Positions 1 to 64,000 of a stretch of 64,000 nucleotides of DNA are shown here, piece after piece. The stretch covers positions 3,947,541 through 4,011,540 of the forward strand of contig NC_016943.1 of assembly GCF_000284015.1 (NCBI RefSeq), read 5' to 3'. Position numbers and translations under genes: made by a program. Position 1 is the first letter of the stretch, and each line of letters starts with the position of its first letter. The stretch is from Blastococcus saxobsidens DD2 (GTDB taxonomy: Bacteria; Actinomycetota; Actinomycetes; Mycobacteriales; Geodermatophilaceae). Below the pieces are notes generated by a model that saw nothing but the letters and a program-made list of their open reading frames with translations, was not told the origin of the DNA and made no database searches.

Positions 1-249
1 CAGGTAGCCGAGCAGGTGCACGCTGATCGGCGGCTCGTCGGCGGGGAACCACCGGCAGGACAGCTCCATGCCGGGGACCACCGTCAGGCCGCCAGGGCGC
101 GCCGCCTCCGCCGCGGCCCACCCGGCGGTGGTGTCGTGGTCGGTCAGGGCGACGACGTCCAGCCCCGCGGCACGGGCGGTCGCGAGGAGCTCGCCGGGGC
201 TGTCGGTGCCGTCGGACACCGAGGAGTGGGTGTGCAGGTCGATCCGCAT
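1..249 (-). CDS. PHP-domain metal-dependent phosphoesterase, C-terminus outside window
   Basis: Only the first 83 codons lie in the window; the rest runs off the left edge. The N-terminus reads MRIDLHTHSSVSDGT, with the HxH metal ligands typical of the PHP fold. It is followed by LTDHDTTAGW (the second metal motif, DHD) and PGMELSC (conserved glutamate). PHP proteins of this short type are probable phosphoesterases, for example 3',5'-nucleoside bisphosphate phosphatase-like or TrpH/YciV-like; the substrate cannot be told from this fragment. The ATG is chosen because the PHP motif starts at residue 2. The next minus-strand gene upstream ends 55 bp away. Confidence 0.85.
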   Translation of the reverse strand, partial: MRIDLHTHSSVSDGTDSPGELLATARAAGLDVVALTDHDTTAGWAAAEAARPGGLTVVPGMELSCRWFPADEPPISVHLLGYL

Positions 250-304
250 CACCGGTCAGCCTGCCCCAGACCGCCGCGGTCCACCCCCGGCGGCCGGTCC
301 CCGC

Positions 305-940
305 TCACGGCTTGCGCGGCGGCAGGCCCGGGATCGGCTCCGTGTCCCTCCGGCCCCCGGTGGCGACGGGCCCACCGGACGGCGACTCCGGGTTGCCCTC
401 GTCGTCACCCCCGGAGGCGGCCCCGCCCCAGTCGCTGGTGAACAACAGGCCGCTCACCTGCCGGTACAGCGCACCGGCGTGCGGGAGGAAGGTGATCTCC
501 GACAGCGCCTGCTGCTGCCCGGCGGACTCGAAGCGGAAGGTGCCGTACCCCAGCACCTGGCCGAACAGGGTCTCCTTCCACGTCAGGTCGGTGATCCGGC
601 GCAACGGCAGCAGCGTGACGGTGCGGACGATCACCCCCGAGGTCAGCAGCACCCGGCGCCGGCTGACGATGAAGTGCCGCATCCGCCACTCGCCGAGCCG
701 CAGGGCGTACGTGAGGAGCGCTCCCAGGGCCACGAGCATGCCGAGGGTGCTGGTCACCCGGTTCTCCGGGTCGAGGACCAGCAGCCAGCCGCCGGCGAGG
801 AACACCGGCAGGAACGTGACCGTCGGCAGGATCAGCACCGCCCAGTGCCGGCGGGTCGCCACCACCGCGTCCTCGTCGTCGAGCAGGTACTTCTCGACGT
901 CCTTTGCGGCGCGGGCGGGGAGCCCGACCGGAGCGGCCAC
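305..940 (-). CDS. PH-domain (bPH_2) membrane-associated protein
   Basis: This 211-residue protein has two hydrophobic segments at about residues 33-53 and 62-82 (ILPTVTFLPVFLAGGWLLVL and a LVALGALLTYAL stretch). A bacterial pleckstrin-homology-like domain follows, at about 85-160, with the family pattern HFIVSRRRVLLTSGVIVR...LPLRRITDL...GYGTFRFESAG. The C-terminal 50 residues are Gly/Pro/Glu-rich and probably disordered. Proteins of this shape are common in actinobacteria as membrane-tethered PH proteins of unknown role. It starts 4 bp after the small upstream ORF, so the two are likely co-transcribed. Function is not established. Confidence 0.8.
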   Translation of the reverse strand: MAAPVGLPARAAKDVEKYLLDDEDAVVATRRHWAVLILPTVTFLPVFLAGGWLLVLDPENRVTSTLGMLVALGALLTYALRLGEWRMRHFIVSRRRVLLTSGVIVRTVTLLPLRRITDLTWKETLFGQVLGYGTFRFESAGQQQALSEITFLPHAGALYRQVSGLLFTSDWGGAASGGDDEGNPESPSGGPVATGGRRDTEPIPGLPPRKP

Positions 941-944
941 CGGA

Positions 945-1103
945 TCAGACCAGCGAGCCGACGAACTGGGCCAGGGAGGAGGCGGCGTCGCCGAGCGCCA
1001 CCCCCGCGGTGCGCACCAGCTCCGCGGAGGACTCGGGTGCCTGGATCACGTAGAACAGGACGAAGGCGACGACCAGCCAGGTGAGGACCTTCTTGAGGTT
1101 CAC
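945..1103 (-). CDS. Small hydrophobic protein, 52 aa, upstream of PH-domain gene
   Basis: A GTG start gives a 52-residue product beginning MNLKKVLTWLVVAFVLFYVI. Lysines precede one strong membrane segment at about residues 6-20, and an amphipathic Ala/Ser/Val-rich tail follows. It stops 4 bp before the PH-domain gene on the same strand, with no competing ORF in the gap. That spacing and the clear membrane profile support a real gene. I do not recognise a named family. It may be a small membrane partner of the PH protein; that is inference from spacing only. Confidence 0.6.
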   Translation of the reverse strand: MNLKKVLTWLVVAFVLFYVIQAPESSAELVRTAGVALGDAASSLAQFVGSLV

Positions 1104-1269
1104 CGCACCTCCGGGGTGAGTGCGCGAGGCAGTGCCGGGGACCGGAGCTGCACGGACAGCCCGCCGGGTGCGGCGGACGCGTTCGTCCCATGAGTAACAC
1201 AGGCCCCAGGGCTCACCCGGCCGACGCGCCGCGCATGACGTGGCCGGTGTCGTTCCGCGGGCCGGCCGG

Positions 1270-1893
1270 TCAGCGGCCGGGGATCAGGTGCTCCCCGGGC
1301 GGCCCGAGCGGCAGGTCGGGGTAGATGCGATCACGTAGGTCGAGCAGCTCCAGCTGCTCGGCCAGCAGCCAGGCGGCGTTCATGGGCCAGGTGACCACCC
1401 ACAGCCAGACGCCGTAGGCCTCGCCCACGAAGGCCGCTCGGTCGTCGGTGGTGGGCACCGCCCACAGCGGGGCGCGCTGACCGGCGGCCTTGACGTCGAC
1501 GGAGCTCGGCCCGGTGATGACGTCCCCGGGGTCGAGACCCGGCAGCCCGGCGTAGCCGCAGCCCACGCCGGTACCGGGTTCCTCGGCGACGAGGACCAAC
1601 TCGGCCGAGCCGCCGAGAGGGGCGGGCCCGGCGCAGTCGACGACGATCGCCCGCGCTCCCGGCTCACCACCCCACGCCAGGCCCGTGACCGCCCAGCCCG
1701 CGGGCACGGGGTCGGGCACCCACGCGGGCACGCGGGCGTCGACGGTGACCGCGGCGATCGCGTCGTGGGCGACCAGCGCGGTGTGGTGCAGCGGCGTGAC
1801 CGCGCCGTGCACGTGACACCAGGCGTCGGCCTCGGACCCGTGGCGGACGACCAACGGCTCGCCGCAACGGGGGCAGACCGGCGAGGCACTCAT
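1270..1893 (-). CDS. DUF6758 family protein
   Basis: The product is 207 residues from the ATG at 1893; a TTG three codons upstream is less likely. The N-terminus holds a small zinc-ribbon-like pattern, CPRCGEPL...WCHVHG (Cys-x2-Cys then Cys-x2-His), followed by a globular region rich in Trp and Pro with no catalytic signature I know. This matches my memory of the actinobacterial DUF6758 family, whose function is unknown. The gene stands alone, divergent from the NUDIX gene with about 70 bp between starts. The DUF label is from recall, so the family name is less certain than the ORF. Confidence 0.65.
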   Translation of the reverse strand: MSASPVCPRCGEPLVVRHGSEADAWCHVHGAVTPLHHTALVAHDAIAAVTVDARVPAWVPDPVPAGWAVTGLAWGGEPGARAIVVDCAGPAPLGGSAELVLVAEEPGTGVGCGYAGLPGLDPGDVITGPSSVDVKAAGQRAPLWAVPTTDDRAAFVGEAYGVWLWVVTWPMNAAWLLAEQLELLDLRDRIYPDLPLGPPGEHLIPGR

Positions 1894-1965
1894 CGGGGAC
1901 AAAGGTCGCGGCAGCGGCCGGAATCGTCAAGCGCAGGCCCGTCGCCGGATGCGTAGCCTGCGGAC

Positions 1966-2394
1966 GTGGCGGCCTGCGAGCGGGAGAACTCCCCACCGGT
2001 GGTGCCGTGCGTGGGCGCGATCGTGCACGACGACGCGCGCCGGCTGCTGGTGATCCGCCGGGGGCAGGAACCCAGCCGGGGACTGTGGTCGGTGCCCGGC
2101 GGGCGGGTGGAGCCGGGTGAGACCGCCGCGCAGGCGGTGGAGCGCGAGGTGCTGGAGGAGACCGGCCTGCGGGTGCGGGCCGGGCGGGTGGTGGGCCGGG
2201 TGCGCATCGACGCCGGGGCGGTCGTCTACGACGTCGCCGACCTCGCGTGCGAGCTGCTCGACCCGGACCCGGTCCCCCGGGCAGGTGACGACGCCACCGA
2301 GGCCGTCTTCGCCGACGCCGCGACCCTGGCCGCGCTGGCGTGCACCCCGCGGCTCGTGGAGACCCTCGGCGGCTGGGGCGTGCTGCCGGACTGA
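1966..2394 (+). CDS. NUDIX hydrolase
   Basis: This 142-residue protein starts at GTG. It contains a complete Nudix box at about residues 46-68: G-x5-E-x7-REVLEETGL, in which the REVLEE glutamates bind the catalytic metal. The preceding VGAIVHDDARRLLVIRRGQ and SVPGGRVEPGE stretches are the usual Nudix beta-strands. NUDIX enzymes hydrolyse nucleoside diphosphates linked to another moiety; the substrate is not predictable here. The length is close to that of minimal single-domain members. The gene is divergent from the DUF6758 gene and convergent with the MaoC gene. Confidence 0.9.
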   Translation: MAACERENSPPVVPCVGAIVHDDARRLLVIRRGQEPSRGLWSVPGGRVEPGETAAQAVEREVLEETGLRVRAGRVVGRVRIDAGAVVYDVADLACELLDPDPVPRAGDDATEAVFADAATLAALACTPRLVETLGGWGVLPD

Positions 2395-2422
2395 CCGGCC
2401 GCACGCCCCCGGCCGCGCCGGC

Positions 2423-2932
2423 TCAGCCGCGGGGCGTGGGCTCCGGGCGCCCGGGCTGCTCGCCGCCGCGGGCCTCGCCGTAGGACTGCTTGGGCACCAT
2501 GACCTTGCGGCGGAAGATGCAGACGACGGTGCCGTCCTGCTTGTAGCCGATCGTCTCGACGTACACGACGCCGCGGTCGTCTTTGGACTTCGACGGCGTC
2601 TTGTCCAGCACGGTGGTCTCGCCGTAGATGGTGTCGCCGTGGAAGGTCGGCGCCACGTGCCGCAGCGACTCGATCTCCAGGTTGGCGATCGCCTTGCCCG
2701 ACACGTCGGGGACGCTCATGCCCAGCAGCAGCGAGTAGACGTAGTTCCCGACGACGACGTTCTTCCCGAAGTCGGTGGTCTTCTCCGCGTAGTTGACGTC
2801 CATGTGCAGCGGGTGGTGGTTCATCGTCAGCAGGCAGAAGAGGTGGTCGTCGTACTCGGTGACGGTCTTCCCGGGCCAGTGCTTGTAGACGGCCCCGACC
2901 TCGAACTCCTCGTAGTACCGACCGAACTGCAT
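2423..2932 (-). CDS. MaoC-family (hotdog) dehydratase
   Basis: I chose the ATG at 2932, giving 169 residues, because a GGGAG ribosome-binding site lies 8-9 bases upstream and the family-typical start MQFGRYYEEFEVGAVY follows. A longer reading frame adds 25 low-quality Ala/Arg residues. MaoC features are NHHPLHMDVNYAEKT (the conserved His/Asp hydratase region at about 40-55), GNYVYSLLLGMSVPD, and RHVAPTFHGDTIYGETTVLD. Members hydrate enoyl-CoA thioesters, for example in mesaconyl-CoA or fatty-acid pathways. The substrate is not determined, and no acyl-CoA genes adjoin it. Confidence 0.85.
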   Translation of the reverse strand: MQFGRYYEEFEVGAVYKHWPGKTVTEYDDHLFCLLTMNHHPLHMDVNYAEKTTDFGKNVVVGNYVYSLLLGMSVPDVSGKAIANLEIESLRHVAPTFHGDTIYGETTVLDKTPSKSKDDRGVVYVETIGYKQDGTVVCIFRRKVMVPKQSYGEARGGEQPGRPEPTPRG

Positions 2933-3088
2933 CTCACTCGCTCCCGACGTCACACGCACGTGCGGGCCCGCGGCAGCGGCGCGGAGCGCACCGGAGCGGG
3001 CGCCCACGACGACGCGCCGGAACCCGTCTGGACGGATCGTGATCTTACGGCGGCGGCCCGGCGCCGCATCCGCGGGCGCCCGGGGCGG

Positions 3089-3601
3089 TCAGAGGAGCTC
3101 GAGCGCCGGGCCGATCTCCTGGGTGGCGTACCAGGCCAGCTCGTGCCCCTCGGCCTGGTCGACGACGAACTGTGCGTCGTCGCTGCCCAGGTCGGCCTCG
3201 AGGACGACGTTCACCGCGGCCCGGACGTCGTCCTCGGCGTCGGCCCCGTCGATGTGGGCGCTCGCCACGTCCTGCAGCCGGACCTCGTGCTCCACCCGGG
3301 CCGCGCCGGGGTCGACGTGCGGATCGTCCATGGGGCTCACCGCTGCGTCGGGCACGTCGGCCGCGAGCACCACGCGGCGGCGGGCGGCCAGCGGATCGAG
3401 GTCGATCAGCCGCAGGCTGGCGCGTGCCGCGGCCAGCAGCGCCGCGTACTCGAGCTCCTCGGTGTCGGCACCGGCGTCGCTGAGCGCGTAGAAGTCCCGC
3501 AGCCGCGGGGTCACCGCGAACACGGTCTGCGGGGCGGCCAGCCGTCCCTCGTCCACGAGACTCCGCAGCACGGTCGTCGTCGCCGGCAGGTACACGCGCA
3601 C
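3089..3601 (-). CDS. DUF6912 family protein
   Basis: This 170-residue soluble protein starts at GTG with MRVYLPATTTVLRSL, and its C-terminus is rich in acidic residues. The opening and overall pattern (PQTVFAVTPRLRDFYALSD, EELEYAALLAAARASLRLI, WYATQEIGPALE) match what I remember of the actinobacterial DUF6912 family, whose role is unknown. In Streptomyces a similar gene lies near the secA-hpf block, which fits the general synteny here. No catalytic motif is visible. Confidence 0.65.
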   Translation of the reverse strand: MRVYLPATTTVLRSLVDEGRLAAPQTVFAVTPRLRDFYALSDAGADTEELEYAALLAAARASLRLIDLDPLAARRRVVLAADVPDAAVSPMDDPHVDPGAARVEHEVRLQDVASAHIDGADAEDDVRAAVNVVLEADLGSDDAQFVVDQAEGHELAWYATQEIGPALELL

Positions 3602-3677
3602 CCGGCTGACCCCCTTCGTCGATGGAACGCCCGACCGTATCCGCCGCAGTCCGTGCGGCGCCGACCGGACACCGCGC

Positions 3678-5057
3678 TCAAGCGGAGGTCTCGACCAGCT
3701 GCGCGACCTCCTGCTCGATCAGGTCGGCGAGCACGTCGACGTCACCGACGCTGTCGCGGTCGGCGTTGAGCCCGAAGAACACCGTGCCGTCGTAGGAGGT
3801 CATGCCGATCGACAGCCCCTGACCACGGGCCAGCGGCACCACGGGGAACACCTCGAGCACCCGCCCGCCGGCCGCGTACAGCGGGACCTGCGGGCCGGGC
3901 ACGTTGGTCACGACGAGGTTGAACAGCCGCCGCGACAGCCCCCGCGCCGCGCGCGCTCCCAGCGCGTGCAGCGTGGGCGGCGCGAACCCGCTGAGCGCGA
4001 TGAGGCTGTCCGCGCCCACCGACCGGCTGTGCTGGGTGACCCCCCGCATCGCGTAGGTGAGGCGGGCCAGCCGCACCCGGGGGTTGGGTTCGCCGACGGG
4101 CAGGTCGACCAGGTGGGAGGAGACGCGGCTGCCCGCCGCGCCGTCGTCGTCCTGGACCGAGACCGGCACCAGCGCCCGGATCGAGGTGCCCCCGACCACC
4201 GGCTCGCCACGGGAGAGGAGCCACTCCCGCAGCGCGCCGGCGACGACGGTGAGCAGCACGTCGTTCACCGTGCCGCCGTGGGCCTTCCGCACCCGCTTCA
4301 GGTCGTCCAGGCCGGCGCAGGCCACCGCCACCCGCCGTTGCCGTCCGACCGGCGCATTGAGCGGGCTGTCCGGCGCCGGGAGGATGGCCGAGCGGGCCGT
4401 TCGGACGAGTCCTCCCGCCACCCCACCGATCCGCACGGCGGTGGCCCGCGCGTCGGTCGCCGCCGACCGGGCCAGCTCCATCAGTGACGACGGCCTGCGG
4501 CGGTAGTCCTCGAAGGCCGACCACAGGAGCTCGGCGCCCGAGGGCGGGCGCCGCGGCCGCCACTCCGTCGGCTGGGGCACCGGCGCGTCGGGTGACCCGT
4601 CCAGCAGCACCTGACCGAGGTCGAGCGCGCCCAGCCCGTCGACCAGGGCCGGATGGGTCTTGGTGACCACCGCGACCCGGTTCCCGCTCAGCCCCTCGAC
4701 CAGGTACGCCTCCCAGAGCGGACGCGTCCGGTCCAGCGCACGGGACGTCAGCCGGGACACCAGGTCGAGCAGCTGGGCCTCCGTCCCCGGCCGCGGCAGC
4801 CCGGATCGCCGCAGGTGGTACGCGAGCTGGAAGTCGGGGTCGTCGACCCACACGGGATGGCCGAGGTGGCCGGGAACCTGCGCGATCCGCTGCCGGTACC
4901 GCGGCACCAGGGACAGCCGCGCCTCGACCAGCGACGCCAGCGCGTCGAGGCCGCCGGGAGGCGCCTCGAGGATCAGCACCCCGCCCACGTGCATGGGAGT
5001 GCCCGGTTCCTCCAGGTACAGGAACGAGGCATCCAGGGTGTTCAGCCGCTCGACCAT
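3678..5057 (-). CDS. Wax ester synthase/DGAT-type acyltransferase with altered HHxxxDG motif
   Basis: The start is placed at the ATG preceded by GAGGAG (MVERLNTLDASFLYLEE, 459 aa); a GTG four codons upstream overlaps that site. WS/DGAT landmarks are present: the N-terminal LDASFLYLEEPGTPMHVGG, the PLW motif in TRPLWEAYLVEGL, and the ND motif in GTVNDVLLTVVAGALREWL near residue 270. The active-site motif HHxxxDG reads HPALVDG, so the second histidine, reported essential in Acinetobacter AtfA, is proline. Family members make wax esters or triacylglycerol from acyl-CoA. Here activity may be altered or lost, or the protein may belong to a divergent actinobacterial subfamily. Confidence 0.85.
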   Translation of the reverse strand: MVERLNTLDASFLYLEEPGTPMHVGGVLILEAPPGGLDALASLVEARLSLVPRYRQRIAQVPGHLGHPVWVDDPDFQLAYHLRRSGLPRPGTEAQLLDLVSRLTSRALDRTRPLWEAYLVEGLSGNRVAVVTKTHPALVDGLGALDLGQVLLDGSPDAPVPQPTEWRPRRPPSGAELLWSAFEDYRRRPSSLMELARSAATDARATAVRIGGVAGGLVRTARSAILPAPDSPLNAPVGRQRRVAVACAGLDDLKRVRKAHGGTVNDVLLTVVAGALREWLLSRGEPVVGGTSIRALVPVSVQDDDGAAGSRVSSHLVDLPVGEPNPRVRLARLTYAMRGVTQHSRSVGADSLIALSGFAPPTLHALGARAARGLSRRLFNLVVTNVPGPQVPLYAAGGRVLEVFPVVPLARGQGLSIGMTSYDGTVFFGLNADRDSVGDVDVLADLIEQEVAQLVETSA

Positions 5058-5119
5058 GGAACTCCTCACGGGCCGGGCTCCACGCTACGACGCGGGGTGG
5101 CCCTCCGACACTCGGGCGA

Positions 5120-6415
5120 TCAGCCGGCCCGACGGTGGCGCAGCAGGCTCCGCCGGCCGGTGTCGGCGACCGGCACCCCCGCCAGCGCTGCGGCCAGGGC
5201 ACGCAGCCCGGCCCGCAACCCCGACCCTGCCGCCACCTCGGCCAGCGTGCGGCCGGCCGCGAGGGCTGCGTCGGTCGCCCGACGGTCGGCCGGCAGGAAC
5301 CACCGCGGCCGGCGACCGGTGAACCGCTGCAGTGCGTCGCCGACCTCCTGGCGGGGGTCGCCCGGCACGGGGCCCCGGCGCACCTGGTTGACGACCAGCA
5401 CCGGCTCCACCTCGGGCAGCACCTCGCGCAACTGGTCCAGCGCACGGATGCAGCGCTGCAGGGCGACCGGGTCGGCGCCGGTCACGCACAGCACCGTGTC
5501 GGCGTGCTCGAGCACGGCGAGGGTCGCGCCGTTGCGGCGGGGAGCGGCGGTGTCGAAGGACAGCTCCTCGTCGTCCTCGACGTTGAAGGCACAGTCGACG
5601 ACGGTCAGCTCCGCAACCCGGCGGGCCTCCTCCAGCACCGCGGTGACGGCAGCCGGCCGCAGCTCCGGCCAGCGGTCGGCGCGGGCCAGACCGGTCAGCA
5701 CGCGCAGCTGCGGCCGCACCGCCCAGGCCAGCGCGACCAGGGTCCGGCCGTCCAGCGTCCCGGCACCGGCCTGCCGGGCGGCCCCGGCCAGGCCGGGTGA
5801 CTCGTCCAGCAATCCGAGAACCTGGGCCACCACCCCGCCGTGGACGTCGGCGTCGACGAGCAGCGCGGAGGTCCCGAGCCGAGCGGCCTCGTCGGCCAGC
5901 CCGACGGCGACAGTGGTCCGCCCCGGGGCGCCGGTCGGCCCCCACACGGCCACCACGCGCCCACGGCCGACCGCCGGGAGCTCCGGCGCGTCCGGGATCT
6001 CGGGCACCGGCAACGCCGCCCGGAGGTCGGCCACGTCGTACCCTCCCGCGGGCACTCCCGCGACGGCGTTCCGGAGCGCCTCGGCGATCGACTCCGGCTC
6101 CGCATCGGCCGGCAGCACCTGCGAGACACCGAGCTGGCGCAGGCGCTGGGCCGCCCGCTCGTCGCCCGGTTCGACCAGCCCGACGACGGCGACGCCGGCG
6201 GCGTGCAGCCGGGCGACGGCGTCGCCGTCGAGCCGGCGCAGCTCCGCCGACAGCAGCGCGGCCTGACCGGTGCCGGTCGCCGCGGCGGCGAGCAGGTCCG
6301 AGACGTCGACGCAGCGACGGACGACGGTGACCCCGTGGTCGTCCCGGTCGAGTGCGCCGACCAGCTCGGACTCCCAGCCCGCACCGGTGACGGCGGTGAA
6401 GACCTGCAGCGCCAT
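5120..6415 (-). CDS. CpaE-like MinD/ParA-type ATPase of a Flp/Tad-type locus
   Basis: This 431-residue protein has an N-terminal receiver-like region (about 1-125) without an obvious phosphoacceptor and a C-terminal MinD/ParA ATPase domain. The P-loop reads VWGPTGAPGRTTVAVGLAD at about residues 156-174, a variant of the deviant Walker A box. The later motifs LLVDADVHGGVVAQVLG (Walker A') and LTVVDCAFNVED (Walker B) support the fold. CpaE localises Tad pilus machinery. The start ATG overlaps the stop of the SAF gene (TGATG), implying coupling. No other tad/cpa genes lie in this window, so pilus function is inference. Confidence 0.8.
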   Translation of the reverse strand: MALQVFTAVTGAGWESELVGALDRDDHGVTVVRRCVDVSDLLAAAATGTGQAALLSAELRRLDGDAVARLHAAGVAVVGLVEPGDERAAQRLRQLGVSQVLPADAEPESIAEALRNAVAGVPAGGYDVADLRAALPVPEIPDAPELPAVGRGRVVAVWGPTGAPGRTTVAVGLADEAARLGTSALLVDADVHGGVVAQVLGLLDESPGLAGAARQAGAGTLDGRTLVALAWAVRPQLRVLTGLARADRWPELRPAAVTAVLEEARRVAELTVVDCAFNVEDDEELSFDTAAPRRNGATLAVLEHADTVLCVTGADPVALQRCIRALDQLREVLPEVEPVLVVNQVRRGPVPGDPRQEVGDALQRFTGRRPRWFLPADRRATDAALAAGRTLAEVAAGSGLRAGLRALAAALAGVPVADTGRRSLLRHRRAG

Positions 6416-7215
6416 CAGCCGGCCGGTCCCGCCGGTGCGGCGGCCGGGACAGGGGCAGGAGCCGGAGCCGGAGCCGTCGACGGTGCCGTCGACGGTGCCG
6501 AGGCCCGGGGGGACACCCGCTCCCCGGCGTCGGCCCCGGCCGGGTGGGCGACCACGACCAGCGGGCGCCCGGCGATCGCCGCCAGCACGTCCGCCGCCTC
6601 GTCGGCCGCCACGCTGACCACCACCTGCACGGTGCTGGTGGGCGTCGACAGGACCCCGTCGGCGCCGCCGGACAGGGCCTGCACCGGCGCCCCGCCCACG
6701 ACCAGGGTGACGCTCCCGATGCCCTGGCCGGTGGCGCCTGCCGCCGGATCGGCGACGGCGTAGACGTCCACCACCTGACCACGCTGCAGCCCCGGGGGCA
6801 CGTATCCGGCCTGCACCGGCAGGGCCAGCTGCACGAGGTCGGCCGGCTCCTCGAGCGCCGACCGCGGCACGAGCTCACCGGCGCGCACGCCGCGCGCGAG
6901 GATGTGCCCGTCCGGCCGCGTGCTGCCGGCCAGGTAGTGGTCGGCGGCGTCGTCGAGCCGGACGTCGACCACGACGAGGTCCTCGGCGGTCAGCTCCGTG
7001 CCGGCCGCGAGGTCGCCGGCGGCGCTCCAGACCGGGACCGTCGCATCAGCCGCGCTGACCACCCGGGCGCCGAGCAGGACCGATCCGAGCACCAGCAGGA
7101 CACCCAGGACCAGGCGGAGGTCCAGCCAGCCCGGGGCCTTCACCCGCCGGGGGGTGGGCCCGCTCGGCAGGTCAGCGCTGTCCGGGGCGGGGCCCGGGTT
7201 CCGGACGGCGGTCAC
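6415..7215 (-). CDS. SAF-domain protein, CpaB/RcpC-like
   Basis: This 266-residue protein has a single N-terminal membrane anchor (WLDLRLVLGVLLVLGSVLLGA, about residues 30-50). A SAF domain follows at about 60-130 (VWSAAGDLAAGTELTAEDLVVVDVRL...GHILARGVRAGELV), then a CpaB/RcpC-like C-terminal region (PPGLQRGQVVDVYAV). The tail is a low-complexity Ala/Pro/Ser stretch encoded by short tandem repeats. CpaB/RcpC proteins sit in the periplasmic side of Tad pilus systems. The GTG start faces the helix-turn-helix gene across a 199-bp divergent region. Confidence 0.75.
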   Translation of the reverse strand: MTAVRNPGPAPDSADLPSGPTPRRVKAPGWLDLRLVLGVLLVLGSVLLGARVVSAADATVPVWSAAGDLAAGTELTAEDLVVVDVRLDDAADHYLAGSTRPDGHILARGVRAGELVPRSALEEPADLVQLALPVQAGYVPPGLQRGQVVDVYAVADPAAGATGQGIGSVTLVVGGAPVQALSGGADGVLSTPTSTVQVVVSVAADEAADVLAAIAGRPLVVVAHPAGADAGERVSPRASAPSTAPSTAPAPAPAPVPAAAPAGPAG

Positions 7216-7334
7216 GCCACCTCATCTCTCGTGCACGTCGACGCCCCGGTGGGCGCACTGACCCGCCGGTGCGGACCGCTGACGACGTTCGGACGCAGAT
7301 GATGCGACACGATCCCGTTCTCCTGCACTGGTCA

Positions 7335-7354
7335 TCCACACGAACGTGTGTGGA
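7335..7354. promoter_or_regulatory. Candidate operator: inverted repeat in divergent promoter region
   Basis: TCCACAC is separated by 6 bp from GTGTGGA, a 7-bp perfect dyad in the region between the SAF/CpaE operon and the helix-turn-helix gene. Just downstream the sequence CCGGCACGG occurs twice, 13 bp apart. A dyad of this size next to a small DNA-binding protein gene suggests an operator, possibly autoregulatory. No binding evidence exists. Confidence 0.35.
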
Positions 7355-7414
7355 CGACCGGCACGGACCACCGGCACGGCTGACAGACTGGGCGGCGAAC
7401 GGATGGAGTCGCTC

Positions 7415-7678
7415 ATGCCCACGCCCCGCTTCCTGACCCTCGACGACGTCGCCGAGATCCTCAACGTCTCGTGGTCGCAGGCCTATGCGCTGGTGCGCCG
7501 CAAGGACCTGATCGCCATCCAGATCGGTGGGCGCGGGCAGTGGCGCGTCGAGGTGGACGAGCTCGAGCGCTTCATCCAGCAGAAGTACGCCGAGGCCCGG
7601 GCCGGCGCCGTGCCGCCGGAGCCCGCGGCGGAGGCGGACACCGGCGCACCCGCAGGGGCCTCCGAGCAGCGCGCCTGA
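7415..7678 (+). CDS. Small helix-turn-helix (excisionase/MerR-like) DNA-binding protein
   Basis: The product is 87 residues from the ATG at 7415, which has GGAG 7 bases upstream; an alternative ATG lies at 7403. The fold is the HTH_17/excisionase type: FLTLDDVAEILNVSWSQAYALVRRKDLIAIQIGGRGQWRVEVDELERFI spans about residues 6-54, with the wing GGRGQWRV. An Ala/Pro/Glu-rich tail follows. Proteins of this BldC-like size in actinobacteria are usually transcription regulators rather than phage excisionases. It is divergent from the SAF/CpaE pair and is the best local candidate for their regulator. Confidence 0.85.
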   Translation: MPTPRFLTLDDVAEILNVSWSQAYALVRRKDLIAIQIGGRGQWRVEVDELERFIQQKYAEARAGAVPPEPAAEADTGAPAGASEQRA

Positions 7679-7679
7679 C

Positions 7680-7895
7680 TCCTACGCCGTAGCCGTACCC
7701 GGCTCACCCGGCCAGCTCCGAGCGCAGCACCGACTCTCGGGAGCGACCGCATTCGATCGGGGTGGAGTCGACCATCCACACGTCGCCGGTCCGGATGCTG
7801 GTGTCGACGGCGAGCTGGTGGATCAGCCAGATCACGGTGGCCGACAGCCGCCGCAGCCGCTTGTCGTATCCCGGCTCCTGCGGCAGACAGGGACA
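7680..7895 (-). pseudogene. IS982-family-like transposase remnant
   Basis: On the minus strand, CPCLPQEPGYDKRLRRLSAT...VWMVDSTPIECGRSRE followed by SVLRSELAG closely follows the central part of actinobacterial IS982-type transposases, which include PGYNKRLR and a DSTP-x-x-C-x-SRETVKRSELAG stretch holding the first catalytic Asp. A TGA at 7704-7706 replaces the usual residue after ELAG, and similarity continues past it in the same frame (AGYGYG). Both ends are missing and no terminal inverted repeats or target duplication are visible, so this is an old fragment. The rest of the 394-bp gap to 8072 holds two palindromes and no gene I can support. Confidence 0.7.
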
Positions 7896-7991
7896 TCGGG
7901 TGCAGGTGCTGGCCGCCCAACCCGCAGCCGACGGGGCCTCGCTGGTGGATCCCGACAACACCTGCACCTCCACGCCGACCACGCACGGCAG

Positions 7992-8009
7992 GCGTTCCCG
8001 CGGAAACGC
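7992..8009. repeat. Imperfect palindrome, GCGTTCCCGCGGAAACGC
   Basis: This 18-bp palindrome has one mismatched pair. Its core matches the perfect palindrome at 8031-8050, and the two centres are exactly 40 bp apart. Confidence 0.6.
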
Positions 8010-8030
8010 GGTCAAGGCGAGGAGCTTGTC

Positions 8031-8050
8031 GACGTTCCCGCGGGAACGTC
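8031..8050. repeat. Perfect 20-bp palindrome, GACGTTCCCGCGGGAACGTC
   Basis: This fully self-complementary sequence lies 22 bp downstream of the stop of the 189-aa gene on the minus strand. It could form a terminator-like hairpin, or be one half of a paired protein-binding site with the related palindrome 40 bp away. It could also be a remnant of the inserted element next to it. Confidence 0.7.
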
Positions 8051-8072
8051 CGCACCCCGTGGGATCACTCCT

Positions 8073-8642
8073 CTAGTCCCAGCCGGGCAGCAGCGTCCGC
8101 ACGACAGCGACCGCGTCGATGACGACCGCGTGGACCTGGCGGACGGCGCCGGACCGGCGCGGCTGATCGGCGGAGTGCTCGGCCAGTTCGAGGTAGTCCG
8201 CACCCACCCGGTCGATCGTCCCGGTCAGTGTCGTCCCGTTGTCCAGCAGGACCTGGACGGCGCTCCGGTCCCGCGCCAGTCCACGCAGCGCGCGGCGTAG
8301 ATCCAGCTTCGCCCGTACGGGGCTCTCCTCCTGGGCCGGCGCGGTCCACCGCCCCAGCCCGGCCACGCTCCGCACGGTGGCGACCGCGACCAGCTGGTCC
8401 CGGCCGCGCTCGTCGGCGATGAGCAACCAGTCGACCCCGAGGTCGACCAGATCGCCGGCGACCCGCCCCGCGCCCCGGCAGGTCACCGTGACAGCGGCGC
8501 CGACCGATCCCCCGAGCCGGTCGGTCAGCCGGACGGCGCCCATCTCCGACCGGGCCCGCGACGCCCACTCGGCTCGCGCCTCCGCCTCTTCGACCGCGTC
8601 GAACTGCGCCTGCAGGTCCGCGAACAGCTGCTGCCACCGCAT
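8073..8642 (-). CDS. Conserved hypothetical protein, 189 aa
   Basis: The N-terminus MRWQQLFADLQAQFDAVEEAEARAEW forms a predicted helix. It is followed by a compact beta-rich domain (about residues 45-185) with segments VTVTCRGAGRVAGDLVDLGVDWLLIAD and VQVLLDNGTTLTGTIDRVGADYLELAEH that resemble two SH3/Sm-like strands in tandem. Similar actinobacterial proteins occur near the secA/mtrAB region and are sometimes labelled Fis-family regulators, but I see no helix-turn-helix. The minus-strand ATG is separated by an AT-rich 100-bp region from the divergent LysM gene. Function is unknown. Confidence 0.7.
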   Translation of the reverse strand: MRWQQLFADLQAQFDAVEEAEARAEWASRARSEMGAVRLTDRLGGSVGAAVTVTCRGAGRVAGDLVDLGVDWLLIADERGRDQLVAVATVRSVAGLGRWTAPAQEESPVRAKLDLRRALRGLARDRSAVQVLLDNGTTLTGTIDRVGADYLELAEHSADQPRRSGAVRQVHAVVIDAVAVVRTLLPGWD

Positions 8643-8684
8643 GCCCTCACCTCGTCTCCCGCTCAGCCTAGAGGGTGCTCATAC

Positions 8685-8713
8685 TTGCATTTGCATGCAT
8701 TTGACTGTTTTAG
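8685..8713 (+). promoter_or_regulatory. AT-rich promoter-like island upstream of the LysM gene
   Basis: This is the most AT-rich stretch in the neighbourhood. It contains TTGCAT twice in tandem followed by GCATTTGAC, and a weak -35/-10 fit (TTGCAT, 17 bp, TTTTAG). It lies between divergent genes, about 30-60 bp upstream of the LysM-gene start. The match to consensus is poor, so the base composition is the main evidence. Confidence 0.25.
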
Positions 8714-8743
8714 TGCGCTGACGCCACCGATGGAGGAGGACAG

Positions 8744-9493
8744 ATGTCGGTACGACGACTGCTCGGCACCGCCGTGGGCATGGCGGCGATCGCGGCCGCG
8801 CTCACCGCGCTGTCCCCGTCGGTGCCCGACACCGTGGCCGCGCTCTCCACCGCCCAGCGCACCGCTGATACCGCCGGTGCCGACGTGCTGGTCCTGCACC
8901 TCGCCGGGCTGCTGGCCTGGCTGGTGTGGGCTTGGGGCGCGCTGGGTCTCACGCTCACCGCGCTGTCCGCCCTGCCGGGTCTGGCCGGTGCGGTCGCGGA
9001 GCTCGCCCTCCGCCGGGTGCTTCCCCGTGGCGCCCGCTCGGCCGCCGCGCTCGCGCTGGGCCTCGGGCTCGGCGTCGCTCCCCCGGTCCTGGGGGTGGCA
9101 GCGCCACTGTTCGCGGCCACCGCGGCCGTGGCGGAGGAGCTGCCGGCCGGCTCGACCCCGGCCACCGAGCGGGTCGTGCCCGACTGGCCCGCCCCGGACG
9201 CGCCCGTGCCGGCCCCGGCGGCCCCGCTGCCGTCGCACAGCACTCCGCCGACCGCTGAGAGGCTGCCCGACTGGCCGCGCACGCCCGCAGCCGGCGAGCA
9301 CGTGGTCGTCCGTGGTGACTGCCTCTGGGACATCGCCGAGCGCCGGCTGACCGCGGACATCGGTCGGGTCGGGTCCCCCGGCGAGGTGGCCGCCGCCGTC
9401 CACGCCTGGTGGCAGGCCAACGCCGACGTCATCGGGCCCGATCCGGACCTGATCCTTCCCGGTCAGGTGCTCCGGCCACCTGCCCTGCCGTGA
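8744..9493 (+). CDS. Membrane-anchored LysM-domain protein
   Basis: The ATG follows a strong GGAGGAGG ribosome-binding site. The 249-residue product has a membrane segment or signal at about residues 5-25 and further hydrophobic segments at about 45-70 and 95-130. A Pro/Ala-rich linker (about 135-180) and a C-terminal LysM follow at about 184-245: GEHVVVRGDCLWDIAERRL...WQANADVIGPDPDLILPGQVL. LysM binds peptidoglycan N-acetylglucosamine, which places the protein at the cell envelope. It is the first gene of a plus-strand pair with the Rv3235-type gene 43 bp downstream. Confidence 0.85.
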   Translation: MSVRRLLGTAVGMAAIAAALTALSPSVPDTVAALSTAQRTADTAGADVLVLHLAGLLAWLVWAWGALGLTLTALSALPGLAGAVAELALRRVLPRGARSAAALALGLGLGVAPPVLGVAAPLFAATAAVAEELPAGSTPATERVVPDWPAPDAPVPAPAAPLPSHSTPPTAERLPDWPRTPAAGEHVVVRGDCLWDIAERRLTADIGRVGSPGEVAAAVHAWWQANADVIGPDPDLILPGQVLRPPALP

Positions 9494-9536
9494 CCCGCCC
9501 CCCTGCCCAGCACAGCCCACCACCCGGGAGTTTTCG

Positions 9537-10073
9537 ATGACCGCACCGCCCCGCCCCGCCCCGTCCACCGGCCGGACCGCCGTGCGGCTCGCGGTGGTCC
9601 CCACCCCGCAACCTCCGCTGGAGCCGCGCCCCGCACTCCGCCTCGTCCAGCCCGGGCGATCCGTCCCCCGCCCCGTCCCGCGCCCGGGACCGCGCCCCCG
9701 GACGGGCCCGGCCGCCCGGGACGAGTTCGGCCCGGTGCTCTGCGGCCGCGCCGACCTGCCCCCGGTCGGTGAGGTCGCGCGTCGCCTGGTCACCATGGCA
9801 CTGGAGGCGCTCACCGGCCGGCGGCCGCTGGCCCAGCTGCAGCCCCTGACCACGGTCGGCGTGTACGCCGCGATGTCCGCCGGCCGGCGGCCCCGGTGGT
9901 GCGCCGAGGGCAACGCGCCCGTGATCGTCGGCCGGCTGCGGGTGTGCGAGCCGGTCGACGGGGTGGCGGAGATCAGCGCGGTCGCCCACCGCAATGGCCG
10001 GGCGCACGCCGTGGCGGCACGGCTGGAGGGGATCGATGGCCGGTGGCGGTGCACCGCCCTTCAGATCGGCTGA
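9537..10073 (+). CDS. Rv3235-family (DUF6459-like) protein
   Basis: This 178-residue protein has GGGAG 7 bases before the ATG. About 60 N-terminal residues are Pro/Arg-rich and disordered. The folded C-terminus contains LVTMALEALTGRRPLAQLQPLTTVGVY and VGRLRVCEPVDGVAEISAVAHRNGRAHAVAARLEGIDGRWRCTALQIG, the pattern I associate with Rv3235 and DUF6459. In M. tuberculosis Rv3235 lies just beyond secA1, and the same arrangement is seen here. The function of the family is unknown. Confidence 0.8.
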   Translation: MTAPPRPAPSTGRTAVRLAVVPTPQPPLEPRPALRLVQPGRSVPRPVPRPGPRPRTGPAARDEFGPVLCGRADLPPVGEVARRLVTMALEALTGRRPLAQLQPLTTVGVYAAMSAGRRPRWCAEGNAPVIVGRLRVCEPVDGVAEISAVAHRNGRAHAVAARLEGIDGRWRCTALQIG

Positions 10074-10195
10074 CCGCCGCCGGAGCCGGAGCGGCATGCG
10101 AAGCTCGGCCGAGCGTGCGGCATGCGGAGCATCCCGCACCTGCTCGGCCGGAACGGAGAGTCAGCCCGGCGGAGCCGGACGAAGCCTTTCGGCGA

Positions 10196-10212
10196 CGGGG
10201 ACGCAGTCCCCG
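10196..10212 (-). terminator. Hairpin terminator downstream of secA
   Basis: CGGGGAC and GTCCCCG form a perfect 7-bp stem with a 3-nt loop one base after the secA stop codon. It lacks a T-run, as is usual for actinobacterial terminators. The 140-bp space to the upstream plus-strand gene holds nothing else that I can support. Confidence 0.6.
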
Positions 10213-10213
10213 A

Positions 10214-13240
<3,027 letters not shown>

Positions 13241-13336
13241 GCCCCCAGCGTAGGCGGCCCGGCCAGGACTCCGGTCGCCCCGACCACGCCGCGCGGTGGC
13301 CGGGCGCACCAGGCGCCCCATCCGTACGCTGCGCCG

Positions 13337-13729
13337 GTGGCCCGCGACCTCTCCGATCCCGGCCAGGGCCTGCTCGACTTCCTCACCGAGCGACACCTGG
13401 CGACGCTGACCACCCTGCGCTCCGACGGCAGCCCGCACGTGGTGCCGGTGGGCGTCACCTACGACCACGCGACCCGCACCGCGCGGGTCATCACGTCCGG
13501 CGGCTCGGCCAAGGCCCGCCACGTGCGGGACGGGCAGCAGCGGGTCGCCGTCTGCCAGGTGGACGGCCGGCGCTGGGTCACCCTCGAGGGGACGGCGGTG
13601 GTGCGGGACGACGCCGCATCCGTCGCCGACGCCGTCGAGCGCTACGCCCGGCGGTACCGGCAGCCCCGCGAGAACCCCGCGCGGGTGGCTCTGGAGATCA
13701 CGGTGGACCGGATCCTCGGCAACGTGTGA
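13337..13729 (+). CDS. PPOX-class F420-dependent (pyridoxamine oxidase-like) protein
   Basis: This 130-residue split-barrel protein starts at GTG ([20 protein letters not shown]). Typical features are [53 protein letters not shown] and [13 protein letters not shown], which form the flavin or F420-binding barrel of TIGR03618-like proteins. F420 use is plausible because fbiA and fbiB lie in this window, but cofactor choice cannot be read directly. It is divergent from secA by about 97 bp and convergent with hpf. Confidence 0.85.
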
Positions 13730-13811
13730 GCGAGCTTGCGAGCTCACCAAGGGGCACAGCAGCGCCGCGAACGCAGCCGACGAGCGCCAGCGAGGAGGAC
13801 TCGTGAGCGTC

Positions 13812-13842
13812 GGGCGGGGGCGCGGCGGCCGCGCTCCCGCCC
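13812..13842. terminator. Strong GC hairpin between convergent PPOX gene and hpf
   Basis: A 14-bp stem (GGGCGGGGGCGCGG with CCGCGCTCCCGCCC, one G-T pair) has a 3-nt loop and begins 5 bp after the hpf stop. It could end transcription from both sides. Upstream, at 13725-13750, a weaker GTGAGC/GCTCAC dyad follows the PPOX stop. Confidence 0.65.
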
Positions 13843-13846
13843 GCGA

Positions 13847-14533
13847 TCAGACGCCGGCGGCGGTCGTCGCCTGCCCGCCGGTCGGCACCGCGCCGTCCTG
13901 GGATGCCGGCGCGAGCCGGATCAGGCCGTAGTCGTAGGCGTGCCGGCGGTAGACGACCGTCGGCTGACCCGTGTCGGCGCACTGGAAGAGGAAGAAGTCG
14001 TGTCCGACCAGCTCCATCTCGTGGAGCGCCTGGTCGACGGTCATGGGGGTCGCGGGATGGTGCTTCTCCCGCACGATCTGCCCGGGCAGGTGTTCGTCGA
14101 GCTCGGTGACGTGCGGCCCGGAGGCGAGCTCACGGTCCAGTTGCAGCTGCTGCTCGATGGGCAGCTCGGAGTGCCCCGCGTCCAGCGCCGCACCGTTCAG
14201 CCGGACGCTCGCCGGCGTGCGCCGACCGTGGTGGACCCGGCGCCGATCGGCGGCCCGGCGCAGCCGGTTGTCCAGCTTGCCGGAGGCAAGGTCGAGGGCG
14301 GCGTAGAAGTCCGGGCCGGCGGCTTCCGCACGGACCACCGGGCCCTTGCCGCGGAGGGTGATCTCCACCCGCTGGCAGCTGGCCGACTGGCGGGGGTTCT
14401 TCTCGTGGAAGAGCTCGACGTCGATGCGCGAGAGCTTGGTGTCGAACCGCTCCAGCTGACCGACCTTGTCCTCCACGTGTTGGCGGTAGTGCTCAGGGAC
14501 CTCGACGTTGCGACCACGGACCACGATCTCCAT
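13847..14533 (-). CDS. hpf: Ribosome hibernation promoting factor, long form
   Basis: This 228-residue protein has GGGAGG before the ATG. The N-terminal domain (about 1-105) starts MEIVVRGRNVEVPEHYRQHVEDKV and carries the basic RNA-binding face. A linker follows, and the C-terminal dimerisation domain (about 165-220) contains HPATPMTVDQALHEMELVGHDFFLF and PTVVYRRHAYDYGLI. Long HPF dimerises 70S ribosomes into inactive 100S particles or stabilises idle ribosomes. The order secA-hpf-comF-lpqB-mtrB-mtrA is conserved in actinobacteria. Confidence 0.95.
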   Translation of the reverse strand: MEIVVRGRNVEVPEHYRQHVEDKVGQLERFDTKLSRIDVELFHEKNPRQSASCQRVEITLRGKGPVVRAEAAGPDFYAALDLASGKLDNRLRRAADRRRVHHGRRTPASVRLNGAALDAGHSELPIEQQLQLDRELASGPHVTELDEHLPGQIVREKHHPATPMTVDQALHEMELVGHDFFLFQCADTGQPTVVYRRHAYDYGLIRLAPASQDGAVPTGGQATTAAGV

Positions 14534-14572
14534 GAGACCTCCCGGTAGGACGGGGCTTCGGTCAGATCGACG

Positions 14573-15367
14573 CTAGTCCTTCCCCCGGGGGCGCGACAGT
14601 CGATCGAGGTCCTGCCGGAGGACGTTCCCGGCCCGGTACCGCCGCGTCCGGACGGGGTCCGCGCGAGGTGCCCCTGGTGACCGCGGCGTGGCCGCCACGA
14701 CCGCCGCGAGGACGGGGAAGCCGCCCGGCGGGAGCCCGGCGGCCAGCACCGACGCCGCCTCGGTCAGCGTCGCGCCGGTGGTCACCACGTCGTCGACCAG
14801 GACCAGCAGCGCACCGGCCGGGCGACGGCGTGCGTCCAGCGCGAACGTGCCGGCGAGGTTGGCCCGCCGCTGGGAGGCCGAGAGGGCGGCCGAGTCCCGG
14901 ATCCGCCCGCGGCGTCGCAGGGCCCGGCACCCGGTGGCCGGTACTCCGGCCGCACGCAGCTCGGCGATCGCCCGTGCGGTCAGCTCCCGGACGTGGTCCC
15001 GCCCGCGGGCGCGCACCGCCGCGGGCGAGGTGGGCACGGGGACCAGCACCACCGGCGGCCGCGACGGGGCTCCTGCCCCCAGCCGGACCGCCGCGACCGC
15101 GAGGGCGAGCGCTGCGCCCAGCGGCGCGGCCAGCTCCGCCCGGCCCTGTTCCTTGAACGCGTTGATCGCCGGGCGGACGGGTCCGGCGTAGGCGCCGGCC
15201 GCCACCGTCGGCGGGAAGCCCGCGGGGAACCGACGGGGCTCGGCCAACCGGGGTGCCGCGAGCAGCGGCGCGCACCGAGGGCACAGCATCGCCCCGGGCA
15301 CCCCGCAGCCGGCGCAGGTGCGGGGCAGCACCAGGTCGGCGAGTGCCGCGAGCACCGGGACGTCCAC
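14573..15367 (-). CDS. ComF-family phosphoribosyltransferase-like protein
   Basis: This 264-residue protein starts at GTG (MDVPVLAALADLVLPRTCAGCG). The N-terminal zinc-finger knuckles are CAGC and CPRC at about residues 18-32. The C-terminal type I phosphoribosyltransferase domain carries VPVPTSP, the RGRDHV region and the PRPP loop LVLVDDVVTTGATL near 195. ComF proteins take part in DNA uptake in transformable bacteria; the enzyme activity is not settled. It lies 39 bp upstream of hpf on the same strand. Confidence 0.9.
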   Translation of the reverse strand: MDVPVLAALADLVLPRTCAGCGVPGAMLCPRCAPLLAAPRLAEPRRFPAGFPPTVAAGAYAGPVRPAINAFKEQGRAELAAPLGAALALAVAAVRLGAGAPSRPPVVLVPVPTSPAAVRARGRDHVRELTARAIAELRAAGVPATGCRALRRRGRIRDSAALSASQRRANLAGTFALDARRRPAGALLVLVDDVVTTGATLTEAASVLAAGLPPGGFPVLAAVVAATPRSPGAPRADPVRTRRYRAGNVLRQDLDRLSRPRGKD

Positions 15368-15437
15368 CGGGCCAGCCTGCCGCGCCGACCGTCCGCGGCG
15401 CGCCGTCCGGCCGGGTCTGTGGACTGGGGCGCGCGGC

Positions 15438-17171
15438 TCAGAGGGGGTAGAACGGCGCCGTGCCCGGTAGCGGCTCCGCGCCGCGGACCAGGGTCACCCA
15501 GGTGCCGCCGACCAGTTGCCAGATGCTGTCCTCCGCGCTCACCAGCGGCTGACGTGTGGGCGCGACGCCCAGCGACGTCGGCTGGCCCGGCAGACCGGAG
15601 GTGGAGACGGGCGTGAGCCCCCAGCCGTCGACGCGGACCGAGTACGGGACGATGCGGTCCTCCCCCTCGTCACCGGCCAGCACGAGCAGGGTGCCGCTGT
15701 CCGCCCAGGCGACGTCGATCACCTGCGCCAGGGTCGGCGTCACGTTCCGCAGGTCGCGCAGGACCACCGAGCCGTCCTCGTCCGAGCGCACCACGGTGCC
15801 CACGTGCAGCCGCCGGCCGTCCTGACCGTCGACGACCACGGCGGCCCGGACGCCGTCCGGGGACAGCTGCAGGACCTCGGCCCGGCCGAGGCCGGGCAGC
15901 GTGGGCGCGGCCACCGGCTGCGGCGGCCCGCCGGCCGGTACCCGGACCACCTCCGAGCCGTTCCGGACGACCCATGCCTCGGTCCGCGTGCCCGCGACCG
16001 TGGGAGCGCTGAGGGTGCCGGCCCCCAGGACCGGGGTGAGCTCCCCGCCGTACTGGCCGGCGAGCAGCGTGGCGCCACCGGGGTCGGTCCGCACGCCGGT
16101 GAGGAACGACAGCCGGCCGGTACCCGTGTCCGCCGCGATGGCCGCGCTGCCGAGCCCGTAGACGCCGGTGCCCGCGGGCCCGGGTGCCGGCTCGCCGCCG
16201 GGGAGGGTCCGGAGCGATCCCGCCTCGATGTAGTGCCCCACCCCGTCGACCGGCACGATGTCCGGGCTGAAGGAGGCCCAGTCCTCGACGGTCTGCAGCC
16301 GCGGTACACCCCCGGGGGTCACCGGCTCCCCGTCGAGGAGGACGACGACACTGCTGATCCGAGGCTGGTCGAGCTGCTGCAGGTTCCACACCAGCTGGGC
16401 GGAGATCTGGGCCAGCCTCGGGGAAGGTTCCGGCGGCAGGCCGCTCAGCTCGACGGTCGCCGTCTGACCCTCGACGGTGACCGCCCGGGTCAGCTGGACG
16501 CCGCTGAGGGGGTTGCGGACGCCGGCGGCCAACGGCGCCGACGCACCCTCGATGAGCCGCTCCACGAGCGCCGTGGGCTGCGACTCTCCCCGGATCAGAT
16601 AGCGCGGGTCCGGCACCATCCGCTGCTCGGTCGGGTCGAGGAAGTAGGCGTTCACCGGGTCGTAGAGCCGCCGGAAGTCGGGCTCCAGCATGATGAGCCC
16701 CTCCGGTGGGTTGGTGATCCGCCACTCGCCGTCGACCTGCTCCAGACGGAAGTCCCGGGTGACGACGCCGCGCTCCGCCACGGTGAACACCCCGCGGGTG
16801 TCCACGGTGCCGATCAGGTTCGCGGTCAGCGTCACGGCGCCCTCGTCCGTGGTGACCAGGGCGATGTCGGTCCCGATGACGCTGATGCCGTCGTCGGACC
16901 AGGACTCTCTCACCTGCGGGGCCAGGTACTGCCGGGCCACCGGGTGCCGGCGCACCGTGCTGGCCGCGGCGTCGATGAAGTCGCGGACGATCCCCTCGGG
17001 GCTGGCCCCGGGCTCCGGCGGCAGCGGCTCGATGCCGACCGCGTCGACGACGCGCGCCGGCGCCTGGGTGATCTGGACCGTGGGCGAGCTGGTGGGCACC
17101 GTCGAGCAGGAGACCAGGGACAGCACGGCCAGCAGCAGAGCTGCCGCCAGCGCCCTCGGGGAGCCGGTCAC
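15438..17171 (-). CDS. lpqB: Lipoprotein LpqB, MtrAB accessory protein
   Basis: The GTG at 17171 gives 577 residues; the start overlaps the mtrB stop by 4 bp (GTGA). A lipoprotein signal ends in the lipobox LVSC near residue 22. An N-terminal LpqB domain and a GerMN domain follow at about 185-290 (LIRGESQPTALVERLIEGAS...GVQLTRAVTVEGQTATVELSG), then a beta-propeller-like C-terminal LpqB domain. In mycobacteria LpqB interacts with the sensor MtrB and affects MtrA phosphorylation. Position and length fit the family. Confidence 0.93.
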   Translation of the reverse strand: MTGSPRALAAALLLAVLSLVSCSTVPTSSPTVQITQAPARVVDAVGIEPLPPEPGASPEGIVRDFIDAAASTVRRHPVARQYLAPQVRESWSDDGISVIGTDIALVTTDEGAVTLTANLIGTVDTRGVFTVAERGVVTRDFRLEQVDGEWRITNPPEGLIMLEPDFRRLYDPVNAYFLDPTEQRMVPDPRYLIRGESQPTALVERLIEGASAPLAAGVRNPLSGVQLTRAVTVEGQTATVELSGLPPEPSPRLAQISAQLVWNLQQLDQPRISSVVVLLDGEPVTPGGVPRLQTVEDWASFSPDIVPVDGVGHYIEAGSLRTLPGGEPAPGPAGTGVYGLGSAAIAADTGTGRLSFLTGVRTDPGGATLLAGQYGGELTPVLGAGTLSAPTVAGTRTEAWVVRNGSEVVRVPAGGPPQPVAAPTLPGLGRAEVLQLSPDGVRAAVVVDGQDGRRLHVGTVVRSDEDGSVVLRDLRNVTPTLAQVIDVAWADSGTLLVLAGDEGEDRIVPYSVRVDGWGLTPVSTSGLPGQPTSLGVAPTRQPLVSAEDSIWQLVGGTWVTLVRGAEPLPGTAPFYPL

Positions 17172-18889
17172 GGTGCCTCCGCCCCACGGAGCTTCACCGG
17201 GCGCAGCGGCAGCGGGGAGCTGGTCAGATCGGCACCCGCCACCAGCGGCAGGGTCAGCCGGAACTGCGCACCGGCGCCCGGCTGCCCCCACACCTGCAGC
17301 CACCCGCCGTGCAGCCGCGCGTCCTCGAGGCTGATGGACAGGCCCAGCCCGCTCCCGCCCACCGTGCGCATCCGGGAGGGGTCGGCCCGCCAGAACCGGT
17401 CGAACACGTGCTGCGCCTCCCCGGAGCTCAGGCCGACCCCGTGGTCGCGCACCGTGACGGCAGCCGCCGAACGGTTGGCCGCCAGCGTGATCTGGACCGG
17501 GTGCCCCGAACCGTGCTCGATGGCGTTCCCGACCAGGTTGCGCAGGATCCGCTCGACCCGGCGGGCGTCGACCTCGGCCAGCACCCGGTCGGCCGGCCGG
17601 TTCACCTGCACCTCGCAGTCGTGCCGCTCGGCGAGGGAGGTCATCCCGTCCACCACCCGGTCCACCAGCACCCCGAGGTCGGTCGGCGCGGAGTCGAGGA
17701 CGGCCGCACCGGCGTCGTACCGGCTGATCTCCAGCAGGTCGGTCAGCAGCGCCTCGAACCGGTCGAGTTCCGCGCGGAGCAGTTCGGCGGAGCGGGAGAC
17801 GTGCGGCGCGAAGTCGTCGCGGGTCTCGTACAGGACGTCGGCCGCCATCTGCACCGTGGTGAGGGGGGTCCGCAGTTCGTGCGAGACGTCGGAGGTGAAC
17901 CGCTGCTGCAGCTGGGAGAGCCCCTCCAGCTGGGTGATCTGCCGCTGCAGGCTGTCGGCCATGGCGTTGAAGCTGGTCGCCAGCCGCGCGAGGTCGTCCT
18001 CACCGCGCACGGCCATCCGCTCCTCGAGCTGCCCCTCCGCCAGCCGCTGGGCCGTACCGGCGGCCTGCCGCACGGGGTCGACGACCAGCCGGGTGACCAG
18101 GACGCCGATGCCCACCACGAGCAACGTCAGTGCGATCCCGCTGACCACCACCGTGCTCCGGATCAGCGACAGGCTCTCCTCCTCCTGCTGCAGCGGGAAG
18201 ACGTAGTACAGCTCGATGCGGTCGGGCCCCTGGGCGTCACCGGTGACCGGCGCGCCCACCAGCAGGCTGGGCCGGAGCTCGCCGGACTCCCCGGGCATCA
18301 GGTCGTACTTGTAGGCCTGGCTGCCCGCGTCGACGGCGTCCCGCAGCTCGTCCGGCAGCGCCCCGTACAGCGGGCGACGACTGGTGGCCGGACGTTCGCG
18401 ATCGGCCCGGTACACCATGACGACGTCGAAGTCGCCGGCCGCGCCGCCCCGGTCCAGCAGCTGGTTGACCGTCCGGGCGAGGGTGGCGCGGACGCTGGCG
18501 GCGTCCCCGGTCGCGATGCCGGCCGCCTCGCTCTGGGCGTAGACGACCCCCGCCTGCATCTGGTCGATCGCCGCCTGCCGCTTGACGTCGAGCAGCTGGT
18601 CCTTGATCTGGCTGAACAGCACCATGCTCACGATCACCACGACCGTGCCGGCGAGGAGCATGGTGATCGCGCCGATCCGCACCTGCAGCGACGACCGCCA
18701 CGTGCGGACCGTGCGGGCGACGAGACGCCGGCTGGTCAGGCGGACCCGGCGACGGGCCCGGCCGGCCCGCCGGCGCAGCCCCCGCCGGATCCGGGTGAGC
18801 TCGGAGTGGCCCCGCGGTGCGCGGCCGGTCCCCGCCGACGTCGGCCGGTCGGCCGCGGTGCCCGGCGGGGGGGTCCGGGTCGCGGTCAC
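17168..18889 (-). CDS. mtrB: Sensor histidine kinase MtrB
   Basis: This 573-residue protein starts at GTG. A basic Arg-rich N-terminus precedes TM1 (about 71-93), an extracytoplasmic loop (about 95-243) and TM2 (about 245-268). HAMP follows (about 268-320), then the H-box FTSDVSHELRTPLT with His337 as phosphoacceptor, and an ATPase domain with N-box NLVGNAIEHG and G-boxes DHGVGLS and GSGLGLS. MtrB phosphorylates MtrA and controls cell-wall and division genes. Unlike the usual arrangement, its start overlaps by 4 bp a small ORF inserted after mtrA. Confidence 0.96.
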   Translation of the reverse strand: MTATRTPPPGTAADRPTSAGTGRAPRGHSELTRIRRGLRRRAGRARRRVRLTSRRLVARTVRTWRSSLQVRIGAITMLLAGTVVVIVSMVLFSQIKDQLLDVKRQAAIDQMQAGVVYAQSEAAGIATGDAASVRATLARTVNQLLDRGGAAGDFDVVMVYRADRERPATSRRPLYGALPDELRDAVDAGSQAYKYDLMPGESGELRPSLLVGAPVTGDAQGPDRIELYYVFPLQQEEESLSLIRSTVVVSGIALTLLVVGIGVLVTRLVVDPVRQAAGTAQRLAEGQLEERMAVRGEDDLARLATSFNAMADSLQRQITQLEGLSQLQQRFTSDVSHELRTPLTTVQMAADVLYETRDDFAPHVSRSAELLRAELDRFEALLTDLLEISRYDAGAAVLDSAPTDLGVLVDRVVDGMTSLAERHDCEVQVNRPADRVLAEVDARRVERILRNLVGNAIEHGSGHPVQITLAANRSAAAVTVRDHGVGLSSGEAQHVFDRFWRADPSRMRTVGGSGLGLSISLEDARLHGGWLQVWGQPGAGAQFRLTLPLVAGADLTSSPLPLRPVKLRGAEAP

Positions 18890-19115
18890 CGGACCAGTGT
18901 CCCCCAGCCGGCGCCGGGAGTGGGGAAGCCGCCCGGGGCCGCCGCCCGTCCGCTCACGGTGCCCGCCGGTTCGCTCCCGCGGCCGGCTCCGCTCCTCGCT
19001 CGTTCCTCGCTGCGATGCTCACCGGCCTGTCCGCTCACGGTGCCCGCCGGTTCGCTCCCGCGGCCGGCTCCGCTCCTCGCTCGTTCCTCGCTGCGATGCT
19101 CACCGGCCTGTCCGC

Positions 19116-19119
<4 letters not shown>
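18886..19119 (-). CDS. Small ORF (77 aa) linking mtrA and mtrB, built from a 27-residue tandem repeat
   Basis: A GTG start overlaps the mtrA stop (GTGA, 19116-19119). The frame runs without a stop through two identical 27-codon units (SGQAGEHRSEERARSGAG and the rest) and a Gly/Ala/Pro tail, and ends in a TGA that overlaps the mtrB GTG (18886-18889). There is no folded domain, membrane segment or homology that I recognise. The duplicated DNA resembles a dispersed actinobacterial GAGCGAGG-type intergenic repeat. Translation is possible and would couple mtrA to mtrB; whether the peptide matters is unknown. It could equally be untranslated spacer that happens to be open. Confidence 0.45.

Positions 19120-19121
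<2 letters not shown>
18948..19121. repeat. 81-bp perfect tandem duplication plus 12-bp partial copy
   Basis: Two identical 81-bp units (18948-19028 and 19029-19109) are followed by the first 12 bp of a third (GTCCGCTCACGG, 19110-19121). The last piece overlaps the mtrA stop codon. The period is a multiple of three, and all copies share the same frame on the minus strand. Confidence 0.95.
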
Positions 19122-19832
<711 letters not shown>

Positions 19833-19916
19833 TCTGCGCTGAACAGGCAAGAAGGTGTCCCACCCGCCCGGGTGAGATGTCGGCGCACCGGCCTCCGCCT
19901 CCCCCGCGCGGTCCCG

Positions 19917-19976
19917 GGCATAGGAGGCTTTACCTACGTTCTGACCCCCGCAGACGTAGGTAAAGCCTCCTATGCC
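19917..19976. terminator. Perfect 23-bp inverted repeat, 14-nt loop, between ahcY and mtrA
   Basis: The arms at 19917-19939 and 19954-19976 are exactly complementary and begin GGCATAGGAGGCTTTACC. The hairpin starts 18 bp after the ahcY stop and lies about 85 bp upstream of mtrA. It is much less GC-rich than its surroundings and has no T-run. It could terminate ahcY transcription, act on the mtrA leader, or be a small mobile palindromic repeat. An AGGAGG sequence is buried in the stem. Confidence 0.6.
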
Positions 19977-19994
19977 GAAGGAGGGCCGGGGGGA

Positions 19995-21491
19995 TCAGTA
20001 GCGGTAGTGGTCGCTCTTGTACGGGCCCTCGACCGGGACGCCGATGTAGTCGGCCTGCACCTTGGTGAGCTCGGTGAGCTTCACGCCCAGGGCGTCGAGG
20101 TGCAGCCGCGCCACGTGCTCGTCGAGCTTCTTCGGCAGCACGGTGACGCCGGGCGTCTGGCCCTCGTAGGCGGCCCGGTTGTTCCACAGCTCGATCTGGG
20201 CGAGCACCTGGTTGGAGAAGGAGGCGCTCATGACGAAGCTGGGGTGGCCGGTGGCGTTGCCCAGGTTCAGCAGCCGGCCCTCGGAGAGCACGATGATCGT
20301 GTGGCCGTCGGCGAACCGCCACTCGTCGACCTGCGGCTTGATCGTCGTCCGGACGACGCCCGGGGTCTTGGCCAGGCCGGCGATGTCGATCTCGTTGTCG
20401 AAGTGCCCGATGTTGCCGATGATCGCCTGGTGCTTGGTCGAGGCCAGCTGCTCGGCGCTGATGATGTCCTTGTTGCCGGTGGCCGTGATGATGATGTCGG
20501 CCTTGCCGATGACCTCGTCTAGGGTGGTCACCTCGTAGCCGTGCATCGCCGCCTGCAAGGCGTTGATCGGGTCGATCTCGGTGACGATGACCCGGGCACC
20601 CTGGCCGCGCAGGGACTCCGCGCAGCCCTTGCCGACGTCGCCGTAGCCGCAGACGACCGCGACCTTGCCGCCGATCATCACGTCGGTGGCCCGGTTGATG
20701 CCGTCGATGAGCGAGTGCCGGCAGCCGTAGAGGTTGTCGAACTTGCTCTTGGTCACCGAGTCGTTGACGTTGATCGCCGGGAACAGCAGTCGCTCGTCGC
20801 GCGCCAGCTCGTAGAGCCGCATGACGCCGGTGGTGGTCTCCTCGGTGACGCCCGCGATGCCCTGGCCGATGCGGGTCCAGTAACCGCCGTCCTCGGCGAG
20901 CGTGCCGCGGAGGGTCTCGAGGATGACGCCGTACTCCTCGGAGTCGGCCTCGGTGGTGTCGGGGACGACGCCGTCGGCCTCGAAGCGGGTGCCGAGGTGG
21001 ATCAGCAGCGTGGCGTCGCCGCCGTCGTCGAGCAGCATGTTCGGGCCGACGACGTCGCCGTTCTCGTCGCGGAACTCGAACAGCCGCTGGGTGCACCACC
21101 AGTACTCGGGCAGCGTCTCGCCCTTCCAGGCGAAGACCGGGACGCCGGCGGGGTCCTCGGGGGTGCCCTCGCCGACGACGATCGCCGCGGCGGCGTGGTC
21201 CTGGGTGGAGAAGATGTTGCAGCTGACCCAGCGCACGTCGGCGCCGAGGGCCGTGAGGGTCTCGATGAGGACGGCGGTCTGCACGGTCATGTGCAGGGAG
21301 CCGGCGATGCGGGCGCCGGCCAGCGGCTGCTGGTCGCCGTACTCGGCGCGCAGCGCCATGAGGCCGGGCATCTCGTGCTCGGCGAGCTGGATCTCCTTGC
21401 GGCCGAACGGCGCGAGGGAGAGGTCGGCGACCGTGAAGTCGGCCTCGCCGGTCCGGGTGGTCAGCGTGCGGGTGCCAGTGCTGGCGGTCAT
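19995..21491 (-). CDS. ahcY: Adenosylhomocysteinase (S-adenosyl-L-homocysteine hydrolase)
   Basis: The ATG at 21491, preceded by GGAG, gives 498 residues, the usual actinobacterial length. The enzyme splits S-adenosylhomocysteine into adenosine and homocysteine using bound NAD. Seen are [34 protein letters not shown], the NAD-binding [18 protein letters not shown] near 285 and the C-terminal KSDHYRY signature. A longer upstream open frame is not conserved. M. tuberculosis places sahH in the same neighbourhood. Confidence 0.97.
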
Positions 21492-21640
21492 GAAAGCTCC
21501 AGGTGGTGCCCGGCGCGCTGGCCGGGCGATGCAGTCGGATGCAGGGTCGCTTCGATCCCCGAGACCGGGGAGAGCGAGCATGCCGAGGCTTCGGCGGGGC
21601 TCGTGCCGTCCTCCAGGGTAGGGGGCGGCCGCAACCGCGT
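21492..21640 (-). promoter_or_regulatory. Hairpin-rich 5' leader of ahcY
   Basis: On the minus strand the leader can form at least three small hairpins: GCCGA/TCGGC with a 4-nt loop, a CCCCG/CGGGG stem in the ATCCCCGAGACCGGGGA region, and a GGCCGGGC-type stem close to the GGAG site. I compared it in memory with SAH and SAM-IV riboswitch consensus features and could not align the conserved cores. It is therefore listed only as a structured leader. Confidence 0.25.
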
Positions 21641-21663
21641 CGCCCGGTGGCCACCCGGGTGCG

Positions 21664-22821
21664 TCAGGACTCGCAGCCGACCCCGTCGCCGTCCCGGTCG
21701 AACTTCTGCTGCCACCCCGGGTCACCCGCCCGGATCGGCGCCGCTCCCGCGGCCTTGACCTCGGTGCAGTTGGCATAGGAGGCACTCGGCGCGGGAGCCG
21801 GCGCGGGAGCCGGAGCGGGGACCGGCGCAGGAGCGGGGGCCGGCGCTGGAGCAGGCGCGGGCCTCGGGGCGGGCGCGGGCGCCGGAGCCGGAGCGGGCGC
21901 AGGAGCCGGCTGCTGCGCAGGAAGTACCGCCACCACGCCACCGGGCAGCGGCTCGGTCGGGCAGGCGCTGAGCACCGTGGCCATCGTGTTCTTCTCGGCC
22001 TGGGTGACCCAGGCGCCGTAGCGCACCTTCACCGCCACCTGCCGGGCCACGTACGCGCAGCGGTAACCGCGCACCGGCGGCAGCCAGGTGGCGGCGTCGC
22101 CGTCCCCCTTCTGCATGTTCAGGGGGCCGTCGACCGCCAGCAGGTTCAGCGGATCGTTGGCGAATGCGGTGCGCGTGGTGGCATCCCACTGCTGGGCGCC
22201 CTTCTGCCACGCGTCGGAGAGCGCCACCACGTGGTCGATCTGCACGTCGTCACTGGTGCCCTGACCGCGCTGGAAGGGGATGGTGCGGCCGGAGTAGGGG
22301 TCGGCCAGCGTGCCGGTGAGGACGACGCAGTTGCGCGTCCCCGGCTTGAAGGCCTCCCGCTCCAGGTCACGGGCCAGCATGTCGTTGCGGGTGTCGCAGC
22401 CGTTGCGGTCGGTGTCCACCCAGCCGGAGCCGAACAGGTCGCGGTCGTAGCCGGTCCGGGGAGCCCGGCCCTTGACCTCCAGCGCCGCGAGAGCGGCGAG
22501 GGCGGACGTCGGAGCTGCGGCACCCACCACGGCGTCGGTGCTCGTCGGGTTCAGCACCCCGGCGGCCTCGGCGATCCGGTCGGCCTCGACCGCCCGCTCG
22601 GCGGTCTCCTTCTCGGCCAATGCGGCGTCGGCCGCCGCCGCGGCGGCCTCGAGCTCCGCGGCGCTCAGCGAGGGCTCGGCCTCGCGGGACGAGGACTCGG
22701 TCTGCCGGGACGACGACTCCGTCTCCGGCGCCCTCTCGGCGCAGCCCCCCAGCAGGGCGAACGCCAGGAAAGCGGCGACCACGCCGGGGACGGCGCGACG
22801 TGGACGGGCAGTACGAGACAC
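21664..22821 (-). CDS. Lipoprotein with HNH (DUF1524) nuclease and excalibur domains
   Basis: The GTG with GGGGGAA upstream gives 385 residues. A lipoprotein signal ends in LLGGC near residue 22. A Ser/Glu/Ala-rich helical spacer follows, then a GmrSD-C/DUF1524-type HNH core: [17 protein letters not shown] (DH at about 190), [21 protein letters not shown] and [21 protein letters not shown] Pro/Ala linker of about 45 residues encoded by simple repeats leads to a C-terminal excalibur calcium-binding domain ([10 protein letters not shown]). It is probably a secreted, membrane-anchored DNase. It lies alone between manA and ahcY. Confidence 0.85.
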
Positions 22822-22918
22822 GACAGTTCCCCCGGACGAGACGACAGCGCCTCGAAAAGTAGGCCGCCACCGCCTCCCGCCCGGTCTGCGACACGCATCC
22901 CGCTCCACCCCGGAGGGT

Positions 22919-24094
22919 TCAGGCCAGGTTGGTCGTGGCCCGGTAGAGGACGGCGGGGCCGTGCGCGCTGACCGGGGCGCCGGCGGGGATGAACGCCGCG
23001 CGGCCCTTCTCCAGCGTCAGCTCGCCGTCGGCCGAGGCGAGCACGGCGGCTCCCTCGGTGCAGAACAGCAGCTGCGGGCCGCGGGTGGTGAGGACGCCCG
23101 ACTGCTCGTCGAGGTGGACCCGGGTGAGGTCGAAGTCCTGGACCGGTACGGGGTAGCGCAACCCGCCCGGACCGAGCACCGGGTGGATCACCGGCACCCT
23201 GCCGTCGGTGAAGTCCAGCACCTCGATCAACGCCGCCAGGTCGACGTGCTTGGCGGTCAGCCCGCCCCGCAGCACGTTGTCGGAGCTGGCCATCACCTCG
23301 ACGCCGGCCCCGGCCAGGTAGGCGTGCAGGTTCCCCGCGGGGAGGAACACCGCCTCTCCGGGCGCCAGCTTCAGGTGGTTGCACATCAGCGAGATGACCA
23401 CACCGGGGTCGCCGGGGTAGGTCTCGGCGAGAGTCGCGGCCCACCGGTAGGTGTTGATGAACTCCGGGTCGTGCGCCGCGACGAACCTCGACGCGGCGGT
23501 GGCCACGGCGGACACCAGCTCGGTGCGCCGCTCACCGGGGAGGGCCAGCAGCTGCGGGATGGCCGCCCGCAGCCCTCCGCGGGCCAGCGCGGCGATGGTG
23601 GGCTTGAGCTCGGGCACCTGTAGCTTGGCCAGGCAGTGCAGCGACTCCTCCACCGGCCGGAAGCCGCACAGCGCCTCGAAGGTGGTGAGGGCCAGCAGCA
23701 GCTCGGGCTTGTGGAACGGGTCCTTGAACGTGCGCGTCGGGTCGTCGTGCGGGATGCCGGCCGCTTCCTCGGCGGCGAAACCGGCCTCGGCCTGCTCCGT
23801 GGTCGGGTGCGCCTGCAGCGACAGCGGGGTGTCCGCGGCGAGGACCTTCATCAGGAACGGCAGCCGGGCGCCGAACCGCTCGACGACGGCAGCACCCAGC
23901 AGCGCCTCGGGGTCGGTGGCGATCGCCGTGTCCAGCGGACGGCCATCGGCCAGGACGCTGGATTCGTCCGGGTGCGCCCCCACCCAGAGCTCCGCGTGCG
24001 GCCGGTCGGCGGGCACGGGTTCACCCAGGAGTTCGGGGATGACGGTCCGGCTACCCCATGGGTAGAACCGCACACCGTTGGTCAGCTGCCACAT
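22919..24094 (-). CDS. manA: Mannose-6-phosphate isomerase, class I
   Basis: This 391-residue zinc enzyme interconverts fructose-6-phosphate and mannose-6-phosphate, the entry to GDP-mannose. Visible are MWQLTNGVRFYPWGSRTVIPELLG, AELWVGAHPDESS, the zinc-ligand region SLQAHPTTEQAEAGF, KPELLLALTTFEALCGFRP and GEAVFLPAGNLHAYL with the catalytic barrel histidines. Length is normal. It is grouped with manB and, further on, manC. It is 73 bp downstream of glpD on the same strand but separated by a terminator hairpin. Confidence 0.94.
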   Translation of the reverse strand: MWQLTNGVRFYPWGSRTVIPELLGEPVPADRPHAELWVGAHPDESSVLADGRPLDTAIATDPEALLGAAVVERFGARLPFLMKVLAADTPLSLQAHPTTEQAEAGFAAEEAAGIPHDDPTRTFKDPFHKPELLLALTTFEALCGFRPVEESLHCLAKLQVPELKPTIAALARGGLRAAIPQLLALPGERRTELVSAVATAASRFVAAHDPEFINTYRWAATLAETYPGDPGVVISLMCNHLKLAPGEAVFLPAGNLHAYLAGAGVEVMASSDNVLRGGLTAKHVDLAALIEVLDFTDGRVPVIHPVLGPGGLRYPVPVQDFDLTRVHLDEQSGVLTTRGPQLLFCTEGAAVLASADGELTLEKGRAAFIPAGAPVSAHGPAVLYRATTNLA

Positions 24095-24138
24095 CGCCTG
24101 CGCACATTACGGCGGCGAGGTCCACGTCCGGAACGACT

Positions 24139-24165
24139 GCCCGTCCGGCGGTCACCCGGACGGGC
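24139..24165 (-). terminator. GC hairpin terminator after glpD
   Basis: GCCCGTCCGG and CCGGACGGGC form a perfect 10-bp stem with a 7-nt loop, 2 bp after the glpD stop codon. It separates glpD from manA. Confidence 0.7.
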
Positions 24166-24167
24166 CG

Positions 24168-25982
24168 TCACACCGCGGCACGCACGTCCGGCGCGCCGAG
24201 CCGGGCGGCGTCGGCGGTGTGGTCATCGGGCATCCGCTGCGACTCCCGCTCCGCCGCCACCCGCGCCGTGTAGTGGGTGACCTCGCGGGCGGCGCGTTCC
24301 TCGTCCCAGCCGAGGACCCGGGCCATGAGGGCGGCCACCTCGGGCGCCGAATCCACCCCGCGGTGCGGCGTCTCGATGGAGACGCGGGTACGCCGGGTCA
24401 GCACGTCGTCGATGTGGAGGGCGCCCTCGGCGGTGACCGCGTGCACCACCTCGGCGGCGAGGTACCCCGGGGCACCGGTCAGCGGACGGCCGAGCGCCGG
24501 GTCGTCCCGCGCCAGGTCCAGGACGGCACCGATCTGGTCGCCGTGGCGCTGCAGGAGCCGCACCAGGGTGTCCTCCGGGACGCCGCTCTCGGCGGACAGC
24601 TCGGCCGCGCGGCCCCGGACCGCCGCCCAGCCGCGGGCCCCGACGAGCGGCAGCTCGGCGGTGCGCGACCGCGGCGCGCCCGGCAGGCCCGCCACCGCCG
24701 CGTCGACCGCGTCGGCGGCCATCACCCGGTAGGTCGTGTACTTGCCGCCCGCCACCAGCACCAGCCCCGGTACCGGCGTGACGACGGCGTGCTCGCGGGA
24801 CAGCCGGCTGGTGTCGTCGGACTCGCCGGCCAGCAGCGGCCGCAACCCGGCGTAGACGCCGACGACGTCGTCCGCCGACAGCGGGCGGACGAGCACCCGG
24901 TTGACCTGGTCGAGCAGGTAGGAGATGTCGGCGCTGCTGGCCGCCGGGTGGTCGCGGTCCAGCCGCCAGGGGGTGTCGGTGGTGCCGACGATCCACTGCT
25001 CGCGCCACGGGATGACGAACAGCACGCTGGTGGGCGTCCGCAGGATCAGCCCGTCCGGACCGACGTCGCCGCCGTCGATGGCCGCACGCGGCACCACGAG
25101 GTGGATCCCCTTGGAGGCCCGTACCTTCAGGCTCGGCGCCGAGGCGCCGAGCATCTCCCCCACGTCGTCGCTCCAGACGCCGGTGGCGGCGATGACGCTC
25201 CGGGCACGCACGGTGAACGAGGAACCGTCGGTGAGGTCGGCCACCCGCACGCCCACCACCGCGGCCTTGCCGCCCCCGCCCACCCCGCCGATGCCGCCCC
25301 CGCCCACCCCGCCGATGCCGCCCCCGCCCACCCCGGCGATGCCGCCCCCGCCCACCCCGGCGTCCCGCACGAGGTCGACGACCCGGGCGCTGGAGAGCAC
25401 GGCCGCTCCGTAGCCGGCCGCCGTGCGCACCACGGCCAGGGTGTGCCGGGCGTCGTCGACCTGGGCGTCCCAGTAGCGGATCGCCCCCCGGACGACGTCG
25501 CGCCGCAGGGCCGGGAACGCGCGCAGCGTCGCCCGGCGAGAGAGGTGGCGGTGCCGTGGCATCGTCCGGTCGCGGGCGAAGGCCGCACCCAGGACGTCGT
25601 AGAGGGCGACTCCCGCGCCGTAGTAGGCCCGCTGCCAGACCGGCGCGGTCAGGGGCAGGAGGAACGGCAGTGGCCGCACCAGGTGCGGAGCGATGGTGCC
25701 CACGAGCCGGGCCCGCTCCTTGAGCGCCTCGCGCACCAGCGGGAACGCCAGCTGCTCCAGGTAGCGCAGCCCGCCGTGGATGAGCTTGCTCGACCGGCTG
25801 GAGGTGCCGGCGGCCCAGTCCCGCGCCTCCACCAACCCCACCGACAACCCCCGGCTGGCGGCATCGAGCGCCGCCCCGGCGCCGGTCACCCCGCCACCGA
25901 TCACCAGGACGTCGACGACGCCGTCGGCCAGCCGCGCGCGGTCCGCCCGCCGCCGTTCCGGTGACAGCTCCGTACCGCTCAT
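24168..25982 (-). CDS. glpD: FAD-dependent glycerol-3-phosphate dehydrogenase
   Basis: The ATG at 25982 gives 604 residues. The enzyme oxidises glycerol-3-phosphate to dihydroxyacetone phosphate at the membrane. The FAD-binding motif VLVIGGGVTGAGAALDAASRG is at about 26-46, and TSSRSSKLIHGGLRYLEQ and GGKYTTYRVMA are GlpD signatures. The C-terminal helical domain is complete. An unusual Gly/Val insertion of four 8-residue repeats (AGVGGGGI-type) sits at about residues 207-238, within the FAD/substrate domain. It starts 46 bp downstream of the TobH-like gene on the same strand. Confidence 0.94.
   Translation of the reverse strand: MSGTELSPERRRADRARLADGVVDVLVIGGGVTGAGAALDAASRGLSVGLVEARDWAAGTSSRSSKLIHGGLRYLEQLAFPLVREALKERARLVGTIAPHLVRPLPFLLPLTAPVWQRAYYGAGVALYDVLGAAFARDRTMPRHRHLSRRATLRAFPALRRDVVRGAIRYWDAQVDDARHTLAVVRTAAGYGAAVLSSARVVDLVRDAGVGGGGIAGVGGGGIGGVGGGGIGGVGGGGKAAVVGVRVADLTDGSSFTVRARSVIAATGVWSDDVGEMLGASAPSLKVRASKGIHLVVPRAAIDGGDVGPDGLILRTPTSVLFVIPWREQWIVGTTDTPWRLDRDHPAASSADISYLLDQVNRVLVRPLSADDVVGVYAGLRPLLAGESDDTSRLSREHAVVTPVPGLVLVAGGKYTTYRVMAADAVDAAVAGLPGAPRSRTAELPLVGARGWAAVRGRAAELSAESGVPEDTLVRLLQRHGDQIGAVLDLARDDPALGRPLTGAPGYLAAEVVHAVTAEGALHIDDVLTRRTRVSIETPHRGVDSAPEVAALMARVLGWDEERAAREVTHYTARVAAERESQRMPDDHTADAARLGAPDVRAAV
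25269..25364. repeat. Four 24-bp tandem repeats inside glpD
   Basis: Four units based on GCCGCCCCCGCCCACCCCG encode GVGGGGI with A or G between copies. The unit length is a multiple of three, so copy number can change without a frameshift. The last copy diverges in its final two bases. Confidence 0.92.
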
Positions 25983-26028
25983 GCCCCCCACTGTCCCCCT
26001 CGGCCTGACCGCGGCGCGCACCGCCAGG

Positions 26029-27171
26029 TCACGACCCGCGCGCCCGCTCGTGGTCGAGGGCGAGCGCCAGGTAGACCGCCCCGAAGTCGGCGACGGCCAG
26101 TTGCCGCGCCAGCCGCGGCAGCCGGGCGTACCGGTCCGGATCGCCGTGCTCGGCCAGTCCGCTGACCGGGATGTCGTGCGCGGCAGCGGTCCGGAGCACC
26201 TGCTGCATCGCGTCCGCCGCCGAACGCGGCTCCCGTTCCCCGGCGCCGTCGTGCCCCCCGGCGTCGCTGTCCCGGATGGTGAGCAGCCGCAGCCGGCGGC
26301 CGACGTCGTCGGCGCGGTCCCGGAAGAAGTCACCGGCGTCCCGCGGGGCCAGCGGTCCGCCCAGCACGGCGCACGCCGCCACCCGCTGGTCCGGCAGCCG
26401 GAAGCCGGTCGCCGGCAGGCCGGCGAGCGTGGCCAGCTGGTCGGCGACGCGGATCGCGGCCGCCCCGGCCAGCGGCCCCTCCGCGGCGATGACCGGCAGC
26501 GCGTCGAGCAGCTCCAGGGCGAGCGTCTTGGCCGGGTTGACGACCGACTCACGCGCCGGCCCGCACTCCTCGGCCACCTCGTCGAGCGCCGTGGCGACCG
26601 CGTCGGTGCCGGCCACCCCGGCCGAGAGCAGCCCGAGGTCGGTGGCCAGCTGCAGCATGGGGGTGAGCAGCGACCAGAGAGTGGTGTGCTGCACCCGGTT
26701 GCGCGGCAGGGCCACGTAGGGCGCCCGGGCGGTGGAGCAGGCCGCCCGCAGCGGCGCGTCGTCGGCTCCGATGCCGACGAGGGAGACCCCCCGGCGCGCG
26801 GCCTCGTAGGCCGGGCCCACGGCGTACGCACCGGCACCGGTGCGGGTGGCGACCACCGCGATGTCGCTCGGCCCGGTCCACACCGGGAGCGCCGGCCCGG
26901 GCACGACCTCGACGGTGACCGGGCTGGCGGGACCCAGCAGGGCGCGCAGCACCGACCCCGCGACCGCGCCCTCCCGTCGGGCGACGATCACCAGGCCCCG
27001 CGGGCGGCCCCCCTCGGTGACCCGGCCGAACCCGGCCTCCTCGGTCAGCCGGGCCGTCTCCCGGACCTGCGCCCCCGAGCCGGCCACCGCCGGCAGCAGG
27101 CCGCGGGGGTCCCGGGCGCGCAGCAGATCGAGGTCGTCGAGGACCTCCTCGGCGAGCTCGGACGAGGTCAT
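26029..27171 (-). CDS. TobH-like SIS-domain protein (phosphosugar isomerase-related)
   Basis: The ATG at 27171 overlaps the stop of the Trm112-like gene (ATGA) and gives 380 residues. The fold resembles bifunctional phosphoglucose/phosphomannose isomerases: an N-terminal SIS-like half (DIAVVATRTGAGAYAVGPAYEAARRGVSLVGIG) and a C-terminal half with PKTLALELLDALPVIAAEGPLAGAAAIR-like features. Rv3256c, the equivalent in M. tuberculosis, sits beside manB. I do not see the full catalytic set of a true isomerase, so a regulatory or altered role in mannose metabolism is possible. Confidence 0.75.
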   Translation of the reverse strand: MTSSELAEEVLDDLDLLRARDPRGLLPAVAGSGAQVRETARLTEEAGFGRVTEGGRPRGLVIVARREGAVAGSVLRALLGPASPVTVEVVPGPALPVWTGPSDIAVVATRTGAGAYAVGPAYEAARRGVSLVGIGADDAPLRAACSTARAPYVALPRNRVQHTTLWSLLTPMLQLATDLGLLSAGVAGTDAVATALDEVAEECGPARESVVNPAKTLALELLDALPVIAAEGPLAGAAAIRVADQLATLAGLPATGFRLPDQRVAACAVLGGPLAPRDAGDFFRDRADDVGRRLRLLTIRDSDAGGHDGAGEREPRSAADAMQQVLRTAAAHDIPVSGLAEHGDPDRYARLPRLARQLAVADFGAVYLALALDHERARGS

Positions 27172-27380
27172 GACGTGCGGTGCCGCGCCTCGTCGAGGAG
27201 GAGTACCGGGATGCCCTCGCGTACCGGGAAGCCGCGGTCGCACGTGGCACAGACCAGTTCACCGGCCGCCTCGTCGACGGTCAGCGGGGTGTGATGGGTG
27301 TCCGGGCAGGCGAGGATGGACAGCAGGTCCGGGTCCAGCCCCAGTGGACCGCCGGCGGACGTGCCCTGGGTTCCGGTCAT
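27168..27380 (-). CDS. Trm112-like zinc-ribbon protein
   Basis: This 70-residue protein overlaps the manB stop at its start (ATGA) and the TobH-like start at its end (ATGA). The core is DPDLLSILACPDTHHTPLTVDE...LVCATCDRGFPVREGIPVLL, the Trm112/YcaR-type fold. The second knuckle is intact (CATC), but the first reads CPDTHH with a single Cys, so zinc binding may use histidine or be weak. The linkage manB-Trm112-TobH is a conserved actinobacterial arrangement; the role is unknown. Confidence 0.85.
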   Translation of the reverse strand: MTGTQGTSAGGPLGLDPDLLSILACPDTHHTPLTVDEAAGELVCATCDRGFPVREGIPVLLLDEARHRTS

Positions 27381-28753
27381 CTCTGCTCCTGTTCCGTGCG
27401 CACCGTCGTCAGCACCCGGTCGCGCAGCTCGATCATCCGCGCCTCGTCCGGCGCCTCCACGTTCAGCCGCAGCAGCGGCTCGGTGTTGCTGGCCCGCAGG
27501 TTGAACCACGCGCCGTCGGGCAGCTCGACGGTGAGCCCGTCGAGCTCGTCCACCGTCGCGTCCTCCCCCTCGAAGATCGCGCGCACCTCGGCCACCCGGC
27601 CCGGCGCGTCGGCCACCGTGGAGTTGATCTCACCCGACGCCGCGTACCGCGAGTACGCCGCGGTCAGCTCCGACAGCGGCCGCCCCTGCTCCCCGAGCGC
27701 GGCGAGGACGTGCATGGCCGCGAGCATGCCCGTGTCGGCCCGCCAGAAATCACGGAAGTAGTAGTGCGCCGAGTGCTCGCCGCCGAACACCGCGTCGGTG
27801 CGGGCCATCTCGGCCTTGATGAACGAGTGGCCCACCCGCGTGCGCACCGGCTGCCCGCCGTGCTCGCGGACGATCTCCGGGACGGCGCGCGAGGTGATCA
27901 GGTTGTGGATGATCGTCGTCCCACGGCCCTTGGCCAGCTCCCGGACCGCGACCAGCGCGGTGATCGCCGACGGGCTGACGGGCTCGCCGCGATCGTCGAT
28001 CACGAAGACCCGGTCGGCGTCGCCGTCGAACGCCAGGCCGATGTCGGCACCGTGCGCCACGACCGCCCGCTGCAGGTCGACCAGGTTGGCCGGGTCCAGC
28101 GGATTCGCCTCGTGGTTGGGGAAGGAGCCGTCCAGCTCGAAGTACAGCGGCACGATCTCCAGCGGCAGCCCGGCGAGGACCACGGGCACCGTGTGCCCGC
28201 CCATGCCGTTGCCGGCGTCGACGGCCACCTTCAGCGGCCGGATCGTCGTCAGGTCGACCAGCGAGCGCAGGTGCGCGGCGTACTCGGCGAGGACGTTCCG
28301 TGCGCTGACGGTGCCCACGCGGTCCGGCACCCGCTCGAAGGAGCCGCGCTCGGCGGACTCGCGGATGGTCACCAGGCCGGAGTCCTGCCCGATCGGGGCA
28401 GCGCCGGCACGGCACATCTTGATGCCGTTGTACTGCGCCGGGTTGTGGCTCGCGGTGAACATCGCGCCCGGGACGCCGAGCGAGCCGGCCGCGAAGTAGA
28501 GCAAATCGGTGGAGCCGAGGCCGGCCTCCACCACGTCGATGCCACGGGCGATGACGCCCTCGGCGAAGGCGCGCGAGAGCGGCACGGAGGAATCCCGCAT
28601 GTCGTGGGCGGTCACCACGGTGGCCGCCCCGCTGTCGGCGAGGACGAACTCCGCGAACGCCGCACCGATGGCCCGGGCGACGTCCTCGTCCCACTGGTCG
28701 GGGACGACACCGCGGACGTCGTAGGCCTTGATCAGCGAGGACAGGTCGGGCAC
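27377..28753 (-). CDS. manB: Phosphomannomutase/phosphoglucomutase
   Basis: This 458-residue protein starts at ATG. It converts mannose-6-phosphate to mannose-1-phosphate through a phosphoserine. The catalytic Ser102 lies in MFTASHNPAQYNG, the metal loop DGDADR at 243-248 and the sugar-binding GGEHSAHYYF near 325. The C-terminal phosphate-binding loop LRASNTEPLLRLNVEA is present. It heads the manB-Trm112-TobH overlapping set and works with ManA and ManC toward GDP-mannose. Confidence 0.95.
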   Translation of the reverse strand: MPDLSSLIKAYDVRGVVPDQWDEDVARAIGAAFAEFVLADSGAATVVTAHDMRDSSVPLSRAFAEGVIARGIDVVEAGLGSTDLLYFAAGSLGVPGAMFTASHNPAQYNGIKMCRAGAAPIGQDSGLVTIRESAERGSFERVPDRVGTVSARNVLAEYAAHLRSLVDLTTIRPLKVAVDAGNGMGGHTVPVVLAGLPLEIVPLYFELDGSFPNHEANPLDPANLVDLQRAVVAHGADIGLAFDGDADRVFVIDDRGEPVSPSAITALVAVRELAKGRGTTIIHNLITSRAVPEIVREHGGQPVRTRVGHSFIKAEMARTDAVFGGEHSAHYYFRDFWRADTGMLAAMHVLAALGEQGRPLSELTAAYSRYAASGEINSTVADAPGRVAEVRAIFEGEDATVDELDGLTVELPDGAWFNLRASNTEPLLRLNVEAPDEARMIELRDRVLTTVRTEQEQR

Positions 28754-28825
28754 GCCGACGACCCTATAAGGACCCCGTCCCCCGCACGCCTCGCACGTCG
28801 GGCGCGAGTCTCTGGACGGGGCCGT

Positions 28826-29176
28826 TCAGGGCAGGTCGGGGAGGACCCGGAGGTGGCCGCGGCGGATCCCGCTGCCGTCGTCGGCCGGGGCCCGCGGCGG
28901 CTCGGGACGGGCCGCCTCGCGGACGGCGTCGGCCAGGGCCAGCAGGTCGTCGCCGGTCGGCCCGACGTCGTCGAGGTCGATCTCGTGGCGGACGACCTCC
29001 CAGCCGCGCGGCACGGTCAGCCGCTCGGCGTGGAACTCGCACAGGTCGTAGCTGTGCGGCTCCGAGAACGTCGCCAACGGGCCGACAACGGCCGTCGACT
29101 CCGCGTACACGTAGGTCAAAGTCGCCGCTGCCGGTTGCGCGCAGCCGCTGCGCGAGCAGCGACGTGACTGCCTCAC
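28826..29176 (-). CDS. DUF3499 family protein
   Basis: I chose the second of two adjacent GTG codons, 7 bases after GAGGA (116 aa). The start RQSRRCSRSGCAQPAAATLTYVYAES and the next part PLATFSEPHSYDLCEFHAERLTVPRGWEVV match the actinobacterial DUF3499 pattern, with four conserved cysteines and histidines probably binding zinc. It corresponds in position to Rv3258c, next to manB and the metallopeptidase-like gene. Its function is unknown. Confidence 0.85.
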   Translation of the reverse strand: MRQSRRCSRSGCAQPAAATLTYVYAESTAVVGPLATFSEPHSYDLCEFHAERLTVPRGWEVVRHEIDLDDVGPTGDDLLALADAVREAARPEPPRAPADDGSGIRRGHLRVLPDLP

Positions 29177-29396
29177 CACCGGTTCCTCACGCACGGCACA
29201 GTAATCCCGCCCGGCGGTACGCGACAGCAGGCACACCGGGAATCCCGCCGCGACGCACCATCCTGCACGATGACCCCGTGCGCATCGTCACCGGTCGGAC
29301 CGGGCATCCGGGCCGCCGCGGCGTGGCGCCGGAGAACGTCCGGCGAGCCGCTCGCGAGCCCGGCGTGTTCCGCCTCGCCGTACCCTTCGACGCGTC

Positions 29397-29864
29397 ATGA
29401 GCACCCCTCCCCGCCGCCGCACCCGCTCCCGCCGCGACCGCCACGGCCGCGGCCTGCGGGGACGGCTCGTCCCCGTGCACGTACCCCTCTCCCGCAGCCG
29501 CGCCGAGCAGTTCGACGACCTCGTCCTCGACGCCGTCGAGGACCTCGAGCGCCGCTGGGAACGGGAACTGGCCGGCGTCGAGTTCGCCGTCGAGGACGTG
29601 CCATGGGTGGAGCACACCGACCAGGACGAGGCCGAGCTGGACTCCGACGTCCTCGACGACGCGGGCGTCCCGCTGGCCCGCCTGGTGCCGGCCCGGCGGG
29701 AGCAGGGCCAGGAGGTGCCGCCGCGGATCATCGTCTACCGCCGGCCGCTGGAGCTGCGCGCGCACGACCGGGAGGATCTCGCCGACCTGGTGCGCGACGT
29801 GGTCGTCGACCAGGTGGCCACCCTGCTGGGTCGCGACCCGGAGGAGATCGACCCGACCGGCTGA
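29397..29864 (+). CDS. Zincin-like 'metallopeptidase family' protein lacking HExxH
   Basis: This 155-residue protein has a basic Arg-rich N-terminus. The rest matches the Zincin_1 metallopeptidase family: FDDLVLDAVEDLERRWERELAGVEFAVEDVP and PPRIIVYRRPLELRAHDREDLADLVRDVVVDQVATLLG near the end. In catalytic members the last helix carries HEIGHHFG; here the same place reads DQVATLLG, so no zinc ligands remain and peptidase activity is unlikely. Position beside DUF3499 and whiB matches Rv3259. The divergent start region is 220 bp long. Confidence 0.8.
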   Translation: MSTPPRRRTRSRRDRHGRGLRGRLVPVHVPLSRSRAEQFDDLVLDAVEDLERRWERELAGVEFAVEDVPWVEHTDQDEAELDSDVLDDAGVPLARLVPARREQGQEVPPRIIVYRRPLELRAHDREDLADLVRDVVVDQVATLLGRDPEEIDPTG

Positions 29865-29891
29865 CCCGGCCCGGCTGAGATGCTGGGCGGG

Positions 29892-30794
29892 ATGGACGTC
29901 TCTCCCGCCGCCTGGCTCCTCCTCGGCCTGGTGCTCGGCGTCCTGGCGGCAGTGACCGTAGTGGTGGGCGTGGCGGCTCTCCGCCGGCGGCCCGATCGCA
30001 CCGGCCAGCGGCCACTCGGCACGTCCGCCGACGGCGCGCCCGGCCAGGTCGACGACCTGGCCGACTTCCTCGAGCACCCGCCCGGCTCCCGGCCCGGGGA
30101 GTCGCAACCCTCCGGGTGGGCGACGCTGGCCCCACCTCCGCCGCCGGCCCCGGCAACCCGGGCCGGCCACGGGCGGGCGCTCCTCCCCCTGGCCGCGATG
30201 TGCCTCGCTGCGCTGACCGTGGTCGGGACCACCGCCGCCGTCGTGGCCGGCACCCGCACCGCTGACCGGGTCCCGCCCCGCGTCGCGGGTGCTCCCGGCG
30301 AGGTCCGGGACCGGGACAGCGGGGAGGACCCGACCGTGGTCGCGGACCTGGTCGTCGGTGGGCTGGTGCTGGAGCCACGCGCGGTGGGCGTCACCGCCGC
30401 CTATCCGGAGCTGCGGCTCCGGTCCGAGGGCGACACGGCGAGCGTGGAGCTGCGCCTGCCCACCTACAACTGCCTGACCGCCACACCGCCACCGGACCCG
30501 GTGGCCGCGGGGTGCGCCGCCGCGCTGGTCGAGCACGCCGATCTCGGACCGTCGGACCTCCGGGTGGAGCGGCGCGGCGACCGGCTGACGCTCCGGGGGC
30601 GGGCCGCCACCGTCACCCGCCCGGCCGGCTCAGCGCCCGAGCCGACCGGGCGGGTCTACGCGCTGGAGCTCACCGTCGCCCCCCGCGGGGAGCCGGCGGA
30701 GGACGGCACGCGGAAAGCCGCCGGCGAGCTCCGGCTCGGAACGGGCACGGCGCCGGTCCTGACCGATCGCAGCACGCTCCGCCGGGGGAACTGA
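29892..30794 (+). CDS. Two-TM hypothetical membrane protein
   Basis: About 300 residues; an alternative ATG lies 12 bp upstream. TM1 is at about residues 6-30 (WLLLGLVLGVLAAVTVVVGVAAL), followed by a Pro/Gly-rich cytoplasmic linker. TM2 is at about 96-118 (LLPLAAMCLAALTVVGTTAAVV), and the C-terminal domain of about 180 residues is beta-rich and extracytoplasmic, with PELRLRSEGDTASVELRLPTYNC and GRVYALELTVAP. I recognise no named family. It follows the zincin-like gene by 27 bp on the same strand and may be co-transcribed. Confidence 0.6.
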   Translation: MDVSPAAWLLLGLVLGVLAAVTVVVGVAALRRRPDRTGQRPLGTSADGAPGQVDDLADFLEHPPGSRPGESQPSGWATLAPPPPPAPATRAGHGRALLPLAAMCLAALTVVGTTAAVVAGTRTADRVPPRVAGAPGEVRDRDSGEDPTVVADLVVGGLVLEPRAVGVTAAYPELRLRSEGDTASVELRLPTYNCLTATPPPDPVAAGCAAALVEHADLGPSDLRVERRGDRLTLRGRAATVTRPAGSAPEPTGRVYALELTVAPRGEPAEDGTRKAAGELRLGTGTAPVLTDRSTLRRGN

Positions 30795-30830
30795 CCGACC
30801 CGCATCGTGTCCTCGGGTGCGCCGCCTGGA

Positions 30831-32845
<2,015 letters not shown>

Positions 32846-33670
32846 TCAGCGCGGCCACCCACGCGCCGGCGCGGTGAGCGCGACGACGGGCGCTCCCATC
32901 TCCGTGCGCAGCCCGCCGCCGGCAGCGGTGCCCCACCAGGGCCAGCGGTCGGCTCCGTCCACGAGCGTGAGCAGCCCGACCCGCAGCCGGTCGCCGTCGG
33001 TCCGGACCGCCAGCTCGAGCCGCCCGGTAGCGGCGAGCAGCCGGGCCGCGCTGCGCAGGAAGCCGCGCGCCCGGCGGTCGGGTGCCCCCTCGAGCAGGTC
33101 GGGCAGCCACCGCTCCAGGTGGTCGGGGTCCGCGCTCCGGACGACCGGTCCGGCCTCCTCCAGCCCATCGACCAGGCGGGTGCTGCGCGCGTTGACCACC
33201 ACCGCGGTCGGCAGGCGGGCGGCCAGCGCCCGCGCCGTCGGATCACCCAGCGGCAGGCCGGTCAGCCGCAGAGACCGGGGGCCGCGCAGGGAGTTCAGCA
33301 GGTCGAGCATCCCGGTGGCCAGCTGCCCGGCGGCCGCGTCGTCCTGCGCGAGCAGCCGGGCGGTGGGCCGGCCGCCCGGGAGGGGGCGGGAGCGCTGGCC
33401 GAGGAGGGAGACGACGACCGGTCCCCGGCGGCGCAGCGCCAGGAAGGCCACCGCCCGGGGCGGCCCGCCGGGCTCTCCGTCGATCACGACGGCAGCGGGG
33501 CGGGTGAACGAGCGGTGCGCCGCGTCGTCGTTCAGGACGGCGGTGAGCCACGGGGCGCGCGCGGTGACCGGCGCCCCGAGGGCGGCAGCCAGCGGATCGG
33601 CCGCCCGCACCTCGCGGACCACCCGGGCGCGACCGAGGACGACACGGGCGAGGGCGGCACCAGCGGGCAC
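32846..33670 (-). CDS. Hypothetical protein, 274 aa
   Basis: This Ala/Arg/Leu-rich soluble protein starts at GTG. Segments such as VVSLLGQRSRPLPGG, SLRLTGLPLGDPTARALAARLP and WLPDLLEGAPDRRARGFLRSAARLLAA suggest an alpha/beta fold with a faint acetyltransferase-like feel, but I cannot place it in a family. It lies 29 bp downstream of the whiB terminator on the same strand and convergent with nothing. There is no sign of transfer in base composition. A lineage-specific gene is likely. Confidence 0.5.
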   Translation of the reverse strand: MPAGAALARVVLGRARVVREVRAADPLAAALGAPVTARAPWLTAVLNDDAAHRSFTRPAAVVIDGEPGGPPRAVAFLALRRRGPVVVSLLGQRSRPLPGGRPTARLLAQDDAAAGQLATGMLDLLNSLRGPRSLRLTGLPLGDPTARALAARLPTAVVVNARSTRLVDGLEEAGPVVRSADPDHLERWLPDLLEGAPDRRARGFLRSAARLLAATGRLELAVRTDGDRLRVGLLTLVDGADRWPWWGTAAGGGLRTEMGAPVVALTAPARGWPR

Positions 33671-33698
33671 AGCCCCGAACAGAACCAGCTGCTGGATC

Positions 33699-33719
33699 GA
33701 CCCCCTGCAGGCGGGGGTC
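33699..33719 (-). terminator. Hairpin terminator after whiB
   Basis: GACCCCC and GGGGGTC form a perfect 7-bp stem with a 7-nt loop, 5 bp after the whiB stop codon. Confidence 0.6.
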
Positions 33720-33724
33720 CGTCG

Positions 33725-34099
33725 TCAGATGGCGCGACGGCGCAGCCGGCGGCGCTCACGCTCGGACAGGCCGCCCCAGATCCCGAAGCGCTCGTCGTTG
33801 GCCAGCGCGTACTCCAGGCACTCGGCCTTGACCTCGCACCCGGTGCAGATCTTCTTCGCCTCGCGGGTCGAGCCGCCCTTCTCGGGGAAGAACGCCTCCG
33901 GGTCGGTCTCCGCGCACAGCGCGCGCTCCTGCCACGACTGGGTCTCGGCCTCGGGGCCGAAGCCCAGGAAGCCGACGAACGGCTGACCCGTGCCCTGACC
34001 CACGGCCTGCCCCGTGCCGTGGCCGGTGACGGCCCCCAGACGGTCCGCGGACCGCTCGGACCCGTTCACGTAATCGCTCAACCACGACACCTCAGCCAT
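33725..34099 (-). CDS. WhiB-family iron-sulfur regulator (WhiB2-like)
   Basis: This 124-residue protein has the WhiB layout. Four cysteines bind a 4Fe-4S cluster: ALCAETDPEAFFPEKGGS, then KKICTGCEVKAECLEYAL (C-x2-C-x5-C). They are followed by the GIWGG turn and the basic tail RERRRLRRR. An extra Gly/Gln-rich N-terminus of about 50 residues precedes them. Position beside fbiA matches M. tuberculosis whiB2 and suggests a role in septation and division together with WhiA; this is inference from orthology. A good promoter lies 85 bp upstream. Confidence 0.92.
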   Translation of the reverse strand: MAEVSWLSDYVNGSERSADRLGAVTGHGTGQAVGQGTGQPFVGFLGFGPEAETQSWQERALCAETDPEAFFPEKGGSTREAKKICTGCEVKAECLEYALANDERFGIWGGLSERERRRLRRRAI

Positions 34100-34183
34100 G
34101 ACGGTGCGTCCCCTCTCGCTCTCGTCCCGGTGCTCGGCCGCCAGGTGGTTCCCGGGCCGTCAGCACTCGTCGACACCGCGGGA

Positions 34184-34213
34184 ATTACACGCGTGTCGTT
34201 GCCCGCCCGTCAA
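34184..34213 (-). promoter_or_regulatory. Predicted promoter of whiB with nearby GACAC motifs
   Basis: On the minus strand -35 TTGACG and -10 TGTAAT are each one base from consensus and are spaced 18 bp apart. The -10 overlaps the palindrome ACACGCGTGT. The pentamer GACAC, the core reported for WhiA binding in Streptomyces, occurs at 34172, 34193 (opposite strand) and 34231. The surrounding 240-bp region also serves the divergent fbiA gene. Confidence 0.55.
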
Positions 34214-34339
34214 CTTTGCCCGGTGTAAGCGACACGCCACACCAGCCCCGTGCGCACCAGGGCCTTCGTCACATCTCGTGGCAGCCCCCGACACGCCCGG
34301 CGAACAGTCGACAAGTGCTCATCGGGCACCATTCGTTTC

Positions 34340-35279
34340 GTGCAGATCGTCGTGCTGGCAGGTGGGACCGGAGGGGCTCGATTCCTGCGCGGGGTGCGCG
34401 CGGCCGCCCCCGAGGCGGGCATCACGGCCGTGGTCAACACCGGTGACGACGTGACGCTGCACGGTCTGCGGATCTGCCCGGACCTCGACACGGTCGTCTA
34501 CACCCTCGGCCGCGGCATCGACGAGGAGCGCGGCTGGGGCCGGGCCGGGGAGAGCTGGACGGTCAAGGAGGAACTGGCCGCCTACGACGCCGACCCCGCG
34601 TGGTTCGGCCTGGGCGACCGCGACCTGGCCACGCACCTGATCCGCACCCGCATGCTCGACGCCGGTTACCCGCTCTCCGCCGTCACCGCCGCGCTGGCCG
34701 ACCGGTGGCAGCCCGGGGTCACCGTGCTCCCGATGAGCGACGAGCGCGTCGAGACCCACGTGGTCGTCACCGATCCCGAGGACGGCCGCCGGCGCGCCAT
34801 CCACTTCCAGGAGTGGTGGGTGCGCCACCGCGCCGCCCTCGACCCCTCGGCCTTCGTCCAGGTCGGCGTGGAGCAGGCCCGCCCCGCGCCCGGGGTGGCC
34901 GAGGCGTTCGCGGCAGCCGACGCCGTCCTCCTGGCACCGTCCAACCCGGTCGTGTCGATCGGCACCATTCTCGGGATCCCCGGCCTCCGCGACGCGCTGC
35001 TGGCCTCCCCCGCACGCATCGTCGGGGTCTCCCCGATCGTCGCCGGCTCGGTGGTGCGGGGCATGGCCGACCGCTGCCTGCCGGCGGTCGGCGTCGAGGT
35101 GAGCGCCGAGGGCGTCGGCCGGCACTACGGCGGGCGCCGCGCGGGCGGCCTGCTCGACGCCTGGCTGGTGGCCGAGGACGACGCCGCCGACGTCCCAGGG
35201 GTCGACGTGCGCCGGGTGCCCCTGCTCATGTCCTCCCCCGAGGCGGCGGCCGCGATGGCCCGCGCCGCACTCGACGCCT

Positions 35280-35287
<8 letters not shown>
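34340..35287 (+). CDS. fbiA: FbiA, 2-phospho-L-lactate/PEP transferase of F420 synthesis
   Basis: The GTG at 34340 gives 315 residues (MQIVVLAGGTGGARFLRGV, the CofD signature). The enzyme joins the phosphoenolpyruvate- or lactate-derived diphospho-guanosine to Fo, making (dehydro)F420-0. Also present are VVNTGDDVTLHGLRICPDLDTV and LLAPSNPVVSIGTIL. The next gene, fbiB, overlaps by 8 bp. Position beside whiB is as in mycobacteria. Confidence 0.95.
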
Positions 35288-37602
<2,315 letters not shown>

Positions 37603-37607
37603 TCGGG

Positions 37608-37622
37608 ACGCCGTGCCGGCGT
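37608..37622 (+). terminator. Small hairpin after glf
   Basis: ACGCCG and CGGCGT form a 6-bp stem with a 3-nt loop, 5 bp after the glf stop. Weak, but well placed between glf and rfbC. Confidence 0.3.
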
Positions 37623-37657
37623 GTGCCCTGCTACGCGCGGTCAGCTAGCGTCATCCC

Positions 37658-38263
37658 GTGGAGATCCGCGAACTCGCCGTCCCGGACAGCTACGCGCTCG
37701 ACCTCGTGCCGCACGGTGACTCACGGGGACGTTTCACCGAGTGGTACCGCGCCGACGTGCTCGCCGGGGCGACCGGTTTCGGCCTGCCCCTCGCCCAGGC
37801 CAACCACAGCGTCTCCGCCCGCGGAGTGCTCCGGGGTGTGCACTTCGCGCTCGTGCCGCCGGGCCAGGCCAAGTACGTGTACTGCCCGGCCGGCAAGGTG
37901 CTCGACGTGATCGTGGACATCCGAGTGGGCTCGCCCACCTTCGGGGTGCACGACTCGGTCCTGCTCGACAGCGAGCAGCCGCGGGCCGTCTACCTGTCCG
38001 AGGGCCTCGGGCATGCCTTCGTCTCGCTGGCCGACAACAGCTCCGTCACGTACCTGGTCTCCTCCGGCTACTCCCCCGGCCGGGAGTTCGGCATCCACCC
38101 GATGGACCCGGACCTGGCCCTGCCCTGGCCCACCGACATCGAGTTCGGGTTCTCCGCGAAGGACCAGGCGGCGCCGACGCTCGCCGAGGCCCGCGAGCAG
38201 GGTCTGCTGCCCACCATGGAGCAGTGCGCCGCGCGGTACGCGCAGCTGCGCACCGGCGGATGA
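37658..38263 (+). CDS. rfbC: dTDP-4-dehydrorhamnose 3,5-epimerase
   Basis: This 201-residue cupin starts at GTG. RmlC epimerises dTDP-4-keto-6-deoxyglucose. The hallmark stretches are GDSRGRFTEWYRADVL, NHSVSARGVLRGVHFAL with the catalytic histidine, KYVYCPAGKVLDVIVDIRVGSPTFG and YLSEGLGHAFVSLADNSSVTYLVSSGYSPGRE. Length is normal. It follows glf on the same strand and is separated from rfbB/rfbD by about 5 kb. Confidence 0.95.
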   Translation: MEIRELAVPDSYALDLVPHGDSRGRFTEWYRADVLAGATGFGLPLAQANHSVSARGVLRGVHFALVPPGQAKYVYCPAGKVLDVIVDIRVGSPTFGVHDSVLLDSEQPRAVYLSEGLGHAFVSLADNSSVTYLVSSGYSPGREFGIHPMDPDLALPWPTDIEFGFSAKDQAAPTLAEAREQGLLPTMEQCAARYAQLRTGG

Positions 38264-38267
38264 GCGG

Positions 38268-39176
38268 TCAGATCGCGCGGTAGTCGGTCGGGGCGAACCG
38301 CGGCCCCCGCCGGGGGCGCCGCGCCCCGCCCGCCAGGATGAGCCGGACGACGCGCTGCCGGTGGCCCCGCCAGGGCTCGAGGAGCTCCAGCATCCCGGCG
38401 TCGTCGGTGGTGCGACGTCCGGTCAGCGCGAAGCCGACGATGTTCTTCAGGTGGTAGTCGCCGACGCTGACGGCATCGGGATCCCCGAACGTGCGCTGCA
38501 CCACCTCGGCCGCCGTCCACTGCCCGATCCCGGGGATCGAGCACAGCCGGCGCTGGAGGGTGGCGGAGTCGACATCCTCGCCGGGCTCCAGCCGGTGGGC
38601 CACGGTGGCCACCGCGCGCAGGGCCCGCCGCCGGGCGCCGTCCAGCCCGCAGCGGTGCCACTCCCAGTCGGTGATCTCCAGCACCCGGAGCGCCGACGGG
38701 ACGACCCGCAGGCCCGCCGGTGCCGGCCCGGGGGCAGGCTCCCCCGCCAGCCGGAGGAGCTCCCGCCACACCCGGTTGGCCTCCGCGACCGTGACCTTCT
38801 GCTCCAGGACGGCGGGCACCAGCGCGTCCCAGGTCCGACCGGTACCGCCGAGCCGGAGCCAGCGGATGCTGCGGTGCAGCTCGGCGACCGTCGGGTGGCG
38901 CCCCGGCTGGAACTCCTCGGGGCGGTCGTCGGCACCGAGCATCCGCGGCACCGCGGCGCCCGCATGCTCCGCCCCCGGCCCCCAGGCCGAGATGGTCACC
39001 CGCCCGGCGGTGACCGAGATCCGGACCGTGGCCGGGCCGGCGGGGGTGCTGGTGGTGCGCCACACCCCGTCCGCCGCCGTCTGCATCGCGGGGTCGCCGG
39101 CGCCGCGACGGTGCGGGGCGAGCGTCCGCGCCAGGTCGAGCGGCCAGCCGGGCACCCAGACCGTCGTGTAGTCCAC
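38268..39176 (-). CDS. DNA-3-methyladenine glycosylase-like (HhH-GPD) protein
   Basis: This 302-residue protein starts at GTG. The C-terminal helix-hairpin-helix is LCSIPGIGQWTAAEVVQRTFG, and the catalytic Asp lies in DAVSVGDYHLKNIVGFAL at about residue 245. The N-terminal half (VRISVTAGRVTISAWGPGAE, LVPAVLEQKVTVAEANRVWRELL) resembles AlkA-type glycosylases, with the conserved EQ before the HhH domain. It would remove alkylated bases from DNA. It is convergent with rfbC, separated by only 4 bp. Confidence 0.85.
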   Translation of the reverse strand: MDYTTVWVPGWPLDLARTLAPHRRGAGDPAMQTAADGVWRTTSTPAGPATVRISVTAGRVTISAWGPGAEHAGAAVPRMLGADDRPEEFQPGRHPTVAELHRSIRWLRLGGTGRTWDALVPAVLEQKVTVAEANRVWRELLRLAGEPAPGPAPAGLRVVPSALRVLEITDWEWHRCGLDGARRRALRAVATVAHRLEPGEDVDSATLQRRLCSIPGIGQWTAAEVVQRTFGDPDAVSVGDYHLKNIVGFALTGRRTTDDAGMLELLEPWRGHRQRVVRLILAGGARRPRRGPRFAPTDYRAI

Positions 39177-39228
39177 GGTCCGGGTGCCCGGTGGAGTTGC
39201 CGTGCTCAGAAGATGCTCCGGAAGGATG

Positions 39229-39999
39229 TCAGCGGGGTGCCATGCGCAGCGCGCCGTCCATCCGGATGACCTCGCCGTTGAGGTAACCGTGCTCCACGAT
39301 GCCGAGGGCCAGCCGGGCGAAGTCGTCGGGACGTCCGAGCCGCTTGGGGAAGGGTATGCCCGCCGACAGCGCCTGCCGTGCCTCCTCGGGCAGCGACCCC
39401 AGCAGGGGCGTGTCGACCAGCCCCGGGGCGATCGTGCACACGCGGACGCCGACGCTGGACAGATCGCGCGCGGCCGGCAGGGTCATGCCGACGATGCCGC
39501 CCTTGGAGGCGGCGTAGGCGGCCTGGCCGATCTGCCCGTCGTAGGCCGCGATCGACGCGGTGTTGACCACCACGCCGCGCTCGCCGTCCTCGCCCGCCTC
39601 GGTCGTCGCCATCGCCGCAGCCGCCAGCCGGAGCACGTTGAAGGTGCCCACCAGGTTCACCATGACCGTCCGGGTGAAGGCGCCCAGGTCGTGCGGCTCG
39701 CCGTTCCGGCCGACGGTGCGCTGGGCCCAGCCGATGCCGGCGCAGTTGATCGCGATCCGCAGCGGACGGTCCTTGGCCGTCGCCTCGGCGATCGCGGCCT
39801 GCACCGAGGCCTCGTCGGTCACGTCGGTGCGCACGAACGTGGTGTGCCCACCCAGCTCGGCGGCGAGCGCCTGACCGCGCTCCTCCTGCAGGTCGAGGAC
39901 GGTGACGGCCGCGCCCCGGGCGGCCAGGGCGCGGGTGGTGGCCTCACCGAGCCCGGAGGCTCCTCCGGTGACCACGGCTGCGACGTCGAAGCTAGTCAT
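39229..39999 (-). CDS. SDR-family 3-hydroxyacyl-CoA dehydrogenase-like oxidoreductase
   Basis: The ATG at 39999 gives 256 residues; a TTG 12 bp upstream is less likely. The cofactor motif is [15 protein letters not shown], the NAG-type motif NCAGIGWAQ, the catalytic Ser in [11 protein letters not shown] and YAASK as YxxxK. The C-terminal [30 protein letters not shown] is typical of HSD17B10-type fatty-acyl dehydrogenases. It is probably NAD-dependent in acyl-CoA breakdown; the exact substrate is not known. Confidence 0.9.
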
Positions 40000-40020
40000 G
40001 GGCGCAGCCAATCATGGCCG

Positions 40021-41118
40021 TCAGCTGTAGCGGCTCCCGTGTCCCGCCTCGACCGCCGCCAGCAGCTGCTTCACCCGCTCCGCGTCGGCCACCGGGCAGA
40101 CCATCGTGACGTCGGCCGTGTGCACCACCACGCTGTCGCGCACCCCGATCAGCGCGACCAGGTGCTCGGGATCGTCGCTGAAGACGACGTTGCCGGCACT
40201 GTCCAGCAGCACCGCCATGCCGTGGACGGCGTTGCCGGCGCCGTCCCCGTCCAGGGTGTGGGCCAGCGCAGGCCACGACCCGACGTCCAGCCAGTCGACG
40301 TCGAGGTCGACGACGAGCACCCGGCCGGATCGGGCCGCCGGCTCCAGCACGGCGTAGTCGACGCTGATCTTCGGCAGCGTGGGGAACACCTCGGTCAGGA
40401 CGGCCTCCCGGTCCGCCCCGGGTTCCGCCGCGACGACCCGGTCCAGCGCGTCGGCAGTCGGGGGCAGGTGCTCGCGCAGAGCGTCGAGGACGGTGCGCGC
40501 CCGCCAGACGAACATCCCGGAGTTCCACAGGTACTGCCCTGAGGCGAGGTACTGCTCGGCGGTGGCGAGGTCCGGCTTCTCCCGGAAGGAGGCCGCCTCG
40601 GCCACACCCGCCACCTCGGTGGCCGGGCCGCGCTGCACGTAGCCGAACCCGGTGGCCGGTGCGGTCGGCGTGATCCCGAGGGTGACCAGTGACCGGGGAC
40701 GGACGGCCAGCGCGGCGTAGGCGGTCTCGAGGGCGGCCGCGAAGCGCTCCACCGGCCGGATGACGTGGTCGGCGCTGACGACGGCGAGCTCGGCCTCGGG
40801 GTCGGCCTCGGCCACCAGCGCTGCGGTCAGCCCGGCGGCGTTCGCGGTGTCCCGGGGAACCGGCTCCAGCACCAGGCGGTCGGCGGCCAGGTCGGGGAGC
40901 GCGCGCCGCACCTGCTCCGCGTAGCGCGCCGCCGTGCACACCCAGATCTGCTCCGGCGGCAGCACCGCGTGCAGTCGCCCGAAGGCCTCCTCGAGCAGGC
41001 TGTGCGCGCCGTCCGCGTCATCGGCGACGACGTCGAGCAGCTGCTTGGGACGGCCGGCCCGGGAGAGCGGCCACAGTCGTGTCCCCGACCCACCGGCCAT
41101 GATCACCGCGTGCCGCAC
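40021..41118 (-). CDS. manC: Mannose-1-phosphate guanylyltransferase
   Basis: This 365-residue protein starts at GTG with GGAGG upstream. The nucleotidyltransferase signature [24 protein letters not shown] starts at residue 5, and FREKPDLATAEQYLASGQYLWNSGMFVWRA is the mannose-1-phosphate binding core. VDLDVDWLDVGSWPAL follows. It makes GDP-mannose from mannose-1-phosphate and GTP. It completes the ManA-ManB-ManC route encoded in this window and matches Rv3264c in position. Confidence 0.95.
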   Translation of the reverse strand: MRHAVIMAGGSGTRLWPLSRAGRPKQLLDVVADDADGAHSLLEEAFGRLHAVLPPEQIWVCTAARYAEQVRRALPDLAADRLVLEPVPRDTANAAGLTAALVAEADPEAELAVVSADHVIRPVERFAAALETAYAALAVRPRSLVTLGITPTAPATGFGYVQRGPATEVAGVAEAASFREKPDLATAEQYLASGQYLWNSGMFVWRARTVLDALREHLPPTADALDRVVAAEPGADREAVLTEVFPTLPKISVDYAVLEPAARSGRVLVVDLDVDWLDVGSWPALAHTLDGDGAGNAVHGMAVLLDSAGNVVFSDDPEHLVALIGVRDSVVVHTADVTMVCPVADAERVKQLLAAVEAGHGSRYS

Positions 41119-41158
41119 CCGTGACCTCCCGTCCGGTCCGTGCGGTCGTCTCCCGCGC

Positions 41159-42088
41159 TCATCGGCGGAACCGCCGACGGCGGGCCGGCAGGGCGGCCAC
41201 GGTCATCTGCGGCTGGGCACCCTCGCCGACCCGGTTGCTCACGTAGGCCACCAGCATCCGGGCACCCAGGCCGGCACGGAGGGCGATCCGCAGCGGCAGA
41301 TGGTGCCGGGCCGGGTACTGGCCGGCGAGGTAGCGGAGAGCGCTGGTGTGGTGCACCCGCTGCATGCGGTGCGGATCGCGGCGGGTGGCGTGCCCACCCT
41401 CGTGCTCCACCACTGCGGAGGGTGCGTAGACGTGCAGCCAACCGCGCTCGCCGAGGCGGGCGGCGAGATCGACGTCCTCGAAGTACATGAAGTAGCCGGG
41501 ATCGAAGCCGCCGACGGAGTGGAACGCCTCGAGGTCGACCAGGAGGCAGGAGCCGGACAGCCAGCCGGCGGTCCGCTCGCGCGGGGCCTCCCGTTCCCGC
41601 CGGTACCGCGCGGTCCACGGGTTGGCCGGCCAGAGCCAGCCGAAGAGCGCATGCCCGGTCCCCGTGGACAGGGACGGGAGGTCGCGAGCGGAGGGATACA
41701 GCTGGCCGCCCGGGGTGCGGATCGCCGGTCCGACGGTCGCCGCCCGCGGCCAGCGGGCCGCCACGGCCAGGAGCTCGTCGACGGCACCCGGCTCGAACCG
41801 GATGTCGGGGTTGGCGACCACCGCCCAGCCCGAGCGCAGGTCGGCCAGGCCGGCATTGACGGCGGGGCCGTAGCCGACGTTGCCTCCGGTCGGCAGGACG
41901 CGGACGTGGGGGTACCGCGCGGCGGCCCGCTGCGGTGTGCCGTCCGTGGACCCGTTGTCGGCGAGCACCACCTCGACGGGCCGGGTGGTCGCAGCGGCCA
42001 GCGAGGTCAGGAAGCTGTCCAGGGAGGCCCCCGGCGAGTACGTGACCGCGACGATGCGTAGTGGCGCCTCAGCCTGTTCGGTGACCAC
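41159..42088 (-). CDS. GT2 glycosyltransferase, WbbL rhamnosyltransferase-like
   Basis: The GTG at 42088 gives 309 residues; no strong ribosome-binding site was found, and the frame is open further upstream. GT2 landmarks are AVTYSPGASLDSFLTSL, EVVLADNGSTDGTPQRAA, LPTGGNVGYGPAVNAGL, VVANPDIRFEPGAVDELLA and FMYFEDVDLAARLGERGW. In M. tuberculosis wbbL1 sits beside manC and adds rhamnose to the galactan linker. Here dTDP-rhamnose genes are close, so a rhamnosyltransferase is likely but the acceptor is unknown. Confidence 0.85.
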   Translation of the reverse strand: MVTEQAEAPLRIVAVTYSPGASLDSFLTSLAAATTRPVEVVLADNGSTDGTPQRAAARYPHVRVLPTGGNVGYGPAVNAGLADLRSGWAVVANPDIRFEPGAVDELLAVAARWPRAATVGPAIRTPGGQLYPSARDLPSLSTGTGHALFGWLWPANPWTARYRREREAPRERTAGWLSGSCLLVDLEAFHSVGGFDPGYFMYFEDVDLAARLGERGWLHVYAPSAVVEHEGGHATRRDPHRMQRVHHTSALRYLAGQYPARHHLPLRIALRAGLGARMLVAYVSNRVGEGAQPQMTVAALPARRRRFRR

Positions 42089-42123
42089 GCCGGCGACCCT
42101 ACGGTCCGGCGCCCCGCGCACGC

Positions 42124-43317
42124 TCACGACCCGGCCGCGCTCGCGTAGCTCCGCAGGTGCGCCTGGGCGCACGCCCTCCAGTCGAACTGCGCGGCCCGCT
42201 TCCGGGCCGCGGCCCCGAGCTCGGCGCGCCGTCCCGGTGAGCCGAGCAGCTCGCGCAGCGCGGTGGCGATGGCGGCGTGGTCCGGCTCGGTGTAGGCCAC
42301 GGCATCCCCACCCACCTCCGGCAGCGACAGCCGGCGCGTGGTCAGCACGGGTGCGCCGCACGCCATCGCCTCCAGCACCGGCAGGCCGAACCCCTCCCCG
42401 GAGCTGGGATACGCGACCAGTTCGGCGTCCCCCAGGAGGCCCGAGAGCAGGTCGAGCGGGAGGTAGCCGGGGCGCAGCAGGGTCAGCTCCGCCGGCACCT
42501 CGGCAGCGGCGTGCTCGATCTCGTCGTCCCAGCCCCGCCCGCCGGCCAGGACGAGCGCCGGCGGGTCGTCCGTCCCGGCCACCGCCCGCACCCAGCCGCG
42601 GACCAGTGCAGCCGCGTTCTTCCGGGGTTCCAGCGTGCCCAGGAACGCCACGTAGCGGCCGCTCAGCCCCAGGTGCTCCCGCACGGCGGCGCGCTCGGCG
42701 TCGGTCGGCACGTGGAAGCGCCGAGGGTCCACGCCCAGGTGCGCCACGTCGATCCGGTCGGCCCGGGCTCCGGCGACACGCACCAGCTCGTCCCGCGTCG
42801 CCGCCGAGGGAGTCACGCAGCGCCGTGCCCGACGCAACGACACACGGGTCCAGGTGCGGAAGAAGGTGCGCTTGACCGTCAGGTGGACGTCCGGGTGGGT
42901 GAAGAAGGTCGCGTCGTGCAGCGTCGTCACGACGGGGACGCCGACGGCCAAGGGCATCGTGTAGTGCGGGCTGTGCAGCACGTCGGCTCCGCTGCGCCGG
43001 ACGAGGGCCGGCAGGCCCGTCTGCTCCCAGGCGAACCGCACCGCCGGCCGGGCGGCCGCGGCCGGTGCGGCCAGCAGGTCGACGCCTGGCAGCAGCGCGC
43101 GGTAGTGCGACAGGTCGTGCGCCTGCACCACGACGGCCAGGTCGGCGCCCTCCGCGAGCAGGGCCGGCAGGAGCTCGTCGACGTAGCGGCCGACACCCCC
43201 GCGGTCCGGGGGGACGGCGGTCGCGTCGACCACGACGCGGGGCTGGTCGATCAGGAGGGCTCCCCGGGACGGCGGGACGGCGGGACGGCCTCCGACCCTA
43301 CGAGGCGGGTCACGCAC
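42124..43317 (-). CDS. GT4-family glycosyltransferase (first of two flanking rfbA)
   Basis: The frame from the GTG at 43317 gives 397 residues, but the first 25 look unconserved and the true start may be nearer RVVVDATAVPPDRGGVGRYVDEL. GT4 features are HSPHYTMPLAVGVPVVTTLHDATF, FLGTLEPRKNAAALVRGW, and the donor-site AYPSSGEGFGLPVLEAMACGAPVLTT. It is divergent from rfbA with little space between starts, which also argues for a shorter protein. Likely a mannosyl- or rhamnosyltransferase for a surface glycan. Confidence 0.85.
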   Translation of the reverse strand: MRDPPRRVGGRPAVPPSRGALLIDQPRVVVDATAVPPDRGGVGRYVDELLPALLAEGADLAVVVQAHDLSHYRALLPGVDLLAAPAAAARPAVRFAWEQTGLPALVRRSGADVLHSPHYTMPLAVGVPVVTTLHDATFFTHPDVHLTVKRTFFRTWTRVSLRRARRCVTPSAATRDELVRVAGARADRIDVAHLGVDPRRFHVPTDAERAAVREHLGLSGRYVAFLGTLEPRKNAAALVRGWVRAVAGTDDPPALVLAGGRGWDDEIEHAAAEVPAELTLLRPGYLPLDLLSGLLGDAELVAYPSSGEGFGLPVLEAMACGAPVLTTRRLSLPEVGGDAVAYTEPDHAAIATALRELLGSPGRRAELGAAARKRAAQFDWRACAQAHLRSYASAAGS

Positions 43318-43340
43318 CGGCCCGCCGATAGGATGCTCCC

Positions 43341-44219
43341 ATGCGCGGCATCATCCTGGCGGGCGGAAGCGGCACCCGGCTCTACCCGATCACGAAGGCC
43401 ATCAGCAAGCAGCTGATGCCGATCTACGACAAGCCGATGGTCTACTACCCGCTCTCCCTGCTGATGAATGCCGGGATCCGCGAGGTCCTGGTCATCACCA
43501 CGCCCGACGACCAGGCGGGCTTCCAGCGGCTGCTCGGCGACGGCTCCGATCTCGGCATCGAGATCAGCTACGCCGTCCAGCCCCGCCCCGAGGGGCTCGC
43601 CCAGGCGTTCGTCATCGGCGCGGACTTCATCGGCGACCAGCCCGTGGCGCTGGTGCTCGGCGACAACATCTTCTACGGCACCGGCCTCGGCGAGAGTCTG
43701 CGTGCCAACACCGACCCGACCGGCGGACACGTCTTCGCGTACCACGTGTCCAACCCGACCGAGTACGGCGTCGTGGAGTTCGACGACAGCGGCCGGGTCA
43801 TCTCCATCGAGGAGAAGCCGGTGAAGCCGAAGAGCGCCTACGCGGTGCCCGGCCTCTACTTCTACGACAACCAGGTCGTGAAGATCGCGGCCGACGTCCG
43901 ACCCAGCGCCCGCGGCGAACTCGAGATCACCGCGATCAACGACGAGTACCTCCGCCGCGGTCAGCTCACCGTCACGGTGCTCGAGCGGGGCACCGCGTGG
44001 CTCGACACCGGCACGCACGCCTCGATGATGCAGGCAGCCGAGTTCGTCCGGGTCGTGGAGGAACGGCAGGGCTGGAAGATCGGCTGCATCGAGGAGGTCG
44101 CCTGGCGCCGGGGGTTCATCGACGACGCCCAGTTGACGGCTCTGGCCGGGCCGCTGAAGAAGAGCGGGTACGGCGACTACCTGCTGGGGCTGCTCAACGA
44201 GGTCCGCCCGAACCGCTGA
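43341..44219 (+). CDS. rfbA: Glucose-1-phosphate thymidylyltransferase
   Basis: This 292-residue protein starts at ATG ([20 protein letters not shown]). It makes dTDP-glucose, the first step to dTDP-rhamnose. The catalytic stretch [72 protein letters not shown] and [19 protein letters not shown] are diagnostic for the RmlA homotetramer type. Length is normal. It stands alone on its strand between two GT4 genes. Confidence 0.97.
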
Positions 44220-44252
44220 CCGCCCGGCCGCCGACGCGACCGGCACGCGAGG

Positions 44253-45353
44253 TCAGACCAGGCGACGGAAGATCTCGGCGTACCCGGCCGCGCACCGTGC
44301 CCACGAGTACTGGCCGGCGCGGGCCTCGCCCCGCCGCAGGAGCTGCGTCCGGAGCCCGGCGTCCGTGCAGACCTGGCGGAGTGCGTCGGCCAGGCTCTCG
44401 GCGTCGCCGGTCTCCGCGGCCAGCACGGCGTCGCCACCGACCTCGAGCAACGCGGGATCGCGGGACGTCACGACCGGCACGCCGGCCGCCATGCCCTCGA
44501 CCACCGGCAGCCCGAACCCTTCGGCACGGCTCGGCACCGCGAGCACCGTGGCCGCCGCCAGGACCACCGCGAGGTCGTCGTCGTCGACGCGCCCGAGCAG
44601 CCGGACGCGCTCCGGCGCGAGCCCCTCCCCCGCGGCCAGCTGCACCGGGTCGACACCGCCCCAGCCGGCCGCACCGACCAGCACCAGCGGCAGGTCCGGC
44701 CCCGACGGTGACGCCAGTGCCCGCATCAGCACGTCGAGCCCCTTCCGCGGTTCCAGCGTGGCGAGGCTCAGCACGTATCCGTCGGCCGGCAGGCCCAGCG
44801 CCGCGGCCCGCGTCGCGATGTCGCCGGGCACCGGCAGCGGGGTCACGCCGAGCGGAACCACCTCCGGCGACCTGCGGAGCCGCAGATGCCGGGCGAGGGC
44901 TGCCGCCGTCGCCGCGCTCGGCGTGACGATGGCGTCCGCGTGCGCCACGGCCCGCTCCGCCATCGCCCGGTGCCAGCGGACCCCGCGCGGGGTCAAGGTC
45001 TCCGGATGGGTCCACGGCACCGCGTCGTGGATGGTCACGACCAGGGGCCGCCCTCGGCGAGGGGGCAGCTGCAACGTGGGGGCGTGCACGAGATCCACGC
45101 CCCGGGGCGCAGGTCCGACGCCCCGCTCCCACGCCAGGGTCAGCGCCCGGCGGGGCAGCGCCAGGCGGTGCGGACCGCGGACCCCCGGGATCCGCGCGGC
45201 CGCGACGTCCCGGTGCCGGGCGGTCCACCCGGTGATCTCGATCGACGGATCCGCGCCCAGAGCCGCAGCCAGTTGCACGGCGAACCGGCCGGTCCCGCCG
45301 GGAACGGGGGCCAGCGCCTGCTCGAGGACCATGCCGACTCGCACGGGGGTCAC
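44253..45353 (-). CDS. GT4-family glycosyltransferase (second of two flanking rfbA)
   Basis: This 366-residue protein starts at GTG (MTPVRVGMVLEQALAPVPGGTGRFAVQLAAALG). GT4 features include LVHAPTLQLPPRRGRPLVVTIHDAVPW, LSLATLEPRKGLDVLMRAL, LGRVDDDDLAVVLAAATV and AVPSRAEGFGLPVVEGMAAGVPVVTS. It shares the same motif spacing with the GT4 on the other side of rfbA, so the two are probably related by an old duplication. It follows the flippase-like gene by 42 bp on the minus strand. Confidence 0.88.
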   Translation of the reverse strand: MTPVRVGMVLEQALAPVPGGTGRFAVQLAAALGADPSIEITGWTARHRDVAAARIPGVRGPHRLALPRRALTLAWERGVGPAPRGVDLVHAPTLQLPPRRGRPLVVTIHDAVPWTHPETLTPRGVRWHRAMAERAVAHADAIVTPSAATAAALARHLRLRRSPEVVPLGVTPLPVPGDIATRAAALGLPADGYVLSLATLEPRKGLDVLMRALASPSGPDLPLVLVGAAGWGGVDPVQLAAGEGLAPERVRLLGRVDDDDLAVVLAAATVLAVPSRAEGFGLPVVEGMAAGVPVVTSRDPALLEVGGDAVLAAETGDAESLADALRQVCTDAGLRTQLLRRGEARAGQYSWARCAAGYAEIFRRLV

Positions 45354-45395
45354 CCTAGAGCGGCGCCGGGCAGGGGGCTGCCGGCCGCACGGACG

Positions 45396-46394
45396 TCACC
45401 TCGTCGTCGGGGGCCCCGCGGGGGGGACTCCGGACGGGGCGCCGACCGCGGCGCCCTCCGGAACAGGGCCACCCAGCCGACGCGCCCACGCGCCGCCGGC
45501 GGCCGCCCAGATGACGTCGCCCAGCAATTGGCCTACCCGGCTGAACACCACCACCGCCGTGGCCGGGCCACCGGCGAGCACCGGCGCGAGGACGGAGTAG
45601 AGCGCGAGCTCCCGCACGCCGAGACCGGCGGGCGCGGCCACGACCAGGACCGCCGCCGCCACGAAGCCCACGGTCCACGCCAGGGCGAAGCCGCCGACGG
45701 AGAGGACCGCCGCCTGCCAGGACGCACCGGCCAGCGGGGCCACCAGGAGGAACAACGCTGCGCCGTACGCGATCCACGCGACCGCCAGCGCCGCCAGGGC
45801 GGGCAGCAGCGCCGACCAGGGCAACCGCCCAGGCGGCGTCCCGCGCCCGGTCACGCGGTGCAGCCGGGCGAGCGACGCGTGCACGACCCGCGGATGCAGG
45901 AGCACCAGGAACACCGGGATCACCCAGGGGAGCCAGCCGAAGCGCTCCTCGATCGTCCGGTCGCCGACCAGCGGGAGGGTCGCCGCGGCCACGACCGCCC
46001 CGGTCGCGCAGTGCAGGAGCACGAAGAGCACCCCGGCGGTCGCGCTGCGGGACGCGGGGACGCCGTGGGCGCGTCCGATCCGGGCCTGGGCGACATAGGG
46101 CCAGACGCTCCCGGGCAGGTACTTGCCGAGCTGGGCGACGAAGAAGATCCCGGCGGCCGCCCCCGACCGCAGCGGGCTGCCGAGGCCGGCGAGGAGCATC
46201 CGCCACGCCACCCCGGTGGCCCCCAGGCCGACGACCGTCGCGGCGACGGAACCGAGAACCCCCCAGGGGCCGATCGCCGCCATGGCGTCACGGACGGCGT
46301 CCCACTGCCGCGCGACCTGCCAGGTGATGACGCCGACCACGCCACCGATGAACAGCCACCGGAGCGCCGCGACGACGACCCTGGACCGCTTCAC
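45396..46394 (-). CDS. LPG-synthase-TM/UPF0104-type flippase-like membrane protein
   Basis: The GTG start gives 332 residues with about eight membrane segments. Family features are LRWLFIGGVVGVITWQV at the start, LGSVAATVVGLGATGVAWRMLLAGLG, FFVAQLGKYLPGSVWPYVAQARIGRAHGV (the GKYLPG motif region) and PAGLGVRELALYSVL near the C-terminus. This transmembrane fold is shared with the lysylphosphatidylglycerol synthase flippase domain and with proteins linked to glycolipid export. The neighbouring GT4 suggests a role in moving or retaining a lipid-linked glycan. Confidence 0.8.
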   Translation of the reverse strand: MKRSRVVVAALRWLFIGGVVGVITWQVARQWDAVRDAMAAIGPWGVLGSVAATVVGLGATGVAWRMLLAGLGSPLRSGAAAGIFFVAQLGKYLPGSVWPYVAQARIGRAHGVPASRSATAGVLFVLLHCATGAVVAAATLPLVGDRTIEERFGWLPWVIPVFLVLLHPRVVHASLARLHRVTGRGTPPGRLPWSALLPALAALAVAWIAYGAALFLLVAPLAGASWQAAVLSVGGFALAWTVGFVAAAVLVVAAPAGLGVRELALYSVLAPVLAGGPATAVVVFSRVGQLLGDVIWAAAGGAWARRLGGPVPEGAAVGAPSGVPPAGPPTTR

Positions 46395-46654
46395 CTGGCC
46401 GTCACTCCGCCCCGTCGACGGTCAGCGGCCTCATGCGCCCGCATCCGGTGGAACCCGCCGTCACACACGTCCTCCCCGCGGGGTGCGACGTGCCGCTCGC
46501 ATCGCGGTGAGCGGATCGGAGGTCACAGTGGGTTAGCTTAGGCGCAGCCTCGGGCCTCCGTCGGGACCTCGCGCGAGCGTGCAACGCCACGCACATCCCA
46601 CGGGGCGTCCGGCATCCCTGACGAGTCCAGGCGCCCGCGGGCGGCGGACGAACC

Positions 46655-49501
46655 ATGGCTGGCGATTCGGAGGTCGGCGTGCCCATCGCACCGGTCCGTG
46701 AGACGGACCGCTCCCACGCGGCTCTGCGGCCGTGGGCGTCGCGGCTGCTCACCTCCGCGATGGTCCTGTCGGCCGTGGCCTTCGTGGTCATGACGGTGGG
46801 CAGCTCGCTGGTGGGCTCGACCTCCTTCTACGGCGGCGGGGAACTCGTCAACCACAAGCCCTGGCTGGCATACGGCCAGGAGCCGATCGAGGTCACCAAC
46901 AACACCATCGGTGACACCATCGACTACTTCATCCCCGGCCGCAGCGACATGGTCGACCGCGTCCGGGCGGGCGACTGGCCGGGCTGGAACCCGCTGCAGG
47001 GCGCTGGAGCCGCGCTGGCCAGCGTGCCGTCCTACGGACTCCTGGCGCCCCCCGGACTGGCCTGGTGGGTGCTGCCGCACAGCCTGGCCCCGGGCTGGGA
47101 GAAGCTGACGATCCTGGTGCTGGCCACCGCCGGGACAGCACTGTTCCTGCGGCGGCTGGGCCTGACCCGGCACGCCGCCTGGCTGGGCGGGATGGTCTAC
47201 GCCGGCAGTGGGTTCATGATCGCGTGGACCAACTGGCCTCAGGCGGGCGTCGCCTCGATGCTCCCGTGGCTGCTCTGGTCGGTCGAGCGCGCGCTGCAAC
47301 TGCGCACGTGGCGAGCGCAGGTTCCGGTGGCTCTCAGCGTGGGGGCCCTGCTGCTCGGCGGCTTCCCGGCGGTCACGGGACACGGGCTGTACCTCGCGGG
47401 CGGATTCGCACTGCTGCGCATCGCGACCCGGCGGATCGACGGTGCGGAGCGGCTGGGGGCAGCGCTCGTCGACGGCGGCAGGCTCCTCCTCGCCGTCGGC
47501 ACCGGCGTGCTGCTGGCGGGCGTGCAACTGGCCCACTTCGTGTACACGTTCCTCGATCTGGACACCGAGTACCGGTCCGACTCGTTCAACCGGCTGATCC
47601 CGCTGCGGATGGCGCTCACCGCCCTGTTCCCCAACGTGTGGGGCACCCGTGGGGGGGAGGGCTTCTACGCCGGGAGCGGGACGAACCCCATCGGGGCGAA
47701 TGCCTACGTCGGCGCCGCCGCCGCCGTGCTCGTCGCGGTGGCGCTCACGGTGCGGCCGGGTCGCAGGGTCCCGAGGGGGGCGCGCACGTACTTCGCCCTC
47801 GTCGTCGTCGGTGGCGTGCTGCTCGTCTACGTGCAGGGCCCGCTGCTCCAATGGGTGGGCACACTGCCGATCTTCGCCGGCAATCCGATCGGCAGGCTCG
47901 TGGCCGTGGTGCTGCTCGCCGCTGCGGTGCTCGCCGGACTCGGGTTCGACGCCGTGCTCCGGGATTCCGCTGCACCCGGCCCGGGGCGGCGACGGGCCTT
48001 GCTCGGCGGGATGGTCGCGGTGCTCGCCGTGGTCGGCGCGACCGGTGCGTGGGCGTACCGCCAGACGGCCGGCCCTCTCGACCCGGCGGGCCAGCGAGTC
48101 ATCCTCGCCGTCGCGGTCGCCGCGACGGTCCTGACCGTGGCCGCGGTCCTCGTCGCCACGTTCGGGCCGACCTGGGGGAAGGCGGCCCTGGCCGTGGTCC
48201 CCCTGGCCGTCGCCGCCCAGGCGGTCACCGCCGCCCAGCCGATGTGGGCGCAGGTCGACCGGGAGGCATTCTACCCGACGACCCCGGTGCACGAGTTCCT
48301 GCTCGACCACCAGGGCAGCAACCGGATCGCCGTCACAGGAGGCACCATGGTCAGTGGCCCGACGGCGTACTACGGCCTGCGCACGGCACCGGGGCACGTC
48401 TTCTCGAAGCCCGAGTTCAACGATCTCCGGCGGGCCGCCTGCGAACCGTGCCTGATGACCGCCACCAACTGGGTGCTGCCCCGGGAGACCGACCTGGGCA
48501 TCTGGCAGTCACCCATCCTGGACCGGATGGGCGCGCAGTACGTGACGGTCGACCCGGACCAGCAGATCCCCGGCCGGCCGGAGCCCGTCCTCGTCGGGGA
48601 CCGGGAGGTCACCGTCCCCCGGGGTGACCAGCCACCCCTCAGCGTCGAGATCCCCGGTGGACCGCTGCGCGGTGTGGTCCTGGACTTCCGGAGCGGTCCC
48701 CCCGTGCCCTCGGACGGGCACCTGATCGCGCGCGTGCTCGACGAGAACGGCCGCCTGCTGACCGAGACACGACGATTCGTCCAGTACCCCAGGTCACCGT
48801 CGCCCTTGAGCGTTCCCCTGGTGGGCGAGTCCCTCCCCCAGGGGGACGAGTTCACCATCGAGTTGTCCTGGGCCGGCACGGGTGACGCCCCTCGCCTGGC
48901 GGCCGACGCCGCGGGGCGTCCCGCCGTGACCGTCATCCGTCCGGAGGACGACAGCCTGCGGATGGTGCACGCCGAGGGGGCGGTCATCTGGGAACGCCTC
49001 GAGGTGATCCCGCGTGTCCACTGGGCCTCCTCCGCCGAGGTGATCGCCTCCCCCGCCGACCGGATCGATGCCATGGCTGCGGGGACGCTGCCCGCGGACA
49101 CGGTGGTCCTCGATCGCCCGGGGCCGCCCGCCGAGGGCGGTCCCGCGACGGTCGAGGTGCTCGAGGACAGCGGGGACCGGGTCAGTGTCCGCGTGGACGC
49201 CGACAGCGCGGGCTACCTCGTCCTGGCCGAGTCGGTGCAGGTGGACTGGACGGCGACGGTCGACGGAGCGGAGGTGGACATCGTGGCCGCCGACCACGCC
49301 TTCGGAGCCGTGCACGTGCCGGCCGGGCGCCACGACGTCACCTTCACCTACACCCCGCGGGGCGCGACCGCGGGGCTGATCGCCACCGGTGTCGGCACAG
49401 CGCTGGTGGTCCTCGCCCTGCTGCTCCCCACCCGGATGCGGAGAGACGCCATCCGGCTCCGAGACCCGCGCCGTCCCGGCCCACGTGGTGGGACGGCGTG
49501 A
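46655..49501 (+). CDS. YfhO-family large membrane protein
   Basis: This 948-residue protein has roughly 12-13 membrane segments in the first 540 residues. A large extracytoplasmic domain of about 350 residues follows, with one last TM at about 912-932. The YfhO/GT-C-like loop LAYGQEPIEVTNNTIGDTIDYFIPGR and GSGFMIAWTNWPQAGVASMLPWLLW are characteristic. YfhO is implicated in glycosylating lipoteichoic acid in Bacillus and Listeria; here it could add a sugar to a surface polymer from a polyprenyl-phosphate donor. The 260 bp upstream, divergent from the flippase-like gene, hold no further gene that I can support. Confidence 0.85.
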   Translation: MAGDSEVGVPIAPVRETDRSHAALRPWASRLLTSAMVLSAVAFVVMTVGSSLVGSTSFYGGGELVNHKPWLAYGQEPIEVTNNTIGDTIDYFIPGRSDMVDRVRAGDWPGWNPLQGAGAALASVPSYGLLAPPGLAWWVLPHSLAPGWEKLTILVLATAGTALFLRRLGLTRHAAWLGGMVYAGSGFMIAWTNWPQAGVASMLPWLLWSVERALQLRTWRAQVPVALSVGALLLGGFPAVTGHGLYLAGGFALLRIATRRIDGAERLGAALVDGGRLLLAVGTGVLLAGVQLAHFVYTFLDLDTEYRSDSFNRLIPLRMALTALFPNVWGTRGGEGFYAGSGTNPIGANAYVGAAAAVLVAVALTVRPGRRVPRGARTYFALVVVGGVLLVYVQGPLLQWVGTLPIFAGNPIGRLVAVVLLAAAVLAGLGFDAVLRDSAAPGPGRRRALLGGMVAVLAVVGATGAWAYRQTAGPLDPAGQRVILAVAVAATVLTVAAVLVATFGPTWGKAALAVVPLAVAAQAVTAAQPMWAQVDREAFYPTTPVHEFLLDHQGSNRIAVTGGTMVSGPTAYYGLRTAPGHVFSKPEFNDLRRAACEPCLMTATNWVLPRETDLGIWQSPILDRMGAQYVTVDPDQQIPGRPEPVLVGDREVTVPRGDQPPLSVEIPGGPLRGVVLDFRSGPPVPSDGHLIARVLDENGRLLTETRRFVQYPRSPSPLSVPLVGESLPQGDEFTIELSWAGTGDAPRLAADAAGRPAVTVIRPEDDSLRMVHAEGAVIWERLEVIPRVHWASSAEVIASPADRIDAMAAGTLPADTVVLDRPGPPAEGGPATVEVLEDSGDRVSVRVDADSAGYLVLAESVQVDWTATVDGAEVDIVAADHAFGAVHVPAGRHDVTFTYTPRGATAGLIATGVGTALVVLALLLPTRMRRDAIRLRDPRRPGPRGGTA

Positions 49502-49592
49502 CGGCCGCTGGCTGCCCGCCCGTCCAGCGAGCCCGGGCACGTGCCCTACCGTGGTCGGCGACCGATCCCGGACCCGACAGGAACGCAGGGGC

Positions 49593-50291
49593 ATGCTTCG
49601 AGAGACGTACGTAGGCGGCTGGCGGCTGGCTCGCCGCGCGGCCGAGCGGACCGGACTGCTGGCGCGACTGGACCGCTCGGAGAACGGCCTCGCTCGGCAC
49701 GCCCGCTCGCTCTTCGCCATCCACGACGTCGGTGATCTGAGCCAGCTCGACCTGCCCTGGTGGACCTACCCGGCCATCGCCGACGTCGAGGCGGCGCTGG
49801 CGGCCAGCGACGGGAAGGCCCGGGTCTTCGAGTACGGCTCGGGCGCCTCGTCGGTGTGGCTGGGACGGCGGGCCGGCGAGGTCCACTCCGTGGAGCACAG
49901 CGGGGAGTTCGTCGAGTTCCTGGGTTCCGCCCTCGCCGAGGTGCCGAACGTCCGTCTCCGTCATGTCGCCGCAGCACAGCGGGGTCCCGACGCGCGTGTC
50001 CCGTCGCAGCGGCACGGGCACGAGGGCCTGGATTTCGCCGAGTACGTGTCCAGCATCGACGTCGTCGGCGGCCCGTTCGACGTCATCGTGATCGACGGGC
50101 GGGCACGCGCTGCCTGCCTGCGTCAGGCGATCCCGCATCTGGCGCACGACGGGCTGGTCGTGTTCGACAACAGCAACCGGGTCCGGTACCGAGAGGCGAT
50201 CCTGACCAGCGGTCTCGCCGCGACCCGGTACCGCGGCTGGGTTCCCAGCCTGCCCTACCAGTCCGAGACGACGATCCTGCGGCACCGCTGA
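49593..50291 (+). CDS. Class I SAM-dependent methyltransferase-like protein
   Basis: The ATG after GCAGGGG gives 232 residues; longer open frame upstream is not convincing. The SAM-binding motif ARVFEYGSGASSVWLGRRAGEVHSVEHSGEF lies at about 75-105, and FDVIVIDGRARAACLRQAIPHLAHDGLVVFDNS at about 165-200 is the later strand-loop pattern. Proteins of this kind are found among polysaccharide genes and may methylate a sugar. It follows the YfhO gene by 91 bp on the same strand. Confidence 0.75.
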   Translation: MLRETYVGGWRLARRAAERTGLLARLDRSENGLARHARSLFAIHDVGDLSQLDLPWWTYPAIADVEAALAASDGKARVFEYGSGASSVWLGRRAGEVHSVEHSGEFVEFLGSALAEVPNVRLRHVAAAQRGPDARVPSQRHGHEGLDFAEYVSSIDVVGGPFDVIVIDGRARAACLRQAIPHLAHDGLVVFDNSNRVRYREAILTSGLAATRYRGWVPSLPYQSETTILRHR

Positions 50292-50312
50292 AGGCGGGTC
50301 ACCCGCACGATG

Positions 50313-51344
50313 TCAGGTCTCGCCCCGGGAGCGGACGATGAGGTCCGCCAGGAGGGCGAGCGTGAAGATCAGCAGGCCGCTGATGAAGAGCAGCACGGCG
50401 TTCGTGGTGATGCCGAAGTTGTACCGGATCACGTCGATCACGCCCTTGACGAACGACAATCCGAGCAGCGTCAGCGCGATCGGCATCAGGACCTTGATGG
50501 GGTTGAAGTACATGACCATCCGCAGGACCTGCAGGATGTAGCGGTAGGCGTCCTTGACGAAGTGGAACTTGGACCGGCCGGCCCGCTTGGCGTAGTCGAT
50601 CGGCAGGTAGTCCACCGGGTGCTGGTTGGACAGGAACGACATGGTGATCGTCGTGACGCAGCTGAACCCGGGCGGCAGCAGGCGCAGGTAGGGCAACGAC
50701 ACGTCCCGCCGGAACGCCCGGAGTCCGGAGTTGAGGTCGGGGATCTTGGTCGAGGACAGCCTCTCCGCGACCTTCCGGATCACCCACTTGGCGGGGACGC
50801 GGAGGAACTTGTGCGTCCCTTCCTCGGTGGTGCGCGCACCGACGACCTGGTCCACGCCGAGGTTCTCCTCGAGGTACCGGACGAACTCGGGGATCCGCTC
50901 GTTCGGGTACGTCATGTCCGCGTCGGTCCAGACGACGATGCGCCCGAAGGCCTCGCGGGTCCCGATCCGTCGGGCGGTGCCCGAGCCGCCGTTGGTGCGG
51001 AACGGCATCAACCGCATGTGCGGGTAGGAGGACAGAGCGGCCTGGAGCACCTGCAGCGTGTCGTCCGTCGACTTGTCGTCGATGACCAGCAGCTCGTAGC
51101 TGTAGTCGCTCGCATCCATGGCCGCCGTGATGCGCTCGATCTCCTGCAGCACGTGGTCCTGCTCGTTGTAGCAGGGCAGGACGATGGTGACGTCCAGGGA
51201 GTTCTCCCCCTGGGGCTGCCCGGGCGAGGTGACGGACAGGTGTCCGGGGGGCCGCGTCGCCGATGCCCCTCCCGCCGCGGGAGGTACGGGAACGGAGGGC
51301 GCACCCGGAGGAGCGACGGTCACGCCTGATGATGCTGCGGTCAC
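50313..51344 (-). CDS. Polyprenyl-phosphate glycosyltransferase (GT2, DPM1/GtrB-like)
   Basis: The GTG at 51344 gives 343 residues; GTG at 51323 is also possible. The GT2 domain shows DVTIVLPCYNEQDHVLQEIERI, LLVIDDKSTDDTLQVLQ, VVWTDADMTYPNERIPEFV (DxD) and LNSGLRAFRRDV. Two C-terminal membrane segments lie at about 275-330 (IALTLLGLSFVKGVIDVI and AVLLFISGLLIFTLALLADLIV). Such enzymes load a sugar onto polyprenyl phosphate for GT-C or YfhO enzymes, which fits its place opposite the YfhO-methyltransferase pair. Confidence 0.88.
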   Translation of the reverse strand: MTAASSGVTVAPPGAPSVPVPPAAGGASATRPPGHLSVTSPGQPQGENSLDVTIVLPCYNEQDHVLQEIERITAAMDASDYSYELLVIDDKSTDDTLQVLQAALSSYPHMRLMPFRTNGGSGTARRIGTREAFGRIVVWTDADMTYPNERIPEFVRYLEENLGVDQVVGARTTEEGTHKFLRVPAKWVIRKVAERLSSTKIPDLNSGLRAFRRDVSLPYLRLLPPGFSCVTTITMSFLSNQHPVDYLPIDYAKRAGRSKFHFVKDAYRYILQVLRMVMYFNPIKVLMPIALTLLGLSFVKGVIDVIRYNFGITTNAVLLFISGLLIFTLALLADLIVRSRGET

Positions 51345-51698
51345 GGCGACCCACGTTACCTCGGGTCGCGCCCACGCCCGTGGCCGCCGCGCCGCTCCCG
51401 TCGGGACCCACCGCTGTGTCGCCGTCGAGATCGGATCGATCGAGGAGCGCCTGCCCGGGGCTCCGACGTGCCGGCCGGCGGCGACCGGGGCGAGCGACCG
51501 GGTGACGACGTGGGCGTGGACCCCGTGGCCGGACGTCAGCACACGGACGTGAGACACGGACGAGGCCAGTGTGACGGGGACCGCCACGAGGTCCCTGACC
51601 TGTGACGGAAAGAGTCGTATCGTCCGGTCGACTCCGCCGCTGGACAACGAGCTCGCCCGCTTGCGTTCAAGCAGACCAGCCCGACGTGAGGAACACCC
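51345..51698. other. Non-coding divergent region upstream of the LCP gene
   Basis: This 354-bp region separates the minus-strand GT2 from the plus-strand LCP gene. It holds one plausible plus-strand promoter (listed separately) and short direct repeats of GACACGGACG-type sequence near 51540-51570. I see no convincing ORF, RNA gene or large hairpin. Confidence 0.5.
51595..51623 (+). promoter_or_regulatory. Predicted promoter of the LCP gene
   Basis: -35 CTGACC and -10 TATCGT are spaced by 17 bp, about 75 bp upstream of the LCP start. Each hexamer matches four of six consensus positions. There is no competing promoter-like pair close by. Confidence 0.4.
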
Positions 51699-53231
51699 GT
51701 GACCGGCTCCACCCCTCCACCCCCCCAGGGTCGGCGGCCGCTGCCGCCCCGACTGGACCCCCGCGCCGGGCGCCCTCAGCGACGGCCCGACGAACGCGCG
51801 GCGGGAAGCCGGTCGCCCCGCAACGCCATGAACCGGCTCGCCGCCACCACCCGCGGCGTGGCCGCACTGCTCGCTGTGGCCCTGCTGGCGACGAGCGGCT
51901 GGGGCTGGTACCTGGGGCGGGTCGCCGACGCGAGCGTCAGCCGCACCAACGCCATCCCGACCAGCGGCAACGAGGGAACCGGCCGCGCGGGCGAGGCCCT
52001 GAACCTGCTCCTGGTGGGCAACGACAGCCGGGCCAGCGCGACGGAAGAGCAGCTCGACGCGCTGAACACCGAGGCGAGCAAGGGCATCAACACCGACACG
52101 ATGATCCTCGCGCACGTGCCGGCGGACGGTTCCGGCGCATCGTTCGTCTCCTTCCCCCGTGACTCGTACGTGCAGATCCCCGGCTACGGGTGGGACAAGC
52201 TGAACGCCGCCTACGCCTACGGCTACACCCGGGAAGCTCCCGACGACGCGACCGACAAGCAGAAGCAGGCCGCCGGCGCGCAGCTGCTCATCCGGACGAT
52301 CAGCCAGCTCACCGGCCTGCAGATCGATCACTACGCCGAGGTCGATCTCCTGGGCTTCTTCAACCTGTCCAGTGTCGTGGGCGGTGTCGAGGTCAACCTC
52401 TGCGAACCCGCCCAGGACAGCTTCTCGGGCGTCGACCTGGACGCGGGCGTGCAGACGATCAGCGGCGAGCAGGCGCTCGCCTTCGTCCGCCAGCGGCACG
52501 GCCTGCCCCGCGGCGACTTCGACCGGATCGTCCGCCAGCAGACCTTCATCGGCGGGATGATCCGCAAGATGCTCTCCGACAACGTCCTGCTCGACCTGGG
52601 CAAGCAGCGGGAGCTCGTCGGTGCGGCCGCCGACTCGCTGACCGTCGACCAGTCCCTGGACCTCTTCGAGCTGGCCGGGCAGATGCAGTCCGCCACCGCC
52701 GGCAACGTCGAGTTCCAAACCGTGCCGAATGTCGGGACGGACCAGGAGGACGGCAAGTCGATCGTCCGGCTGGAGGACGAGGACACGCTGCACGATTTCT
52801 TCGCCCAGCTCTCCGCCGCGCCCGAGGAGGAGGACGCGCCCTCGTCCGAGGCCCCGGCCACCGTCGACCCGTCCACCGTGGAGGTCGACGTCTACAACGG
52901 CTCGGGCATCTCCGGGCTGGCCGGGAAGGCGGCCGACGCGCTCACGGCCGGCGGCTTCGCCGTGGGAGCCACCGGCAACGCCTCCTCGATGGACCACGAG
53001 CAGACGGAGGTCCGTCATGCCGCCGGCGACGAGGCTCTCGCGCAGACCGTGGCCGCCGCCATCCCCGGCGCGGTCGTCAAGGAGAGCGACGACGCCGCCA
53101 CCGGTACCGTCCAGCTGGTGCTGGGCAGCGACTTCAACGGCGTCGGTCAGGCGGTGACCCCGGCCCCGGCCGCGACCGCGACCGAGACCGAGGACCCCCG
53201 CACGGCGGCGGACACCACCTGCATCAACTGA
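51699..53231 (+). CDS. LytR-CpsA-Psr (LCP) family cell-wall glycopolymer ligase
   Basis: This 510-residue protein starts at GTG. A disordered Pro/Arg-rich N-terminus precedes one TM at about 52-74. The LCP domain (about 98-290) carries LNLLLVGNDSRAS, FVSFPRDSYVQIPGYGWDKLNAAYAYG, GLQIDHYAEVDLLGF and ALAFVRQRHGLPRGDFDRIVRQQ with the catalytic arginines. A C-terminal LytR_C domain follows at about 390-475 (VEVDVYNGSGISGLAGKAADAL). LCP proteins transfer glycopolymers from lipid carriers to peptidoglycan. The stop overlaps the next start (TGATG). Confidence 0.95.
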   Translation: MTGSTPPPPQGRRPLPPRLDPRAGRPQRRPDERAAGSRSPRNAMNRLAATTRGVAALLAVALLATSGWGWYLGRVADASVSRTNAIPTSGNEGTGRAGEALNLLLVGNDSRASATEEQLDALNTEASKGINTDTMILAHVPADGSGASFVSFPRDSYVQIPGYGWDKLNAAYAYGYTREAPDDATDKQKQAAGAQLLIRTISQLTGLQIDHYAEVDLLGFFNLSSVVGGVEVNLCEPAQDSFSGVDLDAGVQTISGEQALAFVRQRHGLPRGDFDRIVRQQTFIGGMIRKMLSDNVLLDLGKQRELVGAAADSLTVDQSLDLFELAGQMQSATAGNVEFQTVPNVGTDQEDGKSIVRLEDEDTLHDFFAQLSAAPEEEDAPSSEAPATVDPSTVEVDVYNGSGISGLAGKAADALTAGGFAVGATGNASSMDHEQTEVRHAAGDEALAQTVAAAIPGAVVKESDDAATGTVQLVLGSDFNGVGQAVTPAPAATATETEDPRTAADTTCIN

Positions 53232-54028
53232 TGGCCACCCCCGCCACTCCGGCCGATCTCCTGGCACAGGCCCTGCGCCGCTCACCCGCCACGCCGCTGC
53301 TGACGTACTACGACGACGCGAGCGGGGAGCGCGTGGAGCTCTCGGCCACCACGCTGGCCAACTGGGTGGCCAAGACGGCGAACCTGCTCCAGGAGGAGTT
53401 CGACCTCGGCCCCGGCGGCCGCGCGGCGCTGGCCCTGCCCGTGCACTGGCAGACCGCCGCGGTCCTGCTCGCGGTGTGGAGCTGCGGGGCCACGGTGCTC
53501 GACACGGCGACCGAGGACGGCGAGCGGCTCGCCGACGTGGACGTGGTGCTGGCCGCGCAGGACCGCCTTCCCCCGCTCGAGGAACAGGGGATCGAGGAAC
53601 TGCTGGGCCTGTCGCTGCACCCGCTCGGCATGGGGATGACCGGCTATGCGGGCGACGCCCGCGACTTCGCCCTCGAAGTCCGGGTGCACGGCGACACGTT
53701 CGTCCCGTGGTCACCGCCCCGGCCGGCCGATCCGGGGCTGACCCTGGGTGGGCTGGCGCTGTCCCTGGGCGGGCTGGCCGAGGCGGCCGGTGAGCTGGCA
53801 CGGCGCCTGGCCATCGCCGATGGCGACCGGCTGCTGATCGACGCGCAGGTGGCCGCCGAGGCCGGGCCGGTCGCCTGGCTGCTGGCCCCGCTGGCGGCAG
53901 GAGCGTCGGTGGTCCTCGTGCGTTCGGCCGACCGGTCCCGGCTTCCGCACCTGGCCGCGACCGAGCGGGTCACGGCTGCCCTCGGGCACCGGATCGAGGG
54001 CATCCGTGAGCTGGGTCGGGAAGCCTGA
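53231..54028 (+). CDS. TIGR03089 family protein
   Basis: This 265-residue protein looks like the N-terminal part of an AMP-binding enzyme: ATPADLLAQALRRSPATPLLTYYDDASGERVELS, LANWVAKTANLLQEEFDLGPGGRAALALPVHWQTAAVLLAVWSCGA. It lacks the adenylation core motifs, as TIGR03089 proteins do. The family is actinobacterial and almost always next to an LCP gene, as here, with a 1-bp overlap. Its function is unknown; a role in surface-polymer attachment is inferred from linkage. Confidence 0.88.
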   Translation: MATPATPADLLAQALRRSPATPLLTYYDDASGERVELSATTLANWVAKTANLLQEEFDLGPGGRAALALPVHWQTAAVLLAVWSCGATVLDTATEDGERLADVDVVLAAQDRLPPLEEQGIEELLGLSLHPLGMGMTGYAGDARDFALEVRVHGDTFVPWSPPRPADPGLTLGGLALSLGGLAEAAGELARRLAIADGDRLLIDAQVAAEAGPVAWLLAPLAAGASVVLVRSADRSRLPHLAATERVTAALGHRIEGIRELGREA

Positions 54029-54067
54029 CCCCCTCGACCCCGTAGCCGCCTGCCGGCTCGACCGGCC

Positions 54068-55222
54068 TCAGCGCAGCAGGCTGCGCGCGATCACCATCCG
54101 CTGCACCTGGTTGGTGCCCTCGTAGATCTGGGTGATCTTGGCGTCGCGCATCATGCGCTCGACCGGGAAGTCCTGCGTGTAGCCGGCGCCGCCGAAGAGC
54201 TGGACGGCGTCAGTGGTCACCTGCATGGCGACGTCGGAGGCGAAGGCCTTCGCCGAGGCGGACACGCGGGTGACGTCGGGGCGGCCCTGCTCCCCCGCCG
54301 CGGCGGCGACGTAGACCAGGTGGCGCGCGGCCTGGATCCTCATCTCCATGTCGGCCAGCATGAACTGGACACCCTGGAACTCCCCGATGGCCCTGCCGAA
54401 CTGCTTGCGCTCCTTGACGTAGGCCACCGACGCGTCCAGCGCGCCCTGGGCGATGCCCACGGCCTGCGCACCGATGGTCGGCCGGGTGAAGTCCAAGGTG
54501 CGCAGCGCGGTCGTGAAGCCGGTGCCGGGCGCACCGATGATCCGGCCGGCCGGGATGGTGCAGTCGGTGAAGTAGAGCTCGCAGGTGGGCGAGCCCTTGA
54601 TGCCCATCTTCCGCTCCTTGGGTCCCACGGCGAAGCCCGGGTCGTCCCGGTGGACGGCGAACGCGGAGATCCCGCCTGCGCCCTTCTCCGGGTCGGTGAC
54701 GGCCATGACCGTGTACCACTCGGAAACGCCCGAGTTGGTGATCCAGGCCTTGGTGCCGTTGAGCACCCAGCTGTCGCCGTCGAGACGGGCCCGCGTCTTC
54801 ATCGCGGCGGCGTCGGAGCCGGCCTCGCGCTCGGAGAGGCCGTAGCTGATCATCGCGTCGCCGGCGGCGATCGACGGCAGCACCTGCTGCTTCACGTCCT
54901 CCGACCCGGACAGGATGATCGGCATCGACCCGAGCTTGTTGACCGCGGGGATCAGGGACGCGCTCACGTCGACCCGCGCGACCTCCTCGATGACGATGCA
55001 GGTGGCGATCGCGTCGGCGCCCTCGCCGCCGTACTGCTCCGGGATGTGGGTGGCATGGAAGCCGGCCGCGGTCAGCGCCTTCTGCGCCTCCACCGGGTAG
55101 CGCGACTCGTCGTCCACCTCCGCGGCGAAGGGCGCGATCTCCCGCTCGGCGATGTCGCGGACCGCAGCCCGGATCGCCTCGTGCTCCTCGGTCAACGCGT
55201 ACAGCCCGCTGTCGGTACCCAC
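54068..55222 (-). CDS. Acyl-CoA dehydrogenase (FadE25-like)
   Basis: The GTG at 55222 gives 384 residues, the standard length; a longer open frame upstream is not conserved. The flavoprotein introduces a double bond in acyl-CoA. Signatures are AMISYGLSEREAGSDAAAMKTRA, WVLNGTKAWITNSGVSEWY, FGRAIGEFQGVQFMLADMEMRIQAARHLVY and the catalytic glutamate in ITQIYEGTNQVQRMVIAR. The place beside purE and purK equals Rv3274c (fadE25). Confidence 0.94.
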   Translation of the reverse strand: MGTDSGLYALTEEHEAIRAAVRDIAEREIAPFAAEVDDESRYPVEAQKALTAAGFHATHIPEQYGGEGADAIATCIVIEEVARVDVSASLIPAVNKLGSMPIILSGSEDVKQQVLPSIAAGDAMISYGLSEREAGSDAAAMKTRARLDGDSWVLNGTKAWITNSGVSEWYTVMAVTDPEKGAGGISAFAVHRDDPGFAVGPKERKMGIKGSPTCELYFTDCTIPAGRIIGAPGTGFTTALRTLDFTRPTIGAQAVGIAQGALDASVAYVKERKQFGRAIGEFQGVQFMLADMEMRIQAARHLVYVAAAAGEQGRPDVTRVSASAKAFASDVAMQVTTDAVQLFGGAGYTQDFPVERMMRDAKITQIYEGTNQVQRMVIARSLLR

Positions 55223-55244
55223 GCGCCGATCGTAGGACGTCCGA

Positions 55245-55760
55245 CTACTGGTCGGTAGCGAGGCGTTCCTGGAGGGTGAGGTCGCGGGCCACGACGCTGT
55301 CGGCGAGCTCGGCCTGGAACCGCTCCACCCGGCGCAGCAGGTCCGCATCGCCCGCGGCCAGGATCCGCACGGCCAGCAGGCCGGCGTTGCGCCCGCCGCC
55401 GATACCGACCGTCGCCACCGGCACGCCGGCCGGCATCTGCACGATCGACAGCAGGCTGTCCAGGCCGTCGAGCCGGTCCAGCGGCCGCGGCACACCGATG
55501 ACCGGGAGCGGGGTGGCCGCGGCGACCATGCCGGGCAGGTGGGCCGCGCCCCCGGCCCCGGCGATGATCACGCGGAGACCCCGCCCGGCCGCGCCCTCGG
55601 CGTAGTCGAGCATGCGGCGCGGGGTGCGGTGGGCGGAGAGGACGTGCGCCTCGTAGCCGATGCCGAACTCCGCCAGCGCCCCGGCGGCCGGCTGCATCGT
55701 CGGCCAGTCGGAGTCGCTGCCCATCACGATGCCGACCACCGGCTGGTTCGGGCTGGTCAT
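55245..55760 (-). CDS. purE: 5-(carboxyamino)imidazole ribonucleotide mutase
   Basis: This 171-residue protein has GAGGAG before the ATG. PurE moves the carboxyl of N5-CAIR to C4 in purine synthesis. Motifs are [18 protein letters not shown], the catalytic histidine in [19 protein letters not shown], and [27 protein letters not shown]. Length is normal. It starts 10 bp after purK on the same strand. Confidence 0.97.
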
Positions 55761-55770
55761 GCCGGGCTCC

Positions 55771-56976
55771 TCAGTGCTCGTCGTCGAAGGCGAACGCCGG
55801 GTCGACCACGCCGTCGGCCAGGTACCGCGCGGCGGCGGCCGCTCGGGCGCGCACCCCGTCGAGGTCCTCCCCCAGCGCCGTGACGTGGCCGAGCTTGCGG
55901 CCGCGGCGCTGATCCTTGCCGTACCAGTGCAGCTTCACGTCCGGCCAGTGCGCCATGAGGTGGTGCAGGCGCTCGTCGAGAGAGGGCCCGGCCCAGCCCT
56001 CCTCCGCCGCCGCGCCGCCGAGCACGTTGGCCATGACGACCACCGGTGCGGTCATGGCCGTGGACCCGAGGGGGTAGTCGAGCACGGCGCGCAGGTGCTG
56101 CTCGAACTGGCTGGTGCGGGCGCCCTCGATCGTCCAGTGGCCGGAGTTGTGCGGACGCATCGCCAGCTCGTTGACCAGGACGCCGTCCGGAGTCTGGAAC
56201 AGCTCCACGGCCAGCATGCCGACGACCCCCAACCGGTCCGCGATGCGCACCGCCAGCTCCTGCGCGGCGGTGGCGACCTCGTCCGGGAGGGCCGGTGCGG
56301 GAGCGAGCACCTCGGCGCAGACGCCGTTGCGCTGGATCGTCTCGACCACCGGCCACACCGCCACCTGGCCGAACGGAGAGCGGGCGACCTGGGCGGACAG
56401 CTCCCGGACCATGGGTACCCGCTGCTCGGCGAGCAGGACGCCGTGCCGTTCGATCAGCTCGGCGGCGACGCTCTCGTCGGCGACCACGAAAACCCCCTTG
56501 CCGTCGTAGCCGCCCCGTGGGGTCTTCAGCACCAGCGGCCAGCCCTGGGTGGCGGCGAACGAGGCGACGTCGGTGGCCGTGACCACCTCCGCCCATGCCG
56601 GCTGCGGCTCACCGGCGTCGGCCAGCGCACGGCGGAGCACGAGCTTGTCCTGCGCGTGCACCAGCGCGTCCGGCCCGGGGGCGACCCGGTGCCCCTCCTC
56701 CTCGAGGGCCCGCAGATGCTCGGTCGGCACGTGCTCGTGGTCGAACGTCAGCACGGTGGCGCCGTCCACGACCCGCCGTAGGTCGGCCAGCCGGCGGTGG
56801 TCCCCCAGGACGACGTCGGCCGCGATCTGGGCGGCGGACTCCTCCGGATCCGTGGCCAGGACTCTCAGCGACTGGCCCAGGGCGATCGCCGCCTGGTGGG
56901 TCATGCGGGACAGCTGTCCGCCGCCGACCATCGCGACGACCGGGAGACCGGTGCGCCGGTCAACGGGTGAGGCCAT
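55771..56976 (-). CDS. purK: 5-(carboxyamino)imidazole ribonucleotide synthase
   Basis: This 401-residue ATP-grasp enzyme uses ATP and bicarbonate to carboxylate AIR. Visible are [57 protein letters not shown] (ATP loop) and [34 protein letters not shown]. The C-terminus is complete. It forms an operon with purE and is divergent from the GtrA gene by 74 bp. Confidence 0.96.
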
Positions 56977-57050
56977 GGTTGCCAGAGGTTAGCGGGCGCC
57001 CGGGACGGGCGACGACCCGCAGGTTCGTCCCGTGGACGTAGATTCGCCTG

Positions 57051-57530
57051 GTGCCCCCTGCTACCGGATCGTCCGCCCGGCGCCTGTCCTGGGGCCTGCT
57101 GGCCAGGGAACTGAGCGCGTTCGGGGTCGTCGGGGCGATCTGCTTCGCGATCGACGTCCTGCTGTTCCAGGTCCTGTACGCGCATGCAGGGCTCGGGGCG
57201 GTCACGGCCAAGCTCCTGGCCACGCTCGCCTCCATGTCGGTCGCGTTCGTCGGCCACCGCTTCTGGTCGTTCTCGCACCGAGCCCGGACCGGGCTGCAGC
57301 GCGAGTCCGTGCGCTTCGCCGTCATCAACGGCGCGGCTCTGCTCCTGGGCCTGGCCGTCGTGGGCTTCGTCCGCTACCCGCTCCAGCAGGAGAGCGCCCT
57401 GGTGCTCCAACTGGCCAACATCGGTTCCATCGCCCTCGGCACCGTGATCCGATACGTCGGCTACCGGCAGTGGGTGTTCCCCGCTCATCCTGCCGCGCCC
57501 GAGGCCGATGTCACCACGCGGATGCGCTGA
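57051..57530 (+). CDS. GtrA-family membrane protein
   Basis: This 159-residue protein starts at GTG. It has four membrane segments at about 20-40, 46-65, 85-105 and 115-135. The GtrA stretches ELSAFGVVGAICFAIDVLLFQVLY and KLLATLASMSVAFVGHRFWSFSHR are clear, and the C-terminal IALGTVIRYVGYRQWVF is also conserved. GtrA-like proteins are proposed to flip polyprenyl-phosphate sugars. Its place after purK equals Rv3277. Confidence 0.92.
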   Translation: MPPATGSSARRLSWGLLARELSAFGVVGAICFAIDVLLFQVLYAHAGLGAVTAKLLATLASMSVAFVGHRFWSFSHRARTGLQRESVRFAVINGAALLLGLAVVGFVRYPLQQESALVLQLANIGSIALGTVIRYVGYRQWVFPAHPAAPEADVTTRMR

Positions 57531-57782
57531 CCTCGCGGTCTGCTACCTCGGGCAGCGCGGCTGCGACTCCCGGCGGCTCGCACGCTTGCCCCCGGCTCCT
57601 GTGCCAGGTGGCGGAGCGCCGGTTCCACCGGAACATTGGGCAGGAACATCAGGCAGGGACGTCGCCGGCCGGGCGTCCGATACGTCGGCATGCCGGCCTG
57701 TTCCCGGAACGGCATGATCCACCTGGCCACTGTCCGACGAAGCCTGTCCGCCATCGCCTGAGTCCCCCGGAGGAGTCTGAGG

Positions 57783-59084
57783 ATGCCCGTCACCGGCAAC
57801 GACCAGCAGCAGAACGTGACGGCCCCGTTCCGGTTCGTGGACATCGTCACCGAACCGCAGGACATCGAGCTGACGGTCGTGCTGCCCTGCCTCGACGAGG
57901 CCGAGACCCTGGAGACCTGTGTCCGCAAGGCCCGGTCCTGCATGGACGAGCTGGGGGTGCGCGGCGAGGTCGTCGTCGCCGACAACGGCTCGACCGACGG
58001 CTCGCAGGCGATCGCCGAGGCGGCCGGTGCCCGGGTGGTGCCGGTCGCCCGGCGGGGCTACGGCGCGGCCATCCGCGGTGGGATCGATGCAGCACGGGGC
58101 CGCTACGTGCTCATGGCCGATGCGGACGACAGCTACGCGCTCGACGACCTGGGACCGTTCCTCAGCGAGCTGCGGGCCGGTGCGCAGCTGGTCATGGGCA
58201 ACCGTTTCCAGGGCGGCATCGCACCCGGCGCCATGCCGCCGCTGCACCGATACCTGGGCAACCCGGTCCTCTCCTGGGCCGGCCGCCGGTTCTTCCGCGT
58301 GCCGATCGGCGACTTCCACTGCGGCATACGGGCCTTCCACCGGGACAGCATCCGAGCGCTCGGCATGCAGACCGACGGGATGGAGTTCGCCAGCGAGACC
58401 GTGGTCCGGAGTGCCCTGGCCGGTCTCCGGATCACGGAGGTCCCGACCACGCTCCGCCCCGACGGCCGGAGCCGGCCGCCGCACCTGCGGACGTGGTCCG
58501 ACGGGTGGCGGCACCTGCGGTTCCTGCTGGCCTTCAGTCCGCGGTGGCTCTTCCTCTATCCGGCTGTGGTGGCGCTCACCGTGGGCCTGGCGGGGCTCGC
58601 CGCGCTCTCCCTGGGCACGGTGACCATCGGTGCCGTGTCGTTCGGCATCCACACGATGCTGGCGTGCGCGACCCTGGTCATCCTCGGCCTGCAGGTCGGC
58701 GGACTTGCGCTCGTCTCCCGCGCGTACGCCGCCCGCCTGGCGCTCCTGCCGCCCAGCCCCCGGCTGGAGAAGTGGATCGAGCGGGTGACCCTCGAGCGGG
58801 GGTTGGTCCTCGGGTTGACCTCCGTGCTGCTCGGTGTGGGCGCCTTCGTGACGGCACTGCTGAGGTGGGGCGCGCAGGGCTTCGGCGAACTCGACCCGGT
58901 GGCCACCATGCGGCTACCGATCGTGGGAATGGTCCTCGTGGTGGGCGGGACGCAGGTCGCCGCCGCCGCCTTCGCCGTCAGCCTGACCGGTCTGGGACGC
59001 CACCCCGACGCGACCACCGAGTCCGGGGCCATCGAACCCGCGGGCGCCGAGGCATCAGGGGGGACGGCTCGTCGGGCACCCTAG
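57783..59084 (+). CDS. Membrane GT2 glycosyltransferase
   Basis: This 433-residue protein has GGAGGAG upstream of the ATG. The GT2 domain (about 25-235) shows LTVVLPCLDEAETLETCVRKA, VVADNGSTDGSQAIAEAA, VLMADADDSYALDDLGPF (DxD) and FHCGIRAFHRDSIRALGMQTDGMEFASE. At least five membrane segments follow from about 250. This is the pattern of polyprenyl-phosphate glycosyltransferases with an extended TM tail. It follows GtrA by 252 bp with no gene between. Confidence 0.87.
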   Translation: MPVTGNDQQQNVTAPFRFVDIVTEPQDIELTVVLPCLDEAETLETCVRKARSCMDELGVRGEVVVADNGSTDGSQAIAEAAGARVVPVARRGYGAAIRGGIDAARGRYVLMADADDSYALDDLGPFLSELRAGAQLVMGNRFQGGIAPGAMPPLHRYLGNPVLSWAGRRFFRVPIGDFHCGIRAFHRDSIRALGMQTDGMEFASETVVRSALAGLRITEVPTTLRPDGRSRPPHLRTWSDGWRHLRFLLAFSPRWLFLYPAVVALTVGLAGLAALSLGTVTIGAVSFGIHTMLACATLVILGLQVGGLALVSRAYAARLALLPPSPRLEKWIERVTLERGLVLGLTSVLLGVGAFVTALLRWGAQGFGELDPVATMRLPIVGMVLVVGGTQVAAAAFAVSLTGLGRHPDATTESGAIEPAGAEASGGTARRAP

Positions 59085-60846
59085 GGCGCGGGGGCAGGCC
59101 TGCCGCCGTGCCGACCACGGCGAAGGCGACGGCCATCGCATATCCGGGCAGCAGGTAGCGGAACGGCACGTCGAAGTCGGCTGTCTCGATCAGCGCGAGC
59201 AGGAAAGCCCGCACGACGACACCCGCCGCGAAGCCCGCGGCCAACGCCGGCAGGTACGCCACCCCGGGCCGGCCCCGGAGGGCCCGGAACGACGCGATGG
59301 CCAGCCCGACGACGCCCGCGAGCACCATGACCGGGACGAGCGCCCGGTAGATCCCGGCCAACCCCTCGTAGAGGGCGCGATCGTCCTGGAACTGCGCCAT
59401 CTCTTCCTGCGCCGCCCGGACGCTGAGGGGCAGCTCGGCGACCGCCGGGGCGTACTCTGCCCGAACTTCCCGGGGTACGTCCACCGGTCCGGCGGGCGGC
59501 TCGTACAGGGACGTGGCCCGGATCGTGTCCCACAGCATGACGAGGACGTTCTCGGCCAGCAGGTCCGCAGGTGCGCGCTGGATGCCTTGCACGCTCGCCG
59601 GCAGGGCGGGGGCGCAGTCGAGCCGTCCGTCATCGCAGGCGGCCGTGATCTGCGACGAGAGTGCGGCGAAGAACTCCTGACCCTCCCGGGCCGTGTCGAG
59701 CCGGCCGGCCTCCTCTGCCGCCTCCCGGATCGCCCAGGGCATCCAGCCCCCGCGGTAGTCGCAGTCCGCCAGGACGGGCTGGTCGCACTCGAAAGACCGC
59801 CAGCCGTTCGTGGGGTCCTCGAGCTCGGTACGCAGGAGGCGGGCCGCCGGGCTGACGGCATACACGGCCCGGCGCTGCTCCTCGGTGATCGGGACACGGA
59901 GCAGTCGTGGGCCGGCGTCGACCCGGGACCAGTCGGCATATGCGCGCAAGAAGGTGCCCTCACCCTGGTCGTTGAGGACAGCGACTCCGTACCGGGCCTC
60001 GTTCAGAGCGCGGACCAGGGACAGGGGCAGCAGGGCGGTCACAGCGACCAGGGTCAGCGCGACGCCGGCGCGCAGCAGCGTTCCCCGTCGCAGGGCACCC
60101 GCCGGTGTGGCGCCCGCCGCGGGAGTCGTCCGGGCTCCACGTCGAGCCGCCGTGACGGCCGTGATCGTAACACCGAGGACGGTCACGGCGAGCGGCGGAA
60201 GGATCGTCACGCCCTCCTCACGGGTCGACCAGTAGCCGGCGACCAGCGCCCCTGTCCCGACCGCACCCGTGACCAGCCACACCCAGCGGCCCCGGCGGAC
60301 GACGGCGAGCGCCGTGAGGAAGCCGACGACGAGCACCAGGACGCCGAGCGAGGCGAACAGGTTCTCGCGCATGACATCGGAGCTGTTCGCCCCGAAGTTG
60401 GACGGATCGAGCGCGAGGAAGACGAACCCGAGAACCGCCGGCCAGCGCCTCCGGGTCACCACCAGCACGGCCAGCGCCACCGCAGCAGCCGCCGCGAGGT
60501 GGACCAGCTGCTCCGCCACCTTCAGCTCCAGCCCGGACCACCGAGCCGCGGCGATGAACATCGGGTAGCCCGGCCCCTTGGCCAGGGTGATCCCGTTGAA
60601 CTGACCCAGCCAGTCGCCGGCCAGGATGGACCGGGCCGAGCGCGCGAAGAGCAGCCCGTCGTACGCCGACACGTTGGGCACCACCGGGACGTCCCGGCGC
60701 AGAGCCACGCTGCCGACCGCCGCAGCCGTCACCAGCAGCAGTTGGACGACCGCGGTCACGACTCCCCGGAAAGACCATCCGCGCCGCGCAGCCTGGGCCT
60801 CGGTAGCGGAACCGCGTGGCGGTCGACCAGCGAAGACGGCTACCAC
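58978..60846 (-). CDS. GT-C-like polytopic membrane protein
   Basis: The GTG at 60846 gives 622 residues; GTG at 60759 with GGGGAG is an alternative. There are about ten membrane segments, and a large extracytoplasmic region at about 300-510 carries Cys residues. NVSAYDGLLFARSARSILAG and FNGITLAKGPGYPMFIAAARWSGL near the N-terminus resemble GT-C glycosyltransferases with an acidic residue in the first loop and a KxPGYP-type motif. It is probably a lipid-linked sugar transferase. Its last 107 bp overlap the end of the convergent GT2 gene. Confidence 0.75.
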   Translation of the reverse strand: MVAVFAGRPPRGSATEAQAARRGWSFRGVVTAVVQLLLVTAAAVGSVALRRDVPVVPNVSAYDGLLFARSARSILAGDWLGQFNGITLAKGPGYPMFIAAARWSGLELKVAEQLVHLAAAAAVALAVLVVTRRRWPAVLGFVFLALDPSNFGANSSDVMRENLFASLGVLVLVVGFLTALAVVRRGRWVWLVTGAVGTGALVAGYWSTREEGVTILPPLAVTVLGVTITAVTAARRGARTTPAAGATPAGALRRGTLLRAGVALTLVAVTALLPLSLVRALNEARYGVAVLNDQGEGTFLRAYADWSRVDAGPRLLRVPITEEQRRAVYAVSPAARLLRTELEDPTNGWRSFECDQPVLADCDYRGGWMPWAIREAAEEAGRLDTAREGQEFFAALSSQITAACDDGRLDCAPALPASVQGIQRAPADLLAENVLVMLWDTIRATSLYEPPAGPVDVPREVRAEYAPAVAELPLSVRAAQEEMAQFQDDRALYEGLAGIYRALVPVMVLAGVVGLAIASFRALRGRPGVAYLPALAAGFAAGVVVRAFLLALIETADFDVPFRYLLPGYAMAVAFAVVGTAAGLPPRPRVPDEPSPLMPRRPRVRWPRTRWSRRGGVPDRSG

Positions 60847-60898
60847 CGCGCCACCGTATCCGCAGCCCTGACAGGCCCGGCGGCCGCCGGCTCGGTGG

Positions 60899-63859
60899 TC
60901 ACCCGGCCAGCCGTGATCCGTTCCGCCCGGCGACCACCTCGAGCCGGGTGGGGATGCGGGTGCGCAGCTCCTCGAGGTGGCTGATGACGCCCACGGTGCG
61001 GCCACCGCGGCGCAGGTCGTCGAGCACGGTCATGACCGCGTCCAGCGCCTGCGCGTCGAGGGTGCCGAAGCCCTCGTCCACGAAGAGCGTGTCGATGCGC
61101 ACGCCCCCGGTCTCCGCCGTGACCACGTCCGCGAGGCCCAGCGCCAGCGCCAAGGAGGCCATGAAGCTCTCCCCGCCCGAGAGGGTCTTCGTCGGACGCC
61201 GGACACCGGTGTACTCGTCGAAGACGTCCAGGCCCAGCCCACCGCGGGCGCCGTGCCGGCCCTGGGTGTCGCTGTGCAGGAAGGTGTAGCGGCCGCCGGA
61301 CATGTCCAGCAGCCGGCGGCTGGCGACCTCGGCCACCTGTTCCAGGCGGGCGGCGAGCACGAACGACTGGAGGCGCATCCGCCGGGTGTTGGCCCCGCGG
61401 CCGTGCGCCAGGTCGGCGAGCGCGGTGACCTGGTCGGCCCAGTCCCGCTCCTCGGCCAGCTCCAGCTCCGCGGCGGTGACCCGGCCGACGAGCTCGGCCA
61501 AGGACGCCGTGCACCGGCGGGCCTGCTGCAGCTCGGCGACGGCCTCCTCCCGGCGCCGGGTGGCACCGGCGCAGCGGTCCTCCAGCGACCCCATGTCCGG
61601 CCGGGGCGGCAGGTCGGCCAGCTCCGGCTCGGCCAGGCGGCCCCGCAGCAGCGCCAGCCGCTGGTCGTGCTCGTCCAGCTCCCGGTCCAGCCGGGCCAGC
61701 CTGCCGGGCGGGAGCAGCGCGGAGACGGCGGTCAGCACGTCGTCGAGGCCGGCCGCCGCCGCCCGCTCCTCGGCGACCTGCTGCGCGGTGTCGCGCTGAA
61801 CCCGGGCCCGCAGCTCGTCGGTGTGCGCGGCCACGACCGCCTCGCAGGCAGCGGCGACGGCGCTCAGCCGAGCGACACGGGTGGCCAGGTCGGGGTCCGC
61901 TGCGCGCGCGACCGCCAGGCGCTGTGTGAGGTCGGCCAGACCCGCGGCCAGTGAGTCCCGCTCCGCCGTCCGGGCGCGGACCTCCTCGCGGTCGGCGGCG
62001 AGCCGGGCGGCGACCGCCTCGCGCTCCCCGGCGAGCCGCTGCACCTGCTCCTCCGCCGACCGCAGGACGGCGGCCACCCCGGCGGCCGCACGCACCCGCG
62101 TCGTCAGGTCCTCGACCAGCGCCGCCTGCTCGCCCGGGGCGAGCGTGGCAGCCCGGGCGCGCAGCCCGGCGAGCTCCCGTTCGGCCGCGTCGAGGCGCGC
62201 GGTGGCCGCGGTGAGCGCGGATTCCCGCGCGTCCGCGGCGACGTGTGCGGCGTCCTCGTCGGCCGCGGTGACCCGCTCGCCGCCGGAGGTGGCCGGCCGC
62301 GGGTGCTCCGTGGCACCGCAGACGGGGCAGTCGGCGCCGTCTGCGAGCCCGGCAGCGAGCTCGGCGGCCATGCCGTCGAGCCGTCGGGCGCGCAGGTCCA
62401 GCCAGACCTCGCGGGCATCGGCCCAGGCCGCACGCAGCCCCAGGACGTCGTCGCGGAACCCGGCCAGCTGCCGCTCGAGCGCCTCGGCGGCCCGGCCCGC
62501 TGCCAGCGCCGCTTCCGCCATGTCCAGCGCGGAACGGAGGGCGGGCAGCTCCGCCGCCGCGGCGCGGGCTGCCGCGACCCGCTCCTCCTGCTCGGCGAAC
62601 CGGGCCGGGAACCCCGCCGCGGCCTGCTCCGCCGCCGCGCACCGCTGGCCGAGCTCGTCGATGATGCGGTCGAGGCCGGCGATCGAGCGCTCCAGCCCAG
62701 CCGCCCGCTCGACCTCCGGCAGCAGGGCCCGCGCCTCGGCCGCCCGGTCGCGGAGCTCGCGGGCGAGCGCGGTCGTCGCCTCCTGGCCGCTGGACACCGG
62801 CCCCCAGGCCCGGAGCGCCGCCTGCAGACCGTCGGCTGCCTGCTCGGCGACCAGCGCGGCGGCGCCGGCCGCCTGCAGGACGTCGCGCAGTGGTTCGGCC
62901 CGGCGGCCGGCGTCGCGTTCGGTGCGCAGGGGGACGAGAGCCGGCCCACGTTCCTCCAGCGCGGTGAGCTCCCGGGCCGCCTGGTCGCGGCGTGCGTACC
63001 GCTCCAGCAAGGCCCGCGCGGCTGCCAGCTCGGCGTCCGTCGTGGCGACCTCCGCGGCGGCTTCGGCCGCCCGCGCGTCCGCCTCGGCCAGGCGTTCGCC
63101 GGCCGAGGCGCGGACCCGCTGCACCCACGGGAGCACGCCGGCGCCCGGCCCGGCCCCCACGAGTTCCGGCGCGAGGCCCTCCGGCACGTCGACGTCGGCG
63201 CTCTGGGCGACGCGCGCGAGCAGGGTGCTCAGCCGTGCGCGCTGCGCGGCCATCCGGTCGCGGGCCGCGGCGCGCTCCTCGGCCAGCCAGTCCTCGGCGC
63301 GGGCGAACCGGTCGACGTCGAAGAGCGTGCGCAGCAGCTCGGCCCGGTGCTCGGGCTCCGCACGCAGGAAGCGGGCGAAGTCGCCCTGGGGCAGCAGCAC
63401 CACCTGGCAGAACTGGTGGACGTCCAGGCCCAGCCGGCTGCGCAGGTGCTCGGAGCCCTCGTCGATCCGGGTGCTGACCGGTTCCCAGCCGCCGTCGGTC
63501 AACCGGGACACGACGAGCTTGGCCTGCTCGGTGGCCCACCCCTCACCGCGCTTCTTCGGCCGCTGCTGCTCGGGGCGGCGGACGACCCGGAGGCGCTCGC
63601 CGCCCAGCGTCAGCTCGCAGCTGACCTCGGTGCGGGTGCCGACGTCCGCGTGGTCGCTGCGGAGCCGCTTCTCCTCGCCGCGCGCGCCGGGCACCCGGCC
63701 GTAGAGGGCGAAGACCACTGCGTCGAGCAGGGTCGTCTTGCCCGCTCCCGTGGGACCCCACAGCAGGAACAGGCCGTCCCGGCCCACGTCGTCCAGGTCC
63801 ACCTCCACCGTTCCGGCGAACGGCCCGAAGGCGGTGACCGAGAGAGCGTGCAGCCTCAT
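60899..63859 (-). CDS. sbcC: SbcC-like SMC-family exonuclease subunit
   Basis: This 986-residue protein has GGAGG before the ATG, which overlaps the sbcD stop (ATGA). The ATPase Walker A is GPTGAGKTTLLDAVVFALYG at about 35-54. Long Ala/Arg/Glu-rich coiled coils flank a zinc-hook CPVC (Cys511, Cys514). The C-terminal half has the signature KTLSGGESFMASLALALGLAD and Walker B DTLFVDEGFGTLD. With SbcD it forms the SbcCD/Rad50-Mre11-type complex that cleaves hairpins and DNA ends. Confidence 0.95.
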   Translation of the reverse strand: MRLHALSVTAFGPFAGTVEVDLDDVGRDGLFLLWGPTGAGKTTLLDAVVFALYGRVPGARGEEKRLRSDHADVGTRTEVSCELTLGGERLRVVRRPEQQRPKKRGEGWATEQAKLVVSRLTDGGWEPVSTRIDEGSEHLRSRLGLDVHQFCQVVLLPQGDFARFLRAEPEHRAELLRTLFDVDRFARAEDWLAEERAAARDRMAAQRARLSTLLARVAQSADVDVPEGLAPELVGAGPGAGVLPWVQRVRASAGERLAEADARAAEAAAEVATTDAELAAARALLERYARRDQAARELTALEERGPALVPLRTERDAGRRAEPLRDVLQAAGAAALVAEQAADGLQAALRAWGPVSSGQEATTALARELRDRAAEARALLPEVERAAGLERSIAGLDRIIDELGQRCAAAEQAAAGFPARFAEQEERVAAARAAAAELPALRSALDMAEAALAAGRAAEALERQLAGFRDDVLGLRAAWADAREVWLDLRARRLDGMAAELAAGLADGADCPVCGATEHPRPATSGGERVTAADEDAAHVAADARESALTAATARLDAAERELAGLRARAATLAPGEQAALVEDLTTRVRAAAGVAAVLRSAEEQVQRLAGEREAVAARLAADREEVRARTAERDSLAAGLADLTQRLAVARAADPDLATRVARLSAVAAACEAVVAAHTDELRARVQRDTAQQVAEERAAAAGLDDVLTAVSALLPPGRLARLDRELDEHDQRLALLRGRLAEPELADLPPRPDMGSLEDRCAGATRRREEAVAELQQARRCTASLAELVGRVTAAELELAEERDWADQVTALADLAHGRGANTRRMRLQSFVLAARLEQVAEVASRRLLDMSGGRYTFLHSDTQGRHGARGGLGLDVFDEYTGVRRPTKTLSGGESFMASLALALGLADVVTAETGGVRIDTLFVDEGFGTLDAQALDAVMTVLDDLRRGGRTVGVISHLEELRTRIPTRLEVVAGRNGSRLAG

Positions 63860-64000
63860 CGGGTGACCTCCGCGCGGTCGGCCGCGCCCAGGGCCCGCGC
63901 GAGCAGCTCCCGCTCGGCCGCACTGGCCGGCACGCCGCGGACGTGGCTGACGAACTCGCCGGCGACGTCGAGGGCGCTCCGCCCTCGCATGCGCTCCTGG
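63856..64000 (-). CDS. sbcD: SbcD nuclease subunit, C-terminal end only
   Basis: The last 48 codons lie in the window, ending in RGRSALDVAGEFVSHVRGVP and ERELLARALGAADRAEVTR. The stop overlaps the sbcC start. The C-terminus of SbcD forms the helical contact with SbcC. The N-terminus and phosphoesterase core are outside the window; identity rests on the coupling to sbcC and this tail. Confidence 0.8.
   Translation of the reverse strand, partial: QERMRGRSALDVAGEFVSHVRGVPASAAERELLARALGAADRAEVTR

Follow-up and report, generated by a model that had tools for sequence, protein, structure and literature searches.

A doubled 81-bp repeat between mtrA and mtrB of Blastococcus saxobsidens DD2 is probably a MIRU-like mobile element with its own stop-start relay

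Introduction

Two identical 81-bp repeat copies lie within one open reading frame between mtrA and mtrB of Blastococcus saxobsidens DD2 (Geodermatophilaceae). What is this repeat, and is its open frame a matter of chance? The window analysed here is a 64,000-nucleotide stretch of the genome (contig NC_016943.1, positions 3,947,541 to 4,011,540). An earlier note on its sequence had suggested an adjustable translational spacer, a new small protein, or a dispersed intergenic repeat that happens to be open. We conclude that the repeat is, in all likelihood, a small non-autonomous mobile element resembling the MIRUs of mycobacteria, which inserts in coupled stop/start overlaps and carries its own relay.

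The mtrA-mtrB locus

On the minus strand the order is mtrA, a 77-codon frame (the link ORF) and mtrB, and two repeat units plus 10 nt of a third fill most of the frame. The features are as follows, in window coordinates.

19116..19850, minus strand: mtrA, response regulator, upstream gene (NCBIfam MtrAB_MtrA, 379.6 bits, cut-off 300; Pfam)
19116..19119, minus strand: GTGA, the mtrA stop TGA overlapping the link-ORF GTG (sequence)
18886..19119, minus strand: link ORF, 77 codons, GTG start, from the mtrA stop to the mtrB start (ORF list and frame in relatives)
19039..19119, minus strand: repeat unit 1, 81 bp (Tandem Repeats Finder and unit search)
19102..19108, minus strand: covarying inner stem of unit 1, 5' arm GGCCGGT (pair counts, 93 subtype A copies)
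19062..19068, minus strand: covarying inner stem of unit 1, 3' arm GCCGGCC (pair counts, 93 subtype A copies)
18958..19038, minus strand: repeat unit 2, 81 bp, identical to unit 1 (Tandem Repeats Finder and unit search)
18948..18957, minus strand: GTGAGCGGAC, 10 nt of the third unit (sequence)
18896..18901, minus strand: GACACT, candidate -10 element of a putative leaderless mtrB promoter (six bases before the mtrB GTG)
18886..18889, minus strand: GTGA, the link-ORF stop overlapping the mtrB start GTG (sequence)
17168..18889, minus strand: mtrB, sensor histidine kinase, downstream gene (NCBIfam MtrAB_MtrB, 656.5 bits, cut-off 450; Pfam)

The start codon of mtrA is uncertain, with an alternative at 19832. 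Tandem Repeats Finder reported a period of 81 and 2.2 copies at 18944-19121, and a search with the unit itself gave 100% identity to one copy over 81 bases and to the other over 78. The 12 bp of a third copy that the earlier note had counted are accounted for by the 10 nt of GTGAGCGGAC and two matching bases before unit 1, and its minus-strand ORF of 77 amino acids, with GTGA overlaps at both the mtrA stop and the mtrB start, is present as described. A further 4-nt GTGA overlap joins mtrB to the next gene (17168-17171, minus strand), so that successive overlaps tie the operon together from mtrA on; that gene (15438-17171) is nearest to LpqB and scores below the cut-off of that NCBIfam family. 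The motif GACA[AC]T stands six bases before the mtrB GTG in most junctions of the genus and may mark a leaderless mtrB promoter. Where its form is GACAATG, the ATG also opens a three-codon frame ending on the mtrB GTGA.

Dispersal and open frame of the repeat

The search for further copies that the earlier note proposed returned at least 45 matches to the 81-bp unit in the source genome (4,875,340 bases, single contig; E up to 0.001, partial matches counted). The unit occurs in all 23 genomes of the genus, with at least 1 to at least 53 matches each, these counts being lower bounds with 39 candidates scored per genome. Scanning GTDB contigs with the 33-nt core gave at least 117 loci; among the matches listed, 75 of 80 titles are Geodermatophilaceae; Skermania, three metagenome bins and an unverified Bacillus account for the rest. 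With four candidates scored in each, a sample of 200 genomes from the order gave a match at 1e-6 in 42. Nineteen of these belong to the family; in the others it is mostly just the core that matches.

In f2, another family of the order, three genomes carry the core at 89-95% identity over 34-37 bases. Their elements (L341-L347) have nearly the same core and different ends, and are sited between co-directional genes; the upstream stop was called ATGA at L341, L342 and L347, and a target duplication is visible at L341, L342 and L345. In a further family (f41; L348-L352, L356, L357), a related unit forms tandem arrays whose periods range from 78 to 84, and in most of them ATGAGT precedes the core.

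Among 51 distinct units, selected via their 5' part, the link frame is open over 24 codons in 50 and over 25 codons in 49. The other two sense frames are closed in 51/51, which is uninformative because the selection pattern carries a TGA in each. The stronger case against chance comes from the placement of the elements and from the relatives, which weigh more than the open frame.

Placement of the repeat on stop codons

Gene contexts were taken from a codon-usage gene caller trained on the window, which makes starts approximate and frames firmer. Among 119 elements or arrays from the at least 117 loci, 92 have a same-strand stop no more than 60 nt before the core, against 1 in a mirrored control that is weak where the next gene is co-directional; 18 have no such stop and 9 lie inside called genes. 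The favoured distances from stop to core are 17 nt (32 cases), 12 nt (12), 15 nt (9), 5 nt (7), 1 nt (6) and 51 nt (6).

Subtypes A and B were separated only by GG before the core, and A thereby includes related units from other families; the mtr copies belong to subtype A. The subtype A stop reads ATGA, GTGA or TTGA in 57/61 cases, compared to 53/222 for the control, which consists of repeat-free co-directional gaps of 20-230 nt at the same loci. Where the next gene is co-directional, a strict relay leads from the upstream stop to the next frame in 41 of 50 subtype A copies vs 31 of the 222 control gaps. Of these 41, 22 run through a separate link ORF and 19 through an N-terminal extension of the next gene; the remaining copies comprise 2 with a relay via CTG and 7 with none. 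Subtype B differs, with CTGA as the stop in 18/31 and a strict relay in 7/23.

Under a loose count the control gaps have a relay in 80/222, and 86/222 are in class 1, the frame class that is the commonest among repeat-free gaps as well. In the source genome alone, repeat-free gaps of 20-230 nt show a loose relay in 13/33 and class 1 in 19/33 and are thus closer to the repeat junctions than the 222-gap control is. The description as a dispersed intergenic repeat holds, whereas "happens to be open" does not: the elements sit on stop/start overlaps and mostly keep the relay.

Frame of the mtrA-mtrB junction across the family

The mtrB start region was recognisable in 93 of 112 publicly available family genomes and 88 junctions were usable, after exclusion of G060 (contig edge) and of L094, L098, L118 and L122 (no mtrA). 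With any start codon allowed, mtrB lies in class 1 with respect to the mtrA frame at 78/88 junctions, in class 0 at 7/88 and in class 2 at 3/88, counts that are not independent, the genomes being related. A walk in NTGA steps from the mtrA stop reaches the open mtrB frame in 82/88 junctions, or in 74/88 when CTG on the mtrA stop is disallowed as a start. The 82 relay junctions have 39 spacer lengths, from direct overlap up to 226 nt; the relay passes through two link ORFs in six genomes and is a direct overlap in one (L095).

The relay is not intact in L017, L018, L019, L021, L022 and L114, so coupling is not indispensable. A stop lies inside the link in L019 and L021, and L017 keeps the repeat yet has an in-frame stop behind it. 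The earlier note had proposed comparing the frame across relatives and had named as contrary a repeat out of frame or with stops inside it: frame class and relay are kept at most junctions, and the contrary outcome is confined to a minority, these six.

A core is recognisable at 10 of the 88 junctions (relay in 9) and not at the other 78 (relay in 73). Since most of the frame-holding spacers are coreless, part of the bias belongs to the junction and not to the repeat. No such bias appears between ahcY and mtrA in the 23 genus genomes (classes 9/7/7, relay 5/23); this gap was used in place of a control query at 48899-49498, which was uninformative, its gene being found in 2/23 genomes. Shuffled spacers in random frame gave a relay in 37.5/86 under the loose count. 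Across the class, 15 of 18 usable mtrA-mtrB junctions are in class 1, many of them from one genus with a 1-nt gap (29 new loci out of 109 genomes matched, 11 without a usable mtrB frame), and the class 1 relation in such distant relatives indicates that it is partly ancestral. The frame bias is telling because it persists across many spacer lengths.

Empty and filled sites at other junctions

Three further junctions, with gene names assigned via NCBIfam, provide sites with and without the repeat. At nuoD-nuoE, 20 of 23 genomes have a direct overlap (17 NTGA, 3 TGATG); two carry inserts of 77 and 80 nt with the repeat core, a third carries a 77-nt insert without a recognisable core, and the frame relay is intact in 23/23. 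The coreless insert (L328, G019), which keeps the relay, is perhaps a decayed or a different element. A histidine kinase-response regulator pair found in 14/23 genomes has 12 NTGA overlaps and 2 junctions with the repeat, with a relay in 14/14. The pdxH-transporter junction was found at 24 loci in 23 genomes: the GTG overlapping the pdxH stop shares the frame of the next gene in 12 genomes, full elements are present in 6, and remnants or short spacers in 5. In one genome this junction contains two units of 83 bp, and each unit provides a link ORF of its own. The relay is kept at 23 of the 24 loci, the exception being L312, where the homology match begins only at residue 111. At all three junctions the repeat-free relatives are mostly directly overlapping, and the filled ones keep the relay through the link frame.

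Comparing the left and right NTGA flanks of 29 copies gave a modest excess of agreement over mismatched pairs at positions -5 to -1. Target duplication is clear in single cases (L342, L341, L224); at L342 the eight bases before ATGA are alike on both sides. One mobiliser family was tried, the Y1 transposase PF01797, and it was found in 0/23 genus genomes while 5/14 control genomes were positive. A RAYT as the mobiliser is rejected for these 23 genomes.

Stem structure and tandem copies

A 7-pair stem surrounds the core in both subtypes, with changes on both sides. For the subtype A inner stem, 508/651 cells are paired over 93 copies (shuffle maximum 427), with two of the seven pairs forming in only about half of the copies; for subtype B the values are 344/399 over 57 copies (shuffle maximum 293). 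Sliding the stem partner reduces pairing in both subtypes. Subtype B also has an outer stem, with 320/399 cells paired vs a shuffle maximum of 225, whose 5' arm is at the end of the upstream gene. At L130, L146, L149, L159 and L173, all subtype B, the 3' arm covaries as if the element had been inserted into a terminator-like hairpin or ended the transcript. Subtype A has no terminal inverted repeat, the best outer register being 0.52 paired.

The fold of the doubled mtr region is no more stable than shuffles (z 0.51). Rfam gave no match for window positions 18600-19400 at E up to 1, and none at gathering score for seven repeat loci.

The 81-bp doubling occurs at mtrA-mtrB in three genomes of three genera, apparently independently, and the number of recognisable cores there is 0, 1 or 2 depending on the genome. 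Of 29 tandem pairs, 15 belong to subtype A: nine have a period of 0 mod 3, six one of 2 mod 3, and no pair has 1 mod 3; the corresponding numbers for subtype B are 2, 7 and 5. When the insert length is 2 mod 3 the link stays separate, whereas a tandem period of 0 mod 3 fuses the units, as in the window, where 81 bp are 27 codons and the two units thus form one link ORF. The 81-bp doubling is best read as a recent tandem duplication that stayed in frame. The idea of a spacer that keeps coupling through copy-number change is therefore upheld as architecture, by the three 81-bp doublings and by subtype A periods that are 0 or 2 mod 3 in 15/15 cases.

Alternative explanations

One rival reading is a mobile repeat that inserts at DTGA as a neutral passenger, with mtrB translated from a leaderless mRNA or from its own start signals and the link ORF without effect. 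The sequence GACA[AC]TGG-N4-GTG before mtrB at most genus junctions fits a -10 element with GTG at the first base, and the relay is broken in six of the 88 family genomes; against this, the frame class is kept in 78/88, the 82 junctions with a relay span 39 spacer lengths, and many junctions of other genera with an intact relay have no GACA motif before mtrB. We regard this reading as conceivable but doubtful. A functional small protein, expressed from the link ORF alongside MtrA and MtrB, is very improbable: the link frame is indeed open in 50/51 units over 24 codons, but it has no Pfam or NCBIfam match, its codon-position entropies (0.86/0.93/1.03) indicate little protein-level constraint, and the spacers of relatives shrink to 4 nt and in one case to a direct overlap. 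The earlier note's suggestion of a new protein is accordingly abandoned.

A role for copy number in adjusting mtrB, as a phase-variable spacer, would agree with the 0, 1 or 2 cores at mtrA-mtrB, with doublings in three genera and with tandem periods in subtype A that are never 1 mod 3 (15/15); the comparison spans species and not one population, and we consider this reading unlikely. Similarly unlikely as a general account is an RNA structure element, a processing or stability hairpin at gene ends in place of coupling. The covarying inner stem of both subtypes and the outer stem of subtype B at the upstream gene end speak for it, and this reading may well be true for subtype B; the mtr region as a whole folds no better than shuffles, no Rfam family matches, and DTGA and the frame are left unexplained. 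We therefore retain the MIRU-like mobile element as the preferred explanation.

Comparison with known repeats

Supply et al. are said to have described the mycobacterial interspersed repetitive units (MIRUs) in 1997. The MIRU two-component junction is senX3-regX3, whereas here it is mtrA-mtrB. MIRUs are described as units of 40-100 bp occupying 41 sites in the chromosome of M. tuberculosis H37Rv; one intergenic region is long where it contains the repeats, and other mycobacteria mostly have between a few bases and some tens of bases there (PMC2734929). A review describes an ORF inside the MIRU that is coupled to its neighbour at -4 spacing, together with signs of mobility and an occurrence in a two-component operon (PMC12548453). 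The repeat studied here is similarly short and present in tens of places (at least 45 matches to the 81-bp unit, including partial ones). It resembles MIRUs in the architecture of coupling (strict relay in 41/50 subtype A copies, 31/222 in the control), in mobility with insertion at start codons, seen here as empty and filled sites at three junctions, and in tandem copy variation, which here is between species only. It differs in its host, Geodermatophilaceae and not mycobacteria, in the covarying stem around the 33-nt core, and in having a second subtype that carries an outer stem and is found mostly at CTGA stops; the likeness to MIRUs is one of design.

REP and REPIN sequences, associated with RAYT transposases, are short stem-forming units scattered mainly outside genes. 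The present repeat is also dispersed and short with a stem, but the Y1 transposase is absent from 23/23 genomes, and the elements lie on coding-strand stop/start overlaps with an open frame. Bacterial MITEs are short and non-autonomous, as this element appears to be, and in single cases it shows signs of target duplication; subtype A lacks the terminal inverted repeat, and subtype B has a covarying outer stem. Among the literature matches listed, there was no report of such an element outside mycobacteria. The insertion principle is already published for MIRUs; the present analysis adds the host family, the core sequence, the covarying stem, the comparison of empty and filled sites with its outcome for the frame, and the mtrAB frame bias.

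Proposed mechanism and significance

The element would target DTGA stop/start overlaps of co-directional, translationally coupled genes, probably moved by an enzyme. An insert would come to have NTGA at both ends, probably aided by a short target duplication, and with the open frame between them the upstream stop and the downstream start would be preserved. A ribosome ending mtrA would re-initiate on the link ORF, translate its 77 codons, terminate on the mtrB start and re-initiate once more, and in the source genome the unit would since have been doubled in tandem. Insertion would do little harm because the element brings its own stop-start relay. A leaderless promoter of its own is a plausible alternative route to mtrB expression in the genus, in which case the relay would be redundant there. 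The relay may also affect the MtrA:MtrB ratio.

For annotators, ORFs of this kind with 25-80 codons may be link frames and not genes. The idea that MIRUs spread at coupling sites with low harm comes from mycobacteria; orthologous sites with and without the element now support it in another family, where the frame is kept in nearly all cases and the element appears at a conserved regulator pair, mtrA-mtrB. The same gene pairs with zero, one or two links form a natural experiment on termination and re-initiation. More tentatively, such elements may belong to a class of mobile DNA, nearly translation-silent, that is wider than mycobacteria, whose niche across the order would be start-stop overlaps, to which it adds frame-matched link cistrons; at mtrA-mtrB, a relay locked in frame and free in length might then set the ratio of kinase to regulator throughout the family.
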